The notes under the pieces: model-generated
The model's database searches: none
Seen by the model: only the letters and a program-made list of their open reading frames with translations
Told to the model about the DNA's origin: nothing
Shown here: one piece after another, positions 1 through 64,000 of the stretch
Layout of the letters: each line of letters begins with the position of its first letter
Numbering within the stretch: position 1 is the stretch's first letter
NCBI RefSeq assembly: GCF_009846525.1
Contig: NZ_CP024621.1
Coordinates: 248,001-312,000 of the forward strand
DNA: 64,000 nucleotides
Source of the DNA: Halomonas meridiana
GTDB lineage: Bacteria > Pseudomonadota > Gammaproteobacteria > Pseudomonadales > Halomonadaceae
Reading direction: 5' to 3'
Made by a program: the position numbers and the translations under genes

Positions 1-2159
1 GCGGCTTGGTGATGAGCTGGCTGCTGGCCTTTAGCGTGGGCGTCGTAGGGGCTACCATTGCCCGTACTCGGGAGCTGGCGGCGGCGCGTCACTCGTTGGA
101 AGAGAACGAGCAGCGCTACCGCTCGCTGTTTGTGCACCACCCCGACGCCGTCTTTTCGCTGGATCAGCGCGGCTATTTCCAAACCGCCAATACCACCTGT
201 GCCGATGTGACCGGCTACCCGTTGGACGAGGTCGTGGGGCGGCACTTCACCGATTTCATTGCTCCCCACGAGCGAGAGCGCATCAAAGCGCACTTCACGT
301 ATGTGCTTCAGGGAGGCATTAGCCGCTACGAAGTCACCATGACCGACCGGGAGGCCCAGCAACGCATTCTGGATCTGATCAGCCTGCCCGTCACGGTCAA
401 CGGGCACATCGAGGGGGTCTACTGTATCGCCCAGGACGTGACCGACAAGCGGCGTCAGCAGACGCGGCTTCGCACCCTGGAGCGCAGCGTGGAAGCGAGC
501 GTCAACGGCGTACTGATCGCGGATGCCCGACAGCCTGACCTGCCCATCATCTACGCTAACCAAGCGTTTAGCACCATGACGGGGTACGCCCAGAGTGACG
601 TGATTGGCCAAAACTGCCGTTTCTTGCAAGGGCCAGAGAGCGATCCCGCCATGGTCACCAAGCTACGGCGCGGGATTCAAGCGCAGCGCGAAACCCATGT
701 CACGCTGTGCAATTACCGTAAGGATGGCACGCCATTCTGGAACGATCTTTATATTGCGCCCGTGCGAGACAGCGAAGGTCAGGTCACGCATTTCGTGGGC
801 GTTCAGCACGATATTTCGCAGCACAAAGCCTATGAAGCGCGGCTGGCTTACCATGCCACCCATGACGACCTGACCCGTCTGCCCAACCGCATGATGTTCG
901 AAGAGACCCTGCATAAGCAGTTTGCCGCCGCCCAAGGCAGCGGTGAGCGGATCAGCGTGCTGTTCGTCGATCTGGACGACTTCAAGCCCATCAATGATAC
1001 CTTAGGGCATGCGGTAGGCGACCAAGTACTGATCGAAGTAGCCAAGCGGCTGCGGGCCGGGCTACGCCAGGAAGACACGGTCGCCCGCCTGGGGGGCGAT
1101 GAATTCGTGCTGCTGATTACCAATACGGGCGACGAGCAGCAGGTCATCGAGGTGGTCGAGCGCTTGCTGCCCGCGCTCGCCAAACCCTACTGCCTGGAGG
1201 GCCATGAACTGTACCTGACCGCCAGCGTGGGGATTGCCATGAGCCAGCCCGACACGCCGCAGCCGCAAACGCTGATCCAGCAGGCGGACATGGCGATGTA
1301 CAAGGCCAAGCAGCAGGGACGCAACGCGTACGCCTGGTTCAGTCACGACATCAATGCGCTGGCCAGCGAGCGAGTGAGCCTGCGCAATGACCTGCAAGAA
1401 GCGATCGACCACCAAGGCTTCGAGCTTCACTATCAGCCGCTGATGGATCGGCAAGGCAATATTGCCAGCGTGGAGGCGCTGCTGCGCTGGCCGCATCCCA
1501 GCAAAGGCTATGTCTCGCCGGCACGCTTCATTCCACTAGCGGAAGCCACCGGGCAGATCATGCCGATCAGCGAGTGGGTGCTGCAACGCGCTTGTCACGA
1601 CATGCTGGCACTACAGCGCAGCGGCTTGGGCGCACTGCGCGTTGCGGTCAACCTGTCACCGCTACAGTTCCATCGTGACAGCTTCCTGGCCACGCTACGC
1701 CAAACCCTGGCCGATACCGGGCTGCCTGCCGAACAGCTCTCCCTGGAACTGACCGAAGGTATTTTGATGGATAACACCGCCTCCGCCATCGAGATTCTAC
1801 ATGCCCTTCGCGGTATGCAGGTCAGCGTCTCCATCGATGACTTTGGCACCGGCTACTCGAGCCTGAGTTATCTGAAGCATCTGCCCATCAGTACGGTGAA
1901 AATCGACCGCAGTTTCATTCACGAGCTGACCAACAGCAGCGATGATGCCGCCATCGTTCAAGGCATCATCTCCATGGCTCACCATTTGGGGCTGAGCGTT
2001 GTGGCCGAAGGGGTCGAGACCAGCGAGCAGCACCAGCGGCTGTTAAGCTATCACTGCGACGGCTTCCAAGGCTTCGGGTTGGCCAAGCCCATGCCCTTGG
2101 CGGAGCTCGAGCGCCTGCTGGCCGCTCAGCGAACGGCCACCACGCCCGTCAACCAATGA
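1..2159 (+). CDS. LOV/PAS-GGDEF-EAL c-di-GMP enzyme (5' partial)
   Basis: This protein makes and/or degrades cyclic di-GMP and probably senses blue light. The frame is open to the window edge, so the gene begins upstream; the residues here are numbered from the TTG at 6. The first ~20 residues look like the last membrane helix of a longer N-terminal sensor (an MHYT-type region is possible). A PAS domain follows (~35-150). A second PAS at ~160-275 carries the LOV signature GQNCRFLQG with the flavin-adduct Cys at ~204, then NYRKDG and FVGVQHDIS as in LOV proteins. The GGDEF motif is intact (~363-367, RLGGDEF). The EAL domain is intact (EAL at ~490, DDFGTGYSSL, AEGVET). Both catalytic signatures are present, so the net activity cannot be told from sequence. 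Confidence 0.93.
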   Translation, partial: GLVMSWLLAFSVGVVGATIARTRELAAARHSLEENEQRYRSLFVHHPDAVFSLDQRGYFQTANTTCADVTGYPLDEVVGRHFTDFIAPHERERIKAHFTYVLQGGISRYEVTMTDREAQQRILDLISLPVTVNGHIEGVYCIAQDVTDKRRQQTRLRTLERSVEASVNGVLIADARQPDLPIIYANQAFSTMTGYAQSDVIGQNCRFLQGPESDPAMVTKLRRGIQAQRETHVTLCNYRKDGTPFWNDLYIAPVRDSEGQVTHFVGVQHDISQHKAYEARLAYHATHDDLTRLPNRMMFEETLHKQFAAAQGSGERISVLFVDLDDFKPINDTLGHAVGDQVLIEVAKRLRAGLRQEDTVARLGGDEFVLLITNTGDEQQVIEVVERLLPALAKPYCLEGHELYLTASVGIAMSQPDTPQPQTLIQQADMAMYKAKQQGRNAYAWFSHDINALASERVSLRNDLQEAIDHQGFELHYQPLMDRQGNIASVEALLRWPHPSKGYVSPARFIPLAEATGQIMPISEWVLQRACHDMLALQRSGLGALRVAVNLSPLQFHRDSFLATLRQTLADTGLPAEQLSLELTEGILMDNTASAIEILHALRGMQVSVSIDDFGTGYSSLSYLKHLPISTVKIDRSFIHELTNSSDDAAIVQGIISMAHHLGLSVVAEGVETSEQHQRLLSYHCDGFQGFGLAKPMPLAELERLLAAQRTATTPVNQ

Positions 2160-2165
2160 GTCATC

Positions 2166-2444
2166 ATGGACAAGAGTTCGCCGCCCCAATGGTATCTCTA
2201 CCTGCTAGAGTGTCAGCGGGGTACCTATGTGGGTATTACCAACAACCTCGCCAAGCGCTACCGCGCCCATGCGGCGGGTAAAGGCGCGCGTTATACCCGA
2301 GCGAATCCGCCGTTAGCCCTGCTCGGCGCGCAGCCGTTTGCCGACCGCGCTGAGGCCAGCCGAGCAGAGTATCGGCTAAAGCAGCAGTCACCCGATCAAA
2401 AACGCCGCTGGGCCGCCAAGTGGCCATATACGTATGAAGAGTAA
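2166..2444 (+). CDS. GIY-YIG nuclease family protein (UPF0213-like)
   Basis: A 92-residue stand-alone GIY-YIG domain. The split motif is visible as YLYLLE near residue 11 and TYVGITNNLAKRYRAH just after it, with the catalytic-type Arg in the second helix and a conserved Glu in the ASRAEYRLK segment. Proteins of this size and layout belong to the small UPF0213/YhbQ group, whose substrate is poorly defined. It starts 6 bp after the preceding stop and ends 9 bp before the deacetylase start, so the three genes are probably cotranscribed. Confidence 0.9.
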   Translation: MDKSSPPQWYLYLLECQRGTYVGITNNLAKRYRAHAAGKGARYTRANPPLALLGAQPFADRAEASRAEYRLKQQSPDQKRRWAAKWPYTYEE

Positions 2445-2453
2445 GGAGCCTTG

Positions 2454-3497
2454 ATGCTGACGTTTTTCTCCGAAGGCAGTCGCCGCCGCCAAGCACGCAG
2501 CGAGCTGCACGATGGTGCCTTGGTCACGCCCTTCGAGTGCCCGGAACGAATCGATTTGGTGCTGGCAGCCCTGCGCCAAGCGGCCTTGGAGGTGCGCGCG
2601 CCCAACGATTACGGCCTAGCGCCCGTGCTGGCGGTTCACGATGCCGAGTACGTCGCGTTCCTGGAAAACTGCTGGCAGGCATGGCAAGCGGCGGGGCATG
2701 CGGGGGAAGCAATTCCCAACATTTGGCCTGCACGAACGATGCGCGGCGACCGCATTCCCCAATCGGTGAGCGGCCAGTTGGGCTACTACGCCCTGGCTGC
2801 TGAAACCTCGATTACGGAAGGCACTTTTGCCGCTGCCTTGGCAAGTAAAGATACGGCGCTGGCGGCAATCGATCATACCCTCGCCACTGGCGAGCCGACC
2901 TTCGGCCTGTGCCGTCCGCCGGGCCACCACGCGGCGGTGGATCAATTCGGCGGCTACTGCTTCTTTAACAATGCCGCCATCGCCGCCCAGCGTGCGCTGG
3001 ACGCTGGCAAGCGCCGTGTCGCGATTCTCGATGTGGATTTTCATCACGGCAACGGCACCCAGCAGATCTTCTATCGCCGTGACGACGTGCTGTTCGCCTC
3101 GCTCCACGGCGACCCTGACGTGACCTTCCCTTACTTTTCGGGCTACAGCGACGAAACCGGCGAAGGAGTAGGTGAAGGCTTCACGATCAATTACCCGCTG
3201 CCACCGGGCACCTCCGTTGCGACGTGGATGGCCGCGTTGGATGAGGCGCTGGCGCACATCCACAGAGCAGAGTGCGAGCTGCTGGTGGTATCGCTGGGTG
3301 TGGATATTTTTGAAGGTGACCCGATCAGCGCCTTTACCTTTCAACACGCCGACTTTATTGCGCTTGGGCAACGTCTTGCCGAGGCCGGGCTACCCTGCGT
3401 GTTTTTGATGGAAGGGGGCTATGCCGTTGAGGATATCGGGGTCAACGTGGTGAACGTCTTACAAGGGTTTGAAGAGGTCATGCAGGGCGCGAAATAA
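2454..3497 (+). CDS. Histone deacetylase family protein (zinc deacylase, class II-like)
   Basis: A 347-residue zinc-dependent deacylase of the HDAC/acetylpolyamine amidohydrolase superfamily. The active-site signatures are RPPGHHA (His158-His159) and DVDFHHGNG (Asp193, Asp195, His197, His198), plus a C-terminal MEGGYA segment carrying the usual Gly-Gly-Tyr. In bacteria such enzymes deacylate small molecules such as acetylpolyamines, or proteins; the substrate here is unknown. ATG 2454 is chosen because AAGGAG at 2443-2448 lies 5 bp upstream; an in-frame TTG at 2451 is less likely. The gene directly follows the GIY-YIG gene. Confidence 0.9.
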   Translation: MLTFFSEGSRRRQARSELHDGALVTPFECPERIDLVLAALRQAALEVRAPNDYGLAPVLAVHDAEYVAFLENCWQAWQAAGHAGEAIPNIWPARTMRGDRIPQSVSGQLGYYALAAETSITEGTFAAALASKDTALAAIDHTLATGEPTFGLCRPPGHHAAVDQFGGYCFFNNAAIAAQRALDAGKRRVAILDVDFHHGNGTQQIFYRRDDVLFASLHGDPDVTFPYFSGYSDETGEGVGEGFTINYPLPPGTSVATWMAALDEALAHIHRAECELLVVSLGVDIFEGDPISAFTFQHADFIALGQRLAEAGLPCVFLMEGGYAVEDIGVNVVNVLQGFEEVMQGAK

Positions 3498-3606
3498 GGC
3501 ATTAAGGTGACAGTTGCACGAAATTCGGGCAGTCTTATGCCTTTTTGGCCTATGCTATAGGTCGTTATCTCTTTTTTAATTTGATCGTTCAACGCGGGAG
3601 CGGCAC

Positions 3607-3993
3607 GTGGCAGTTTACGGCGGTATTCAGGCACATGAAGTGGAGCGTTGGCTAAATGCCCTCACCAACGCGGCCTATGACCGACGCTGCCCGCTCACTA
3701 AAGTGCATGGGGGCAACGCCCGTGCCCGCACTGCCCGCCAGGATTTACTTCACCTGGCGACCGCGTTTCGAGGCGGCGAGCGCAGCCGCGACGCCGTTGC
3801 CGATGGCCTAAGCCGTTGGTGCCAGCACTATCTGACCGAAGCGGAGTGGTACGTGCTGGTAGGCGGGCGCAGGCCAGCTGCCCAAGCGAAGCCTGCCCCG
3901 CGTGTGAGCGAGCCATCCTCTGACACACCGAACGCCGACGAGCAAGCCGCTGACGATGCCTTGGAAGTGCTTTACCAACACCGCGTGGGTTAA
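3607..3993 (+). CDS. Conserved hypothetical protein, 128 aa
   Basis: Not recognised. It encodes a soluble 128-residue protein with a compact N-terminal half (Arg/Ala-rich helices, one WCQHYLTEAEW segment) and a Pro/Ala-rich, probably disordered linker before an acidic C-terminus. The GTG start at 3607 has GGGAG about 6 bp upstream. It lies 32 bp before the FAN1-type nuclease gene on the same strand, so it may belong to that transcription unit. No catalytic motif is visible. Confidence 0.65.
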   Translation: MAVYGGIQAHEVERWLNALTNAAYDRRCPLTKVHGGNARARTARQDLLHLATAFRGGERSRDAVADGLSRWCQHYLTEAEWYVLVGGRRPAAQAKPAPRVSEPSSDTPNADEQAADDALEVLYQHRVG

Positions 3994-4025
3994 CCCACGA
4001 CTGTTTGCACTGTTACAATGGATGC

Positions 4026-5705
4026 ATGAACAGTGCCTCTGCCGCTCCGGCGACCGCCTCCCTCGATGATCCTTTCTACTACTTAGCGAATTTTCGCTTC
4101 GTGGTCGCGTGGGTGCAGGCGCGCCACGGTGATTTACTCAGTGCCGATGAGCATCACACGCTCCAGCAGTGGTCGCAGCTGCCCCGCGCTTCTCAAGCGC
4201 TGTTAGTGCGGATGGTGATGCGTAAAGGCGAGCTGTTCCGCGTGGATAAGCTCCGCTATCCCGAAATTGGCGATACTTATCAGGCGTTGGCGCCGCTAAT
4301 GGCGCTTGGCTGGGTGGATGACGCGCCGCTGTTAAGCGTGGAGGAGCTGTTTCGGCTGCTGCGCTTAAGCGAGCTGCGCGACGCCCTGAAAGCCTCTATG
4401 AATTCCGTTGGGCTGCCGTCTAACGCCACCAAAACAGCGCTTCAGGCGGCGTTAACGCCGATGCTTACCGATGCACTGCCGCTGCGCCAGTGGTGGCCTG
4501 CCGCAACAACGCACATCGTGCGACTCAACGTCATGGCGCTGTGCGACCGCCTGCGGCTGATGTTCTTTGGCAACCTGCGTCAGGACTGGGCCGAGTTCGT
4601 GCTCACCGAGCTGGGTTTACAGCGTTTTGAACAAGTGCCGCTGACCGCCGATTCACGGGCGTTTCAGCATCGAGACAAGGTGGACACCTATCTGGCACTA
4701 CACTACCTGCGCGAACGCCTAGAAAACGGTGAGCTGCCTGAACAGCTGGCTACAGAAGTGCCCGCGGCCTCCAACAACCGTTGGCTAGACGCACGCCGCT
4801 CGCGGCTGCTGCTTACCCTGGGGCAAACGGCGGAACGTAGCGGCAATACGGAGCTGGCGCTGTCGCTTTACGCCGAATCGACTAACAGCGAGGCGCGCAT
4901 ACGCAGGCTGCGAGTGTTGGAACGCCTGAAGCGCTATTCAGAGGCTTATGAACTCGCTCAGGCCGCGCGCGAGCAGGCGGGGGAGAGCGAAGCCCAAGCG
5001 CTGGGGCGCTTGTTGCCGCGCTTGGCGCGCAAGCTGAACCAGCCTGCCCCCCAGGCCGTGAAAGCCGCCGAGGCCCCGACCTACGTGCTGGAGCTTCCTG
5101 GCCCTCAATCGGTAGAGCGCGCCGTTGCCGAACACTTATCCACCGCCAGTGCTCCGGTGTTCTATGTGGAAAACGGCCTAATCACCGGGCTTTTTGGTCT
5201 GCTGCTCTGGCCAGCGATTTTCAAACCGCTGCCGGGGGCGTTTTTTCACCCGTTTCATAGTGGGCCTGCGGATTTGTACCGCGAGGACTTCGTTCGTCAG
5301 CGCCAAGCTGAGATCGACGCCTGCCTGGCGCAGCTAGACGACGGGCGCTACCGCGAGACGATGCGCGCGACTTGGCACGCGAAGCAGGGCATTACCTCGC
5401 CGTTTGTGCACTGGGGTGTCTTGAGCGAACCGCTGTTAACAGTCGCGCTTAGCTGCCTGCCCGCCGCGCATCTGCGCGCCTGCTTTATCCGCTTGCTGAG
5501 TGACCTAAAGCACAATCGGGCAGGCCTGCCGGATCTTATTCAGCTAATGCCCGATGCGCCCGCCGGGGAGCCTCGCTACCGTATGATCGAAGTGAAAGGC
5601 CCCGGTGACCGCCTGCAGGATAACCAGCGTCGCTGGATTGATTTCTTCTGCCGCCACGACATGCCGGTCGAGGTGTGTCACGTGCGCTGGCAGCCAACTT
5701 CATGA
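4026..5705 (+). CDS. FAN1-like VRR-NUC structure-specific nuclease
   Basis: A 559-residue homologue of bacterial FAN1 nucleases. The N-terminus has the DPFYYLANF motif and helical DNA-binding region, with a TPR-like helical middle. A C-terminal VRR-NUC (PD-(D/E)XK) domain has an Asp in GLPDLI and the EVK catalytic pair at 522-524, followed by DRLQDNQRRW. FAN1 enzymes cut 5' flaps and branched DNA near crosslinks; that role is inferred from the family. ATG 4026 is preferred over an upstream TTG at 4005 because the family N-terminus fits better, although no strong ribosome site is visible. The stop overlaps the start of the next gene (ATGA), which points to coupled expression with a helicase. 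Confidence 0.88.
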   Translation: MNSASAAPATASLDDPFYYLANFRFVVAWVQARHGDLLSADEHHTLQQWSQLPRASQALLVRMVMRKGELFRVDKLRYPEIGDTYQALAPLMALGWVDDAPLLSVEELFRLLRLSELRDALKASMNSVGLPSNATKTALQAALTPMLTDALPLRQWWPAATTHIVRLNVMALCDRLRLMFFGNLRQDWAEFVLTELGLQRFEQVPLTADSRAFQHRDKVDTYLALHYLRERLENGELPEQLATEVPAASNNRWLDARRSRLLLTLGQTAERSGNTELALSLYAESTNSEARIRRLRVLERLKRYSEAYELAQAAREQAGESEAQALGRLLPRLARKLNQPAPQAVKAAEAPTYVLELPGPQSVERAVAEHLSTASAPVFYVENGLITGLFGLLLWPAIFKPLPGAFFHPFHSGPADLYREDFVRQRQAEIDACLAQLDDGRYRETMRATWHAKQGITSPFVHWGVLSEPLLTVALSCLPAAHLRACFIRLLSDLKHNRAGLPDLIQLMPDAPAGEPRYRMIEVKGPGDRLQDNQRRWIDFFCRHDMPVEVCHVRWQPTS

Positions 5706-7960
5706 GCCGCTATCGGGTCGCAGTGCGTACGCTGTGCGACTTCACCGCACGCCAAGGCGACCTCGACCACCGTTTTACCCCCGCGCCCAGCGCCCAAGAG
5801 GGCATTGAAGGCCACGCGCTAGTGGCCAAACGTCGGGAAAACATAGCGGGCTACTTGGCCGAATTACCGCTCTCCGGCGAATATCAGGGGCTAAGCGTGG
5901 CGGGCCGCGCCGATGGCTTCGATGTGGCGGCGAATTGCGTTGAAGAGGTTAAAACCCATCGCGGTAGCCTGGCGCGTATGGCGGATAACCAGCGCGCACT
6001 GCACTGGGCCCAGGTGAAGGTATACGGCGCGCTGCTCTGCGCCGAGCGCGGCCTTTCGCACATCACGCTGGCGCTGGTGTACCTGGATATTGCCAGCGGT
6101 CAGGAAACGCGGCTGACCTTGGAGGCCAGTGCCACAGAGCTTGATGCGTTCTTTACCGACCAGTGCCAGCGCTTTTTAGCCTGGGCCGAGCAGGAGGCTG
6201 CCCACCGCGAACGCCGCGATGCGTGGCTCGCCACGCTGACCTTTCCCCACGTGGATTTTCGCCCAGGCCAGCGGGCGTTGGCGGAAGATGTGTTTAAAGC
6301 CGCCAGCACCGAACGCTGCCTGCTGGCCCAAGCGCCCACCGGCATTGGCAAAACCCTGGGCACGCTGTTTCCCATGCTCTCCGCGATGCCCCGCCAGCGG
6401 CTCGACCGCATCGCTTTTCTCACTATGAAAACCCCTGGCCGCCGCCTCGCGCTGAATGCCTTGGCGAGCCTAGATGCCCCCGCGCAGCCGTTGAGGGTGC
6501 TGGAACTCGTCGCCCGCGATAAAGCCTGTGAATACCCCGGCACCGCCTGCCAAGGTGATGCCTGCCCGTTAGCAAAAGGGTTTTACGACCGCTTGCCTGC
6601 CGCCCGCCAGGCAGCGGTGGAACAAAGTTGGCTAGCGCGCGATGCGCTGCGGCAGGTGGCGCTGGCGCATCAGGTTTGCCCCTACTACTTAGACCAGGAG
6701 CTGGCCCGCTGGGCGGATGTGGCGGTGGGGGATGTGAACCACTGGTTCGATAGCCACGCGCTGCTGCACGGGCTTGCCCAGGCCAACGACTGGCGAGTGG
6801 GGCTGCTGGTGGATGAGGCGCATAACCTGGTAGACCGTGCTCGCGGCATGTACAGCGCCGCGCTCTCCCAGCAGCGTTTGAGCTTCCTGCGCCGTCATTC
6901 CCCGCCCGCCTTAGCCAAGCCGCTGGCCCGCGTGGGCAGGCAGTGGCAGGCGCTCAATAAAGAGGCCGCCGAGCACTCAGAACGGCGTTACCACTTGCTA
7001 GAAGCGCTACCCACCAAGCTGGTGGGCGCACTGCATGCCCTGGCCGGGGCTATCTCGGATTATCTCGTGGAGCACCCCGACGGCGCGAATCAGGCACTCC
7101 AGGAACTGCTGTTCGAAGCGCTTGCATTCTGCCGCCTGGCGGAATCGTTCGGCGACCACTCGCTGTGCGATTTGGAGATTCAAGGCAAGGGAAGTGCGGT
7201 GCTTGGGTTACGCAATGTGATCCCGGCGGACTTTCTCGCCCCGCGCTTTAAGCGCGCTCACTGCACGGTGCTGTTTTCCGCCACGCTGTCGCCTTTCCAT
7301 TACTACCGTAACCTGCTGGGCCTGCCCGAGCAGAGCGTATGGCGCGAGGTGGATTCGCCCTTTGTCGCCCGTCAGTTAGAGGTGCAGCTACGTACGGGCA
7401 TTTCTACGCGCTATCATCATCGTGTTGCGTCGGTAATTCCCATCGTCGCTACGCTGGCAGAGCAGTACCGGCGCTCGCCGGGCCACTATTTAGCCTTTTT
7501 CAGCAGCTTTGCTTATCTAGAGCAGGTGATGCGTGTGTTTGAGCAGGCGCACCCTGAGATTCCGGTGTTTGCGCAAACTCGCAGCATGCAGGAGCCCGAG
7601 CGCGAGGCGTTTTTGGCGCGCTTTGCCCCCGGCGGTAAAGGCATCGGTTTTGCCGTGCTGGGCGGTGCCTTCGCGGAGGGAATCGACCTTCCCGGTGATC
7701 GGCTCATCGGCGCTTTCGTGGCGACACTGGGCCTGCCGCCCTTTAACGATTTCAACGAAGCGCTAAAAGCGCGCCTGCAAACACGTTTTGGCCAAGGTGA
7801 TGACTACACTTATCGTATTCCAGGGATGATCAAAGTGGTGCAAGCCGCCGGGCGAGTGATCCGCAGCCCGGACGATGAAGGAGTGGTGGTATTGATGGAT
7901 GACCGCTTTGCTCAAGCCAAGGTGCGCGCACTGCTGCCGCGCTGGTGGCACCTGGGCTGA
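5702..7960 (+). CDS. PD-(D/E)XK nuclease-XPD/DinG-family helicase fusion
   Basis: A 752-residue superfamily 2 iron-sulfur helicase with an N-terminal RecB/Cas4-like nuclease region. The nuclease motif is the Asp of GRADGFDV followed by EVKTHRG. The helicase has Walker A APTGIGKT at ~210, four cysteines for a 4Fe-4S cluster (three at ~275-290, one near 324), a DEAH-type VDEAHN box at ~370, LFSATLSP, and a C-terminal QAAGRVIRS motif. The ATG at 5702 overlaps the upstream stop; an in-frame GTG at 5675 is less likely. Pairing with the FAN1-like gene suggests one DNA-repair module in which the helicase unwinds and the nuclease trims branched DNA. Confidence 0.88.
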   Translation: MSRYRVAVRTLCDFTARQGDLDHRFTPAPSAQEGIEGHALVAKRRENIAGYLAELPLSGEYQGLSVAGRADGFDVAANCVEEVKTHRGSLARMADNQRALHWAQVKVYGALLCAERGLSHITLALVYLDIASGQETRLTLEASATELDAFFTDQCQRFLAWAEQEAAHRERRDAWLATLTFPHVDFRPGQRALAEDVFKAASTERCLLAQAPTGIGKTLGTLFPMLSAMPRQRLDRIAFLTMKTPGRRLALNALASLDAPAQPLRVLELVARDKACEYPGTACQGDACPLAKGFYDRLPAARQAAVEQSWLARDALRQVALAHQVCPYYLDQELARWADVAVGDVNHWFDSHALLHGLAQANDWRVGLLVDEAHNLVDRARGMYSAALSQQRLSFLRRHSPPALAKPLARVGRQWQALNKEAAEHSERRYHLLEALPTKLVGALHALAGAISDYLVEHPDGANQALQELLFEALAFCRLAESFGDHSLCDLEIQGKGSAVLGLRNVIPADFLAPRFKRAHCTVLFSATLSPFHYYRNLLGLPEQSVWREVDSPFVARQLEVQLRTGISTRYHHRVASVIPIVATLAEQYRRSPGHYLAFFSSFAYLEQVMRVFEQAHPEIPVFAQTRSMQEPEREAFLARFAPGGKGIGFAVLGGAFAEGIDLPGDRLIGAFVATLGLPPFNDFNEALKARLQTRFGQGDDYTYRIPGMIKVVQAAGRVIRSPDDEGVVVLMDDRFAQAKVRALLPRWWHLG

Positions 7961-7987
7961 TCGCTCGGAAAATAGCAGCGCAAAAAC

Positions 7988-8026
7988 AAAAACGGCCACT
8001 TGCTCTAGGAGCTAAGTGGCCGTTTT
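7988..8026 (-). terminator. Terminator after tRNA-Pro, possibly bidirectional
   Basis: An 11-bp stem (AACGGCCACTT at 7991-8001 paired with AAGTGGCCGTT at 8014-8024) is flanked by A-runs on the left and T-runs on the right. It can therefore act for the minus-strand tRNA and for the plus-strand helicase gene ending at 7960. It starts 12 bp past the tRNA CCA end. Confidence 0.8.
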
Positions 8027-8037
8027 CACTAAATTCT

Positions 8038-8114
8038 TGGTCGGAATAGCAGGATTCGAACCTACGACCTCTGCCTCCCGAAGGCAGCGCTCTACCAAGC
8101 TGAGCTATATTCCG
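8038..8114 (-). tRNA. tRNA-Pro (anticodon CGG)
   Basis: A 77-nt cloverleaf on the minus strand. The acceptor pairs CGGAATA with TATTCCG, and discriminator A plus CCA is genome-encoded (CCA at 8040-8038). The anticodon stem CTGCC/GGCAG encloses loop TTCGGGA, giving anticodon CGG, which reads CCG. The T-loop is GTTCGAATC. The C1-G72 pair fits bacterial tRNA-Pro. Confidence 0.95.
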
Positions 8115-8218
8115 AAGGTTGCTAAGGCGTGCTCAACAACGGGACGAATCATACGCAGGCGAAGGGCTTTTTTCAAGCCCCTTTTGCGCTGTTTGTGCAG
8201 AGACGCCGTTCCCGGCGA

Positions 8219-9223
8219 TTAGGCTTGGCGATCGACGGCCAAGCGGGCGAGTTGCGCCATGCTGTCGCGGTAGGTGCTGGCTGGCAGGGCGTCGAGTTCA
8301 GCCAGCGCTTTGTCCGCCATCTCTTCTGCCCGAGCACGGGTGTACTCGAGGGCGCCGGTGGCCTGGATGATCGCGAGTACGTCGTCTAGCTGCTCGAGAC
8401 CGCCTTTACGAATCACCTGACGAATCAGCTTGGCTTGCTCGGGGGTGCCACGCTCCATGGCGTGGATCAGCGGCAGCGTGGGCTTGCCTTCGGCCAAGTC
8501 ATCACCAACGTTTTTGCCCATGGCCGTGGCGTCGCCCTGGTAGTCCAGCAGGTCGTCGATCAGTTGGAAAGCCAGGCCCAGGTAGCGGCCGTAATGCTGC
8601 AGGGCGCGCTCCTGTTCGGGCGTGGCCCCGGCGAGCACTGCGCCGCTATGGGAGGCGGCTTCGAACAGCATCGCGGTTTTGCCCTGAATCGTTTCGAAGT
8701 AATCCGCCTCGGAAATGCTGGGGTTGCCAATGTTGGTCAACTGCAGCACTTCGCCTTCCGCAATCACGCAAGTCGCGCCGGAAAGGATCGCCATGATACG
8801 CATGGAGCCAACGTCGACCATCATCTGGAACGAGCGGGAGTAGAGAAAATCGCCCACAAGCACCGAAGGCGCATTGCCCCAGGCGTCGTTAGCGGTTTTC
8901 TTGCCACGGCGCATGTGCGACTCGTCCACCACGTCGTCGTGCAACAGCGTGGAGGTGTGCATGAACTCGATCAGCGTGGCGAGTGTGATGTGCTTGTCGC
9001 CCTCATAGCCCAACGAACGGGCCGCCAGCAGCACCAGAAGCGGGCGCAGACGCTTACCGCCGCTTTCGATGATGTACTGGCCAATGGTTTCCACCAGCGG
9101 CACTTTAGAGTTGAGCTGAGCGACGATCGTCTGGTTGACGGCGTCAAAGTCATCGGCCACCACGGCGTGCAGCGGTGAGGGCGAAGGGCTGGCAGGCGGG
9201 GTTGGAGAGACGTTGGCTGTCAT
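8219..9223 (-). CDS. ispB: Octaprenyl diphosphate synthase
   Basis: A long-chain trans-polyprenyl diphosphate synthase that makes the ubiquinone side chain from FPP and IPP. The protein has 334 residues. Its first Asp-rich motif is DDVVD at 96-100 followed by the conserved Arg pair in MRRGK, and its second is DDLLD near 223; GGKRLRP binds IPP. A Pro/Ser-rich stretch of ~17 residues precedes the domain. It is divergent from rplU, the normal gammaproteobacterial arrangement. The next minus-strand gene downstream is tRNA-Pro. Confidence 0.96.
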   Translation of the reverse strand: MTANVSPTPPASPSPSPLHAVVADDFDAVNQTIVAQLNSKVPLVETIGQYIIESGGKRLRPLLVLLAARSLGYEGDKHITLATLIEFMHTSTLLHDDVVDESHMRRGKKTANDAWGNAPSVLVGDFLYSRSFQMMVDVGSMRIMAILSGATCVIAEGEVLQLTNIGNPSISEADYFETIQGKTAMLFEAASHSGAVLAGATPEQERALQHYGRYLGLAFQLIDDLLDYQGDATAMGKNVGDDLAEGKPTLPLIHAMERGTPEQAKLIRQVIRKGGLEQLDDVLAIIQATGALEYTRARAEEMADKALAELDALPASTYRDSMAQLARLAVDRQA

Positions 9224-9341
9224 GGGTTCCGTTCATCGCGGCGGGTAAGAAGAGTGAGGTCATGCTATGGGGCTGCCTGTAAGGCGTCAAGGCGTAGCGC
9301 CATGGGGGCGGCATGCCGGTGATTGACAAGTACCGGTGGCC

Positions 9342-9370
9342 TTGTGGTAAGGCGCGATAGTCGTTATAAT
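9342..9370 (+). promoter_or_regulatory. Sigma-70-type promoter of rplU
   Basis: TTGTGG at 9342-9347 and TATAAT at 9365-9370 are separated by 17 bp. Transcription would start about 130 bp before the rplU start codon. The region 9224-9508 between ispB and rplU holds no gene. A TTGACA at 9323-9328 is too far from this -10 box to pair with it. Confidence 0.7.
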
Positions 9371-9508
9371 CCGCGACCCACTCATCATGCTCCCTGTCAG
9401 ATGGTTGCCAAAAGGGGCGCCACTCGCAGCAGGTCGATAAGAGCGGAAGGCGATGAGCGTTGGTTACGCGGGGCGTAACCGGCATTAACGACAAGTCCGG
9501 AGAGCGAC

Positions 9509-9820
9509 ATGTACGCAGTTATCAAAAGCGGTGGCAAACAGTACCGCGTTCAAGAAGGTCAGACCCTCAAGCTCGAGAAAATCGAAGTCGCTACCGGCGA
9601 AACGATTGAGTTTGATGAAGTGCTGCTGGTTGCAGACGGCGACGACGTCAACGTTGGTGCTCCGCTGGTAAGCGGTGCCAAGGTTTCCGCCGAAGTTGTT
9701 TCCCACGGCCGTGGCGACAAAGTCACCATCATCAAATTCCGCCGCCGGAAGCACCACATGAAGCGTCAGGGCCACCGTCAGTGGTTCACTGAAGTCAAAA
9801 TTACCGGAATTTCTGCGTAA
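9509..9820 (+). CDS. rplU: 50S ribosomal protein L21
   Basis: A full-length 103-residue L21 starting [14 protein letters not shown] and ending with the basic [14 protein letters not shown] segment that contacts 23S rRNA. It is the first gene of the rplU-rpmA unit, with L27 following after 30 bp. The start has GGAGAG about 8 bp upstream. Confidence 0.98.
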
Positions 9821-9850
9821 GCAGCCAATTCCCTTTAGGAGGATTTTGCA

Positions 9851-10108
9851 ATGGCACATAAAAAGGCAGCCGGCTCCACGCGTAACGGTCGCGATTCCGA
9901 ATCCAAACGCCTTGGTGTGAAACTGTACGGTGGCCAAGCGGCAACCGCTGGTAACATCATCGTTCGTCAGCGCGGCACGCGTTTCCACGCCGGCACTGGC
10001 GTGGGCGTTGGTCGTGACTACACGCTGTTCGCACTGAACGATGGCGTCGTGAAGTTCGAGACCAAAGGTCCGAAGAACCGTAAATTCGTCAGCATCGTAT
10101 CTGCCTAA
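9851..10108 (+). CDS. rpmA: 50S ribosomal protein L27
   Basis: An 85-residue L27 beginning [17 protein letters not shown], whose flexible N-terminus reaches the peptidyl-transferase centre. A strong ribosome site (TAGGAGG, 9837-9843) precedes the ATG. No N-terminal cleavage extension of the Firmicutes kind is present. A terminator follows after ~60 bp. Confidence 0.98.
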
Positions 10109-10168
10109 GCAGCCTAGGTTGCTTTGTGTAAGTGCTCTTGTGTCACTTACGCAGTGCGAAGATGACGA

Positions 10169-10198
10169 AAAAAAGCCCCGCCATGGCGGGGCTTTTTT
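10169..10198 (+). terminator. Rho-independent terminator after rpmA
   Basis: A perfect 10-bp stem, AAGCCCCGCC (10173-10182) and GGCGGGGCTT (10185-10194), closes on a 2-base gap and is followed by a T-run. It separates the ribosomal protein unit from cgtA. Confidence 0.92.
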
Positions 10199-10241
10199 GT
10201 CTTTTCGATCCCTTTTGCCCGCATGAGGCGGGTGGGGATAG

Positions 10242-11468
<1,227 letters not shown>

Positions 11469-11489
11469 GCCAGCGGCGTACTAGCTAGG

Positions 11490-12668
11490 ATGAAACGCGT
11501 GAGCGCAATGGCGTGGGAGAGTCGCGACGTGGAACACAACGAGCAGTTGCCAGGCCGTGAGGCGCTGAGTAGCGCCCGCCGGGTAGTGGTCAAAATTGGC
11601 AGCGCGCTGCTTACTAATGATGGTCGCGGGTTGGATGAAGCGGCCATCGGCGGCTGGGTGGATCAAATCGCCGCCCTGCATCAGCAGGGGAAAGAGGTGG
11701 TGCTGGTCTCCTCCGGTGCAGTGGCAGCCGGCATGGTACGCCTAGGCTGGCAGGCGCGCCCTAGCGCCGTGCACGAGCTTCAGGCGGCCGCCGCCGTGGG
11801 CCAAAATGGCCTGACCCAGTGCTACGAGCAGCACTTTGCCCGTCACGGCATGCTCACCGCGCAGATTCTGCTTACCCACGACGACCTCTCCAACCGCAAG
11901 CGCTACCTGAACGCGCTCTCGGCGCTGCGCACGCTGGTCGAGATGCGCGTGGTGCCGGTCATCAACGAAAACGATACCGTCGTCACCGACGAGATCCGCT
12001 TTGGCGATAACGACACCCTCGGCGCGTTGGTGGCGAATCTGCTGGAAGCCGATGCGCTGCTGCTGCTCACCGACCAGGAAGGCCTGTTCGATGCCGACCC
12101 CCGCCATAATCCTGACGCCACGCTGATTGCTGAGGGGCGTGCTGACGACCCCCGCTTGGCCGCCGTGGCGGGCGGCGGCGGGGCGCTGGGCCGGGGGGGG
12201 ATGAGCACCAAGGTGCGTGCTGCCCAGCTCGCGGCGCGCTCCGGCGCGGTGACCGTGATTGCCAGCGGCCGCCAGCCGGAGGTGATCACTCGCGTCATGG
12301 GGGGCGAAGCGCTCGGCACGCTGCTGCGTCCGGATCAAGCGCCGATGGCGGCGCGCAAGCGCTGGCTGGCGGGACAGCTTCAGGTGCGCGGTACGCTGGT
12401 GCTGGATGCGGGTGCGGTCAACGTGCTGCGCGACAAAGGCTCCAGCCTGCTGGCGGTGGGCGTGCGTGACGTGCAGGGCAGTTTCAAGCGCGGCGACATG
12501 GTGCTGTGTGTGGACGAGCAGGGCGCTCGCGTGGCCAAGGGATTGGTCAACTACGGCGCTGACGAAGCCCGCCAGCTAGCGGGCCAGCCAAGCCATCAGA
12601 TCGAAGCCATCCTTGGTTACGTGGAAGCCCACGAACTGATCCATCGCGACAATCTCGTGGTGGTTTAG
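11490..12668 (+). CDS. proB: Glutamate 5-kinase
   Basis: Catalyses ATP-dependent phosphorylation of glutamate, the first step of proline synthesis, which also matters for osmotic tolerance. The amino-acid kinase domain begins [11 protein letters not shown] and includes [17 protein letters not shown] and the [10 protein letters not shown] nucleotide site. A C-terminal PUA domain begins near residue 290. The start is uncertain: ATG 11490 has no spaced ribosome site, while GTG 11499 lies 8 bp after AGGA, and ATG 11508 is a third option. The longest frame exceeds the usual ~370 residues by about 20. Confidence 0.95.
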
Positions 12669-12676
12669 ACGGCGGG

Positions 12677-13693
12677 TTAGCCACGCCGCTTCGGCGGTAG
12701 CGGTACCTGGCGCGGCCAGTCGTCGGGTACCACCATCAGCCGCGTTAGCGGTCTCTCCTGGCCACTATTTTCTTGGCAACTCTCTTCCCGGCAGTTCTCT
12801 TCTTCCTGTGGGTCGTACAGCATTACTTGCTGCGGCCCGTAGCGGTTGATCTGCGCCATCACGTCCGCCATCTGCGCTTGGGCGGGGCCAAATGCGTCGA
12901 GCATTGGCGGCGCTAACCAGTGGGGCTTTTCCAGCCAGGCGATCTGAAGCGCCGTGCTGTAGCGTTCGGCCACGCTGGGCCAAGCGTGTTGATAGCACCA
13001 CCACCCCCGCCGATGCTCGGCGGTTGCGCCGGTTGGTGGTGGCAGTGCGACATGCCAGGGGTAAAACAGTACGCCGGGCATGGCAAGCCGTTGGGTGAGC
13101 CGTGCGCTGAACGTCGCGGACTCCGAGATGTCTCTGGGCGTTAGCCAATGCGCCATGGCGGCCTTTGCAGGGGCCGTGCGGGAGAGCGGCAGCTGGTGGT
13201 GCAGAAGGTGACCGCACTTCAACGCCAAACTATCCAAGCCGCCGGGGCCAATCCAGCGGCTTTGGCTGGTGGGCTCTCCCGGCCCGTCCGGCAGGCCGAG
13301 ATAAAATTTGATGGCCACTTCTAAATGAATGGGGGAGGGGAGATCCCGCGTGCGGTAGAGCAAGTCCAGCTCTCCCAAGGTGTTGCGGCGCTGGGTGATG
13401 CGTAGGTTGTTGGCCAGTAGGCGAGTATTAGGGGCGTTATCCAGTAACAGCTGCCAAAGCCGTTCATGGTAGTGGCCCATGCGCGTGGTCAGCTTGCCAT
13501 CTAGGGCTTGCACCCTGGGTAGCAGGGTGTCGAGCCACTTATGCTGCTCCTCTGCTAAGCCCAGCGCGGAACGTGTGGGGCGGCCTGGGTAATCGCCAAG
13601 GGTCACCAAATCTGGTGTGACGATGAGCCACGCCATATCGCGCAGCACCGCATGGTGAATCCCATCGCTGACACCTTCGGCGGAGGTCGTCAA
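12677..13693 (-). CDS. DUF1853 family protein
   Basis: A 338-residue member of the DUF1853 family, convergent with proB (9-bp gap). The core segment GELDLLYR followed by HLEVAIKFYLG gives an Asp and an E-x-K arrangement typical of PD-(D/E)XK nuclease folds, so a nuclease-like role can be suggested but is not established. Conserved Trp-rich segments and GPGGLDSLALK follow. The C-terminus carries a Glu/Cys-rich low-complexity stretch (EEENCREESCQEN) that looks variable. Confidence 0.82.
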   Translation of the reverse strand: MTTSAEGVSDGIHHAVLRDMAWLIVTPDLVTLGDYPGRPTRSALGLAEEQHKWLDTLLPRVQALDGKLTTRMGHYHERLWQLLLDNAPNTRLLANNLRITQRRNTLGELDLLYRTRDLPSPIHLEVAIKFYLGLPDGPGEPTSQSRWIGPGGLDSLALKCGHLLHHQLPLSRTAPAKAAMAHWLTPRDISESATFSARLTQRLAMPGVLFYPWHVALPPPTGATAEHRRGWWCYQHAWPSVAERYSTALQIAWLEKPHWLAPPMLDAFGPAQAQMADVMAQINRYGPQQVMLYDPQEEENCREESCQENSGQERPLTRLMVVPDDWPRQVPLPPKRRG

Positions 13694-13809
13694 AAGTCTC
13701 TCCTATCAACCGGCCCGATATACGACTGAGTTAGCCGCTTGCTGCTACGCTAAACACATTACCTCGCGATGCCAATAAAATCCCCTAGATACACGCAAAG
13801 GAGTGTTGC

Positions 13810-15159
13810 ATGGGCAGTGCCAAATTGAAAAAGCAAAAATCTAAAGCGAAGAAATCCTCGGCGAAAACGTCCACCACCAATGCGCCGCAGCGGCTAACCC
13901 CCGAGACGGGCGCCGCGCTGTTCGAAGATGCCCGCTCACGGCTTGAAGCGGTCTTCAACGCGCTGGCGATTCATCCCGATGCCCAGGCCCGGTTGATGCA
14001 GCCCAGCCTCTCGCTGCAAGTGAGTGTACCGGTGCGCATGGACGATGGCAGTTTGAAGGCGTTTCCCGCCTGGCGAGTGCAGTACGACACCAGCCTCGGC
14101 CCGGCCAAGGGGGGCGTGCGCTTTCACCCCGATGTGAATCAGCATGAAGTGACCACTTTGAGCTTTTGGATGGCGGTGAAGTGTGCCGTGGTGGGCCTGC
14201 CCTATGGCGGCGGCAAAGGCGGCGTGCAGGTGGATGCCAAGGCGCTTTCTTCGTTAGAGCGCGAGCGCTTGGCGAGGGGCTATATTCGCGCTATTGCCGA
14301 CATCATGGGGCCAGACCGAGACATTCCCGCACCGGATGTGAATACCGATGCCACCGTCATGGGTTGGATGATCGATGAGTATGAGCAGATTCGGCGCGCC
14401 CAGGCGCCTGCTGCCATCACCGGGAAACCGCTATCGCTTGGCGGCTCGCCGGGGCGTGTCGAGGCCACGGGGCGCGGAGCGCTCACCGTATTGGATTTAT
14501 GGGCCGAGCGCGAAGGGCGCAAGCCCGAGGAGACCACGCTGGCCGTGCAAGGGTTTGGCAATGCGGCCTTCCATTTTGCGCGCTTGGCAAGCCAGCGTGG
14601 CTACAAGGTGGTTGCGGTCTCCGACTCCAGCGGTGCGATCTACCATGCCGATGGGCTCGATGTCGCGGCGGCGAAGGAGGACAAGAAGCAGCATGGCAAG
14701 CTGTCAAAAAGCCAGCAGGGCAAGGCCATGTCTGGAGATGACTTGTTGACCCTGGAGGTCGATGTGCTGGTGCTCGCCGCGCTGGAAAATCAGCTGCATC
14801 GCGACAACGTGGGCGAGGTGAAGGCAGGCGCGGTGCTTGAAATTGCCAATGGGCCGCTCACTAGCGATGCGGATGCGGCGCTGGAAAAACGCGGCGTGCC
14901 GGTGCTGCCCGATGTGCTGGCGAATACCGGCGGCGTCATCGTGAGCTATTTCGAGTGGCTGCAAAACCGTGCGGGCGAAACCTGGCAGGAAGAGGAGGTC
15001 AATCAGCGTCTGGATCGCCGACTCGGCGATGAGGCCAAGCGGGTGCTGATGAGGGCGGAGGAGGAGCAGATCACCTATCGTCAGGCTGCTTACCGGCAAG
15101 GTATCGAGCGCATTGCAGCGGCGATCATGGCTCGAGGGAACTGCCAAGACTGCCGCTAA
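13810..15159 (+). CDS. Glu/Leu/Phe/Val dehydrogenase (glutamate dehydrogenase type)
   Basis: Catalyses reversible oxidative deamination of an amino acid, most likely glutamate, with NAD(P). The dimerisation/catalytic domain has the substrate loop GPAKGGVRFHP, the catalytic-lysine motif PYGGGKGGV and PAPDVNTD. The Rossmann domain has the QGFGNAA fingerprint. An unusual ~28-residue N-terminal tail rich in Lys, Ser and Thr precedes the domain. The start has AAGGAG about 7 bp upstream at 13798-13803. Coenzyme preference cannot be fixed by eye. Confidence 0.92.
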   Translation: MGSAKLKKQKSKAKKSSAKTSTTNAPQRLTPETGAALFEDARSRLEAVFNALAIHPDAQARLMQPSLSLQVSVPVRMDDGSLKAFPAWRVQYDTSLGPAKGGVRFHPDVNQHEVTTLSFWMAVKCAVVGLPYGGGKGGVQVDAKALSSLERERLARGYIRAIADIMGPDRDIPAPDVNTDATVMGWMIDEYEQIRRAQAPAAITGKPLSLGGSPGRVEATGRGALTVLDLWAEREGRKPEETTLAVQGFGNAAFHFARLASQRGYKVVAVSDSSGAIYHADGLDVAAAKEDKKQHGKLSKSQQGKAMSGDDLLTLEVDVLVLAALENQLHRDNVGEVKAGAVLEIANGPLTSDADAALEKRGVPVLPDVLANTGGVIVSYFEWLQNRAGETWQEEEVNQRLDRRLGDEAKRVLMRAEEEQITYRQAAYRQGIERIAAAIMARGNCQDCR

Positions 15160-15175
15160 TGAGCGACGCAACGCA

Positions 15176-15201
15176 AGCGGCGGGCCCGAGGGCCCGCCGC
15201 T
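15176..15201. terminator. Strong hairpin between convergent genes
   Basis: A perfect 12-bp GC-rich stem, AGCGGCGGGCCC with GGGCCCGCCGCT, encloses a 2-base gap. No clear T-run follows on either side. It lies 16 bp after the dehydrogenase stop and 54 bp from the end of the opposing PepSY gene, so it probably ends both transcripts. Confidence 0.65.
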
Positions 15202-15254
15202 GTGTCAGTGCTGGCACACTGCCATGCTAACTGACATGTGGATCGCTTGAGTGA

Positions 15255-15731
15255 TCAGTCGCGATCCATTTGGGTGACGTCGAAGGAGCCCTGACGCAGG
15301 CTCAACTCCAGCTCGCGGCCGTTCTGCTCACGACCCTCGACCTCGATGATGCCGCTCTTATCGATATCGATGCTTTCGAATTCGGTCATGCCTTCCTGGC
15401 GGGCAGCATCAAGTGCTTGGCGGACGTCCTCTTCACTCATACCCCAGGCGCCGGTAATCAGACGCTTGCGCTCTTCTTGCAGGCTTTCGCCGTTATCGAT
15501 GGAGAAATCCACGTCGGCGTACCATTCGTCATCCAGCCAACCTTCCACTTCCACGCGGCCACGGTCGTCCACGTTGATCTCTTCGATGTGGCTGAACCCA
15601 TAGTCGTTGGCGTAGGTCAGAATGTCATCGATCCGGTCCAACGGCTGCGTGTCGGCTTGGGCGCTGCCCGCTGAGGCGGCCAGGAGAAGCGCAGAGGTCG
15701 GGATCAGCAGCATTTTTTTCATAGCGTTCAT
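15255..15731 (-). CDS. Secreted PepSY-domain protein
   Basis: A 158-residue exported protein. The signal peptide is MKKMLLIPTSALLLAASAGSAQA-like with an Ala-x-Ala cleavage site near 26. Two PepSY-like repeats follow, each with an IDxxGxIEVEG or VDDRGRVEVEG strand. Such proteins are periplasmic and often act as inhibitors or sensors. It is divergent from a second PepSY gene and a two-component system, so a role as an accessory or target of that system is inferred. The start has AAGGAA upstream. Confidence 0.82.
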   Translation of the reverse strand: MNAMKKMLLIPTSALLLAASAGSAQADTQPLDRIDDILTYANDYGFSHIEEINVDDRGRVEVEGWLDDEWYADVDFSIDNGESLQEERKRLITGAWGMSEEDVRQALDAARQEGMTEFESIDIDKSGIIEVEGREQNGRELELSLRQGSFDVTQMDRD

Positions 15732-15848
15732 ATCAAATTCCTTCTTTGCTTAGTGAATGCATTGCCGGATGATGCCTAACGAAGGTCAGTCAGCGAATGC
15801 GACAGGGTATTTATATCACCGGGGGTCTTTCCTAAACCTGACAAAGCC

Positions 15849-15865
15849 GTTCATCTAGCGTTCAT
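15849..15865. promoter_or_regulatory. 11-bp-period direct repeat, candidate response-regulator site
   Basis: GTTCAT at 15849-15854 is repeated at 15860-15865, an exact 11-bp period, in the 157-bp space between the two divergent PepSY genes. OmpR/PhoB-family regulators bind such tandem half-sites. The response regulator encoded at 16309 is the natural candidate; this link is inference. Confidence 0.5.
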
Positions 15866-15888
15866 GTTGCCTTTGGCATCCTAGTCTT

Positions 15889-16254
15889 ATGAAAACGACG
15901 TCTCTCCTCTCACTCAAGCAGTTACCCTGGCAGCGGCTCCCTTTGACAGGGGGGCTGGCGCTACTGCTGGTGCTCGTATTGATGGGTAGTGCGACCGGTG
16001 ACCAGCACTGGGAGGCGCTGCATGGCGAAGTGCGGCGAGGCGACGTGGTTCCCCTGGATACCATTCTCGACTGGCTCGACGCCCACTACATCGGCGACGT
16101 GTTGGAGGTCGAAATCGAGCGCGACGATGGGCTGGTCGAGTATGAAATCAAGCTGCTAGGCCCCCAAGGCCAGGTCGTCGAGTTCGAGTTCGATGGCCAG
16201 AACGGCCAGCTCATGCAAATCGAAGGCGTGCGCATCCGCGACATGCAGCGTTGA
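15889..16254 (+). CDS. PepSY-domain membrane-anchored protein
   Basis: A 121-residue protein with one N-terminal hydrophobic helix (~20-38) and a periplasmic PepSY domain. The domain is visible as GDVVPLDTILDWLDAHYIGDVLEVEIERDDG followed in two strands by YEIKLLGPQG and a QIEGVRIRD-like end. It probably leads the operon with the response regulator 54 bp downstream. The paired PepSY genes beside a PhoPQ-like system suggest a signal-input or feedback role (inferred). Confidence 0.8.
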   Translation: MKTTSLLSLKQLPWQRLPLTGGLALLLVLVLMGSATGDQHWEALHGEVRRGDVVPLDTILDWLDAHYIGDVLEVEIERDDGLVEYEIKLLGPQGQVVEFEFDGQNGQLMQIEGVRIRDMQR

Positions 16255-16308
16255 TACGGTTACCTGCAATATCCCGTCTTTACTGAGTGTATTCATAAGG
16301 GTGTGTTG

Positions 16309-16983
16309 ATGAAGTGTTTACTGGTAGAGGACGACCAGGCGCTTGCCCGCGAGCTGAGCCAAGCGCTGCAAGATGGCGATTGGATCGTCGAGCGTGCGGA
16401 GAACGGCCAGGAAGCGGACTTTTTGGTGCGCACCGAAGCGTACGATACGGTCATTTTGGATATCGGCCTGCCCGATGGTGACGGCACCCGTTGGCTCTCT
16501 TCCTGGCGGGAGGATGGCATCGACCTTCCCGTGCTGATTTTGACCGCCCGCGAACGGTGGGCCGATAAAGCCGCTGGCTTTACCGCCGGTGCCGATGACT
16601 ACGTCACCAAACCTTTCGAACCCGCCGAAGTGCTGTTTCGCCTGCGGGCCTTGGTGCGCCGTACCCATGGCCATGCGCACCCGGTGCTCAAAGTGGGCGA
16701 GCTTAGCCTGGATACCCACACGCAGCATGTCACCTTGGTGGGCAGGCCGGTGAGCTTGACCGCTCAGGAAACCCGTCTCTTGAGCTACCTGATGCACGCC
16801 TCTCCTCGGGTCGTCAGCCGTAGCGAGCTGTCCGAGCACGTGTACGACCGTGACCACGAACCCGACTCCAATGTGATCGACGTTCAGGTTAGCCGTCTGC
16901 GTCGCAAGCTGGGCGCGTGGCGCATCGCAACGCTGCGTGGCCAGGGGTACCGCCTGCTAGCCGATGAGCCAAGCGATTCATGA
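16309..16983 (+). CDS. OmpR/PhoB-family response regulator
   Basis: A two-component transcription factor. The receiver domain has the acidic pair in VEDDQ, the phospho-acceptor Asp in ILDIGLPDGDG and the Lys of TKPFEP. A C-terminal winged helix has LTAQETRLLSYLM and VIDVQVSRLRRKLG. The ATG at 16309 has AAGG at 16297-16300; the frame also has an upstream GTG. Its end overlaps the kinase start (ATGA). It resembles the PhoP/QseB group; the target is probably the adjacent PepSY genes. Confidence 0.92.
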   Translation: MKCLLVEDDQALARELSQALQDGDWIVERAENGQEADFLVRTEAYDTVILDIGLPDGDGTRWLSSWREDGIDLPVLILTARERWADKAAGFTAGADDYVTKPFEPAEVLFRLRALVRRTHGHAHPVLKVGELSLDTHTQHVTLVGRPVSLTAQETRLLSYLMHASPRVVSRSELSEHVYDRDHEPDSNVIDVQVSRLRRKLGAWRIATLRGQGYRLLADEPSDS

Positions 16984-18344
16984 GCGCCAACGTCGTTACT
17001 TGGAGCCAGCGCTGGGCTAACCGCTCCATCACCCTACGTCTGCTGCTGGCGGTGCTGCTCATGGTGCTGCTGGCACTCCCCGTGGCCGGCTGGCTGTTGT
17101 CCCATCACTACCGTGCCTCTGCGGTCAACGCGTTCGATGAACGGCTGGAAGCGACCCTCAACGTGGTCATTGCGGGGGTGACTTACGACCCGCTCACCGA
17201 GCAGCTCCACTACGAGCGCGCGCTGGGTGACCCGCGTTTCGACCACGTGTACTCAGGCTGGTATTGGCAGATTACCGACGATGCGAACCACTCGGTCACG
17301 TCGCGGTCGTTATGGGATCAGCGCTTGCCGGTACTGGAGAGCGAGCGAGTGACCGCCCGCACGCTGCCAGGCCCGCGTGGCCAGCAGCTACGCGTCGTAG
17401 AGCGCGATATCTATTTGGGCGCGCTGGAGACGCCGCTGCACGTGAGCGTCGCCGCACGTGACGACGACTTGCGCGAAGACGTTCGGGCTTTTCAGCAGAT
17501 GCTGTGGCTGGGACTGTTAGGCCTGGGTGCGCTGCTGCTAGGCGTGCTGGCACTACAAGTGCGTTGGGGACTCGCGCCGCTGCGGCGCATGAACGCCAAC
17601 TTACGTGATGTAGAGCAGGGGCGGGTAGAGCAGCTGGATACTCGTTTGCCTGACGAGCTGGCCACGCTGGCTACATCCATGAACGCCGTGCTGGCCCGCG
17701 ATCAGCGGCTCATCGAACGGGGCCGCCACACGGCAGGCAACTTGGCCCACGCCCTCAAAACACCGATCAGCGTCATGCGGCTGTTGGCCAAACAGCTACC
17801 CAGCGAGAGCCGCAGTGCCTGGGAAGCCGAGCTGTCGCGTATCGATAGCGCCGTGCGTCACCACTTGGCGCGGGCTTCCGCTGCAGGCGAGGGCGTGCGC
17901 TTTGCCCCAGTAGCACTACAAGAGACGCTATCGCCGCTCATCAACGGGCTTGCCCGGCTCGCGCAGCGCCGTCATATTACGCTGCGTCAAACTGTAGATA
18001 GCGGCGTGCGGGTGCATATGGACGGTCAGGACCTGCAGGAGATGGTGGGTAACCTGCTGGACAACGCCCTGCGCTGGGCCAACAGCGATGTGCATATCCG
18101 CCTGCAGGCACAGGGGAACACGCTGCGGTTGGTGGTGGGCGATGACGGCCCCGGTATGACCCCGCAGGAGTGCCAGGCAGCGGTCCAGCGCGGCAAGCGG
18201 CTGGATGAACAGCGCTCTGGCAGCGGATTGGGATTAGCCATCGTGACGGACCTCGTCACGCTTTATCATGGCCAGATGCGCCTTCAGCGCGCCGAGTCTG
18301 GCGGTTTAGAGGTAGTCATTGAACTGCCTGTGGTCGCTACTTAA
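16980..18344 (+). CDS. Sensor histidine kinase (PhoQ-like)
   Basis: A 454-residue inner-membrane kinase paired with the upstream regulator. It has a first membrane helix at ~20-40, a periplasmic sensor of ~130 residues, a second helix at ~170-192 and a HAMP-like linker. The H-box is GNLAHALKTPI; an N-box (NLLDNALRWA), G1 (DDGPGM) and G2 (GSGLGLAIV) complete the catalytic domain. The signal is not evident from sequence; the neighbouring PepSY proteins could modulate it. Confidence 0.92.
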   Translation: MSANVVTWSQRWANRSITLRLLLAVLLMVLLALPVAGWLLSHHYRASAVNAFDERLEATLNVVIAGVTYDPLTEQLHYERALGDPRFDHVYSGWYWQITDDANHSVTSRSLWDQRLPVLESERVTARTLPGPRGQQLRVVERDIYLGALETPLHVSVAARDDDLREDVRAFQQMLWLGLLGLGALLLGVLALQVRWGLAPLRRMNANLRDVEQGRVEQLDTRLPDELATLATSMNAVLARDQRLIERGRHTAGNLAHALKTPISVMRLLAKQLPSESRSAWEAELSRIDSAVRHHLARASAAGEGVRFAPVALQETLSPLINGLARLAQRRHITLRQTVDSGVRVHMDGQDLQEMVGNLLDNALRWANSDVHIRLQAQGNTLRLVVGDDGPGMTPQECQAAVQRGKRLDEQRSGSGLGLAIVTDLVTLYHGQMRLQRAESGGLEVVIELPVVAT

Positions 18345-18386
18345 CGAGCTTAAGAGCGATGCAACACACAGCACAGAGGGTGTGAA

Positions 18387-20309
18387 ATGACACAAATCGC
18401 CACGACGTTACCCGACGTACTGGTCGGGCCTTTGCTGCGTCGGCTCTCGCCGTCGCGGCTCATTTTATGGCTGGTAGCGACCCGTCCGCTGACCATGCAG
18501 CTCGTGCTGAACCCCGAGCAAGAGGAGCAGCAGACCCACGCGTTAGACAACGCCCGCCAGTGCGTGGCGATTGGACGGCATGCTTACATTCACTGTATCG
18601 ACCTTTCGCTGCCCGCTGCGCTGCCCACCGATACCCGTATTGCCTACGACCTGCAGGTACAAAGCACTGACGGAGCGTGGCAACCCCTGCCGGAGTGGGC
18701 ACCGTGGCTATGCCACGATGGCTATGACTACCCAGGCTTTGTGTTGGCCTCTCGCCACCACCGTTTGATGCACGGCTCCTGCCGTAAACCCCATCACGAC
18801 AGCGCCGATGGCCTAGTGCGGGCTGATCACTGGATAGCCGAGCGCCAGGAGTCTCCTACCGAGTGGCCCGCATGGCTGCTGATGACCGGCGACCAAGTGT
18901 ACGTGGATGACGTGGCAGGCCCCATGCTGCGGGCGGTGCATGCGCTGATCGCCCGCCTGGGGCTGGTGGATGAGCTGCTTGAGGGCGCTACCGTCGATGA
19001 CAGCCAAGCGCTGTATAACGCCCCGGAAAGCTACTATCACCGAGAGGCGCTGCTGCCGGATGTCACCAGCAATGCGGCGCTGCGTGAGCGCTTTTTTGGC
19101 GGCGTCAAAAAGCCGGTATTCACCTCGGCGAACGCCCAGAATCACCTGATGACGCTGGCCGAGATGCTCGCCATGTACTGCCTGGTGTGGTCGCCCACGC
19201 CGTGGCAGGTGATTGCCTATGACGCCCCGGTGTTAGGCGACAAAGAGGCCGAGGCTTATCGAGAAGAGCAGGCGATCATTGAAGCCTTTGTAGAGGGCCT
19301 GCCTCAGTGCGCGCGGCTGATGGCCCACGTGCCCAGCCTGATGATTTTTGATGACCACGATGTGACCGACGACTGGAACCTGACCGCCGACTGGGAGCGC
19401 TGCGCCTACGGCCACCCGTTCTCCAAACGCATCATCGGCAACGCGCTGGTGGCGTACCTGCTCTGCCAGGGCTGGGGCAATGCGCCCGATAAACTTAACC
19501 CGTTGCTCCACCAGGCGATCACCCTGTTTGACGATATCGGCCCGCTGAACCCTAGCGCCCAGGATGCTCTCATCGAGCGGCTGCTGCGCTTTCAGGGCTG
19601 GGAGTTTCAAGTGCCGGGCACGCCCGCGCTCATCGTGCTGGACACCCGCACGCGCCGCTGGCGCAGCGAGCGCAGCCCCAGTCGCCCATCGGGCTTGATG
19701 GATTGGGAAGCGCTGATGGAGATGCAGCAGGCGCTGCTGGGCACAAAGAGCGCCGTGATCGTCTCGCCTGCGCCCATGTTTGGCGTCAAGCTGATCGAAA
19801 GTATCCAAAAACTTTTCACCCTGGCGGGCAAGCCGCTGGTGGTCGACGCCGAGAACTGGATGGCGCACCGGGGCGCGGCCAACGTGCTGCTGCATATCTG
19901 GCGGCACTCCAAAACCCCCGGTAACTACGTGATCCTCTCAGGGGACGTTCACTACTCCTTTGCCTACGACATCGTCGTGCGCCGCCAGAAGCGGGCGCCA
20001 CAGCTCTGGCAAATCACGTCGAGCGGGGTGAAGAACACCTTCCCCAAACAGCTGCTGAATACCTTTGACCGCCTGAACCGCTGGCTCTACGCGCCGCTGT
20101 CGCCGCTTAACTGGTTCACCAAGCGGCGCAAGCTCAGCATCTACCCCCGCGATCCAGACCAGGCCAGCGCCGGAGAGCGGTTGTGGAACGCCAGTGGCAT
20201 CGGTTTGGTGAGCCTGGACGAGCAGGGCAAACCAACGGATGTTCGCCAGCTCGATGCCAGTGGGGGCGACGTGGTCTTTCCGCCACCGAAAGTGCCTATC
20301 GACCCGTAA
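18387..20309 (+). CDS. PhoD-like metallophosphatase
   Basis: A 640-residue phosphatase of the PhoD/calcineurin-like superfamily. Metal-binding signatures appear in order: TGDQVYVDD (Asp), IFDDHDVTDDWN, and a C-terminal LSGDVHYS with Asp and His. PhoD enzymes hydrolyse phosphomonoesters or diesters with Ca/Fe. There is no clear signal peptide, so a cytoplasmic location is likely, unlike secreted PhoD. It starts 42 bp after the histidine kinase and may be cotranscribed with it. Confidence 0.85.
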   Translation: MTQIATTLPDVLVGPLLRRLSPSRLILWLVATRPLTMQLVLNPEQEEQQTHALDNARQCVAIGRHAYIHCIDLSLPAALPTDTRIAYDLQVQSTDGAWQPLPEWAPWLCHDGYDYPGFVLASRHHRLMHGSCRKPHHDSADGLVRADHWIAERQESPTEWPAWLLMTGDQVYVDDVAGPMLRAVHALIARLGLVDELLEGATVDDSQALYNAPESYYHREALLPDVTSNAALRERFFGGVKKPVFTSANAQNHLMTLAEMLAMYCLVWSPTPWQVIAYDAPVLGDKEAEAYREEQAIIEAFVEGLPQCARLMAHVPSLMIFDDHDVTDDWNLTADWERCAYGHPFSKRIIGNALVAYLLCQGWGNAPDKLNPLLHQAITLFDDIGPLNPSAQDALIERLLRFQGWEFQVPGTPALIVLDTRTRRWRSERSPSRPSGLMDWEALMEMQQALLGTKSAVIVSPAPMFGVKLIESIQKLFTLAGKPLVVDAENWMAHRGAANVLLHIWRHSKTPGNYVILSGDVHYSFAYDIVVRRQKRAPQLWQITSSGVKNTFPKQLLNTFDRLNRWLYAPLSPLNWFTKRRKLSIYPRDPDQASAGERLWNASGIGLVSLDEQGKPTDVRQLDASGGDVVFPPPKVPIDP

Positions 20310-20320
20310 AGAACCGCTGG

Positions 20321-20338
20321 CTGTCATACAATTGTCAT
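20321..20338 (+). promoter_or_regulatory. Candidate Pho box upstream of EAL-CBS-GGDEF gene
   Basis: CTGTCAT, four bases, then TTGTCAT: two PhoB-type half-sites at an exact 11-bp period. This closely fits the known enterobacterial Pho box (CTGTCAT-N4-CTGTCA). It lies 91 bp before the ATG at 20429. Confidence 0.65.
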
Positions 20339-20428
20339 CACAATAACGCAGGCTTGCTGCCCTAGAACCTTCCTCATGGAGCGTTACAAATCATAGGGAT
20401 AGTAGACGTTTGATAGGGCAGCAGGCAT

Positions 20429-22182
20429 ATGACCGCACAAGAAGCGCAGTGGCTAAATCAAATTATTGCGGCAGAAGAGCTGCACGTGCTGTTCCAACCC
20501 ATCGTGGACGCCAATCAGCAGGCCATTTACGGCTATGAAGCGCTGATTCGCGGGCCAAAAACGTCCCCGCTGCACTCTCCCCTGCGGTTATTCGATGTGG
20601 CGACCCAGGCGGGCCTGCTGGTCGAGCTGGATCTTCTGTGTCGGCGTCTCGCCATTCGTCGGTTTGCCGAGCTCGAACTGCCGGGACTGCTGTTTCTCAA
20701 CGTGATGCCGTTGACCATCGTGGAGCGTGATTTCCGCGAAGGGCTGACGATGAGCTTCATCCAAGAGAGCGGCCTGCCCCCTGAGCGCGTGGTCATCGAG
20801 TTGACCGAACACGTGCCGATTCATGACTACGAACTGATGCGTCAAGCGGTGGACCACTACCGAGACATGGGCTTTCAGGTCGCGTTGGATGACTTGGGGG
20901 CCGGGCACTCCAGCCTGCGCCACTGGTCAGAGCTGCGGCCCGACTTCGTCAAGCTCGACCGCCACTTCATCTCAGGGATCGACAAAGAGCCTGCCAAACG
21001 GGAGTTTTTGCGCTCCATTTTGGACGTGGCGCGCAGTCTCGACTGCCAGCTCATCGCCGAAGGCGTTGAAACGGCCGCTGAACATCTCTGTTTATGGGAG
21101 CTAGACAGAGGCCTTGCGCTGCTGCAAGGTTTCTACTTCGCTCGGCCAAGCCTTCAGCCTCCCATGCAGCTCAATACGCTCCTGCCTGCCACGACCCAGC
21201 TCAAAAGCCCGGCGGGTCGCACCGCGCACTCCATTTTACGCCCGATCGAGAGCGTTTCGGCGAGCTGTTCGGTACCCACGCTGGCCGAGCGCTTTCGCGG
21301 GGACCCGCGGCTGCGCTGCGTGGCGGTGATCGAAGCGGGTGTTCCCGTGGCGGTGGTGCGCCGCAATGCCTTCCTCACGCTGTTCACCAACCAGTACAGC
21401 CACGCGCTGTATGCCAAGCGCTGCGTGCTGGAGATCGCCGATCCTAAAATGATCGTGGCGGATGCGGAACTCTCCCTAGAGGCGCTGAGCCAGCAGCTCA
21501 CCGACAGCCGCGACATCGAACAGGAGGATTTCGTCATCGTCGATGGCGAGGGGCAGTACCTGGGGATGGGCAATATCGTCGATCTGCTGCGTGAGATTAC
21601 CGCGATTCAAGTGCGCCAAGCGCGCCACGCCAATCCACTCACCGGGCTACCCGGCAATATTCTGATCAACGAAACCTTGGCTTCGTATTTATCCCAAGGC
21701 AGCGGCTTCGCGGCAGCCTACGTGGATTTGGATAACTTCAAGGCGTTTAACGACGCCTACGGCTATGCCCGCGGCGACCACGTGATCATCTCACTGTCCC
21801 GATTGCTGCAGGCGCAGGTGGAGAGTGCCGGCGGCTTTATCGGCCATATTGGCGGCGACGATTTCATGATGTTACTGCCGCTGGAACACTGGGAAAGCGT
21901 CTGCCAGCAGATTCTCCACTCTTTCGAAGTGATGGCGCCTGGCTTTTACGAGGAGAGTGACCGTCTTCAGGGGGGATCTCCATCGAAAGCCGCCAGGGCG
22001 GCGTGACATTCTTCCCCTTCGTCAGCGTCTCGATTGCCGTCAAGCCGATTACCGACCCCGCTCCCTGCAAGGCGCTGGATATCGCTGCGCAGCTCTCGGA
22101 GCTGAAGCATCAGGCCAAGAAAATCGCCGGCAACAGCCTGTTCGTGGAGCGGCGCGGCTGCTGCGTGGGCGGCGACTGTTAG
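20429..22182 (+). pseudogene. EAL-CBS-GGDEF protein, frameshifted in the GGDEF domain
   Basis: A c-di-GMP enzyme in reversed order: EAL (~1-245, YEAL with Glu37, DDLGAGHSSL, AEGVET), a CBS-like pair (~265-390), then GGDEF (~405 on, motif GGDDF at 475-479). The reading frame runs off at a G-run (21970-21975) and stops at 22006 after 525 residues. Downstream, the next frame from 21976 continues the domain (ISIESRQGG, FPFVSVSIAVKPI) to a stop at 22182. One missing G explains this, giving ~585 residues if repaired. The EAL and CBS parts are intact, so a phosphodiesterase could still be made. The shift may be real, phase-variable or an error. Confidence 0.75.
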
Positions 22183-22183
22183 T

Positions 22184-22233
22184 CGTCACGGATTCGTCAC
22201 CTAGGCGTCATGAGAGTGTCCCGAGGCTGTCAC
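22184..22233 (+). promoter_or_regulatory. Array of five PhoB-like half-sites upstream of phnD
   Basis: GTCAC, GTCAC, GTCAT, GTCCC and GTCAC begin at 22185, 22196, 22207, 22218 and 22229, each exactly 11 bp apart. The last is part of CTGTCAC (22227-22233). The spacing and core match tandem Pho boxes. The array starts right after the upstream gene stop and ends 51 bp before the phnD start. Confidence 0.7.
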
Positions 22234-22283
22234 ATCGGCTCGCCACTATGGCGTTAACACTTTTTAACTCGCTTAGGTGATGC

Positions 22284-23249
22284 ATGCATACTCTCTCTTT
22301 CTCTCGTACGCTGTTGAGCGCCGCCGTTGCGGGCGCGTTTGCACTGGCAGCGGTCACTGCCTCTGCTGATCTCTCTTCGCGCTACATGGACAACGACGGC
22401 GACATGATCGCCGACGTGCCCAGCGATGAGTCGCAGTGGGTCGATCCGGATACGCTGGTATTTGCTTACACGCCGGTTGAAGATCCGGCCGTGTATGCCG
22501 ACGTTTGGGCCGATTTCCTGGATCACCTGAGCGAAGCCACTGGTAAAAACGTCCAGTTCTTCCCGGTGCAGTCCAACGCTGCCCAGCAGGAAGCGCTGCG
22601 CGCTGGTCGCCTCCACGTGGCGGGCTTCAACACGGGCGGTGTGCCGGTGGCAGTCAACTGCGGTGGCTTCCGCCCCTTCGCCATGATGGCGGCGGAAGAC
22701 GGCAGTTTCGGCTACGAGATGGAAATCATCACCTACCCCGATAGCGGTATCGAGTCGGTGGAAGACTTAGCCGGTCGTCAGCTGGCGTTTACCTCCGAAA
22801 CGTCCAACTCCGGTTTCCGCGCGCCTTCCGCGCTGCTGCGCTCCGAGTACGGTCTGGAAGCGGGCGAAGATTTCGAGACCGCCTTCTCTGGCTCTCACGA
22901 CAACTCTATCCTGGGCGTAGTGAACAAAGATTACGACGCCGCTGCCATTGCCAACTCCGTGGCCAAGCGCATGCTGTCACGCGATGTGGTGAGCGAAGGC
23001 GATTACAACGTCATCTACACCTCGGAAACCTTCCCCACCACGGCCTATGGTCTGGCGCACAACCTGAGCCCGGAGCTTGCCGAGCAGATTCAGGATGCGT
23101 TCTTCAGCTACGACTGGGAAGGCACACCGCTGGAAGCCGAGTTTGCCAACTCCGGTGAAGCTCAGTTCATTCCGATCACCTACCAAGAGAACTGGTCAGT
23201 GATCCGTACCATCGCCGATGCTAACGGTGTGACGTACGACTGCGACTAA
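22284..23249 (+). CDS. phnD: Phosphonate/phosphate-ester ABC transporter substrate-binding protein
   Basis: A 321-residue periplasmic binding protein of the PhnD/PtxB family. It has an N-terminal signal peptide (hydrophobic ~8-25, cleavage after ASA near 28) and family motifs including the GRLHVAGFNTGG loop and the LAFTSETSNSGFRAP ligand segment. It binds phosphonate, phosphite or a phosphate ester; the ligand is not decidable here. It heads the operon phnD-phnC-phnE-phnE and lies behind a Pho-box-like array, so induction by phosphate limitation is likely. Confidence 0.92.
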   Translation: MHTLSFSRTLLSAAVAGAFALAAVTASADLSSRYMDNDGDMIADVPSDESQWVDPDTLVFAYTPVEDPAVYADVWADFLDHLSEATGKNVQFFPVQSNAAQQEALRAGRLHVAGFNTGGVPVAVNCGGFRPFAMMAAEDGSFGYEMEIITYPDSGIESVEDLAGRQLAFTSETSNSGFRAPSALLRSEYGLEAGEDFETAFSGSHDNSILGVVNKDYDAAAIANSVAKRMLSRDVVSEGDYNVIYTSETFPTTAYGLAHNLSPELAEQIQDAFFSYDWEGTPLEAEFANSGEAQFIPITYQENWSVIRTIADANGVTYDCD

Positions 23250-23272
23250 TCCATCGGTCGTTCCATGATTTT

Positions 23273-23302
23273 CTCGGCCAGGAGGGCGACCTCCTGGCCG
23301 AG
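23273..23302 (+). promoter_or_regulatory. Intercistronic hairpin between phnD and phnC
   Basis: A perfect 13-bp stem (23273-23285 with 23290-23302) and a 4-base loop lie 24 bp after phnD. There is no T-run, so it is more likely an mRNA-stabilising or attenuating element that keeps binding-protein mRNA above ATPase and permease mRNA than a full terminator. Confidence 0.65.
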
Positions 23303-23372
23303 CCGCTATGTAGCCATTAGAGACGTGCTTGTGAACACAGGCACGGACGCATAAGAGATTGAGGCATCCTCC

Positions 23373-24248
23373 ATGTTGACACTCACCGGCGTTGGCAAGC
23401 GTTACCCGACCGGCGACCGCGCGCTGACCGATATCCAGCTCTCGCTGCCGAAAGGGCAGGTTATGGCACTTATTGGCCCGTCTGGCGCGGGAAAGAGCAC
23501 GTTGATCCGCTGCGTGAATCGCTTGGTAGAACCCACCCAAGGCAGCATTCGACTGGAAGACGTGGAGCTGACGAAACTCTCAGGCAGCCGCCTGCGCCAT
23601 GCCCGCCGCTCCGTGGGGATGATTTTCCAAGAGTACGCCCTGGTGGACCGCCTGAGCGTAATGGAGAACGTGCTCTCTGGTCAGCTGGGCTATGTAGGGT
23701 TCTGGCGCAGTTTTTTACGCCGCTACCCGCAGGAAGCCGTGGCAGAAGCGTTTCGCTTGCTTGAGCGTGTAGGCCTGCCCCACGCGATTGATAAGCGCGC
23801 TGATGCGCTCTCGGGTGGCCAGCGCCAGCGGGTGGGCATTGCTCGAGCGCTGCTGCAAAGCCCCAAACTGCTGCTGGTGGATGAACCCACCGCGAGTCTG
23901 GACCCTAAAACCTCTCGCCAAATCATGCGCTTGATTCGCGAGCTGTGCGCCGAGCGCGAGCTGGCCGCCATCATTAATATTCACGATGTGGCGTTGGCCC
24001 AGCAGTTTGCCGATCGCATTGTCGGGCTGCGTGCAGGGGAGATCGTTTTCGACGGTAAGCCCAGCGATCTGACCAGCGAGATGTTGACGACTATTTACGG
24101 CGAAGAGGATTGGGACACCACCCCTGAGCCTGCCGATGACGACGAGGAGGAGAGGAGCGGCACGACGTCTCATGCCGCGTCGCCGCAGGCAGCCACAGCA
24201 CCACATGCGCCGCGCCAGAACCGCTTAGCGAGTGGAGGCGCGCAATGA
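23373..24248 (+). CDS. phnC: Phosphonate-type ABC transporter ATP-binding protein
   Basis: A 291-residue ABC ATPase that powers the PhnDCE importer. It has Walker [11 protein letters not shown]-loop [12 protein letters not shown], signature [15 protein letters not shown], Walker [13 protein letters not shown] and the switch His in NIHDVALA. It is longer than usual PhnC (~260) through a C-terminal tail of Asp/Glu then Ala/His/Pro residues. Its stop overlaps phnE (ATGA). Confidence 0.93.
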
Positions 24249-25072
24249 GCACGAGGGACGCTCAAGCTCGCCAGCAGGCCGCCCGCCAAGGCCAGTGGCG
24301 TCGGCTGCCGCTGATAGAGAGTCGCCGCCTGCGTTGGGCGCTGGCGCTGGGTTGCGTGGTGTACCTGATGCTGGCGCTGGCATCGGTGGAAGTGAACTGG
24401 GCGCGGGTGGCGGAAGGTGCCGGGCGTGCGCTGAACTTTCTCGGCGCGTTTTTGCAGCCGGACTTCGTCAGCCGTCAAAACGATATTCTGGCGGGATTGA
24501 TGGAAAGCCTGACCATGACGCTGACCTCGACGGTGATCGGCGTTCTGCTGGCCATCCCGGTGGGGCTAGGGGCTGCGCGCAATATCGCCCCCTTACCCAT
24601 CTACGCGGTATGTCGGGCCATCATCGCCGTCTCGCGCACCTTTCAAGAGGTGATCATTGCCATTCTGTTCGTGGTGATGTTCGGCTTTGGCCCCTTTGCG
24701 GGCATGCTCACATTGGCCTTCGCTACCATCGGCTTTATGGCCAAGTTGCTGGCAGAAGATATCGAAGACCTCGACTGGAAACAGGTGGAAGCCGTGCGCG
24801 CCACCGGGGCGAGCTGGTGGCAAACCATGAACCACGCCGTGCAGCCGCAGGTGATGCCGCGGTTGATCGGGCTTTCTATGTATCGGCTGGATATCAATTT
24901 CCGCGAGTCATCGGTGATCGGCATTGTCGGGGCGGGAGGGATTGGCGCGACGCTCAACACCTCGCTCAGCCGCTATGAGTACGGCACCTCGGCCGCCATT
25001 CTGCTGATCATCATCGCCATCGTGCTGATGAGTGAGTACGCCTCCAGCCATGTGCGTCGCTGGACGCAGTAG
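24245..25072 (+). CDS. phnE: Phosphonate-type ABC transporter permease (first)
   Basis: A 275-residue inner-membrane permease with about six hydrophobic segments. The ATPase-coupling EAA loop is visible as [20 protein letters not shown], and the PhnE-type [18 protein letters not shown] segment follows. It is translationally coupled to phnC and forms a heterodimer with the next permease. Confidence 0.92.
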
Positions 25073-25134
25073 CGCGCCGTCACACGCTTGTTGCCAACCC
25101 TTTACGTAAAGCCTGAAGGCAAAAGGAATTCTCC

Positions 25135-25950
25135 ATGCCGGTGTCAACTTCCTCAAACGGTGTGCCGCAATGGCAGCGGCGCACCACCCGCGCCCAGTGG
25201 TTGCAGTACCTCGCTTGGCTGGCGGGCGTTAGCCTGTTCTTACTCTGTTGGAAAGTGATCTCTGACAACACTATGTGGGTGTTTGTGGAAGACGCTGGCC
25301 GCCAGGGTAGCGACCTGATTAGCCGTATGATGCCGCCCCGCTGGGAGTACGCCAGCGAGCTTTGGAAACCCATGTGGGACACGCTCAATATCGCCACCTT
25401 GGGCACCGCGCTGGGCATTATGATTGCGTTTCCGGTGGCGTTTTTGGCCGCGCGTAACACCACGCCGCACCCGCTTGTGCGCAGCTTGGCGCTGACCATC
25501 ATCGTCTCGTCGCGCTCAATCAACTCGCTGATTTGGGCCATGCTGCTGGTGACCATTCTTGGCCCTGGCGTGCTGGCGGGCATCATCGCCATCGCGCTGC
25601 GCTCGATTGGCTTTGTGGGCAAGCTGCTCTATGAAGCCATTGAGGAGATCCATCCCACGCCAGTGGAAGCCATCAGCGCCACGGGCGCCAGCCGCCTGCA
25701 GGTGATGAACTACGGCGTGCTGCCGCAAATCATGCCTGCCTTTGCGGGAATCAGCGTGTACCGCTGGGATATCAATATTCGCGAATCGACGGTGCTGGGG
25801 CTGGTGGGCGCAGGTGGCATAGGCCTGCAGCTGAACGCCTCCATCAACAGCCTAGCGTGGAATCAGGTCAGCGTTATCTTCGCGTTGATTTTCGCCACGG
25901 TACTGGTGTCGGAGTGGGTCTCGGCTCGCGTTCGTCACGCCATTATTTAA
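25135..25950 (+). CDS. phnE: Phosphonate-type ABC transporter permease (second)
   Basis: A 271-residue paralogue of the preceding permease. Its EAA loop (PVEAISATGASRLQVMNYGV) and INIRESTVLGLVGAGGIG segment align with those of the first. Two tandem phnE genes are common in this transporter family. No C-P lyase gene (phnG-M) is nearby in the window, so the importer may feed a different catabolic route. Confidence 0.92.
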   Translation: MPVSTSSNGVPQWQRRTTRAQWLQYLAWLAGVSLFLLCWKVISDNTMWVFVEDAGRQGSDLISRMMPPRWEYASELWKPMWDTLNIATLGTALGIMIAFPVAFLAARNTTPHPLVRSLALTIIVSSRSINSLIWAMLLVTILGPGVLAGIIAIALRSIGFVGKLLYEAIEEIHPTPVEAISATGASRLQVMNYGVLPQIMPAFAGISVYRWDINIRESTVLGLVGAGGIGLQLNASINSLAWNQVSVIFALIFATVLVSEWVSARVRHAII

Positions 25951-25975
25951 TCTGTCCGTGAAGGGGAGAACCGCT

Positions 25976-26605
25976 ATGCGCTTTGCCAATGCCGAGATCA
26001 CAACGATTGACCTGATGCGCCACGGTGAACCGCAGGGTGGGCGAATGCTAAGGGGCAGTACCGACCATCCGCTCAGCGATTCGGGCTGGCAGCAGGTGAC
26101 CGACGCAGTGATGCGCCATACGGTGGATGGACGGCCACCCTATGATGCCATCGTTAGCTCGCCGCTGGCCCGCTGCCGCGAGTTCGCGCTTTGGTTAGGG
26201 GAGGAGTTCGACCTGCCGGTGCAGGTGGACGACGACCTAGCCGAGCTGCACCTGGGCGAGTGGGAGGGGAAAACCTATGCGCAGGTATATGAGCAGGAAG
26301 GCACCGAGCAGATGAGCGCCTTCTGGTACGACCCCGCCCGCGCCGCGCCGCCCAGCGGTGAAACCCTCGCCGAGCTGGATGCCCGCGTCAGCGAAGTGTG
26401 GCGGCGGCTGTTGGTCAATCCTCCTGGCCGCCATGTGCTGGTGGTGGCTCATCTGTTCGTATGCAACGCACTGCTGCGCCAGGTGCTGGAACAGCCGCTC
26501 AGTAATGGCTTAGTAATGGATTTACCCTATGCGGCGATGAGCCGCCTGCGCCACGAGCGCCATGCACTAGGCGAAAGCACGTTTATCGAGTGGATAGGCC
26601 GTTAA
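25976..26605 (+). CDS. Histidine phosphatase family protein
   Basis: A 209-residue member of the phosphoglycerate-mutase-like superfamily. The catalytic DLMRHGEP motif supplies the phospho-acceptor His; the second Arg/His cluster appears as SSPLARC and VVAHLFV, and ELHLGEWEGKT is the CobC/PhoE-type segment. ATG 25976 is chosen because AAGGGGAG lies just upstream; the frame extends to a GTG at 25958. It follows phnE by 25 bp, so it probably dephosphorylates an imported or intermediate phosphate compound (inferred). Confidence 0.85.
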   Translation: MRFANAEITTIDLMRHGEPQGGRMLRGSTDHPLSDSGWQQVTDAVMRHTVDGRPPYDAIVSSPLARCREFALWLGEEFDLPVQVDDDLAELHLGEWEGKTYAQVYEQEGTEQMSAFWYDPARAAPPSGETLAELDARVSEVWRRLLVNPPGRHVLVVAHLFVCNALLRQVLEQPLSNGLVMDLPYAAMSRLRHERHALGESTFIEWIGR

Positions 26606-26686
26606 CGGCGAGTGATGGAGTAGCGGGTGAACGGCGCTTAGGCCATGATAAGAGGCACTATGCCTAGGTTGCCTTGGAGCTTTTTC

Positions 26687-27166
26687 ATGCCGTTAACCCG
26701 CCTCTCTCCGCTGTTGACGCTCTTCGCTCTGCTGCTATTAGCAGGCTGTGCCAGTAAAGAGGTCGCCATGACCCCCGCGCCCAGCTCGCCATCGGGTATC
26801 TCGATGGAGCGCGCGTTAATTCTCTCCCATGCGCAGCAGGCGATTGGTACTCCTTACCGCTTTGGTGGCAACTCTCCGGACGGCCTGGACTGCTCAGGCT
26901 TAGTCGAAATGACCTACCGAGCGGCAGGTATCCGCGTCCCACGCACCGCCGATGGTCAGTTCCGTGCGCTTCCCCAAGTAGACGCTCCGCGCCCTGGAGA
27001 TTTACTGTTTTTTGGCGACGGCAACAAAGCCACGCACGTTGGCATCTATGGCGGCAACCACCAGATGATTCACGCCCCCGGCAGCGGCCGAGCGGTGGTC
27101 AGCGTACCGCTGGACATCGACTACTGGCAGCAGCGCTTTTTAGGGGCGGCATCGGTGGCGCCTTGA
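26687..27166 (+). CDS. NlpC/P60 family lipoprotein (cell-wall peptidase)
   Basis: A 159-residue peptidoglycan endopeptidase. The N-terminus from ATG 26687 is a lipoprotein signal with lipobox LLAGC (Cys ~21); this and GGAG upstream favour it over ATGs at 26645 and 26660. The catalytic triad is visible as Cys in DCSGL (~69), His in ATHVGIY (~117) and His in MIHAPG (~129). It probably cleaves stem peptides at the outer-membrane side of the periplasm, as Spr/MepS does. Confidence 0.9.
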   Translation: MPLTRLSPLLTLFALLLLAGCASKEVAMTPAPSSPSGISMERALILSHAQQAIGTPYRFGGNSPDGLDCSGLVEMTYRAAGIRVPRTADGQFRALPQVDAPRPGDLLFFGDGNKATHVGIYGGNHQMIHAPGSGRAVVSVPLDIDYWQQRFLGAASVAP

Positions 27167-27342
27167 GAGTCACCGATGCTGACCTGCGTCAATGCGCACG
27201 CTTGTCATCGCGTTACACTGATGCCGTTTTGCTGGCTAAGCATATTTAACTTGGCCGCAAAATGCGGCAAACTTAGCGAACAATGCGCTCTCAAGCGTGA
27301 ACAATAAACGAGTACGCCGCTTACCTCCCCGAAAGACATGAC

Positions 27343-29307
27343 ATGAGGTTAAGCAACGCGATGAAAGAGCTGCTCCACCGCTTATCCATGCGGTATAAAT
27401 TTGCCTTGGTACTGGTGTTTCCGTTGATGGCACTGGGCTGGTTCGCCACCAGCGGTGTGATAGAGCGAAAAGCCGCTGTGACGGAGCTGTCTCGTATGCA
27501 GGCGCTGACGGCGCTGGCGCAACAGGCAGGCCACTGGGTGCATCAAGTACAGCTAGAGCGAGGTATGACGGCTGGCTTTCTGGGCAGCCAGGGTAACGCC
27601 TTCGGTAACCGCTTGAGTCAGCAACGCCCCGCGACCGAGGCGGCTGCCGAGGCGTTCTTCCAGCAGCGCCAAGCGTTGGACGCAGGGCAACTCAGTACAG
27701 GGTTGAGCGCGCTGCTGACGGAGATCGACCAGCGCTGGCAAGGCGTTCCACCCCTGCGCCGCCAAGTTGACCAGCTCGGCGTGCCAGCCCCGGAGGCATT
27801 GGCCCACTATACGGGGCTGAACAGTGCGCTCATGACGCTGGTGGGCGAGCTGGCGCACTTAACGGGGCAGGGCACCATCACGCGTCAGCTGGCTGCGTAC
27901 TACAACCTCCTCGAAGCGAAAGATCTGGCAGGTATCGAGCGAGCGCTACTCTCGAACGTGTTTGCGGCAGACGTGATGACCGACAGCACGCTTCAGCGGT
28001 TGCTTTCGCTGGTGGGGGCCGAACAAAGCTTCCTAGAATCGTACCGTGTACTGTCTGACGACACCCAGCGCGAAGCGCTCAGTCATGCGCTGAGTGGCCC
28101 TGAGATCGAGCGGGTGTTAGAGCGCCGAGCGCTGGCGATTCAGCAAAGCAGCGATTACGGCGTGAACCCCGAAGAGTGGTTCGATTGGCAAACCGTCAAG
28201 ATTGGCCGTTTGAAAGCCCTGGAAGACAGCGCCGCAGCGGCCATCATCACGACCACCGAGGCACTGAAACAGCAGGCTCAGCAGGCGCTATGGGGGTACT
28301 TGAGCATCGCCGTCATGGCCACGATGGTGGCGATTGGGATCGCCATACTGATTGTGCGCACTATCACTCGACCGCTGCGGCAGGCCCTGGTGAGCATTGC
28401 CTCCCGGGGGGATGACCTGACCCAGCGTCTGCCCGTTATCGGCAGTGACGAACTCTCCAAGCTTTACCAAGCCGTCAACGATGCCTCTGCGCAAACGGAG
28501 CAGCTGGTGGCAGACATGAAGCGCAATGCGCATGCTGTTGCACTCGCCAGTAATGAGATCGCCCAGGGTAATCAGGACTTGGCGCAGCGCACCGAAGAGC
28601 AGTCCGCCTCGCTGGTGCAAACCGCGTCGAGCATGGAGCAGATGACCGCCACCGTGCGTCAAAATGCGGAAAATGCGCATCAAGCCCAGCAGATGACGGG
28701 CGATGTCGCCGCCCAAGCGCAAGAGGCCACGGACGTGGCGAGGCAGGCGCGTCAAGCCATGCAGCACATTCTTCAGGCAAACGAGCAGGTCACCTCGATC
28801 GTGGCCGCCATCGATAACATCGCCTTTCAAACCAACTTGTTGGCGCTAAATGCCTCTGTGGAGGCAGCGCGAGCCGGGGAGCATGGGCGAGGCTTTGCTG
28901 TCGTGGCCGACGAGGTGCGCAAACTGGCCAGCCGTAGCGCCGAAGAGGCCGATCAGATTCGTCGGTTGATCGACAACAACGTGGCGCGTATTAGCGAAGG
29001 GGAGTCGCTGGTCTCCACCACGAGCACCACGCTTGCGCACATTGCCGAGCGAGTGCAGCACGTGGCGGCGCTGGTCGATGAGATCGCCACGGCGAGCCAT
29101 GAGCAGTCAGCCGGTGTCGAGCAAATTAGCCATGCGATGGCTCAGCTCGAAGACGTTACCCAGCAGAACGCGTCCCTGGTAGAGCACGTCGCCACGGCGA
29201 GTCGTTCGCTGGATGAGCAGGCGGACGAAATGTCGACGCTGGTGAGCCGATTCCAGGTGGGAGAGCCATCCACCCGCGAGCATCGCCAGGTCGCTTACGC
29301 TGAATGA
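27343..29307 (+). CDS. Methyl-accepting chemotaxis protein with NIT sensor
   Basis: A 654-residue chemoreceptor. It has a membrane helix at ~20-40, a periplasmic nitrate/nitrite-sensing (NIT) type domain at ~50-300 ([13 protein letters not shown] start), a second helix at ~318-338, a HAMP domain, and a long coiled-coil signalling domain with the tip [21 protein letters not shown] and EVRKLASRS. Glu/Gln pairs ([17 protein letters not shown]) are likely methylation sites. It has no pentapeptide CheR tether. The ligand is inferred only from the NIT fold. Confidence 0.9.
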
Positions 29308-29494
29308 CATAGCGTCGATCACGCCCAGGGAGCCTTGCGCTCCCTGCGGTATGCTGTGCGGGTGACGGCGTGCCATACAGGAAAAAAGCGCGTTGATTCA
29401 GCGCTGTTGAATCTAAAACACGGGGAAGGAGACGGTGTTAATATGACCAAAAGACATTAAATCACCAACACTTATAAGAGGAGAGCAGAGACGC

Positions 29495-31297
29495 ATGTGC
29501 CCGCCCTTGAATGACACACAAGAGCAGTCTTTGCCTCAGCCAGCCGCACGTTCAGCCTCCCTCCCCGTTGACGCTGTGGCGATGTCGGTCCTAGATGCCG
29601 GTACGCCGCTGGCACCCGCCGAGTCGGCGTTTCGCTACGCCAACGAAGCCATCATCATTACCAACGCCGATAACGCCGTCGTGGATGTGAATCCTGCGTT
29701 CAGCGAGCTGACGGGCTTGGCGCTGAGCGAGGTGCAGGGAAAAACCCCCGAGGCGTTCAGCATTCTCCCCTTGGACGATAGCCGCACCACGCGCTTGATG
29801 CGTGAAGAGCTGCAGCTTCGCGACCGTAGCAAAGGGCAGATCAGCTACCGTAGCCACGACGGTCAGTTCTATCCGGGCATGATGTCGATCAATCGGGTGC
29901 GCGATGAGCAGGGGCAGGTGGATCATCATGTGATCGTGCTGGCGGACCTGTCGGCCATTCCATCCCACGCACGCCATTTGAACCGTGAAGTCTATTTTGA
30001 CGCATTGACCGGTCTGCCCAACTTACAGCTATTGACGCAACTGATTCAGGAGTCGATTCAGCACGCCGAAAACCGCCAGCTACCGCTGGCCGTCTGCGCC
30101 CTCGATATCGACCATTTTCAGCGCATCAATGACCGACTGGGCCCGCAGATTGGCGATGCGCTGCTGACCGCCTTTGCGCAGCGGATCAGTCACCTGCTGT
30201 TTGGTGATGACGTGCTGGCGCGCATCGGCGGCGATGAGTTCGTATTGCTGCTGCATCACGGTGTCGAGGAAGCCTTTTTCGAGAAGTTGCTTGCGTCGAT
30301 TCGCCAGCCGCTGCTGATCGAAGGGCAAACGATTTACCTCACCGCCAGTCTTGGTATTACCTGCTATCCCGACGACCACGCTCAGGGTGACGTGCTGCTG
30401 CGCCACGCCAATCAGGCGATGTACCGAGCCAAGCAGCGTGGACGCGACACCTATCACTTTTTCGACTCCCATCAGGATCGCAGGCTTCAAGTGCGTCATG
30501 AGCAGCGACAGCGCTTTATGGATGCGATTCACCACGACGAGCTGCGCCTGTTCTATCAGCCACAGGTCGATATGCGCAGTGGCTGCGTCGTGGGCGTCGA
30601 GGCGCTGATCCGCTGGCAGCATCCTGAACTTGGGCTGCTGTCGCCGGGCGATTTCTTGCCGATCATCGATGGCACGCCGTTAGAGGTGGATCTGGGAGAG
30701 TGGGTATTGGAGCACGCGCTGCGTCAGCTCGCCCTGTGGCAAAGCGAAGGGATGGCGCTGCCCGTGAACGTCAATATCAGCCCGTCACACCTGTTGGTGA
30801 ATACGTTCAGCCAGCGTCTGGCGGAGCTACTGGCGCGCTATCCCACCGTGTCGCCCTCGCTGTTAAAGCTTGAAGTGCTCGAAAGTGCCGCCATGCACGA
30901 TGTGAAAGCCGCGCTGAAGAACATGGCCCGCTGCCAAGCGTTAGGCGTGGGGTTTGCCATCGATGATTTCGGTACGGGATTCTCATCGCTGACCCACTTA
31001 CGTCAGCTGCCCGTCAACCTGATCAAGATCGACCAGAGTTTCGTACGCGATATGCTGAGCGATCAAAATGACATGGCGATCGTGGAGAGCGTGATTTACA
31101 TGGCCAACCGGTTCCAACGATCCATGCTCGCGGAGGGCGTGGAAACGCTGGACCATGCGAAAGCGCTCATGGCATTGGGCTGCGAGCTGGCTCAGGGCTA
31201 CGGAATTGCACGCCCGATGCCCGCGGAATCGGTGCCCGAGTGGATGGCTCACTGGCCCGAACGGCAAGATTGGAAAGGGTTGACGATGCTACAGTAG
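29495..31297 (+). CDS. PAS-GGDEF-EAL c-di-GMP enzyme
   Basis: A 600-residue cytoplasmic protein. A PAS domain spans ~45-155 (FRYANEAIIITNADNAVVDVNPAF). The GGDEF domain has an intact motif (ARIGGDEF, ~244). The EAL domain is intact (VEALIRW, Glu369; DDFGTGFSSL; AEGVET). There is no membrane segment and no LOV cysteine. Upstream of 29495 a CTTATAA and an AGGAGAG ribosome site are present. The net activity is unknown. It is one of four such proteins in the first 37 kb. Confidence 0.92.
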   Translation: MCPPLNDTQEQSLPQPAARSASLPVDAVAMSVLDAGTPLAPAESAFRYANEAIIITNADNAVVDVNPAFSELTGLALSEVQGKTPEAFSILPLDDSRTTRLMREELQLRDRSKGQISYRSHDGQFYPGMMSINRVRDEQGQVDHHVIVLADLSAIPSHARHLNREVYFDALTGLPNLQLLTQLIQESIQHAENRQLPLAVCALDIDHFQRINDRLGPQIGDALLTAFAQRISHLLFGDDVLARIGGDEFVLLLHHGVEEAFFEKLLASIRQPLLIEGQTIYLTASLGITCYPDDHAQGDVLLRHANQAMYRAKQRGRDTYHFFDSHQDRRLQVRHEQRQRFMDAIHHDELRLFYQPQVDMRSGCVVGVEALIRWQHPELGLLSPGDFLPIIDGTPLEVDLGEWVLEHALRQLALWQSEGMALPVNVNISPSHLLVNTFSQRLAELLARYPTVSPSLLKLEVLESAAMHDVKAALKNMARCQALGVGFAIDDFGTGFSSLTHLRQLPVNLIKIDQSFVRDMLSDQNDMAIVESVIYMANRFQRSMLAEGVETLDHAKALMALGCELAQGYGIARPMPAESVPEWMAHWPERQDWKGLTMLQ

Positions 31298-31313
31298 TGC
31301 GGAGAACAGGCCG

Positions 31314-31955
31314 TTAGGCGGCCTGCTCGGGAGGCTTCGGCTCATCATTGGCAGGCACGTCTCCCGGCTGCTCGGTGGCGCGGGCCTGGTTCATTTCGCT
31401 CTGTTCACGAGCCGCTTCCAGTTTGGCTTCTAGCAGGTACTGGCGCGCTTGAGCGGCCACCTGCAGATCTTTCGGTGACGGGTCCGCGGGAGCCAGGGCC
31501 GCTGCAATGACGGTCTGCATTTTCTCCACCGTGGCCTGCGGGTCGCCGGGAACGGGGCCGTAATCGATCGACACCTCTCCAGCCACTGCATAACGTTTAC
31601 CGTCCGGGCCGACTTCGTACTCATAGGTAGCGCCTCCCGTGTAGGGGGCACCAACGGTTTGGTGGGCCATTTCGTGCTGGCGCACTTCGCGATCGGTTTG
31701 CTTGAGCTGTTCGAGCTGCTGAATCTCTTCCGGTGCCAGCGGCGTGCCGTCGGGCCGAGTAGGGCCGGTGGGCGTTTCGCTGGCACGGCTCTCGTCGCTT
31801 TCGCTGACGTCGTCGGAGGCTGGAGCGCTCAGCCCACGGTCAACACCGGCTTCCCGGCTCTCCACCTCATGACGCAATACCCGTGCAGTAGGCACGTTCG
31901 GTGAGGTCCAGCCAGCTGACGTGGCGGAAAACGAGGTGATAGAGGAAAGATCCAT
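31314..31955 (-). CDS. SprA-related family putative metallopeptidase
   Basis: A 213-residue protein of the SprA-related family. The core LKQTDREVRQHEMAHQTVG contains HEMAH, a zincin-type HExxH motif, followed by the family YTGGATYEYEVGPDGKRYAVGGE-like region and an Ala/Gln-rich helical C-terminus. The N-terminal ~70 residues are low-complexity. No signal peptide is seen. Enzymatic activity has not been shown for most of the family, so it is inferred. It is convergent with the GGDEF-EAL gene. Confidence 0.85.
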   Translation of the reverse strand: MDLSSITSFSATSAGWTSPNVPTARVLRHEVESREAGVDRGLSAPASDDVSESDESRASETPTGPTRPDGTPLAPEEIQQLEQLKQTDREVRQHEMAHQTVGAPYTGGATYEYEVGPDGKRYAVAGEVSIDYGPVPGDPQATVEKMQTVIAAALAPADPSPKDLQVAAQARQYLLEAKLEAAREQSEMNQARATEQPGDVPANDEPKPPEQAA

Positions 31956-32028
31956 AAGCGGTTACCGATATTGGCGGCCATTTCAGTTAGCATAGAGTAT
32001 CTGTGAGCCAGCCGAATTGCGCAACGTT

Positions 32029-32256
32029 ATGCACTCCATCGACGTCATTCTTCATCTAAGTGTCACCGAATGTCTGGCCTACTACGAAGGCCGGTACGAT
32101 AACGTGCGGGCGCGCAGTGTGGATGGTCGTTGGGTCGTGTTCCCCGCCCACGCCGTGCAGCGGGTGGTGGGCCATGAGGGAGTGCATGGTGTCTTTCGGA
32201 TTACGTTTACCGATCAAGGCCGCTTTCACCATATTGTTCCATTAAACCGCTATTGA
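32029..32256 (+). CDS. DUF2835 family protein
   Basis: A 75-residue protein with the DUF2835 layout: SVTECLAYYEGRYDNVRARSVDGR, then VVFPAHAVQRVV and a C-terminal FRITFTDQGRFHHI strand. The function is unknown. ATG 32029 is preferred to an upstream TTG. It is divergent from the SprA-related gene and overlaps the next frame by a few bases. Confidence 0.8.
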   Translation: MHSIDVILHLSVTECLAYYEGRYDNVRARSVDGRWVVFPAHAVQRVVGHEGVHGVFRITFTDQGRFHHIVPLNRY

Positions 32257-32264
32257 GTCTGTTT

Positions 32265-32648
32265 ATGCACCCGCACGATGCCACGATGACGCTTTACGAA
32301 CTGATCTATTCCGTGATTCCCAATTTAAATACCGCCGAGCGTTTAGTGTGCAATACCTTAGATAGCCTAATCGAGTCTGCCGAAAACCCTCTCGATATTT
32401 TTAAACGCACCGAACAGCGTCAGGCTTTTAATTTAGAGATTCACCGCGTTCGTATGAATATCGAACATCTTCTGTCGCGTTATCGCGCCGATGTGGATGA
32501 AATATTGCGCACGGAAGGGGGCGTTAAAGGGCCGGTGATTCAGCCTGACGCGTTAGAAGCCGATGCCATTCAAAGCGCGATCGATATCTATCAACACGTG
32601 CGTGCTTTTCAACGCGGCGAGCGCAGCCATCCTTTACCGCGACGATAG
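32265..32648 (+). CDS. Hypothetical protein, 127 aa
   Basis: Not recognised. It is a soluble, mostly helical protein with no cysteine-rich or catalytic motif; TLYELIYSVIPNLNTAERLVCNTLDSLIE and a second amphipathic helix (QRQAFNLEIHRVRMNIEHLL) suggest a small helical bundle. ATG 32265 is used; TTG 32253 would overlap the upstream stop. Codon choice is more A/T-rich (TTA, ATT, AAT) than in its neighbours, hinting at a different history or low expression. Confidence 0.65.
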   Translation: MHPHDATMTLYELIYSVIPNLNTAERLVCNTLDSLIESAENPLDIFKRTEQRQAFNLEIHRVRMNIEHLLSRYRADVDEILRTEGGVKGPVIQPDALEADAIQSAIDIYQHVRAFQRGERSHPLPRR

Positions 32649-32763
32649 ATCTACATGGCATTAATATTGCCTGTATAATGTGGCTCATGCATCAGGATTA
32701 CCCGCCTGATTGCCTGCAGCTGGCCTACCCGGCCGTCGCTGCTTACACATTAGGAGATCACCC

Positions 32764-33342
32764 ATGTCTGCCTTACCCGTCACACTGATGGTGGCCCGTC
32801 GCGTTGCGAATGGCCGTTACCAAGATTTTCATCGCTGGCTCAATGAAGGGCGCGAGCTGGCCGCTGACTTTCCCGGCTACCTAGGGTCTGGTGTGCTAGC
32901 CCCCCCTCAAGACGACGATGAGTTTCAGATTATCTTCCGTTTCGAGAACCAAGCATCGCTGGCCGCCTGGGAGCACTCGGCGTCTCGTCATGCGTGGTTG
33001 GAGCGCGGCAAAGGACTCTACGATGCGCCACACGAGCACCGAGCGACCGGGCTGGATGCATGGTTCAACGTGAGCCCCGGTGTGACGCCGCCGCGCTGGA
33101 AGCAAGCGGTGGCCGTTTGGCTGGCCTTTTTCCCGATTTCGCTGCTGTTTCAGTGGCTTTTCGGCGGTGTACTGGCCGACTGGGCGCTCGTGCCCCGTGT
33201 GCTCGTGAGCACATTAATGCTGACTCCGGTCATGGTGTTTGTATTCATACCGCTATCGACACGTTTATTGGCGCCCTGGTTACAAGGCAAGTGGTCGCCG
33301 ATGGATCTTTTAGCCCGTTTAAAGACGCAGCATAGAGCGTGA
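32764..33342 (+). CDS. Antibiotic biosynthesis monooxygenase-like membrane protein
   Basis: A 192-residue protein. The N-terminal ~95 residues form an ABM-type ferredoxin-like domain (RRVANGRYQDFHRWLNEG, FRFENQASLAAWEHS). Two hydrophobic helices follow at ~110-130 and ~140-165. Proteins of this kind are membrane-tethered and of unknown substrate. ATG 32764 has TAGGAGAT upstream, and a TATAAT at 32674-32679 may be its -10 box, though no good -35 is seen. Confidence 0.8.
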   Translation: MSALPVTLMVARRVANGRYQDFHRWLNEGRELAADFPGYLGSGVLAPPQDDDEFQIIFRFENQASLAAWEHSASRHAWLERGKGLYDAPHEHRATGLDAWFNVSPGVTPPRWKQAVAVWLAFFPISLLFQWLFGGVLADWALVPRVLVSTLMLTPVMVFVFIPLSTRLLAPWLQGKWSPMDLLARLKTQHRA

Positions 33343-33412
33343 TACATCGCTCAGGAGCGGCCTTTTAACTCTTAAACATATAGTAAAACAACGGCTTAAA
33401 CGTTTGAAAAAG

Positions 33413-33442
33413 CAAGGGGCGAACATCGGTGTTCGCCCCTTG
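33413..33442. terminator. Hairpin terminator, probably bidirectional
   Basis: A perfect 13-bp stem (33413-33425 with 33430-33442) and a 4-base loop. A T-rich stretch follows on the plus strand and a CTTTTTC on the minus strand. It lies 71 bp after the monooxygenase-like gene. Confidence 0.6.
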
Positions 33443-33577
33443 TTGCATTTGCACACTCGCCATCGCTTTCTCCATGGGGTTCAACGCTGTAATAGTGCTA
33501 AGCTGAGAAAGCTTGCAGTCAATGGATAACTGACATCTGCGTGAAGCAGATGTATCAAGTCGCCTCATGGAGTAGTT

Positions 33578-34249
33578 ATGATCCGCGTTCACCATCTTGA
33601 AAAGTCCCGCTCTCACCGTGTTTTATGGCTTTTAGAGTCTTTGAATCTCGATTATGAGATAGAAGTTTACCAGCGTGACAGCAAGACTCAGCAGGCGCCG
33701 GACGCGTTGAAAAAAGTGCACCCGCTGGGCAAATCGCCGGTCATCACCGATGGCGACTTAACGATTGCGGAGTCAGGGGCCATCATCGATTACCTGGTGA
33801 ACCGTTACGGTAACGGGCGGCTTCAACCCGCCGCCGATGCCGGTGAGGAGTGGGTCAATTATCGCTATTGGCTGCACTATGCGGAAGGCTCGTTAATGCC
33901 GCTATTGGTCATGGGGCTCGTGTTTAACCAAGTGCCCAAACAGTCGCCCTGGTTCATCAAGCCGCTGGCCAAGGGCATTAGCGATACCGTACGTAAACGC
34001 TTCATTCAGCCTCAGTTAACGCAGCATATGGATATGATGGAGTCCCACTTGGCGACGCGCGGCCATTTTGCCGGCGAGTGGCCCAGCGGCGCCGACATTC
34101 AAATGAGTTTTCCGCTTCAGGCGTTAAAAGCGACCCAGTCACTGTCCGAATATCCGGCCATTGCGGCATTCGTGGAGCGGGTCGAGAACGACTCTGCTTG
34201 GCAGCGCGTGGTGGAGCGCGCAGGGCCGTTAACCATGCCGGGTGAGTAA
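33578..34249 (+). CDS. Glutathione S-transferase family protein
   Basis: A 223-residue GST. The thioredoxin-fold N-terminal domain has LEKSRSHRVLWLLESLNLDYE with a Ser near residue 10 as the likely glutathione-activating residue, and the GSH-binding cis-Pro (GKSPVI) and ESGAI motifs. The C-terminal domain is all-helical. It conjugates or isomerises small electrophiles; the substrate is unknown. AAT-rich spacer and GGAG precede the ATG. Confidence 0.92.
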   Translation: MIRVHHLEKSRSHRVLWLLESLNLDYEIEVYQRDSKTQQAPDALKKVHPLGKSPVITDGDLTIAESGAIIDYLVNRYGNGRLQPAADAGEEWVNYRYWLHYAEGSLMPLLVMGLVFNQVPKQSPWFIKPLAKGISDTVRKRFIQPQLTQHMDMMESHLATRGHFAGEWPSGADIQMSFPLQALKATQSLSEYPAIAAFVERVENDSAWQRVVERAGPLTMPGE

Positions 34250-34257
34250 CGCCTACC

Positions 34258-36861
34258 ATGCGGCGCAAGGGAGTGTTCGCGTTGAACCGGATGCCAAGCA
34301 ACCGTTCTGCCAAGCGCTTGACGTGTTCTGCCATGGGGGCGGTGGCGCTCTGTTACGTGCTTGGGTGGAGCGCCCTGGCACAGGGCGACACCTCGCTTAG
34401 GGTCGGGGTCTATCATAATCCGCCGAAACTGTTTGCGGGCGAGCAGGGCCAACTGCGCGGCGTGCTGGGCGAATTGCTGGAAGCCATGGCACAGCAGGAG
34501 CAGTGGCAGTTAGAGAGCCGCCTGTGTGATTTCCAGCAGTGTCTCACGCTGCTGGAGCAAGGGGAGATCGACCTGCTGCCGGATGTCGCTTGGAGCGAAG
34601 AGCGTGCCGGGCGTTTTGCGTTTCATCGCGAGCCGGTGATGCATAGCTGGTCCCAGCTCTACCAAGCCAACGACAACCGCGTTGAAGCCATCCTGGATTT
34701 AGAGCAGCAGCGAGTCGCCGTGGTGGATGGTTCGATCCAGCAGAGCTATCTTGCCGCCGTGACCGAGCGATTCGATATCCGCGTCATCTGGATGCCGGTG
34801 GACAGCTTCGCCGCAGGTTTTCAAGCCGTGGCACGCGGTGACGCTGATCTCGTAGCCTCCAACCATCTGTTTGGTGACTGGCGAGCCCGGGATTACGGCC
34901 TGCGTGAAACGCCGATCATATTTCAGCCCTCGCGCCTCTTTTATGCCGCCTCGCCCTCCCTATCTGCCGATGTGCTAGAGCGCATCGACACCACGCTGCT
35001 AACGTGGAAGGACGATGTGGATTCGGTGTACTACCAAACGCTCAGCGCATGGCGCTCGGGCGGCGCGACCGAGACGCTGGTTCCCCGCTGGCTGTGGTGG
35101 GCCTTAGGGCTGTTGATCGTCGTGTTGGCGCTGGCCGTAGGGGCCTCACTGCTGCTCCGGCGGCGGGTCAGTATCAACCGCGCCAAGCTCTCCACCAATG
35201 AACACCTGCTGACCACGATCCTCGACAGTGTCGATGCGTATATCTACATCAAAACGCCGTCGCTGGAGTACCGTTACGTCAATCGACAAATCAGCGAGTT
35301 GTTCAAGCGGACGCCAAAAGAGATTCTCGGCAAGCGCGATGACGCCTTTTTCGACCCCGCCAGCGCGGCCGAAATGGCCGAAATCGACCAGCAAGTGCTC
35401 TCTTCGGGCAAAAAAGTCACGGTAGAAGAGCACAACGTGCTAAAGGGCGAGGAACGGGTACGCACTTTCCTGTCGATCAAAATGCCGCTGGAGATGTCCC
35501 CCGGGGAAGCGCCGTGCCTGTGCGGTATTTCCACCGAGCTGACTGAATATTTAGAGATGCAGTCCCGCACCCACCACCTGGCGTTCTACGATGCGCTAAC
35601 GGGGCTGCCCAACCGACGCCTGCTGCTGGAGTCGCTGGCAGAGGCCACCGACCCCGATAGAGGGCCTAGTGGTTACAGCGCCGTACTGATCGTGGATTTG
35701 GACAACTTCCGACTGGTCAACGACATTCAGGGGCACGAGAGCGGTGATCAACTGCTAATCAACGTCGCGCAGCATCTCAAGCAGCGCCTGAGCGACGATG
35801 CCACGCTGGCACGTTTTAGTAGCGATGAGTTCGTCGTGCAGGTCAATGGCTTGGGCGAGCGGCAAAGCGATGCGGCTGCCAACGCTGAACGGCTGGGGCG
35901 CCAGCTTTTGGACACGGTATCGCAACTGCGCAACGACCGCGCTCTACCGATCAGCGCCAGTATTGGTATCACGCTGTTCGACGGTGAAGGCCTAGGCGTC
36001 AACAGCGTGCTGCAGCAGGCCGATATGGCCCTACAGCAGGCCAAAGCGGCTGGCGGCAACACCCTGCGCTTCTTCAATGTCGATATGCAAACTAGCGTGC
36101 TGGAGCGGGCCAGTCTCGAAGGGGATTTGCACCAAGCGCTAGAGCGTAACGAACTGGCCCTGCACTATCAGGTGCAGGTCGACCACCAGGGGGCCACCAC
36201 CGGCGTGGAGGCGCTACTACGCTGGTACCATCCCCAGCGCGGCTGGGTATCGCCCGGTACCTTCATCCCGCTGGCCGAAGAGAACGGACTGATCGTGCCC
36301 ATCGGCTACTGGGTGTTGCAGTGTGCCTGCGAGCAGCTGGCCAAGTGGTCGCATCAGCCGGCCTACGCGGGGCTGACCATTTCGGTGAACGTCAGCTCGG
36401 TGCAGTTCCAACAACCGGAATTCGTGCGTAACCTCGAAGGGTTGCTGGCGCAAACCCAGGCCCCGCCAGGTCGACTGGTGTTGGAAGTGACCGAAAGCCT
36501 GTTGATGCGCGAACCCACCCGGGTGCGTAATACCATGCTCAAACTTCGCACCCAGGGCATTCGTTTTGCGCTGGACGACTTTGGAACTGGCTACTCATCG
36601 CTGAGTTACCTAAAGCGCTTGCCGCTGGACGAGCTGAAGATCGATCAATCCTTCATCCGTGAGCTGCTCACCGACAAGACCGACGCTGCCATCGTGGATA
36701 CCACCATCTTGCTGGCGGTGAGCTTGGGGCTGACGGTGGTGGCCGAAGGGGTCGAGAAGAAAGAGCAGTTGGATTGGCTGAAGGGGCACGGCTGCTATCG
36801 TTATCAGGGGTACCTGTTTGGGCGGCCTACGCCTATCGAGTACCTGTTCGAGAGCTACTGA
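34258..36861 (+). CDS. SBP-PAS-degenerate GGDEF-EAL signalling protein
   Basis: An 867-residue membrane protein. Order: signal sequence, periplasmic solute-binding domain of the amino-acid type (~45-275), membrane helix (~280-305), PAS (~315-430), GGDEF, EAL. The diguanylate cyclase motif is degenerate: ARFSSDEF near 521, with two Ser replacing both Gly, so cyclase activity is unlikely. The EAL domain is intact (VEALLRW, Glu651; DDFGTGYSSL; AEGVEK). It therefore probably acts as a ligand-regulated c-di-GMP phosphodiesterase. A start at ATG 34288 would give a more typical signal peptide. Confidence 0.9.
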   Translation: MRRKGVFALNRMPSNRSAKRLTCSAMGAVALCYVLGWSALAQGDTSLRVGVYHNPPKLFAGEQGQLRGVLGELLEAMAQQEQWQLESRLCDFQQCLTLLEQGEIDLLPDVAWSEERAGRFAFHREPVMHSWSQLYQANDNRVEAILDLEQQRVAVVDGSIQQSYLAAVTERFDIRVIWMPVDSFAAGFQAVARGDADLVASNHLFGDWRARDYGLRETPIIFQPSRLFYAASPSLSADVLERIDTTLLTWKDDVDSVYYQTLSAWRSGGATETLVPRWLWWALGLLIVVLALAVGASLLLRRRVSINRAKLSTNEHLLTTILDSVDAYIYIKTPSLEYRYVNRQISELFKRTPKEILGKRDDAFFDPASAAEMAEIDQQVLSSGKKVTVEEHNVLKGEERVRTFLSIKMPLEMSPGEAPCLCGISTELTEYLEMQSRTHHLAFYDALTGLPNRRLLLESLAEATDPDRGPSGYSAVLIVDLDNFRLVNDIQGHESGDQLLINVAQHLKQRLSDDATLARFSSDEFVVQVNGLGERQSDAAANAERLGRQLLDTVSQLRNDRALPISASIGITLFDGEGLGVNSVLQQADMALQQAKAAGGNTLRFFNVDMQTSVLERASLEGDLHQALERNELALHYQVQVDHQGATTGVEALLRWYHPQRGWVSPGTFIPLAEENGLIVPIGYWVLQCACEQLAKWSHQPAYAGLTISVNVSSVQFQQPEFVRNLEGLLAQTQAPPGRLVLEVTESLLMREPTRVRNTMLKLRTQGIRFALDDFGTGYSSLSYLKRLPLDELKIDQSFIRELLTDKTDAAIVDTTILLAVSLGLTVVAEGVEKKEQLDWLKGHGCYRYQGYLFGRPTPIEYLFESY

Positions 36862-36900
36862 ACCACTGGCCGCATACCAACATAAGACGCCCGAAAACAG

Positions 36901-36931
36901 AACACCCGCCCAGGTTGCCTGGGCGGGTGTT
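36901..36931. terminator. Bidirectional terminator between convergent genes
   Basis: A perfect 14-bp stem (36901-36914 with 36918-36931) and a 3-base loop. It lies between the GGDEF-EAL gene and the end of nhaD on the other strand, 23 bp past the nhaD stop. Confidence 0.8.
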
Positions 36932-36954
36932 GTGCATAGCGACTCAGCAGAGCG

Positions 36955-38433
36955 CTAGCCAAAGACGCTGAAGCTGCCGGCGTTGAGCCACATGTGTACC
37001 GCAATGCTTGCGATGTAGCCGAGCAAGATCACCGGCGACCAGCGTAAATGGCCCAAGAAGGTATACGAGCCGCGCGCCTGACCCATGACCGCCACCCCGG
37101 CAGCAGAGCCAATCGACAGTAGGCTACCGCCCACTCCCGCCGTGAGTGTGATCAGCAGCCAGTGGCCATGGGACATGTCGGGCTCCATGGTGAGGACCGC
37201 GAACATGACCGGAATGTTATCGATCACGGCCGATACGATACCCAAGGCAATGTTGGCCCAGGTGGCGTTCCAACCGGTGTAGAGCGCCTCTGAGAGCAGT
37301 CCCAGATAGCCCATGAAGCCTAAACCACCAACGCACATCACCACCCCGTAGAAGAACAGCAGGGTATCCCACTCGGCGCGGGCCACACGGCTGAAGACAT
37401 CGAAGGGCACCACGCCGCCGAGCTGTTCTAGCTTTTTATTATCGCCCAAGCGGCTATAGCGTTCGCGCTTGCGCTCCAGCGAGCGGGGAAGGCTTTGGCG
37501 TAGGTAGTAGCCAAAGAACTGTAGATAGCCAAGCCCTGTCATCATGCCCAAGACCGGCGGCAGATGGAGCAGCGTATGGCAAAGCACCGCCGTGACGATC
37601 GTCAGCAAGAACAGGGCAATGATGCGCCGTGCGCCGCGTTTGAGCTGAACGTCTTCATACACGCTGCTGGGTTTTTGATCCTTGATGAACAGGCTCATCA
37701 CGATCGCAGGAATCAAGAAGTTCACGAGAGAGGGAATGAACAGGATAAAGAACTCTTGGAACTCGATGAGACCTGCCTGCCAAACCATCAAGGTGGTGAT
37801 ATCACCAAAGGGGCTAAAGGCACCGCCTGCGTTGGCCGCGACCACGATGTTAATACACGCCAAGTTGATAAAGCGCTTGTCGCCTTCGGCCACTTTGGTG
37901 ATGACTGCGCACATCAAGAGGGCGGTGGTTAAGTTATCGGCAATGGGCGACAGCATAAACGCCAAGCCGCCAGTCAACCAAAACAGCGTGCGGTAGTTAA
38001 ACCCTTTGCGTAGCATCCAAGAGCGCAGCGCATCGAAGACGCGACGCTCTTCCATGGCGTTGATATACGTCATCGCCACCAGCAGGAACAGCATTAGCTC
38101 GGTAAACTCCAGAAGCGTCACGCGAAATGCGTACTCGGACGTATCCGACATGCCGTTCTGAACGTATACCCAGCCAATGAGTCCCCAGATGATGCCCGCC
38201 GCCACCAGCACGGGCTTGGATTTGCGCATGTGAATCTTCTCTTCGGCCATCACCAGCGCATAGGCCAGCACGAAGATCGCCACGGCCACATAGCCTACGG
38301 CAGAGGTGGTTAAATCTACCTCGCCGGTGACGGCAAAGGCCGCCGGGCTGATGAAAAATAGTAAGGCCGCTAACAAAAAAGGCCAGCAACGAGTGTATCG
38401 AGGCTGGCCTGGGTCATGATGTAGCGTCAACAT
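36955..38433 (-). CDS. nhaD: NhaD-type Na+/H+ antiporter
   Basis: A 492-residue inner-membrane antiporter with about 13 hydrophobic segments, exchanging Na+ (or Li+) for H+; important in salt- and alkali-tolerant bacteria. Family segments include LSPIADNLTTALLM with the ion-site Asp/Asn, NAGGAFSPFGDITTLM and a second IDNIPVMFAVL repeat. The N-terminus has a signal-like helix. The 260 bp upstream (38434-38693) are AT-rich with no gene and probably hold its promoter and the end region of the next operon. Confidence 0.94.
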   Translation of the reverse strand: MLTLHHDPGQPRYTRCWPFLLAALLFFISPAAFAVTGEVDLTTSAVGYVAVAIFVLAYALVMAEEKIHMRKSKPVLVAAGIIWGLIGWVYVQNGMSDTSEYAFRVTLLEFTELMLFLLVAMTYINAMEERRVFDALRSWMLRKGFNYRTLFWLTGGLAFMLSPIADNLTTALLMCAVITKVAEGDKRFINLACINIVVAANAGGAFSPFGDITTLMVWQAGLIEFQEFFILFIPSLVNFLIPAIVMSLFIKDQKPSSVYEDVQLKRGARRIIALFLLTIVTAVLCHTLLHLPPVLGMMTGLGYLQFFGYYLRQSLPRSLERKRERYSRLGDNKKLEQLGGVVPFDVFSRVARAEWDTLLFFYGVVMCVGGLGFMGYLGLLSEALYTGWNATWANIALGIVSAVIDNIPVMFAVLTMEPDMSHGHWLLITLTAGVGGSLLSIGSAAGVAVMGQARGSYTFLGHLRWSPVILLGYIASIAVHMWLNAGSFSVFG

Positions 38434-38693
38434 GGCGCGTTTATCCTTATAATGGTTAAAAGAAGGGGGAATAAGCGCCGCCAGTTTAACAAGCTATATT
38501 GCGTCGCAATACGGAATTAAACCGAATGAACAGGGCGTATCTTTTAGAGATACCGTCTTTTTTTTAGAAATTATCCGTTTCGCTAATAGTAAATAACGCA
38601 CAATAGTGTAAGAAGTTTAGCCGGTTAAACGAAAGGTGAATGCCTTACATCCATAAAGGCAGCGATGGTGCCACTGCCCTTATTGGCACTTAG

Positions 38694-40313
38694 TTAATGG
38701 CCGTGAGTCGTCAGGGCCTCTTCGAGCCATCCTAGCTTCATTTGCGGCACCGACGCCAATAGCGTTTGCGTATACTCGTCGAAAGGCGGGCTCAACACGG
38801 TATCACGCTCGCCGTCACGCACCACACGCCCTTGGTGCATCACCGCAATGCTATCGGCAATCGCCTTGACGGTGGCCAAGTCGTGAGTGATGAACAGGTA
38901 GGCCACGTTCTCCTGCGCCTGTAGCCGCAACAGCAGCTTTAAAATACCATCGGCCACGAGCGGGTCGAGCGCGCTGGTGACCTCATCGCAGATGATGAGC
39001 TTCGGTTTGGCCGCCAGGGCACGCGCAATGCATACGCGCTGTTTTTGACCGCCCGACAGCTCGGCCGGATAGCGGTCCATAAACGCTTCCCCCAGCTCGA
39101 TGGCGTCGAGCAGCTCGATCACCCGCTGACGGCGTGCTTGGCCTTTCAAGCCGAAGTAGAACGTGAGCGGGCGGCCGATGAGGGTGCCTACGGTGTGGCG
39201 CGGGTTCATGGCCACGTCCGCCATTTGATAAATCATCTGCAGTTCGCGCAGCGTCTCTTTATCACGTTTGGCGAGGGTGTTGGGCAGTGTGCTCCCGTCA
39301 AAGCGAAGCTGGCCCTGGTTGGGCGGCAGCAGCCCGGTGATGACCCGCGCCAGGGTGGATTTCCCCGACCCAGACTCCCCCACGATGGCCAGCGTTTGGC
39401 CTGCGCTCACCGAGAGATGAACGTCCTTCAACACGTTGCTTCCGCTTTGGTGGTACGCCGCACTGACGCCCTCGATGGCCAGCAGTGGCGTGGATGACGG
39501 CGTTTTCGGCGCATGCTCGATGGAACGCACCGACACCAGCGCTTGCGTATACGGCGCTTGAGGCGACTCAATGATGTGCGCGGTGCTGCCCATTTCGACT
39601 TTTTCCCCCTGCCGCAGCACGAGGAGGTCATCTGCGACTTGAGCGACCACGGCAAGGTCGTGGGTGATATAGAGTGCACCGACCCCCGTGGTTTTGATGG
39701 CCCGCTTGATGGCGGCCAGCACGTCGATTTGCGTGTTGACATCAAGGGCCGTGGTGGGCTCGTCGAAAATGATCAGATCGGGCTTTGGACAGAGTGCCAT
39801 CGCGGTCATGGCACGCTGTAGCTGCCCGCCCGATACCTGGTGCGGGTAGCGGTGGCCAAACTGTGCCGGGTCGGGTAGCCCAAGCTGCTCGAACAGTTCG
39901 ATGGCTCGTGCCTCGGCCTCTTGGCGAGTGGCTAGGCGGTGGTACAGGGTGGTCTCGATGACCTGCTCCATCAGCGTGTGGGCGGGGTTGAACGCGGCTG
40001 CCGCTGACTGCGCCACGTAGCACACCGTTTTACCACGCAGCTGACGCAGTGCCTTGGGCGAGTCTTTCAAGATATCGCGGCCGTTCACCCACACTTCACC
40101 GCTCAAGCGAATATCGCCGCGTCCATAGCCCGCTGGCGACAAGCCAATGGTCGATTTGCCCGCGCCGGATTCACCAATCAGCCCCAGTACTTTGCCGCGC
40201 TCCAGGGTGAAGCTGACGTCGTTGACGATGGTGATCTCCCGGGGCGCTTCGCCGGGCGGGTAGGCCGTGGCTTCGATGGTCAAATGACGAATGTCTAACA
40301 GCGAATCAGCCAC
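38694..40313 (-). CDS. Peptide-type ABC transporter, dual ATP-binding protein
   Basis: A 539-residue protein with two ABC domains in one chain (GsiA/YejF-like). The first has Walker A GESGAGKST, signature VSGGQLQRAMTA and Walker B LIIFDEPTTALD; the second has GESGSGKST, LSGGQKQRVCIARAL and LIICDEVTSALD. It energises import by the adjacent DppB/DppC-type permeases. It overlaps the upstream permease gene by 8 bp. The substrate (peptide, nickel or opine) cannot be fixed. Confidence 0.92.
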   Translation of the reverse strand: MADSLLDIRHLTIEATAYPPGEAPREITIVNDVSFTLERGKVLGLIGESGAGKSTIGLSPAGYGRGDIRLSGEVWVNGRDILKDSPKALRQLRGKTVCYVAQSAAAAFNPAHTLMEQVIETTLYHRLATRQEAEARAIELFEQLGLPDPAQFGHRYPHQVSGGQLQRAMTAMALCPKPDLIIFDEPTTALDVNTQIDVLAAIKRAIKTTGVGALYITHDLAVVAQVADDLLVLRQGEKVEMGSTAHIIESPQAPYTQALVSVRSIEHAPKTPSSTPLLAIEGVSAAYHQSGSNVLKDVHLSVSAGQTLAIVGESGSGKSTLARVITGLLPPNQGQLRFDGSTLPNTLAKRDKETLRELQMIYQMADVAMNPRHTVGTLIGRPLTFYFGLKGQARRQRVIELLDAIELGEAFMDRYPAELSGGQKQRVCIARALAAKPKLIICDEVTSALDPLVADGILKLLLRLQAQENVAYLFITHDLATVKAIADSIAVMHQGRVVRDGERDTVLSPPFDEYTQTLLASVPQMKLGWLEEALTTHGH

Positions 40314-41145
40314 GGCGGCCTCCTTTTAGATCGGTGGTGTGTCGCAGCACCCAGTCGGCTACCAGGTTCACGGAAATGGCCAACATCGCGATGGCCGCCG
40401 CAGGAATCAGCGCAGCGGGCACGCCAAAGACGATGCCTTGGCGGTTTTCACGCACCATGCTGCCCCAGTCGGCTTCCGGTGGTTGAACGCCGAGCCCCAA
40501 AAACGACAGCGAAGAGAGGAACAGGACGGCGAAAATGAACCGCAGGCCCAGCTCGGCCACTAGCGGGGTGAGCGCGTTGGGCAATATTTCTCGGAAGATG
40601 ATCCAGACGTTGCCCTCGCCGCGCAGCCGAGCGGCTTCCACGAAGTCCATCACGTTGATGTTCACCGCGACCGCTCGAGAAATACGAAACACTCGGGTCG
40701 AATCGAGCACGCCCATGATCAAAATCAGCATGAGCAGCGTGCTGGGCATCACCGACAGAATGACCAGAGCAAAAATCAGCGTCGGGATCGACATGACGAT
40801 ATCGACACCGCGCGACATGAGTTGATCCACCCAGCCACCGTAGACCGCCGCCAGAATGCCCAGCACCGAGCCAATGGAGAACGCCAGCGCCGTGGCTAGC
40901 GCGGCAATGGTCATCGTGGTGCGGGCGCCGTAAATCAGCCGTGAGAGAAGGTCGCGGCCTAAATTGTCGGTGCCGAGCCAAAACTCTGCCGATGGCCCCA
41001 TCCACATGTCGCCCACACTGTCGGCCATGGGGTAAGGGGCCAGCCAAGGGGCGAAAAGGGCCATTACTAAAAAACCGAACGTGAGCAGCAGGCCGATCAG
41101 CGCAGTCACCGGCATCCGTTTCAGCAGCGTTAAACATATCGACAT
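40306..41145 (-). CDS. Peptide-type ABC transporter permease (DppC-like)
   Basis: A 279-residue inner-membrane permease with an N-terminal OppC-type helix and about five more. The coupling loop is visible as VEAARLRGEGNVWIIFREILPNAL, followed by SSLSFLGLGVQPPEADWG. It works with the upstream DppB-type permease, which is interrupted here. Confidence 0.9.
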   Translation of the reverse strand: MSICLTLLKRMPVTALIGLLLTFGFLVMALFAPWLAPYPMADSVGDMWMGPSAEFWLGTDNLGRDLLSRLIYGARTTMTIAALATALAFSIGSVLGILAAVYGGWVDQLMSRGVDIVMSIPTLIFALVILSVMPSTLLMLILIMGVLDSTRVFRISRAVAVNINVMDFVEAARLRGEGNVWIIFREILPNALTPLVAELGLRFIFAVLFLSSLSFLGLGVQPPEADWGSMVRENRQGIVFGVPAALIPAAAIAMLAISVNLVADWVLRHTTDLKGGRRG

Positions 41146-41182
41146 GGTGGTGCGTTCCTATCTAAAGACGGTGATCAGCGAG

Positions 41183-42145
41183 TTATTTGGGGTGGCGCAA
41201 GCGCGGGTTGGTGACGATGGCGATGATGTCCGCCAGCATGTTGAGTCCGATGTACACCGCTGCAAACAGTAGTCCCACCGCCTGTACCACCGGTACATCG
41301 CGCTTGGCGACGTGGTCGATCAGGTACTGACCCATGCCGGGGTAGACGAAGATCACCTCGACGACGACCACGCCCACGATCAAGAAAGCGAGGTTCAACA
41401 TGACCACGTTGACGATGGGGGCAATGGCGTTGGGAAAGGCGTGTCGCGCAATGATGCGAAATAGCCCCAGCCCCTTGAGTTCGGCGGTTTCGATATAGGG
41501 GGACTGCATCACGCTTAAAATGGCCGCCCGCGTCATGCGCATCATGTGAGCCAGAATCACCAGCGTTAAGGTGGCAGCAGGCAGGACAATGGCGTGTAGC
41601 CGCTCGCCCAGGCTCATGCCGCTATAGACGGTGGACACGCTAGGGAACTAGTTGAATTTCACGGCAAAGAGATAGATCAGCAAATAGCCGATGAAAAACT
41701 CGGGTAGCGAGATGGCCGTTAGCGTGGTGCCGGAAATGATGCGATCTGGCCAGCGATTCTGATAACGCACCGCCACGAGCCCTAAGAGAATGGCGAATGG
41801 CACGGCCACCACGGCCGTCCAAAACGCCAAGAACAGCGTATTCCCCGCCCGGCCCCACAGCGACTCGCCAATATCCTGGCGATTGGACAGGGCCGTGCCT
41901 AGATCGCCCTGTAAGATGCCGCCCAACCAATCGATGTAGCGCGCCCAGGCGGGTTGGTCGAGCCCTAGTTCACGACGTAGGTTCTCGAGGGCGTCAGGGG
42001 TGGCGCTCTGCCCAAGGATGGATTGCGCCACGTCGCCAGGCAGTAGCTGGGTGCCCACGAAGATCAGTACCGAGACGGCGAGAAGGAGTAACAGGCCCAG
42101 CGCCAAGCGCTGAGCGATCAGCTTGATAACGAAGGTGTTCATCAC
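41183..42145 (-). pseudogene. Peptide-type ABC permease (DppB-like) interrupted by an amber stop
   Basis: Two pieces in the same frame encode one DppB-type permease. The N-terminal 165 residues (42145-41648: TLLPGDVA-type segment, ISLPEFFIGYLLIYLFAVKFN) end at TAG (41650-41648). Reading on gives FPSVSTVYSGMSL and the coupling loop ETAELKGLGLFRIIARHAFPNA down to 41183. Homologues usually have Trp at this position, and TGG to TAG is a single change. Without suppression the C-terminal half is lost, or initiates separately at 41638. No substrate-binding protein gene is next to it. Confidence 0.82.
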
Positions 42146-42478
42146 GAAGGTCCAGATTAAGAAGCCAGCGAGCGCTTCGAAAGCGCAAAGCCCGCTATCA
42201 TCTCGCCCATGGGAGGCGCTGACCAGCCCCTAATGCGGTTTAATATTGCCTCGTAGGCACTGCTGCCCCTCGGCAGGCGCGGGTCGAGCCGTTTAAACCG
42301 ACCATTGGTGTCCGTCACGGCGGGTTGCTAACGTAAGAACGAATATGCCGCTATGCTATCGGTGTCGACCGGTAGGCGATGAGTAGCCAGCCAATAGACG
42401 GCGAAAGCTTCACGTGACGGCATTCAGAATCCGCTCAATCCATCAGGCCGAGAAGGCCTCAACTGCAAAGGACGTTGC
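42146..42478. other. Gene-free spacer between ABC operon and TAXI gene
   Basis: These 333 bp between divergent genes hold no convincing reading frame on either strand. No remnant of a binding-protein gene (dppA) is recognisable. Small inverted repeats such as GCGCTTCGAAAGCGC near 42172 and GAGAAGGCCTC are present, and the promoters of both flanking units must lie here, but no clear sigma-70 pair stands out. Confidence 0.5.
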
Positions 42479-43456
42479 ATGCGCGCCCGTTTCTGCTCTC
42501 TTTTTCGTACCGGTGGTGTGTTGGCATTCACGCTGATGATGGCGGGTATGGGGCTGGATGCCCACGCGCAAACGCGCATTACTTATAAATCGGCACTTGC
42601 GGGCACGGCCTATCACCAAATGGGCAGCGAGCTTGCTAACGTCATTCGACAAGGCAGTGACGACGCTATCGTACTGACCAACGAAGAGAGCCAGGGGTCG
42701 GTGCAAAATGTTCAAGAAGTCATGACCCGGCAGGGGCGCTATGTATTCACGGCACCGCCTGCCCTCGTGGCTCAGGCCGTGGCGGGCGAAGGGCCGTTCG
42801 CTGGTCATGAGGATGAGCGGTTCGCGGCCATTCGTGGACTGTTTCCCATGCCGTCGCTGACCATGCACTTCGTCATGGCGGGGGACGATGGCACGGCATC
42901 GTTCGAGGCGTTACGCGGCCAGCATGTGCTGATTGGGCGTGGCACGTTTAGCGCCGGAGAGGCCGCTCGCTATTTTCAGCTCTTCGGTTTGGAAGGGAGG
43001 GTGCGCTTGGCCGATGCCTCGATCACCAACGGCCCAGAAGCGTTGAGAGAGGGCCTGATCGATGCGTTCGTCACGGCCAGTTCTTACCCCACCCCCAACG
43101 TGATCGAGACGGCGTCGCTCGTGCCCATCACGCTCATTAGCTTGACCGCCGAGCAGATCGCTCAGACGGGGGCGGTACCCCAGGTCATTCCAGGAGGCAC
43201 CTATCCCGGCATCGCCCAGCCCACCCACACGACGTCACGCCCCGTCATTGCGTACACCACCGAGCAGATGGATGCAGAGACCGCGTATCGCCTTACGAAG
43301 CTCTTTTGGGAGCAAAAAGCGCGTCTCGCGGAGCAGGCCGCCTGGTGGGCGGGCGTCACGCCGGACCTGCTCGCTCATATGACGACACCGCTGCACCCCG
43401 GCGCTCTGCGTTACTACGACGAAGTGGGCACTGACTTACCCGTGCATGTCCGTTAA
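42479..43456 (+). CDS. TAXI-family TRAP transporter solute-binding protein (orphan)
   Basis: A 325-residue periplasmic protein. The signal peptide ends near AHA (~31), then RITYKSALAGTAYHQMGSELANVI and NEESQGSVQNVQEV match the TAXI (TRAP-associated extracytoplasmic) layout. TAXI proteins deliver ligands such as glutamate/glutamine to TRAP membrane subunits. No DctQ/DctM-type gene is next to it, so the membrane partner must be elsewhere or lost. Confidence 0.85.
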   Translation: MRARFCSLFRTGGVLAFTLMMAGMGLDAHAQTRITYKSALAGTAYHQMGSELANVIRQGSDDAIVLTNEESQGSVQNVQEVMTRQGRYVFTAPPALVAQAVAGEGPFAGHEDERFAAIRGLFPMPSLTMHFVMAGDDGTASFEALRGQHVLIGRGTFSAGEAARYFQLFGLEGRVRLADASITNGPEALREGLIDAFVTASSYPTPNVIETASLVPITLISLTAEQIAQTGAVPQVIPGGTYPGIAQPTHTTSRPVIAYTTEQMDAETAYRLTKLFWEQKARLAEQAAWWAGVTPDLLAHMTTPLHPGALRYYDEVGTDLPVHVR

Positions 43457-44409
43457 AAGATAGTAAAGCTCAGTGCAATGTACGCTGCGTATCCACCCAG
43501 TAGCGCGGTGCCTTCCCAGCGGGATAGGCGCATGCCGGTATAAAGAAAGAGCAGCAGCAGGCCTGCCGAGCCCAGCATCACCCACTGGTCAAACTGGCTC
43601 ACCCGTTCGGCAATGGGCAGCGGCTGGAGAACGGCCGAGATGCCGAGAATCCCAAGCACGTTGAAGATGTTGCTGCCTAGGATGTTACCCACGGCGACAT
43701 CGGCGTGACGGCGCAGCGCGGCAATTACTGACACGGCCATTTCTGGCAGTGATGTACCGACCGCGACGATGGTCAAGCCGATGACGGCTTCTGAAATCCC
43801 CATCGCTTGGGCAAGGCCAATCGCTCCATAAAGCAAGAGCTGCGAGCCACCAATCAACATGCCCAGCCCCACGACGAGAGCGGCGACGATCATGACGGTC
43901 GAGGTGGGAATGGCCGTGACTTCCTCCGCTTCGGCGGCGTGCATGTCGCCTTCCGGCATCGGCTGTTGGCGCTCGGTGCGGTAAGCCCACACCAGATAGG
44001 CAGTGAGGGCGGCTAGCAGTAGGGCCGCTTCCCAGCGACCCAGTGCACCGCTCCAGGCCAGTACGATAAACAGGACACTGGCGCCGACCACCACCACGCC
44101 GTCTCGCCGCAGCGCCAGGGGCTGAACGGTCATGGGGCAGATGGCGGCACACAGCCCTAAAATCAGTAACACGTTACCGATGTTACTACCGACGATATTG
44201 CCCACGGCGATGTCCGGCTGCTCGCGTATCGCGGCATCGATCGATACCACTAGCTCAGGCGCCGAGGTGCCAAAGCCCACGACCACCAATCCCGTGAGTA
44301 GTGGTGAAACCCCCATTCGCTTGGCACCAGCGACCGCACCGCGTATTAACGCCTCCCCGCCGCCGAATAGCAGCACGATACCGGCCAGCAAGCTCAATCC
44401 ATACAGCAT
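43453..44409 (-). CDS. Calcium/sodium antiporter (CaCA/YrbG family)
   Basis: A 318-residue inner-membrane exchanger with ten hydrophobic helices in two inverted halves. The alpha-repeat motifs are FGTSAPELVVS with NIVGSNIGNVLL, and VGTSLPEMAVS with NILGSNIFNVLG. It exports Ca2+ in exchange for Na+ or H+. It overlaps the end of the convergent TAXI gene by 4 bp. Confidence 0.93.
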   Translation of the reverse strand: MLYGLSLLAGIVLLFGGGEALIRGAVAGAKRMGVSPLLTGLVVVGFGTSAPELVVSIDAAIREQPDIAVGNIVGSNIGNVLLILGLCAAICPMTVQPLALRRDGVVVVGASVLFIVLAWSGALGRWEAALLLAALTAYLVWAYRTERQQPMPEGDMHAAEAEEVTAIPTSTVMIVAALVVGLGMLIGGSQLLLYGAIGLAQAMGISEAVIGLTIVAVGTSLPEMAVSVIAALRRHADVAVGNILGSNIFNVLGILGISAVLQPLPIAERVSQFDQWVMLGSAGLLLLFLYTGMRLSRWEGTALLGGYAAYIALSFTIF

Positions 44410-44614
44410 GTGTCACTTCCTTCTCGATACGCTTGGACGTTTGCCAAGCTTAGGCCTCTAACAGTAGCTGGCTTCATGAGGCGTGCAAAGCCCTTTGCAT
44501 CGGCCACATAAAAGAGACAAAGGGCGGGAAGAGGGCATGAGAAAAGCGGTCGCTTTCATACTGGAAATAACGCTAAAAAGAGGCGCTTGGACGTATAAGG
44601 GCAGTGAGCAGGCA

Positions 44615-44640
44615 CAAAAAAAGCACCCGTGGGTGCTTGA
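44615..44640 (-). terminator. Terminator of ssrA (tmRNA)
   Basis: Minus-strand hairpin AAGCACCC-AC-GGGTGCTT (44638-44621) followed by a T-run (A-run at 44615-44622 on the plus strand). It sits 16 bp past the tmRNA CCA end, the normal place for the ssrA terminator, and was left behind on the chromosome side of the insertion. Confidence 0.8.
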
Positions 44641-44654
44641 TTTGTAGGGGTGTC

Positions 44655-44690
44655 TGGTGGAGGCGGCGGGAATTGAACCCGCGCTCTTGT
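44655..44690 (-). repeat. ssrA: attL: 3' end fragment of ssrA (tmRNA)
   Basis: On the minus strand this reads CGCGGGTTCAATTCCCGC (T-arm), then CGCCTCC and ACCA, which is the tRNA-like 3' end of gammaproteobacterial tmRNA. The rest of tmRNA (~320 nt) is absent: phage gene sequence starts right after. This is the expected attachment-site remnant when an element integrates in the ssrA 3' end. The intact ssrA should lie beyond 64000 with a matching direct repeat. Confidence 0.78.
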
Positions 44691-44757
44691 TATTAATATC
44701 ATAGGCTTACAAAAAAAACTGACTAGATAATGACTATTAGTGTCTCACTCATTCAAG

Positions 44758-45156
44758 CTACATGTAGTTTTTAATGAAACGCTTAATCTTGGGTGTGACC
44801 CTGGGAGAGCTGTGAAAACCTGCCAAAGTACGTTCATAAAGTTGATCTGAAATAGGCGTTCTTGGTGTGAATTCACCCATGGTGACAAATTGGGAGATGT
44901 CTTCAGCATTTTTGACAACAGCCTCACTGTAGACCACATAGCTTTGCTGGTTCACGAACGGATGCTCACCGGGGTGGAATAGGCATGTGCTGTCAAACTT
45001 GCGCCCATCTCTGACAGTAGAGATGTTAACAAGCAAAACCCCGTGGTAGCCCCTTTCGGGATAGTACACGGGGTCATTCATCACTATGTGTAGATGGTTA
45101 ACAGGGCCTGAAAGTATCAGGAGAGTCCCCTTGCGAAAAGGACAATACCCTGTCAT
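44758..45156 (-). CDS. Putative toxin partner of Panacea antitoxin
   Basis: A 132-residue protein of unrecognised family. It appears to be a small beta-rich domain: KGTLLILSGPVNHLHIVMNDP, YHGVLLVNISTVRDGRKFDSTCLF and GEHPFVNQQSYVVYSEAVV, which recalls SH3-barrel nuclease toxins (PemK/MazF-like) without a decisive match. Its start overlaps the stop of the upstream Panacea gene (ATGA), the usual toxin-antitoxin coupling. It ends 68 bp from the att site. Toxicity is inferred from context only. Confidence 0.6.
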   Translation of the reverse strand: MTGYCPFRKGTLLILSGPVNHLHIVMNDPVYYPERGYHGVLLVNISTVRDGRKFDSTCLFHPGEHPFVNQQSYVVYSEAVVKNAEDISQFVTMGEFTPRTPISDQLYERTLAGFHSSPRVTPKIKRFIKNYM

Positions 45157-45710
45157 CTGAGACGATCCATCACGGCGTGAAGCTGGCGGCGCTGAAAAAT
45201 TTCAGCTGTTAGCTGTTCAGCTTCTTCAGGGGTTTTCCCTAATGCTTTGTAGACGTCCTGAGGGGAGATGGGTCGTGCTGACTTGTTTGGATCAACCCAC
45301 TCGGAGCAATATTCGTGGGTGAAATCTACAATCTGCCAGCGATTCATTGAGCCGTAATCGTTCCAAACAGAGTCCAGCAATTCAATGTCTGCGTCACTCA
45401 ATTCGTCAAAGGCTTCTCGTGTGCAATCACTTTGAGCAAGGGCAACTTCATGACGCTCAGAGCCTTCAGCGATCCATTTTTCCCATTCACCTGTACGACT
45501 ACCGCCTTGCATTAGTTCAAGTACAGAGGAAAGCACAGGGCCTTTGTCCATTGAGAACCAAGCGTCATGGCTTAATGGTTCGTCATATCTCTCCATCGAA
45601 GCACGATCTGCCAGATACATCAGCTTCATCAGCTTCAAATACGACATTTGCCCACCACGCCGCCATGTGAAGTAGGCTGCAATTTGCGCAACTTTTTCTT
45701 CGTTAAGCAT
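45153..45710 (-). CDS. Panacea/SocA-domain antitoxin-like protein
   Basis: A 185-residue protein with a Panacea (SocA-like, DUF4065) domain: MSYLKLMKLMYLADRASMERYDEPLSHDAWFSMDKGPV is the family hallmark. Panacea domains neutralise many unrelated toxins in phage- and chromosome-borne toxin-antitoxin pairs. It is first in a two-gene unit with the 132-aa protein, in the prophage end between int and attL, a common site for accessory genes. The antitoxin role is inferred from the family and the coupling. Confidence 0.8.
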   Translation of the reverse strand: MLNEEKVAQIAAYFTWRRGGQMSYLKLMKLMYLADRASMERYDEPLSHDAWFSMDKGPVLSSVLELMQGGSRTGEWEKWIAEGSERHEVALAQSDCTREAFDELSDADIELLDSVWNDYGSMNRWQIVDFTHEYCSEWVDPNKSARPISPQDVYKALGKTPEEAEQLTAEIFQRRQLHAVMDRLR

Positions 45711-45798
45711 GATAGCTACCTCCAGATGCTCTAACTTAGAGCTTCTCCACTATTAATGGAGGATGCGCAGCATAAATGCAAGTTTCTCGTCTTGCAAG

Positions 45799-46962
45799 CT
45801 ACGTCGCGTTATGTTTAACCGAAAATTTATCGTTAGCCAGCATCCCCGCCTGGCTATTCGTCGTCGGTATCCAACCTGCGTATATCCGCGCCGTGGTCAC
45901 CACGCTGGTATGCCCCATCTGTTTTGATACCCACGCGAGTGGCTCGCCAGCGCTGACCATCATGGATGCGTAGGTGTGGCGGGTTTGGTACGGGCGGCGG
46001 TACCGGACTCCGGCGCGCTTCAGTGCGTGGGCCCATAATGTTTTGCGTATAGCCTGATCGCCGGACCATGGTTCGCCTGTGCGGGGGTTGAGGAACACGC
46101 GGCCGCTGGGGTGTAGGTAGCTGAGTGTCTTCTGCGCTTTTAGTGCTTCCAGTGCACGGGGCAGGAGGTCAATGGTACGTGTGCCTGCTGTAGTCTTAGT
46201 GGTTTCCGCTTCACCTTTGGCTGCTTGGGTGATTGCACGTGTGATCCGGCAGCGCTTTTGCCGCCAGTCGATATCTCCCCACTCAAGCGCGACAAGCTCC
46301 GATGTGCGTAGCCCGCTCCACAGTGCAAACTGAATCAACGGTAAGCCGTCGCTGGGGAGAGCGGCTAGGATCGCGGCTTGCTCTTCGGCTGTGAACGGGT
46401 CGATATCATCCACCTCTTTGGGCGGTTCTATTTTCCGGTAGTGCCAGCCTGCTAGTGGATTGCCTGCAATCATCTCATCGTGCATGGCATCATCCAGCGC
46501 TGCTCGCAGTGGACTAATGAGGTTCGATATTCGTTTGTTGCTGCAGGTCAGGCGTGATGCCCAATCACGTACGTGGCCACGCTTTAGCTCTGCCAGTAGC
46601 AGGTGGCCGAACTCGGGGATCAGCTGACCCTCAATGGTGTTTTTATAATCTTTGTAGCTGCTGGCTTTCAGAGTGGGCTTTTTGGTGGCCAACCAGGTGC
46701 GCAAGTACGTATCGACCCGATCCTGACGCATGAACTTGCGAGCGTTCTTACTGCGGGGAAACGTCACTTGATAATCAAACGTGCCGGCATCGATCGATGA
46801 AATGACCGCGGCGCGATGGCGCGCCGCTTTCTTCAGGTTAGCGGGGGTGGGCTCGAGCTTGAGCCGTTCGCGGCAGCGGGTGCCCTGGTAGTAGAAGTCG
46901 ATTTCGATACTACTGGTCGAAGCTGCCCTGACCCCTTCGTAACTGCTCCCTTGGTTACCCAC
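45799..46962 (-). CDS. int: Tyrosine-type phage integrase
   Basis: A 387-residue site-specific recombinase. An Arm-type N-terminal DNA-binding domain (GVRAASTSSIEIDFYYQGTRCRERL) is followed by a SAM-like core domain and the catalytic domain: Arg in SGLRTSEL, TRHTYASM (Arg ~328), GHTS (His ~351) and nucleophile Tyr ~361 in ARIYAGW. The GTG start has GAGGGG about 9 bp upstream. Its first 130 bp overlap xis in another frame, as in lambda. It should recombine at the ssrA 3' end. Confidence 0.93.
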   Translation of the reverse strand: MGNQGSSYEGVRAASTSSIEIDFYYQGTRCRERLKLEPTPANLKKAARHRAAVISSIDAGTFDYQVTFPRSKNARKFMRQDRVDTYLRTWLATKKPTLKASSYKDYKNTIEGQLIPEFGHLLLAELKRGHVRDWASRLTCSNKRISNLISPLRAALDDAMHDEMIAGNPLAGWHYRKIEPPKEVDDIDPFTAEEQAAILAALPSDGLPLIQFALWSGLRTSELVALEWGDIDWRQKRCRITRAITQAAKGEAETTKTTAGTRTIDLLPRALEALKAQKTLSYLHPSGRVFLNPRTGEPWSGDQAIRKTLWAHALKRAGVRYRRPYQTRHTYASMMVSAGEPLAWVSKQMGHTSVVTTARIYAGWIPTTNSQAGMLANDKFSVKHNAT

Positions 46963-47126
46963 CGTGCATACCCCTCAAGTGACATTAGTATTCGCCCGTC
47001 CGGCGCTTTGAAAAACTGCTCGCCTTGCCGCCAATCCCCGCGCTTGATCTTTGAGCGAATGGCAAACTCGCTGTAGCCGGTCAGCTCGCTAAACCTTTCA
47101 ATGGTGACGTGATCAATCGGCAGCAT
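46833..47126 (-). CDS. xis: Excisionase-like protein
   Basis: A 97-residue protein beginning MLPIDHVTIERFSELTGYS. It has a MerR/Xis-type winged-helix core (IRSKIKRGDWRQGEQFFKAPDGRILMS then a short basic tail). The ATG at 47126 is fixed by a perfect AGGAGG 5 bp upstream. It overlaps int by 130 bp in a different frame and the preceding ASCH gene by 14 bp. It would direct excision by bending att DNA (family role). Confidence 0.8.
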   Translation of the reverse strand: MLPIDHVTIERFSELTGYSEFAIRSKIKRGDWRQGEQFFKAPDGRILMSLEGYARWVTKGAVTKGSGQLRPVVSKSTSTTRAPAAANGSSSSPPPLT

Positions 47127-47916
47127 GTGAGCCTCCTGATAGTGTGCAGGTGGCGGGTGCGCTTTGGCTTGGCATCGTTTCAGGCTTAATGCCAACGGGC
47201 TGCAGGTCGTAGATCCATACCGGTGGGTTTGCCTTCCATGAATCGGAGCCGTTGATGGATTCCCATAGCTCCTGGAAGGCGTGACGCGAATCTGAATAAC
47301 GGTAGCGAGCACCTTTAACAGACCGATAAGCAACGTGAGGAAGGTAGAATTCGCTTTCTCGCCAGTCATGCTTTTCTTTGAAAACTCCCTCCTTGCGCGC
47401 ATCCTGCTCACTAATATCCTGCAGTCGCTCAAGGCGTACATTCACCACATCAAACACTAGGCGGGCTGCCCAGCGTGGCATGAATATTGATGGCCTCCAC
47501 GGGAAGCTACGCGCCCGATCGAAGTTCTCGCGGTAAACGCAGGCTTCGTAGTCATCATCTGGATTGATCGTTTGGATGATGCCCGTGCTGCGGCGGTACG
47601 CTGGCTCTGGGACAAATGCGTGTGCTTCCTTAACGTATATCCGATCACCTGGCTGCACCCGCGAGTAAATCCGGTGGGTGGTGCCTTCCGCGCACGTGGC
47701 TTTGAGGTACGGGCCTGGGTTGCCTGCGGGCGATGGGCCGTTGTCGATCGTCGCATTGGCGAGGTCAAACGCTGCAGCTTCCCAGCGCTTTTTGCTGATA
47801 CCGTTGCCATCGACCAGGGAGTTCTGAGCATCGACCACGCGGCGGGTTTGGTTTTTGCGGCCTTCGAGGAAGGCCTGAACCATGGCGGTGTTGAATAGTT
47901 TGCCGTGTTCTTTCAT
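47113..47916 (-). CDS. Phage ASCH-domain-like protein
   Basis: A 267-residue protein of a family common in prophage early operons. The N-terminus LFNTAMVQAFLEGRKNQTRRVV, then VQPGDRIYVKEAHAF and FMPRWAARLVFDVVNVRLERLQDIS, follow the ASCH/PUA-like layout (RNA- or modified-base-binding fold). Its role is unknown. It overlaps genes on both sides by 4-14 bp, so it is part of the leftward early operon. Confidence 0.72.
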   Translation of the reverse strand: MKEHGKLFNTAMVQAFLEGRKNQTRRVVDAQNSLVDGNGISKKRWEAAAFDLANATIDNGPSPAGNPGPYLKATCAEGTTHRIYSRVQPGDRIYVKEAHAFVPEPAYRRSTGIIQTINPDDDYEACVYRENFDRARSFPWRPSIFMPRWAARLVFDVVNVRLERLQDISEQDARKEGVFKEKHDWRESEFYLPHVAYRSVKGARYRYSDSRHAFQELWESINGSDSWKANPPVWIYDLQPVGIKPETMPSQSAPATCTLSGGSHAAD

Positions 47917-48575
47917 TGGCTACCTCCCGCTTCTTTTCTGATCTGGTTACCCACCAGGATGGCAACGTTCGCAGCTTGCTCTCTTGGTGTGTCGCCAAAT
48001 TTATTCCAGTCGATGGGGCCGTTCCGCAATTCTTCAGCAGCGCGTAAGCAGCCTTGCTGCTGCTGGTTAACGCACAATACTTTTAGGCTTTCTTTAGGTG
48101 CGCGTTTCAGCACAGTTTTAGCGTCATCGGCGTAAGCCGGGGTTACTTCCCCGTCATGTGCTAAAGAGTGAAGCACTGCTTGGCAAGCGGTGAGCTTGCT
48201 GATCAGATCAGCTTGGAAGGCAGCTAGGGTATCGCGCTCTTCCTCAGCGGCAGCGGCTTTCCTGCCCAGCTCTCTGTAGCCTTCAAGATGGTTGCTGGCA
48301 GCCTTGGCGACCATTTCCCGGTTAAATTGCTCAGCCTTCAGCGCCCGTGCTTTCCATTTCTCACGGCGAGCTTTCAGCTTCTCAATCACCTCTAGCACTT
48401 GGGCGGTGCCGCCCATCAGTTGATCTTCTTTGCGAAGGCCTGCAGCCTCGGATATCTCGAAGATGCTGCTGATTGCCATGGCGAACAGCCGTTCGTACCG
48501 CTGCGCTTCTTGAAAGGCCGCTTTCGCGGCCTGCTCGCTGTCTTGAAATGAAATACGCCATGCTTCGTAGCTCAT
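47913..48575 (-). CDS. Phage early protein with coiled coil (Ead/Ea22-like)
   Basis: A 220-residue protein, mostly alpha-helical. The first ~130 residues are predicted coiled coil (VLEVIEKLKARREKWKARALKAEQFN, AAAEEERDTLAAFQADLI). The C-terminal part has CVNQQQQGCLRAAEELRNGP and a short helical end. It resembles Ead/Ea22-type early proteins in size and place; no catalytic motif is seen. It overlaps its neighbours by 4 bp on each side. Confidence 0.6.
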   Translation of the reverse strand: MSYEAWRISFQDSEQAAKAAFQEAQRYERLFAMAISSIFEISEAAGLRKEDQLMGGTAQVLEVIEKLKARREKWKARALKAEQFNREMVAKAASNHLEGYRELGRKAAAAEEERDTLAAFQADLISKLTACQAVLHSLAHDGEVTPAYADDAKTVLKRAPKESLKVLCVNQQQQGCLRAAEELRNGPIDWNKFGDTPREQAANVAILVGNQIRKEAGGSQ

Positions 48576-48793
48576 AGCAGACGCTCCTTAGGTGGGTTCG
48601 CGCCAAGCGCTTCTAGCCGGTCCACGGTGGCGTTGAACGCTTTGGCGAGTCGTTTGCGGCGACCGCCGGTGAGGTGGTCCGCCAAATGGTTGCCGCAGCC
48701 GAGGTGGTCGTGGGCTTCCACATAGGCGATGTACAGGCGACGAGCACGTTTCTTGAGCTGCTGAATACGGGCGGCCTTGATGAGCGCTTTCAT
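48572..48793 (-). CDS. Small basic phage protein, 73 aa
   Basis: Not recognised. From the ATG at 48793 (ATGA overlap with the upstream stop) it starts MKALIKAARIQQLKKRARRLY and has a basic helix followed by CGNHLADHLTGGRRKRLAKAFNATVDRLEAL. The high Arg/Lys content suggests nucleic-acid binding, but this is only suggestive. An upstream extension to 48853 is possible but lies in the preceding gene. Confidence 0.6.
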   Translation of the reverse strand: MKALIKAARIQQLKKRARRLYIAYVEAHDHLGCGNHLADHLTGGRRKRLAKAFNATVDRLEALGANPPKERLL

Positions 48794-49035
48794 CCCCGGC
48801 CCCCTTGCCCATAGGCCTTGAGCGCTTCGGTCAATGCTTCGTGTGGGCCCCACTGGCGAATGTTGTTCTGCAGGTCGCCGGCGCTCATCCAGATGCAGTC
48901 TTCATCGCCTTCTGCATAGATGATCTCGATACGGGCGCATTCAGCACCGCGCATCTGGCGACGCTTATTGAACTCGATGAAACGGAACTGGGGGTATTGC
49001 GGGCTGGCTTCGGGGTGCTGTGGTTGGGTGCTCAT
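48790..49035 (-). CDS. Hypothetical phage protein, 81 aa
   Basis: Not recognised. It is an acidic small protein (QMRGAECARIEIIYAEGDEDCIWMSAGDLQNNI) in the leftward early operon. It overlaps the following gene by 4 bp and the preceding one by 4 bp, which supports it as a real gene. Confidence 0.6.
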   Translation of the reverse strand: MSTQPQHPEASPQYPQFRFIEFNKRRQMRGAECARIEIIYAEGDEDCIWMSAGDLQNNIRQWGPHEALTEALKAYGQGGRG

Positions 49036-49685
49036 GCGTCACCTCCTGCAGCTGCAGCTTTTGCGGCGGCGCGGTCTAGGCGATCGATTTCGGCTAGGAT
49101 TAGAGCGCCTGATTTAATTAGATTACGGCGCGGATCAGGGCTTGGTTTCCACCACGTTTGATCAAAAGGCCACACCGCCGCCGCGGCGTCCTTACCGCTT
49201 TCTGGTGATTCAACTTGTAGAGCATCTGCTGCGTTAATGGCATAAGAAGCACCAGCAACCGCTAAGCTGCCGGGTTTATGCTGGTCGTCATTCTCACGGC
49301 TAAACCCTTCGCTGAAGATTTGTCGCATGCGTTCGTTGTAAACCGCGAGGTAGGACGCGTTGACGGTGTCTTCAGGGCCTGAGTAGCGGATGTCTGTGAA
49401 TAGCAATAGCTGGGCAAATACCGTTTTTGCGCGAACGGATACGATTAAAATGCCATCTTCGTTCTCGGCACGGTAAATTTCGGTGTATCCCGCAGGTGCG
49501 GTGTTATCCAACTGGTCGATATAAGTGTCTGGTTCAGCTTCATAGCGGGCGTAGTCGTCGCCACCATCTAGGTCGCTGGGTAGCTCATGGGTAACGGTAT
49601 GCACCGCAAAGCCAAACGGTTCCAGAATGTCTTTGACGGGGCGCTCTTCAAAATATGGGTGCTCAAAAATTTGATGGATGTGCAT
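49032..49685 (-). CDS. Phage protein with C-terminal WWKP segment
   Basis: A 217-residue protein. The C-terminal ~60 residues (WPFDQTWWKPSPDPRRNLIKSGALILAEIDRLDRA) match a segment common in proteins of prophage early operons; the N-terminal part is acidic and not recognised. No catalytic residues are evident. It is coupled to the next gene by a 4-bp overlap. Confidence 0.65.
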   Translation of the reverse strand: MHIHQIFEHPYFEERPVKDILEPFGFAVHTVTHELPSDLDGGDDYARYEAEPDTYIDQLDNTAPAGYTEIYRAENEDGILIVSVRAKTVFAQLLLFTDIRYSGPEDTVNASYLAVYNERMRQIFSEGFSRENDDQHKPGSLAVAGASYAINAADALQVESPESGKDAAAAVWPFDQTWWKPSPDPRRNLIKSGALILAEIDRLDRAAAKAAAAGGDA

Positions 49686-49757
49686 CGGTTTGCTCCGTGG
49701 TGGTAGAGCCCCGCCGCTGGTGGTGGGCAGCGGCGGGGTGGTGTTGCGGGGGTGGGC

Positions 49758-50567
49758 TTACGACTTCTTGAAAGCACCGAGTAGCAGGGTGCTGTGTTCG
49801 TCTAGCTCCTTGGCCAGCACGTCCTTGAACTCTTTCGCCATCTCTTCCTTGACGGCTTCCAGGCCGATAATGCGCAGCTTCAGGCGCGGCTTGCTGTCGT
49901 CAGCGAGGATCGATACGCGAATATCAAAGGTGCGGAACGACAGCCCCTCATACGGTAGGCAGTGGAAACGGATAATGTCGGGTGTGCTATCACCGGCGCT
50001 GGCATCTAGCGCGTCCATGCCTGACCGGCTGCTGCCCCAGTCGCGATCTTCTGACACGCGCTCAGAAGTGGCCTTGATCTCAATGCGGCGTACGGCGGCG
50101 GCGAGTTTCTGAGCAGTCATCTCGACGCCGTTGCTGTCGATCCCGGTGATGCAGTGGTGCCAGTCCTCAATCCAGTGGGCCAGTTCCTTTTGCCCAAACG
50201 CGCTTTCGTGAGCATTTAGGCACGCCACAAAGGCGCTGGTTTTTTCCAGGGTAAGGGTGGCGGTGTGGTCGCCGTGGCCTGGTTCAGCGGCGTTGCCCAG
50301 GTCAAAAAACGCCTTGGCCGACATGGCGTCCACGTTGACGAAGACGCGTGATTCATCTTCTTCGTTGACGTAGGCGGCGTAGTCTTCGATCGAGCTGGTG
50401 GTAAAGCTGCCACGGAAGCGAGCGGGCGATTGCTGAAAGTTTTCCAGCGACTGCAGCTCGTAGCCCTTCGGTACCAGCATCGTGGGGGTGTCGGTGCCGG
50501 GGTTGCCGATCTGCGCGGCGTGAACGAGGGCTTCAATCTTTTCGATGGCTTGGTGGTCCATGGTCAT
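49758..50567 (-). CDS. DUF2303 family phage protein (YfdQ-like)
   Basis: A 269-residue DUF2303 protein. Typical segments are PKGYELQSLENFQQSPARFRG, YAAYVNEEDESRVFVN and ELAHWIEDWHHCI. The family includes YfdQ of an Escherichia coli prophage. The function is unknown; family members occur in early operons, often beside the type of protein encoded next upstream here. Confidence 0.87.
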   Translation of the reverse strand: MTMDHQAIEKIEALVHAAQIGNPGTDTPTMLVPKGYELQSLENFQQSPARFRGSFTTSSIEDYAAYVNEEDESRVFVNVDAMSAKAFFDLGNAAEPGHGDHTATLTLEKTSAFVACLNAHESAFGQKELAHWIEDWHHCITGIDSNGVEMTAQKLAAAVRRIEIKATSERVSEDRDWGSSRSGMDALDASAGDSTPDIIRFHCLPYEGLSFRTFDIRVSILADDSKPRLKLRIIGLEAVKEEMAKEFKDVLAKELDEHSTLLLGAFKKS

Positions 50568-50618
50568 TCCTTTTGCATTGGTTTGCGTTGGTGGGTGGTG
50601 GGTGTATCCGTGCGCTGG

Positions 50619-50978
50619 TTAGGCGCGCTGGGTGCTGCTTTGGCCTTCCTGCTGGAAGTCGAACTTGCCCTGGTTCTCGGGGAACAGCGTGAGCTTGCCG
50701 CCTTTGCCGACGTATAGCGGCGTTTTGGTGGTGTTTTCCTCGCTGCGCTTGCCCTTTGCCGTGGGTACCACATAGCTGAGCTTGTGGGCACAATCGACCT
50801 GCGAGCTGTCCGCGATCTGTTTCAGGCTGAACTTGATGGTGACGTCGGCGGCTTTGCCGTGCTGCACGCAGCCAGCGGCTGCATCGCTGAGGGCGCGGGC
50901 TAGCTTTTCGCGGAAGATGCCAGCGTCCAGATCGTCCAGTAGGGCGTTGATATCGGTGGAAGTCGGTTCGTTTGCCAT
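50619..50978 (-). CDS. Phage protein of unknown function upstream of DUF2303
   Basis: A 119-residue protein from ATG 50978, which has AGAGGA upstream; a longer frame reaches 51044. The sequence DINALLDDLDAGIFREKLARALSDAAAGCV and VTIKFSLKQIADSSQVDCAHKLSYVVPTAKGKRSEE is a small alpha/beta domain with a Ser/Gln tail. It usually travels with DUF2303 proteins. No motif gives a function. Confidence 0.65.
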   Translation of the reverse strand: MANEPTSTDINALLDDLDAGIFREKLARALSDAAAGCVQHGKAADVTIKFSLKQIADSSQVDCAHKLSYVVPTAKGKRSEENTTKTPLYVGKGGKLTLFPENQGKFDFQQEGQSSTQRA

Positions 50979-51064
50979 GGTTGGTTTCCTCTTGCGTGGT
51001 GGTAGTGGCCGTTTGGCCGGGGTTTTTCGGCGTTGCCTGGGCAACGTCGCGAAATGGTAATGGC

Positions 51065-51385
51065 TTAGCCGTCGTTGGCGGCTTCGCGCTGGATGCGGAT
51101 GTTCAAGCGGTTGGCGATGTAGAGCAGGCCGCGCTCTGTCACCAGCGTTTTGCCGTAGGGGCGTTCGGCACCTAGCCCTGGGTTTTCATACGCTTTTAGC
51201 TCGACGACCAAGCGACCCGTGCTGGTGTGTGGGCGGGTGGCCACGTTGCTGGCGTCTAGCATGCCGAGCTCGCGTAAGCGCTTGCATAGCGTGTTTCGGC
51301 CAGTGCCGAGCAGCGCGGCGGCTTCTTGAAGCGTGTAGCGCTGGCCGAGTACGCGGGGTGGTTGTGGGCGTTGGGGGGCGTTCAT
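51065..51385 (-). CDS. KilAC-domain phage antirepressor-like protein
   Basis: A 106-residue protein matching the C-terminal KilAC domain of phage antirepressors: GQRYTLQEAAALLGTGRNTLCKRLRELGML, then NPGLGAERPYGKTLVTERGLLYIANRL. It is a winged-helix-like DNA-binding domain. No N-terminal Bro/RHA part is present. It probably modulates lysogeny control; inferred from the family. Its start overlaps the upstream stop (ATGA). Confidence 0.78.
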   Translation of the reverse strand: MNAPQRPQPPRVLGQRYTLQEAAALLGTGRNTLCKRLRELGMLDASNVATRPHTSTGRLVVELKAYENPGLGAERPYGKTLVTERGLLYIANRLNIRIQREAANDG

Positions 51386-51708
51386 GCGGCGTCTCCCGTA
51401 GGTGGGGTTAAGAGGGCTTCTAGTTCGCGGGCGATGCCTTGAAGTTCAGGTAGTGCCTGCTCGCCCATATAAGGGGCGTCACCCGGTAAACTTACATACA
51501 TCACCTTGCGGGCGGTGTAGTTGCCCAATGCCGTATCACTGAACAACATCACGTCGACATTGAAGGTGTGGACGTGGCCTGAGTACTCCGCCGAAACGGC
51601 ATAGGTGCCTTGCATGGTGATCGTGATGGCCAAGTCTTGGATGTAGGCCATGGCGTCGCGGTGTGCTTGCGTTAGCACCGGGGCGGGAAGTTGGGCAACG
51701 GTGGTCAT
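51382..51708 (-). CDS. Hypothetical phage protein, 108 aa
   Basis: Not recognised. AITITMQGTYAVSAEYSGHVHTFNVDVML suggests a beta-sheet core, with a helical C-terminus (ELQGIARELEALL). It is coupled by 4-bp overlaps to the genes before and after it, and is the second gene of the leftward early operon. Confidence 0.6.
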   Translation of the reverse strand: MTTVAQLPAPVLTQAHRDAMAYIQDLAITITMQGTYAVSAEYSGHVHTFNVDVMLFSDTALGNYTARKVMYVSLPGDAPYMGEQALPELQGIARELEALLTPPTGDAA

Positions 51709-51896
51709 GCCGCACCGCCTTGGCAGCGATAGTGGGCCGCTTCTTCAGGCGTGAGCAGGTGGATAGTGCGAGAGGGGGAACCAGCGCGGCGGGCGGCGAT
51801 GCGGCCTGTGGTGGCTTGCATGGCCGCGATAGCGATGTGGCTGTTACCTGCGGCCGGGTGCATGTACACCCGGCATGGTTGGGCATTGGTTTGCAT
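51705..51896 (-). CDS. Small hypothetical protein, first gene of the leftward operon
   Basis: A 63-residue protein starting MQTNAQPCRVYMHPAAG; not recognised. It lies 57 bp after the left operator palindrome and is translationally coupled to the next gene. Lambda carries N at this position; no N-like Arg-rich motif is visible. Confidence 0.55.
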   Translation of the reverse strand: MQTNAQPCRVYMHPAAGNSHIAIAAMQATTGRIAARRAGSPSRTIHLLTPEEAAHYRCQGGAA

Positions 51897-51952
51897 GTGT
51901 TGACTCCAAGCTGTGGTGGTTACAGCTGACGTTTGCAGACGTCGTAGAATTG

Positions 51953-51981
51953 AAGGTAAATGTATTTACCTTTAGAGTCAA
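51953..51981 (-). promoter_or_regulatory. Left operator and early-left promoter (OL/PL-like)
   Basis: The perfect palindrome GGTAAATGTATTTACC at 51955-51970 extends by AA/TT to 51953-51972. On the minus strand TTGACT (51981-51976) lies 17 bp before TACCTT (51958-51953), so the palindrome overlaps the spacer and -10 box of the leftward promoter. The identical 16-mer occurs in the cI-cro region. A bound repressor would shut off the leftward early operon. Confidence 0.75.
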
Positions 51982-52009
51982 CGTGCGATGTTAATTTACC
52001 TATTGATGC

Positions 52010-52036
52010 AAGAAAAAGCCGGTGCAAGACCGGCTT
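52010..52036 (-). terminator. Terminator of the cI-nuclease transcript
   Basis: On the minus strand AAGCCGGT-CTTGC-ACCGGCTT (52036-52016) is followed by TTTC. It lies just after the stop of the HsdR_N-type gene and before the left operator, so the lysogenic transcript should end here. Confidence 0.75.
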
Positions 52037-52042
52037 AGGAGC

Positions 52043-53125
52043 TTACTCGTAGCTTTTTACGACTGAAATCAGAGCTTCTCTGTGGTTGAAAATGTCAGTC
52101 AAAGCACTTAGATCATGCTTAACTGATTCATTATCTTGACGAATTTCGATTCTCTTCAATGTCTTGGAATTGAAGTGAAGTCGACAAATAGGCTTACGAT
52201 TATTGTCATCGAGAAGCACGGCACAGTAAGACTTTGCATCTCGCATGAAAACCCTTTCAGGCGCTACTTCACTAGCGACGATGGCCCTAACCATGTTGTA
52301 ACCATCAATTTCTTCCTGAGTCGTGACAATCTCGTCATCTGAAGACTGTTCAGGTGTCTCCTCGTCCATCTGAATGGACTGGACGTTTACTGATCCTGAT
52401 TCATCTCCACTGGTCGTGGCTAGTGCCTGCTTCAAACGAAGAGACACCTGTTCTTTGATGTGCTGAGCCATAGCATCGCGGATGATAGGGGTAAATTCAT
52501 CCAGCACCTGCTGGGTCATGCGGCCATCGAAAAAATCTTGAGCGATGAATTTGATGAAGTCGCGCGGTGGCTCTTTGAGCATTTTGCTGAAAGATGCCAT
52601 CGCAAGATTGGTGTATTTTAAGCGGTTTGCCGTGCTGAGAATGGTGTCAACATTGAAAACGGGCTTGGCAAATTTCTTCAGCTCTTCAATGTCTCTTTCG
52701 TTATAGTCGGTAAGTCGGAAGGTGAAAAACGGCCTGTTATCCAGCTTGTTGGTGTCATCGAGATCTGAATAGAAGCGATACTCGATACCGTTGGTCAAGA
52801 TCGCGAATTTGGCTTCTGTGCAGTTGAAGTAGCGATAGAGCTGGCTAAATTGAGCATCAGCCAAATCAGTGGTGCGCGGCTTGCATTCAATTAGTATGGA
52901 GAGCACACCATCGTTTTTAATGGCATAGTCGACCTTTTCGCCTTTTTTCAAGCCGACGTCAGCTGTAAATTCAGGCAGTACTTCGGTGGGGTTGAAAACG
53001 TCATAACCTAAGCTTTGAATGAATGGCATGACCATAGCATTTTTCGTCGCTTCTTCATTGACAATGTGGTCAAGCTGCTCTCTGGCACGGCCCGCCAGTG
53101 TTGCGATTTTCTGTGCTATCTCCAT
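52043..53125 (-). CDS. HsdR N-terminal-type nuclease protein in the rex position
   Basis: A 360-residue protein. Residues ~1-170 match the type I restriction R-subunit N-terminal nuclease fold (HSDR_N/COG4748): Glu25 in NEEATKN, Asp66 in KVDYAIKND and ECK (Glu80, Lys82) form the PD-(D/E)XK site. The remaining ~190 residues hold a helical part (FIKFIAQDFFDGRMTQQVLDEF) and a C-terminal beta domain; no helicase or methylase is attached. It starts 24 bp after cI and has its own terminator before OL. Expression in the lysogen and a role in excluding other phages are inferred. Confidence 0.82.
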   Translation of the reverse strand: MEIAQKIATLAGRAREQLDHIVNEEATKNAMVMPFIQSLGYDVFNPTEVLPEFTADVGLKKGEKVDYAIKNDGVLSILIECKPRTTDLADAQFSQLYRYFNCTEAKFAILTNGIEYRFYSDLDDTNKLDNRPFFTFRLTDYNERDIEELKKFAKPVFNVDTILSTANRLKYTNLAMASFSKMLKEPPRDFIKFIAQDFFDGRMTQQVLDEFTPIIRDAMAQHIKEQVSLRLKQALATTSGDESGSVNVQSIQMDEETPEQSSDDEIVTTQEEIDGYNMVRAIVASEVAPERVFMRDAKSYCAVLLDDNNRKPICRLHFNSKTLKRIEIRQDNESVKHDLSALTDIFNHREALISVVKSYE

Positions 53126-53149
53126 GTTCCCTGCCTTTTGGTTGGTTTG

Positions 53150-53878
53150 CTACATCCTCCCAAATGCCCAGCGTCCCAAAAACCGAGCGCAAATTTGGAA
53201 GTTATCTGTTTCATCCATTTCGTAGCTGGGGTACAGCGTATTGTCAGATATAACTCTAATTCGGTTTCCAGGTAAATGCTGCAGACGTTTAACGTGTACT
53301 TGGCCGTCGAGTTGAAAAATATAAACGCCGTCGTCCTGCATTTCTCGGACAGAAACATCAATGATTGCAAAGTCACCATGGCCCAGCGTCCCCATCATAG
53401 AGTCGCCTCGGGTACTGATGATCCTCAAGTGAGGGGAGGGTTCGATTCCGATAGCCCGTAAGACCGCTCTGGGCACTTCCATGTAGGCAGTGGTTTCTTC
53501 CGATAGAACAACCGCACCATGACCTGCGCTCGCAGTTACGGCAAGAATTGGAATCCTGTAATCAGCACTGCTGGTACCTTTCTCAGCATGCTCGTTGAGT
53601 AGCGGCTCCATAAGAGTCGACTCCACATTTTTACTGTGCATGGGTACGACGTTGCTGCTAGTGGTCGCTTTCTCACGCTTGCCCGTCAAGATCCATGCGG
53701 CTGTTGTTTGAAGGACTTTTGCTAAGCGCTCAAGGTTATGAGAACCAAGCTGTTGGTTAGAGTTTTTTTCCCATTGGGAAATTGATTCACGCGTGACGCC
53801 TACGCGTGCAGCTACCTCACGCTGAGTAAGCCTGAGTTGGGTGCGCCTTGATTTGATTCTTTCTGCTTGATCGCTCAT
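53150..53878 (-). CDS. CI/LexA-like phage repressor
   Basis: A 242-residue lysogeny repressor. N-terminal XRE-type helix-turn-helix (LTQREVAARVGVTRESISQWEKNSNQ), then a linker and an S24 peptidase domain with self-cleavage site Ala118-Gly119 (TASAGHG), nucleophile Ser160 (RGDSMMG) and general base Lys197 (VHVKRL). It should therefore be inactivated by RecA during the SOS response. It is divergent from cro over an operator region and cotranscribed with the downstream nuclease gene. A chromosomal LexA role is excluded by the context. Confidence 0.92.
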   Translation of the reverse strand: MSDQAERIKSRRTQLRLTQREVAARVGVTRESISQWEKNSNQQLGSHNLERLAKVLQTTAAWILTGKREKATTSSNVVPMHSKNVESTLMEPLLNEHAEKGTSSADYRIPILAVTASAGHGAVVLSEETTAYMEVPRAVLRAIGIEPSPHLRIISTRGDSMMGTLGHGDFAIIDVSVREMQDDGVYIFQLDGQVHVKRLQHLPGNRIRVISDNTLYPSYEMDETDNFQICARFLGRWAFGRM

Positions 53879-53941
53879 GTAAATAATCTTACGCCTTGTA
53901 GCGGTAATATGTTTCCGCTACAGTGGGTAAATGTATTTACC
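53878..53941. promoter_or_regulatory. Right operator region between cI and cro
   Basis: Three dyads lie here. GGTAAATGTATTTACC at 53926-53941 is identical to the left operator. TGTAAATAATCTTACG at 53878-53893 is an imperfect copy overlapping the cI start. GTAGCGG-N10-CCGCTAC at 53898-53921 lies between. On the plus strand TTGTAG (53896-53901) and TACAGT (53919-53924), 17 bp apart, could be the cro promoter. The layout fits a three-operator switch. Confidence 0.75.
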
Positions 53942-53953
53942 TGGGTGAGCGAC

Positions 53954-54142
53954 ATGCGTAAATCAGATGTAATTGAGCATTTTGGTAGCGTGAAGGCGGC
54001 AGCGAAGGCTTTGGGGCTGACTTCCCAAGCAGTGAGCATGTGGCCGGAAACGGTACCTAAAACCCGCCAATGGCAAATCGATGTATTGACGGAAGGCAAG
54101 CTGAGAGCGCAAAGGGTAAATGAATCTGAGAAATCAGCCTAA
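53954..54142 (+). CDS. Cro-like repressor
   Basis: A 62-residue helix-turn-helix protein: MRKSDVIEHFGSVKAAAKALGLTSQAVSMWPETVPKTRQWQIDVLTEGKL matches Cro/YdaS-type regulators. ATG 53954 is chosen because it directly follows the operator; the frame extends upstream without a start. It is divergent from cI and opens the rightward operon. It would repress cI and favour lytic growth. Confidence 0.85.
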   Translation: MRKSDVIEHFGSVKAAAKALGLTSQAVSMWPETVPKTRQWQIDVLTEGKLRAQRVNESEKSA

Positions 54143-54158
54143 TAGGGCTGTTTGAGGT

Positions 54159-54186
54159 GCTGAGCGGGACTGCAATCCCGCTCAGC
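54159..54186 (+). terminator. Hairpin after cro (tR1-like position)
   Basis: A perfect 11-bp stem (54159-54169 with 54176-54186) and a 6-base loop lie 17 bp after cro. No T-run follows, so it may be a weak or factor-dependent terminator. The 195 bp between cro and the CII-like gene otherwise hold no convincing gene. Confidence 0.5.
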
Positions 54187-54337
54187 TATTGCCAGTGAGG
54201 GTCTGCCCACCACAGACGTTCCCACACTGGACTTGTAGCAACGCAAGTGAGCAAACCAATAAAGCCGCCTGCGTTACTCTTCCCATCATACACCACGGGG
54301 GAGCGGTAACGCATGGCATAGAAACGGGAGTAATGCC

Positions 54338-54847
54338 ATGTCTAAACGCTGGCCAACCTCAAAGGAGCGCGCTGAGCGCGAAATCCTGCCCCTTAACTTG
54401 GCGCTGTATCACGCGGCGCGTGACTACCTCGGAGGCGGCAAAGCCATTGCCGCCATCTACGGACTGCCTGCTACCACGCTGCAGCATCGGCTAAACCCCA
54501 ACGCCGAGAATCACAAACTGACCATCGACGATCTGGAGCATGTGCTGGAAGCCACCCGCGATCCGCGCATTCTGGATTCGCTGCTGGCCCTGGTGCCGGG
54601 GGCACATTGGTTCGAGTACCAGGAAGCAACGAACGAGTGCAGCGAGCAACATCTGTTGAACTCGGTGGCGAACTTATCCAGCCAAGTGTCTGAACTGCTC
54701 ACGCGGATCAGCGAGCACCGCCGCGATGGCAAGTACCACGACCATGAAAAAGCGGAGCTGGAAAAGCTGAAAGGCCAACTGTTTGGCGCGGTTCAGGCGC
54801 TGCTGGTATGTGCTCAGCAGTTTGATGGGGAGGTGAGCCATGGATAA
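54338..54847 (+). CDS. Phage regulatory protein CII-like
   Basis: A 169-residue protein of the phage CII/CP76-type family. The N-terminal part is a helix-turn-helix (LALYHAARDYLGGGKAIAAIYGLPATTLQHRLNP, IDDLEHVLEATRDPRIL), and the C-terminus is a helical oligomerisation region. Members control early gene expression or the lysis-lysogeny choice. It lies after cro and overlaps the next gene start by 8 bp. Confidence 0.82.
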   Translation: MSKRWPTSKERAEREILPLNLALYHAARDYLGGGKAIAAIYGLPATTLQHRLNPNAENHKLTIDDLEHVLEATRDPRILDSLLALVPGAHWFEYQEATNECSEQHLLNSVANLSSQVSELLTRISEHRRDGKYHDHEKAELEKLKGQLFGAVQALLVCAQQFDGEVSHG

Positions 54848-55040
54848 GGCGGATGTGGCGAACGATTACATCGAGTGGCGTACTGAGCAGGCGCTGAAAG
54901 CCCGCGAGTATCAACCGAGCGCACTGGCCAGCCGTGCGATCTGCAAAGAGTGTGACGAGCCGATCCCGGCAGCGCGCCGTAAGGCGTTGCCGGGCGTTCA
55001 GTTGTGTGTGGCGTGTCAGACTGTGTTGGAGGGGCGATGA
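54840..55040 (+). CDS. TraR/DksA-type C4 zinc finger protein
   Basis: A 66-residue protein with the TraR layout: an acidic helix (MDKADVANDYIEWRTEQALKAREYQ) and a C4 zinc finger, CKECDEPI and CVACQ, 19-20 residues apart. TraR binds RNA polymerase's secondary channel and mimics DksA plus ppGpp. It overlaps the CII-like gene. It could redirect host transcription in early infection (family inference). Confidence 0.85.
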   Translation: MDKADVANDYIEWRTEQALKAREYQPSALASRAICKECDEPIPAARRKALPGVQLCVACQTVLEGR

Positions 55041-55051
55041 TGCAATTAACT

Positions 55052-55312
55052 CTACTTGCCTATTGCTCTCAAGCCAGCCGGATAGATAGTGATCCAAATT
55101 TTTTGATTGGCATCTTTAAAGCTAGGAAGTTCGCGATTCGTGCCAAGCTGAGTTCTTGGATCCTCGAAATCCAGCATGCTCTCTTGTTCGAGCTCTTCGC
55201 AACATTTGATCACCTCCTCAAATGTTGCATCCATCTGGCTCACATCAATCTCTGTCTGCTTCAAAGGAACTGCACGTTTCAAAATTTCAATATGGGTAGG
55301 TGTAAGCTGCAT
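55052..55312 (-). CDS. Antisense-oriented small gene (moron candidate), 86 aa
   Basis: Not recognised. MQLTPTHIEILKRAVPLKQTEIDVSQ with a helical middle and an IWITIYPAGLRAIGK end resembles a small winged-helix protein. It reads against all neighbours in the rightward operon, has its own start, and its base composition is A/T-richer than flanking genes. These are typical signs of an inserted accessory gene. The opposite-strand frame over it is only a shadow. Confidence 0.6.
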   Translation of the reverse strand: MQLTPTHIEILKRAVPLKQTEIDVSQMDATFEEVIKCCEELEQESMLDFEDPRTQLGTNRELPSFKDANQKIWITIYPAGLRAIGK

Positions 55313-55335
55313 AATTCTGCCTTTGGGGGTGAAGT

Positions 55336-56364
55336 ATGAATGACCTCCTTAGCATAGACGAATTGCGCTTAGCTCTGACACATATCCCCGCCGATGACCG
55401 CGAGACGTGGGTCAACATCGGCAACGCCGTCAAGACTGAGTATGGCGATGATGGTTGGTTTGCCTGGGACGAATGGAGCCAAGGCGGGGCGAGCTATAAC
55501 GCGGCGGATGCCAAAAGCGTGTGGCGTAGCTTGCAGGTGGGCCATGTGCGATTGGGCACCATCATCAAGCTGGCGAGTGATAACGGCTGGCAGCGTGAGC
55601 GAAAGGCGATGACGCCGGAAGATCGGAAGCGCTTGAAGGCTGAGCAGGAGGAGCGACGCCGTAAGGCAGCCGCGCAAGTAGAAGCCGATCAGGCGAAGTT
55701 GGCCCGTATGCAACAGGCGGTATCTCGGGCTTGCCAGCAGGTAGTTGAAAGGCATTTAACGGCGGAAGGTTCAGCAGCGTACCTGGAAACCAAAGGCGTG
55801 GGTGCTCATGGTGTGCTGTTCGTGAAGCGGGCGGTGCTGGTGAGCATTGATGCCAACGTGGAAGCGGCCAGCGTGTGGGCAGGCAGTGAGGTGAAGGATT
55901 TCTTTGACCAGTTGCCTTCGCCCCGACCGGATCACCTGCATCTGTTTCAGCTTCGCGTGGGTGATGTGGTGCTGCCGCTGTACGATGGCGGCGGTGTGCT
56001 GTGGGCGCTGCAGGTGATCAACGGGAAGGGCACGAAGCTGTTTCCGAAGTTTGGCCGCAAGAGTGGTTGCTGGCACCGTATTGCGTGGCAAGAGCCGCCT
56101 AGCATTATTGGCGTGGTGGAAGGTTACGCCACCGGGGCCAGCGTTCATGAAGCGATGGGGTGGCCGATGGCGGTGGCTTTGGATGCGGGCAACATGGCCC
56201 GCGTGGTGCCTCAGTTGCGCGATCTGTACCCGCAAGCGCAGCTGGTGATCTGCGGTGATGATGACGTAGAGACGGAAGGGAACCCTGGCAGAACCAAAGC
56301 GGAAGCGTTGGCGTTTGAGTATGGATGCCGTGCCGTTTTTGCTGAGTTAGGCGAGGTGGCCTGA
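55336..56364 (+). CDS. Phage primase with PriCT and Toprim-like domain
   Basis: A 342-residue replication protein. The N-terminus is a PriCT-type domain (ELRLALTHIPADDRETWVNIGNAVK, WDEWSQGG). A charged linker helix follows, and a C-terminal Toprim-like domain has GVVEGYATGASVHEA (Glu) and ICGDDDVETEGNPGRTKA (DxD-type). It makes primers for phage replication. It is translationally coupled (TGATG) to the helicase gene. Confidence 0.85.
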   Translation: MNDLLSIDELRLALTHIPADDRETWVNIGNAVKTEYGDDGWFAWDEWSQGGASYNAADAKSVWRSLQVGHVRLGTIIKLASDNGWQRERKAMTPEDRKRLKAEQEERRRKAAAQVEADQAKLARMQQAVSRACQQVVERHLTAEGSAAYLETKGVGAHGVLFVKRAVLVSIDANVEAASVWAGSEVKDFFDQLPSPRPDHLHLFQLRVGDVVLPLYDGGGVLWALQVINGKGTKLFPKFGRKSGCWHRIAWQEPPSIIGVVEGYATGASVHEAMGWPMAVALDAGNMARVVPQLRDLYPQAQLVICGDDDVETEGNPGRTKAEALAFEYGCRAVFAELGEVA

Positions 56365-58082
56365 TGCCGGATTGGAACGATCTTCATGCAGCGCGTGGCC
56401 TTGCGGCCGTGCGTGAGCAAATCAGCGCGCAATTAGCCGACGCGGCGAATGATGCAGAACTCCCCCCGGCCCCCTCTGAATGGCAGCCCCCGGCACCGGT
56501 GGCCGCTGCTGCACCTTCGGGGGGCGTGGGGGAGGCGCCAGAATGGAATAGCGAAAGCGTTCATCGCCGCTTTGCACTGCTGGAAGGTGAGAAGCAGGTA
56601 TATGACCTGGTGCGTAGGCGGTTGATCAAATGGGGGGCGTTTGAGGCACTGACCTCTAAGTCGTTAGCCAAAGAGTGGGTGGAACGGCAGGATAAGAAGC
56701 TGATCGACCCGGATCAGGCGCGTATGCAGGTGGCAGAGGCGAAGCTGGCGGGTAAGCAAAAGGCGAGCCGCGGCAAAATGGGCATGCCGCCGACTGAGCG
56801 TTACGTTTATTTGGACGGTACCCAAGAGATATGGGACCGCCAGCTAAAGCAGCGCTTGCCCGCCAGGGCGGTGCAGTTGGCGTTGGGGGATGCGTGGTCG
56901 CTTTGGATCAATTCGCCAGAGCGTCGGCAAATTCCCCATGACTGCTTGATCTTCGACCCGGGCATGACGCAGAGCCCAGGCGAGCATATCAACACGTTTG
57001 AGGGGCTGCCACTGGAGCCGGTCGATGCGCCCGAGCGATGCAAGTCGATTCATTACCTGATTCAGTGGCTATGTAGCAACGATCCAGACGCGACGCACTG
57101 GCTGACGTGCTGGCTGGCTTACCCGCTGCAGAACTTAGGCGCCAAGCTAGATACTGCGGTGCTGGCTCACTCGACGATCGAAGGGTCGGGCAAGTCGTTG
57201 CTGTTGTCGGATATCATGGGGGCGATCTACGGCATCTATTCGGCCACGGTGGGGCAGGCTCAGCTGGAGATGAACTGGAACCAGTGGCAGGAGAGTAAGC
57301 TTTACGGTGTGTTCGAGGAGGTCGTGAGCCGCGACCAGCGCTATAACCAGGTCGGCAAGATCAAGCACATGGTCACCGGCAAGACGATGCGCGTTGAAGC
57401 TAAATTCATGAACGGTTGGGAACAGGCCAACTACATGAATGCGGCGTTTCTCTCCAATGAGATCATGCCGTGGCCGATCAGCGAGCATGACCGGCGTATG
57501 TTGGTGATCTGGCCCGAGAAGACACTGCCTCCTGAAGCGAGCAAAGCGATAGGCCGCGAGCTGGTGAATGGCGGCATCGAGGCGTTTTATCACTATCTGC
57601 TCAACTATGACACCGGCGACTTTGACGAACGCACACGGCCACCTAAGACCCCCGCCCGTGAGCGGTTGGTGGCATTGAGCCGTGCAAGCTGGGAAAACTT
57701 CCTGGTGGCATGGCGTGAGGGTATCTTAGGTGTGCCTTTCACGGTGGCTAGGACGCAGGATGTTCACGACCTCTACCTTGAGTGGTGCAGTAAGAACCGC
57801 GAGCACACCATGAGCGAAACGAAGTTCTCTTTGTTTATCAGTACGCAGGTGCTCAAGACGGATAAGCAGCTCTGGTGGTATGACATGGATAACGCCCGAA
57901 AGCGCTCTATCTTCTTCCTCCCGAACCCACCTGATGGGGTAGACCTGAGCGATGGTAAAAAGCTGGGTGCCTTGGTCAAGGCGTTTAGGGACCAGGCATT
58001 AGAAGCGGGCTGGAACCCTGCGAGCTGGGATAAGTGCCAGGGTTGGGTCAAGCCGTATGGCGGCTCACCACTCGATGATTAA
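56364..58082 (+). CDS. DUF5906 / D5-type phage replicative helicase
   Basis: A 572-residue primase-helicase of the virulence-associated E/D5 type. An N-terminal ~100-residue variable region rich in Ala and Pro is followed by the SF3-like ATPase with Walker A EGSGKSLL near 275, a Walker B-like GVFEEV, and LSNEIMPWPIS sensor region. It unwinds phage DNA at the origin, which probably lies directly downstream. It overlaps the primase gene by one base. Confidence 0.87.
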   Translation: MPDWNDLHAARGLAAVREQISAQLADAANDAELPPAPSEWQPPAPVAAAAPSGGVGEAPEWNSESVHRRFALLEGEKQVYDLVRRRLIKWGAFEALTSKSLAKEWVERQDKKLIDPDQARMQVAEAKLAGKQKASRGKMGMPPTERYVYLDGTQEIWDRQLKQRLPARAVQLALGDAWSLWINSPERRQIPHDCLIFDPGMTQSPGEHINTFEGLPLEPVDAPERCKSIHYLIQWLCSNDPDATHWLTCWLAYPLQNLGAKLDTAVLAHSTIEGSGKSLLLSDIMGAIYGIYSATVGQAQLEMNWNQWQESKLYGVFEEVVSRDQRYNQVGKIKHMVTGKTMRVEAKFMNGWEQANYMNAAFLSNEIMPWPISEHDRRMLVIWPEKTLPPEASKAIGRELVNGGIEAFYHYLLNYDTGDFDERTRPPKTPARERLVALSRASWENFLVAWREGILGVPFTVARTQDVHDLYLEWCSKNREHTMSETKFSLFISTQVLKTDKQLWWYDMDNARKRSIFFLPNPPDGVDLSDGKKLGALVKAFRDQALEAGWNPASWDKCQGWVKPYGGSPLDD

Positions 58083-58380
58083 TGTCTAGGGTCACTAGGC
58101 TATGTCTAGGCTGTTCTATGCCAAGGATAGACAATGAAAACCAATTTTAAACAATGGGTTATGCGAACCTGTCTAGGGTGTCTAGGGTTTCACACGCGCG
58201 CGCGGGTGCGCTCACGCTATTACTAGGCAGTTATCCACACCACCTTTTTAAATTTCCCCTATATAGGGAAAACCCTAGATACCCTAGACACCCTAGACAA
58301 TTATTTATAAAGCTATGTAAGTATTAAGTTTTTAAGTGTCTATGGTGTGTCTAGGGTTGGGGTGAATTGATCTAGGGTTA
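58083..58380. other. Candidate prophage replication origin (iterons and DnaA box)
   Basis: A 300-bp AT-rich gene-free stretch after the helicase gene. The motif TGTCTAGGGT recurs: 58083, 58170 and 58179 in tandem at 9-bp period, 58348, plus variants at 58103, 58337 and 58372. Three inverted copies (ACCCTAGAT, ACCCTAGAC, ACCCTAGAC) lie in tandem at 58272-58298. A perfect DnaA box TTATCCACA is at 58231-58239, with A/T-rich tracts (58246-58264, 58300-58335) for melting. Confidence 0.7.
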
Positions 58381-58408
58381 AAAAGTGCCACCACCACGGA
58401 GCAAACCA

Positions 58409-58786
58409 ATGCTGAAAGAGATCGATGATTTGTTGCACCACTGGGCCGATCAGCTGAAAGGCCGGGGAATGCGTCAATGCTCACCTCTGGGACGCTTGGC
58501 GGAGTTTGGCGGCGTGATGCCGCCTAGTGGCCCCAAAGGCTCGCGTGATCTTCTAGGCCTGGGCGATATGGATGATGCCGCCTGGGAAGTGCAAAAGGCC
58601 GTGAACGGGCTGAGCGCTGAGTACCAGGTGTTAGCCCATGAGCATTACCTATGGAATGGGTACAACGACGCGAAAGCTGAGCGCCTTGGACTCGCTGAAA
58701 GCACTTACTATGACCGCCTGCATCGCATGCATTACGAAATCCAGCAGGCGTTGAAGGACAACCACCGCCGCTCAAAACGGGCCTAA
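58409..58786 (+). CDS. Q-like/RinA-type late transcription regulator
   Basis: A 125-residue protein. The second half is a sigma-region-4-like helix-turn-helix (VQKAVNGLSAEYQVLAHEHYLWNGYNDAKAERLGLAESTYYDRLHRMHYEIQQAL), the layout of phage late regulators such as RinA/ArpU and antitermination proteins. ATG 58409 has GGAG upstream; a GTG at 58385 also fits. It sits between the origin and the lysis genes, where lambda carries Q. The family assignment is moderate. Confidence 0.7.
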   Translation: MLKEIDDLLHHWADQLKGRGMRQCSPLGRLAEFGGVMPPSGPKGSRDLLGLGDMDDAAWEVQKAVNGLSAEYQVLAHEHYLWNGYNDAKAERLGLAESTYYDRLHRMHYEIQQALKDNHRRSKRA

Positions 58787-58904
58787 TCATTCATGCCTTT
58801 CGATGTTTGCCTAACCATGCCCAACTTTGTAATTAGATTTTTCGTTTGGCATTAAAAACGGCTTGATGCCACCGGAGTCAAGGCTCACCATTCAGCTACT
58901 GTCT

Positions 58905-58930
58905 TGAACCGCCCCGGTTATTCCGGAGAC
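58905..58930. repeat. IS left inverted repeat
   Basis: 26 bp starting TGAACCGCCCCGG and ending CCGGAGAC. It pairs with the right repeat at 60185-60210 with mismatches only in the centre (TTATT versus CTTTA in the same orientation). Confidence 0.9.
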
Positions 58931-58943
58931 CGGTTTGTTTGAG

Positions 58944-60160
<1,217 letters not shown>

Positions 60161-60184
60161 AACTCCATCCTCTCAAGATATGGA

Positions 60185-60210
60185 GTCTCCGGTAAAGCCG
60201 GGGCGGTTCA
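60185..60210. repeat. IS right inverted repeat
   Basis: 26 bp ending GGGGCGGTTCA, the inverted partner of the repeat at 58905-58930, followed by the GTCT target duplication. It lies 24 bp upstream of the orfA start and would hold part of the element's promoter. Confidence 0.9.
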
Positions 60211-60235
60211 GTCTAGTAGATGCGCCTGAACCACT

Positions 60236-60265
60236 AAGCCCCAACCATTGCGTTGGGGCTTTTTG
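60236..60265 (+). terminator. Terminator before the lysis cassette
   Basis: AGCCCCAAC and GTTGGGGCT form a 9-bp stem with a 6-base loop, followed by TTTTTG. It lies upstream of the amidase gene and would be a natural read-through target for the late antiterminator. It could also limit transcription from the IS. Confidence 0.78.
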
Positions 60266-60359
60266 TTGGGCGCTAGATAACCAGTGCTCCCGCTCGTGGT
60301 GGGCGGTGCCTCGCATGGCTTCGGCTGTGCGGGGCATTTTTATTTGAGGAGGTGGCCAA

Positions 60360-60938
60360 ATGGGCATGCGTTGGATCGATCAGGTGAACGCGGTGCCGCA
60401 GCGGCCCCCTCAGCGCAAAACGGTGATGCTTTCGGCTGGGCACAGCGATACGGTGCCGGGCATCGTGGCGAACGGGCACAAGGAAGCCGACAAGGTGCTG
60501 GCGTTCCGCGATGACCTGAGCGTTAGGCTTGCTGAGCTGGGTATTCGCCATGTGCTCGACGGTGAACCGGGCGAGAACCTGCCGTTGCGCACGGCGACGG
60601 CCATGGCGTCCGGCTGCGACATTGCCATCGAGTTTCATACCAACGGGGGCGGCCCTGGTGCCACGGGTGTGGAAACGCTGTCTCGGGCGTTCAACAAGCC
60701 GTTGGGTGCCGAGCTGTGCCGCGTGACGTCAGAGGTGCTAGGCATCGCCAACCGTGGCGCCAAGCCGGAGAGCGCGGGGCAGCATCACCGCTTGGCGTTC
60801 GTGAGCGACGGCGGCGGCATCATTCATGAGTTGTTCTTCCTCTCCAACGCCAACGATCTGTACCAGTTCCTGACGCACCGTGAGGCGCTGTTGGATGCGG
60901 TGGCCGAGGTAATCGCGGACGCGGCGCGGGCGGCGTGA
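60360..60938 (+). CDS. N-acetylmuramoyl-L-alanine amidase endolysin (Amidase_3)
   Basis: A 192-residue endolysin that cuts the amide bond between muramic acid and L-Ala. The Amidase_3 fold shows zinc ligands in LSAGHSD (His28), a Glu near the second helix, and His in IEFHTNGG (~93); catalytic Glu in IIHELFFLSN. No signal peptide, so release depends on the holin encoded 25 bp downstream. First gene of the lysis cassette. Confidence 0.88.
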   Translation: MGMRWIDQVNAVPQRPPQRKTVMLSAGHSDTVPGIVANGHKEADKVLAFRDDLSVRLAELGIRHVLDGEPGENLPLRTATAMASGCDIAIEFHTNGGGPGATGVETLSRAFNKPLGAELCRVTSEVLGIANRGAKPESAGQHHRLAFVSDGGGIIHELFFLSNANDLYQFLTHREALLDAVAEVIADAARAA

Positions 60939-60963
60939 CATTCATTCGACAAAGAGTTCTCTC

Positions 60964-61287
60964 ATGCCGGGACGTGACCCTAACCTTTGGCAGCAGTTGC
61001 TGACCTATATCGCGCTGGTTTGGCCGCAGATCTATGCCGGTGGTTTGGCGTTCGTCGTGGCGCTGATTCGTGGCCTGCACGCGGGCAACAAGGCGCGGCA
61101 GTCGTGGTTGGAGGCCATCTTGTGCGGTTGCCTGACGTTCGGGCTGTTCCCGGTGCTGCACTATCTGGGGTTGCCGGGTGGTCTGGCGGCGTCGATCGGT
61201 GCCTTCATCGCGTTCAAAGGCACGGAGTGGTTTGGCACGCGTGCAGATGAACTCTACGAAAAGCTGATTGGCAGGTGGCTGAAATGA
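60964..61287 (+). CDS. Phage holin (lambda-type family)
   Basis: A 107-residue membrane protein. Hydrophobic helices lie at about 13-37, 48-66 and 70-86, ending in a charged C-terminus (ADELYEKLIGRWLK). It matches phage holin superfamily III-like proteins in size and place. It forms the inner-membrane hole that releases the amidase. It overlaps the i-spanin start (ATGA). Confidence 0.8.
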   Translation: MPGRDPNLWQQLLTYIALVWPQIYAGGLAFVVALIRGLHAGNKARQSWLEAILCGCLTFGLFPVLHYLGLPGGLAASIGAFIAFKGTEWFGTRADELYEKLIGRWLK

Positions 61288-61715
61288 TCAAGCGCATCAT
61301 GGGCAACTTATCAGGCTGGATGATTGCGGGGCTGTTGGGCATCACGGTGTATGCGGGCATGCAGGCGCGTGAGTATGCGCTGCAGCTCTCGGTGACGGAG
61401 AGCCGGTTGGCTCGAGCCCACGAACAGGTGGAGATCCTGCAGGAACACCAGCGCTGGCAGCGTGAGCAGATCGACACGCTGAGCGCGGTGCTCTCGGCAA
61501 GAGACGAGCAGCTGCAGCGTGACGCTGAGCTAGTAGACATGATGCGCAACACGGCGCGGCAACTGGAGAGAGACGATGCGACGACTAGCGATTGGGCTGG
61601 GCAGCCTCTGCCTGCTGCTGTTAGCGACTGGGTGCGCGAGCTCGCCACCGACGATGACGATTCCCGTGGTGGTGGCACCGGAAGTGCCCCCGCACCTGCT
61701 GACGCCCCTGAGTGA
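61284..61715 (+). CDS. Rz-like inner-membrane spanin
   Basis: A 143-residue protein with an N-terminal membrane helix (~10-24) and a long periplasmic coiled coil (SVTESRLARAHEQVEILQEHQRWQREQIDTLSAVLSARDEQ), the i-spanin layout. ATG 61284 overlaps the holin stop. The o-spanin gene starts inside it in another frame, as in lambda Rz/Rz1. It fuses inner and outer membranes at lysis together with Rz1. Confidence 0.85.
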   Translation: MIKRIMGNLSGWMIAGLLGITVYAGMQAREYALQLSVTESRLARAHEQVEILQEHQRWQREQIDTLSAVLSARDEQLQRDAELVDMMRNTARQLERDDATTSDWAGQPLPAAVSDWVRELATDDDDSRGGGTGSAPAPADAPE

Positions 61716-61854
61716 GCCTCAGCGGCGTGTGTCGCACAACCGCGACTTGCTCCAGTTGCTGGCGGACTATGAGTCGCTGAGAAGGCGGGCCAATGCGGAT
61801 CGTGAGTCGGTGTATCAGCTGTTGCTCAAGCCTGGGTCTGCGGGGGAGCAATGA
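61576..61854 (+). CDS. Rz1-like outer-membrane spanin lipoprotein
   Basis: A 92-residue lipoprotein embedded in the +1 frame of the Rz-like gene. Its signal is MRRLAIGLGSLCLLLLATGC with the lipobox Cys at 20, followed by a Pro-rich segment (APEVPPHLLTP). It forms the o-spanin partner. It ends overlapping the HNH gene start. Confidence 0.83.
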   Translation: MRRLAIGLGSLCLLLLATGCASSPPTMTIPVVVAPEVPPHLLTPLSEPQRRVSHNRDLLQLLADYESLRRRANADRESVYQLLLKPGSAGEQ

Positions 61855-62171
61855 GCGACTACGATCAGCGCCGTGGTTCATCCGCTCAGCGTGGCTACGG
61901 GTACAAGTGGCAGAAGGCGCGAGCGGAGTACCTGAGGGCTAACCCGCTGTGCGTGTTTTGCCAGCGCCGGGGAAGGGTCACGGCGGCCACGGTTGTCGAC
62001 CACATCAAACCGCATAAAGGCGACCTGAAGCTGTTCTGGCGACGGTCGAACTGGCAGAGCCTGTGCAAGCCGTGCCACGACATCGACAAGCAGCGATTAG
62101 AGAAGGGAGGCGCGCTGCCTGGCTGTGATGCCGAGGGTATGCCCGCTGACCCGCATCATCACTGGGCGTGA
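61851..62171 (+). CDS. HNH endonuclease (packaging-associated)
   Basis: A 106-residue HNH nuclease. It has two CxxC zinc pairs (CVFC, CKPC) and the betabetaalpha-metal site VVDHIKPHKGD with the His. In HK97-type phages the HNH protein next to terminase is needed for cos cutting and packaging. Its place directly before the terminase genes fits that role. Confidence 0.9.
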   Translation: MSDYDQRRGSSAQRGYGYKWQKARAEYLRANPLCVFCQRRGRVTAATVVDHIKPHKGDLKLFWRRSNWQSLCKPCHDIDKQRLEKGGALPGCDAEGMPADPHHHWA

Positions 62172-62261
62172 CGCTGCACTTTTGGCTTTTGCGCCATCAG
62201 TGAGGGTTTTCTCGTTGTCAGGCATGGGGGGAGTCAAAAGTTCAGGGCTTTTCGGCTCTAG

Positions 62262-62318
62262 ACCGATACGCCCCCTTTTCTTGTGCAAGCGGGAAAAATG
62301 GGAGGGGGGTATATCGGT
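62262..62318. other. Candidate cos region between HNH and terminase
   Basis: The 215-bp gap 62172-62386 has no gene. It contains a long imperfect dyad: ACCGATACGCCCCC (62262-62275) and GGGGGGTATATCGGT (62304-62318). Its centre holds TTGTGCAAGC. Packaging sites of cos phages commonly lie here and show dyad symmetry; this is inference, and it is not a terminator because no T-run follows. Confidence 0.4.
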
Positions 62319-62386
62319 TTGAGGGCATCCAAAGCCTAGCATTTCATCGGTTTAGTGCCGACCAATTTCACATTCTGGAGGTTTCC

Positions 62387-62902
62387 ATGGCTGGCAATAA
62401 GAACTCTGGACGCCGCCCGTTGCCGGGGAACGTCCATCTACTGCGCGGCAACCCAAGCAAGAAGGGCGCACATGAATTTCACGACACGGGCCAGGCGCCC
62501 CAGCTGAAAGTAGAAGCGCCGCCGTGCCCTTCCTTCTTGACCAAGGATGCCAAGGCCGAGTGGCGGCGCATCGTGAAAGACCTGGAAATCCTGGGGCTGA
62601 TCACCAAGGTAGACCGTGCGGAATTGGCCGTTTACTGCCAAGCGTGGGGCGATTGGAAGGCCGCCCGCGAGAAGATCGCTTCACTGGAAGACAAGGGCAT
62701 GGTCGAAGTGACCCCCAGCGGCTACAAGCAGATGAGCGCCTGGATGCAGCTAGCCAACCGTGCCGAAGAACGCATGCGTAAAGCGGGCGATAGCTTCGGC
62801 CTGAACCCCAGCGCCCGCGCCAAACTTGGCCCCGGCACCGTAGGACAAGGAGAACTGTTCCCCAATGAGCAAAAAGAAACCGCCGCAAAATACGGTCTGT
62901 GA
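62387..62902 (+). CDS. terS: Phage terminase small subunit, P27 family
   Basis: A 171-residue DNA-recognition subunit. The start MAGNKNSGRRPLPGN and the sequence APPCPSFLTKDAKAEWRRIVKDLEILGLITKVDRAELAVYCQAW are typical of P27-type TerS. It selects the packaging site and hands DNA to the large subunit, which starts within its last 38 bp. ATTCTGGAGG provides a good ribosome site. Confidence 0.93.
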   Translation: MAGNKNSGRRPLPGNVHLLRGNPSKKGAHEFHDTGQAPQLKVEAPPCPSFLTKDAKAEWRRIVKDLEILGLITKVDRAELAVYCQAWGDWKAAREKIASLEDKGMVEVTPSGYKQMSAWMQLANRAEERMRKAGDSFGLNPSARAKLGPGTVGQGELFPNEQKETAAKYGL

Positions 62903-64000
62903 TGACCGGGCGACGGCGTTTGCTCAGGCGGTAGCGGACGGTGAACTGATTGCGGGGCCCCAAGTGCGCGATGCCTGCGCACGCCACTTGCGCGATCTGG
63001 AAGAGAGCGAAGCACGCGGCCTTTATTGGGATCTGGGCGCGGCCAACCACGCCATTGGTTTTTTTGAGGAAGTACTACGGCTCAACGGTGGGCGCTTTGA
63101 AGGTGAGCCGTTTCACCTGCTGCCGTGGCAGGCGTTCATCGTCGGTTGCCTCTACGGCTGGAAATCAGATGACGGCTGGCGGCGCTTCCGCGTGGCGTAC
63201 GTTGAAACGGCGAAGGGCTCGGGCAAGTCGCCACTGGCGGCAGGCGTGGGCCTCTATGGCTTGGTGGCCGATGGAGAGGAGCGCGCCGAAGTCTACGCGG
63301 CCGCGACGAAGAAAGACCAGGCGCAAATCCTGTTCCGCGACGCGGTGGCCATGGTCGATCAGTCGCCGCTGCTCGCCACGCGCATCGTCAAATCGGGCGC
63401 GGTGGGCAAGGAGTACAACCTAGCCTTTCACAAAACGAGCAGCTTCTTTCGCACGGTGGCGGCTGACGATGGGCAATCAGGCCCACGGCCACACGTCGCG
63501 CTGCTGGATGAAATTCACGAGCACAAAACCCCGCTAGTAGTAGAGATGATGCGGGCCGGTACCAAGAGCCGCGAGCAAGCGCTGATCTTCATGATCACCA
63601 ACTCTGGTACCGACCGACTATCGGTATGTTGGGACTACCACGACTACGCGGTAAAGGTAGCCAGTGGCGCGCTGGAAGACGATTCGTTCTTCGGCTTCGT
63701 CTGCTGCCTGGATGAAACCGACGACCCGTTTGAAAGCGAAGAGTGCTGGTACAAGGCCAACCCATCGTTGGCGTATGGCATCCCCGGCTTGAAGTACTTG
63801 CGTGAGCAGGTGACCCAAGCACGCGGCATGCCCAGTAAAGAGGCCACCGTTAAGCGTCTCAACTTCTGCATGTGGGTGCAGGCGGACAACCCCGCGATCA
63901 GTCGCGATGCTTGGTTAGCCACGCAAGATAAAGAGTTTGATCACGATAGCCTGCTAGGCCGCCGCTGTTACGCGGGGCTGGATCTCTCCAGTACCCAGGA
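62865..64000 (+). CDS. terL: Phage terminase large subunit (3' partial)
   Basis: The frame from ATG 62865 is open to the window edge (378 codons seen). It begins MSKKKPPQNTVCDDRATAFAQ. The ATPase domain has Walker A TAKGSGKSP (~116), Walker B LLDEIHE (~213) and the motif III-like FMITNSG; the nuclease domain begins at CYAGLDLS near the end. It is the packaging motor. HK97-type, consistent with the P27 small subunit and the HNH protein. Confidence 0.95.
   Translation, partial: MSKKKPPQNTVCDDRATAFAQAVADGELIAGPQVRDACARHLRDLEESEARGLYWDLGAANHAIGFFEEVLRLNGGRFEGEPFHLLPWQAFIVGCLYGWKSDDGWRRFRVAYVETAKGSGKSPLAAGVGLYGLVADGEERAEVYAAATKKDQAQILFRDAVAMVDQSPLLATRIVKSGAVGKEYNLAFHKTSSFFRTVAADDGQSGPRPHVALLDEIHEHKTPLVVEMMRAGTKSREQALIFMITNSGTDRLSVCWDYHDYAVKVASGALEDDSFFGFVCCLDETDDPFESEECWYKANPSLAYGIPGLKYLREQVTQARGMPSKEATVKRLNFCMWVQADNPAISRDAWLATQDKEFDHDSLLGRRCYAGLDLSSTQ

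Follow-up and report, generated by a model that had tools for sequence, protein, structure and literature searches.

The window, a stretch of 64 kb from the 3.86-Mb chromosome of Halomonas meridiana, contains a temperate prophage with a gene for a lone HSDR_N-type nuclease directly behind its cI repressor gene, and we consider it fairly probable that this gene encodes a horizontally mobile, one-gene phage-exclusion nuclease. The context of the gene, here and in other genomes, suggests that the protein is probably an uncharacterized one-gene defence against rival viruses.

The nuclease gene is a complete open reading frame of 360 codons whose ATG is preceded by a ribosome-binding-like sequence, and the surrounding genes for an integrase, a CII-like activator, primases and an endolysin identify the element as a temperate prophage (Table 1). 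The preliminary description placed the gene 24 bp behind cI on the same strand, with a terminator ahead of the left operator, in a position resembling that of rexAB, and our analysis bears out each of these points. The 16-bp operator GGTAAATGTATTTACC occurs in exactly two copies in the 64 kb, and as many matches were obtained in none of 100 shuffles. The terminator-like hairpin was found by a scan that yields as many hairpins in shuffled sequence, and it has a counterpart between cI and the left operator of a syntenic relative. Two promoter-like sites reported by a promoter scan were no better than chance and were set aside. The gap of 24 bp leaves no room for a separate nuclease promoter, and we infer that the nuclease is cotranscribed with cI; it would then be made only in lysogens, the alternative being a promoter inside cI.

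Table 1. Features of the nuclease locus and its prophage in the window
Feature	Position	Strand	Evidence
HSDR_N-type lone nuclease gene, 360 aa	52043..53125	-	ORF, Pfam, PHROG, invariant catalytic residues, AlphaFold2 pLDDT 91.8
CI-type repressor (HTH_3 + Peptidase_S24), co-oriented, 24 bp upstream of nuclease	53150..53878	-	ORF, Pfam, PHROG
Intrinsic terminator-like hairpin 3' of nuclease	52016..52036	-	Hairpin scan; counterpart directly after cI in L236
Left operator GGTAAATGTATTTACC	51955..51970		Repeat search
Right operator GGTAAATGTATTTACC, exact repeat, cI/cro side	53926..53941		Repeat search
cro-like gene, 62 aa, divergent from cI	53954..54142	+	62-aa homologue in L236
CII-like transcriptional activator	54338..54847	+	phrog_101
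Integrase of nuclease-bearing prophage	45799..46962	-	phrog_1

A survey of the interval between cI and the left operator in other prophages had been proposed. Outside the window, intact close relatives of this cI turned up just twice, in a viral contig (L236) and in a relative from the same bacterial family (L238), and the two may be one and the same prophage. Their cI has 69% amino acid identity to that of the window, and the gene order on both sides of cI is the same as in the window prophage. In both, the terminator region comes straight after the cI stop codon, with the left operator and then the next gene behind it, and the nuclease is absent. The direct junction of cI, terminator and left operator in these syntenic relatives indicates that the nuclease of the window, a stretch of low G+C, is an inserted cassette. 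Comparison of the sequences places the insertion point most likely between the cI stop codon and the terminator, where the insert would be expressed with cI. The nuclease tree, which places the window copy with support among Halomonadaceae sequences that otherwise do not follow a repressor, favours gain of the gene here rather than loss in L236 and L238.

The nuclease has also outlasted a prophage of the same kind. In another species of the genus (G418; L237:9440-11160), an intact nuclease 94% identical to the window copy sits in a decayed prophage. Flanked by zinc-transport genes on one side and an mscS-like gene on the other (both named from a reading of their sequences), the remnant consists of approximately 60 cI codons interrupted by stops, the nuclease itself, its terminator and operator, and a broken next gene that likewise carries stops. 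The two nuclease genes differ by a dN of 0.036 and a dS of 1.53, and their low dN/dS of 0.024 suggests selection for the protein. Since divergence is uneven along the gene, recombination has taken place, and some of the purifying selection may be older than the prophage's decay.

The same slot is occupied in other phages. After deduplication of the viral and phage loci at 80% identity, a repressor-like gene on the strand of the nuclease stands at position -1 in 21 of 63 and at position -2 in 7 of 59, with 0 to 3 at the other positions; at chromosomal loci, position -1 is so occupied in 1 of 63. An independent Pfam scan of 61 of the -1 genes agrees (HTH_3 in 16, Peptidase_S24 in 13 and Peptidase_M78 in 5). 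The nuclease lies right behind the repressor in phages of several phyla: in temperate phages of Corynebacterium, Fusobacterium, Enterococcus, Streptococcus and Acetoanaerobium it comes after either the repressor alone or the repressor together with an ImmA-like protease, and in these five annotated groups it is on the repressor's strand, towards the integrase. A distant relative (27% identity) is found behind the repressor in Klebsiella phage KpF5 and in E. coli prophages. When the label "behind a repressor" is mapped onto a tree of 128 sequences, four of the labels having been assigned by eye from the upstream protein, 20 changes are required, and supported branches force at least 15 of these; the slot has therefore been filled repeatedly. 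The gene is rare in phages, being present in only 18 of 50,697 phage records; a search of viral contigs with the single window protein returned only two loci, and an alignment was required as the query. Some phage copies lie elsewhere, in the baseplate region in E. coli and beside HicAB among the structural genes in Porphyromonas phages. The E. coli case, a distant relative between baseplate genes of a prophage (L209:4001-5161), represents a second cargo position.

The gene had been described as a feature of the prophage switch, and while the phage slot is real, that description is too narrow, as many close relatives are solitary chromosomal genes and the slot is therefore one among several places where the gene resides. 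Its nearest named relatives are found in Salinicola and Halomonas, and the genes for the closest (82% identity in Salinicola, 74% in another genus of the family) are solitary among other, mostly metabolic, genes. Relatives carrying the nuclease number 22 of 150 within the family, and a search of the class found a full-length relative in about 10 of 274 genomes, its weak family matches including UvrC and other proteins. Natural E. coli homologues include WP_000061477.1 and WP_004184742.1. One E. coli form is present in 186 of 5,426 complete genomes; in the one genome examined, it is beside hicAB and next to aldB. HicAB thus adjoins the nuclease on an E. coli chromosome and in Porphyromonas phages (L210:4908-7074; L011:4248-6065), in unrelated settings and possibly by chance. 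Relatives are also encoded by 24 Borreliella and 5 Borrelia plasmid records; among those listed, mainly the first 190 to 256 residues match, and the C-terminal domain may be missing or diverged. The G+C content of the nuclease gene is below that of its surroundings in 95 to 96% of loci. Together, these features are typical of a mobile accessory gene.

The protein matches phrog_4225 ("endonuclease") end to end (residues 1 to 359; E = 5.9e-114), and residues 22 to 126 match the Pfam families HSDR_N (E = 5.8e-14, well above the curated cut-off) and HSDR_N_2 (E = 2.6e-11), which is the only type of Pfam match and comes with no helicase or methylase domain in the 360 residues. HSDR_N was matched by all 90 homologues aligned (42 to 82% identity). 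The preliminary description had recognized an E/D/ExK nuclease domain with Glu25, Asp66, Glu80 and Lys82, and all four residues proved invariant in the 90 homologues, together with Glu24, Lys28, Gln95 and Tyr99. The marks of a PD-(D/E)XK nuclease of the HsdR/RecB type (the Asp, the Glu-x-Lys, the N-terminal Glu and the Q-xxx-Y motif) are therefore all present, as would be expected of a working enzyme.

An AlphaFold2 model built with the homologue alignment has a mean pLDDT of 91.8 and predicts a nuclease domain (residues 1 to 140), a helical middle (143 to 239) that includes a 35-residue helix, a disordered linker (243 to 263) and an alpha/beta C-terminal domain (266 to 360). The C-terminal region of about 190 residues that had been described is indeed free of methylase and helicase domains, but it comprises the helical middle, the linker and the alpha/beta domain rather than a single region. 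Modelling of the C-terminal domain (about 95 residues) on its own, as had been suggested, gave a confident fold (pLDDT 94.3). The best fold match of the whole model in the PDB is an HsdR subunit, whereas the C-terminal domain has no significant PDB match in sequence or fold (best E = 0.41); sequence matches of the region to RNF8 and RanGAP, and fold matches to OspA, RNase III and PUR, were insignificant and were discarded. Thr268, Asp296 and Arg315 of this domain are invariant in the 90 homologues, and a strongly conserved stretch runs from Arg295-Asp296-x-Lys-Ser-Tyr300 to Asp306-Asp-Asn-Asn-Arg310-Lys-Pro-x-x-Arg315. Proteins of 594 to 623 residues that match phrog_4225 at C-terminal positions read as UvrC and were counted neither as family members nor as sharing the domain. 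At L193, L195 and L202, the proteins that read as UvrC match around a DDKSYPYI-like motif, whose likeness to the RDxKSY motif is probably due to chance. A domain that determines sequence specificity would vary among homologues, whereas this one is constant, which suggests that it recognizes something chemically constant.

The window protein is a member of the phrog_4225 family, to which RefSeq gives the names "type I restriction endonuclease" and "HsdR N-terminal domain-containing protein", and has its size, domains and catalytic residues. Searches of the accessible literature returned no functional test or phage challenge of this family. Going by annotations in papers, the family is probably COG4748. 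A table of Tn7 cargo lists COG4748 among the restriction endonucleases (PMC8649781). HSDR_N is common to the window protein and the HsdR subunit of type I enzymes (EcoR124I and Vibrio vulnificus 3h1t), and HsdR chains are among the best PDB matches. Unlike HsdR, however, the window protein has 360 residues rather than about 1,000, a separate C-terminal domain and, by Pfam, no helicase motor, and no HsdM or HsdS was recognized among the prophage genes scanned. The nuclease domain of the window protein weakly resembles type IIG enzymes (PADLOC E = 7.8e-05), but the protein lacks their methyltransferase and specificity domains. In PADLOC 2023 it had no full-length match, and the weak hits mostly linked its nuclease domain with type IIG enzymes.

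How a lone nuclease would spare host DNA was the question raised at the outset, and its solitary nature was upheld by the survey of neighbours. Across 38 chromosomal and 46 viral loci, no methylase family recurs within three genes of the nuclease among the neighbour families listed, so that protection by a neighbouring methylase, which we sought, is not a recurrent feature, and a cognate methyltransferase of the type II or IIG kind is found neither in the protein by Pfam nor as a recurrent neighbour of its homologues. This argues against a sequence-specific restriction enzyme, and an ordinary enzyme of that kind appears unlikely since no methylase regularly accompanies the nuclease. In the explanation that we favour, the nuclease would be transcribed with cI, so that the lysogen would make it while the lytic genes are silent, and it would destroy the DNA of an incoming phage. 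RexAB-type defence genes behind a CI-like repressor in Pseudomonas putida (PMC12894663) are a precedent for this explanation; the phage copies at other positions and the lack of a full-length PADLOC match weigh against it. Most economically, the invariant C-terminal domain would recognize a feature absent from resting host DNA and only then license cleavage; candidates for this feature would be a base modification, a free DNA end, an intermediate of replication or recombination, or a small ligand produced upon infection. Such recognition, of which we are less sure, would mean that no methylase is needed. Since the C-terminal domain matches no solved structure, this means of sparing the host draws no support from any recognized modified-base or DNA reader. 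An abortive mode of action is nearly as likely.

The most specific version of phage exclusion is strict modification-dependent restriction, in which the C-terminal domain would bind a modified phage base and HSDR_N would cleave nearby. Type IV nucleases (GmrSD, McrBC and Mrr) likewise act without a methylase, and the absence of a methylase partner, the transfer of the nuclease among many phyla without a protecting enzyme, and a C-terminal domain that is conserved rather than variable are consistent with this version. In contrast to those enzymes, no known modified-base reader or NTPase domain was found in the window protein, and its C-terminal domain resembles no PDB entry in sequence or fold; in this strict form, the version is possible but rather unlikely.

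Only a little less plausible is an abortive-infection effector, inactive until a phage signal binds the C-terminal domain and then degrading host and phage nucleic acid, which would kill or arrest the cell with a RexAB-like outcome. The rexAB position, repeatedly recruited, points in this direction, and RexAB-type defence genes have been described behind a CI-like repressor in Pseudomonas putida (PMC12894663). Lambda RexAB and P. putida RexABpp are likewise cargo, located between the CI repressor and left operator or behind a CI-like repressor, with expression expected in lysogens (PMC12894663), and the invariant C-terminal domain could act as a sensor. The abortive-infection type genes Abi_2 and putAbiC occur among the neighbours of viral copies, in one case each. 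However, where RexAB pairs a DNA-binding protein with a membrane protein, the window system is one gene with a nuclease fold between cI and the left operator; it has no membrane partner and no detected sequence relation to RexAB or RexABpp, and no conserved partner protein stands beside the nuclease.

We consider it improbable that the nuclease serves the prophage's own biology, in control of the switch or in DNA repair or recombination. Cotranscription with cI is expected from the 24-bp gap, and HSDR_N-type nucleases, as DNA enzymes, could take part in recombination, but closely related prophages do without the gene, many homologues lie outside prophages, the copy in the decayed prophage is intact, and few phage records contain the gene. 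That the gene is a passenger without current function in the window prophage, as its being a low-G+C insert might suggest, is very improbable given its full length, intact catalytic residues, ribosome-binding-like sequence and low dN/dS against the sister-species copy.

More tentatively, we propose that the phrog_4225 family as a whole may be a widespread innate immune nuclease with a new recognition fold, whose C-terminal domain would detect some universal mark of invading DNA, so that no protecting methylase is needed, and which would have been recruited at least a dozen times by unrelated temperate phages as an exclusion gene behind the repressor. If phage exclusion is indeed its function, a single gene spread over many bacterial phyla, E. 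coli included, would be an unrecognized phage-defence nuclease that solves the problem of self and non-self without a methylase. Repeated recruitment behind repressors would then make the rexAB slot a general site for exclusion cargo, and the natural homologues in E. coli make the question of defence directly testable.
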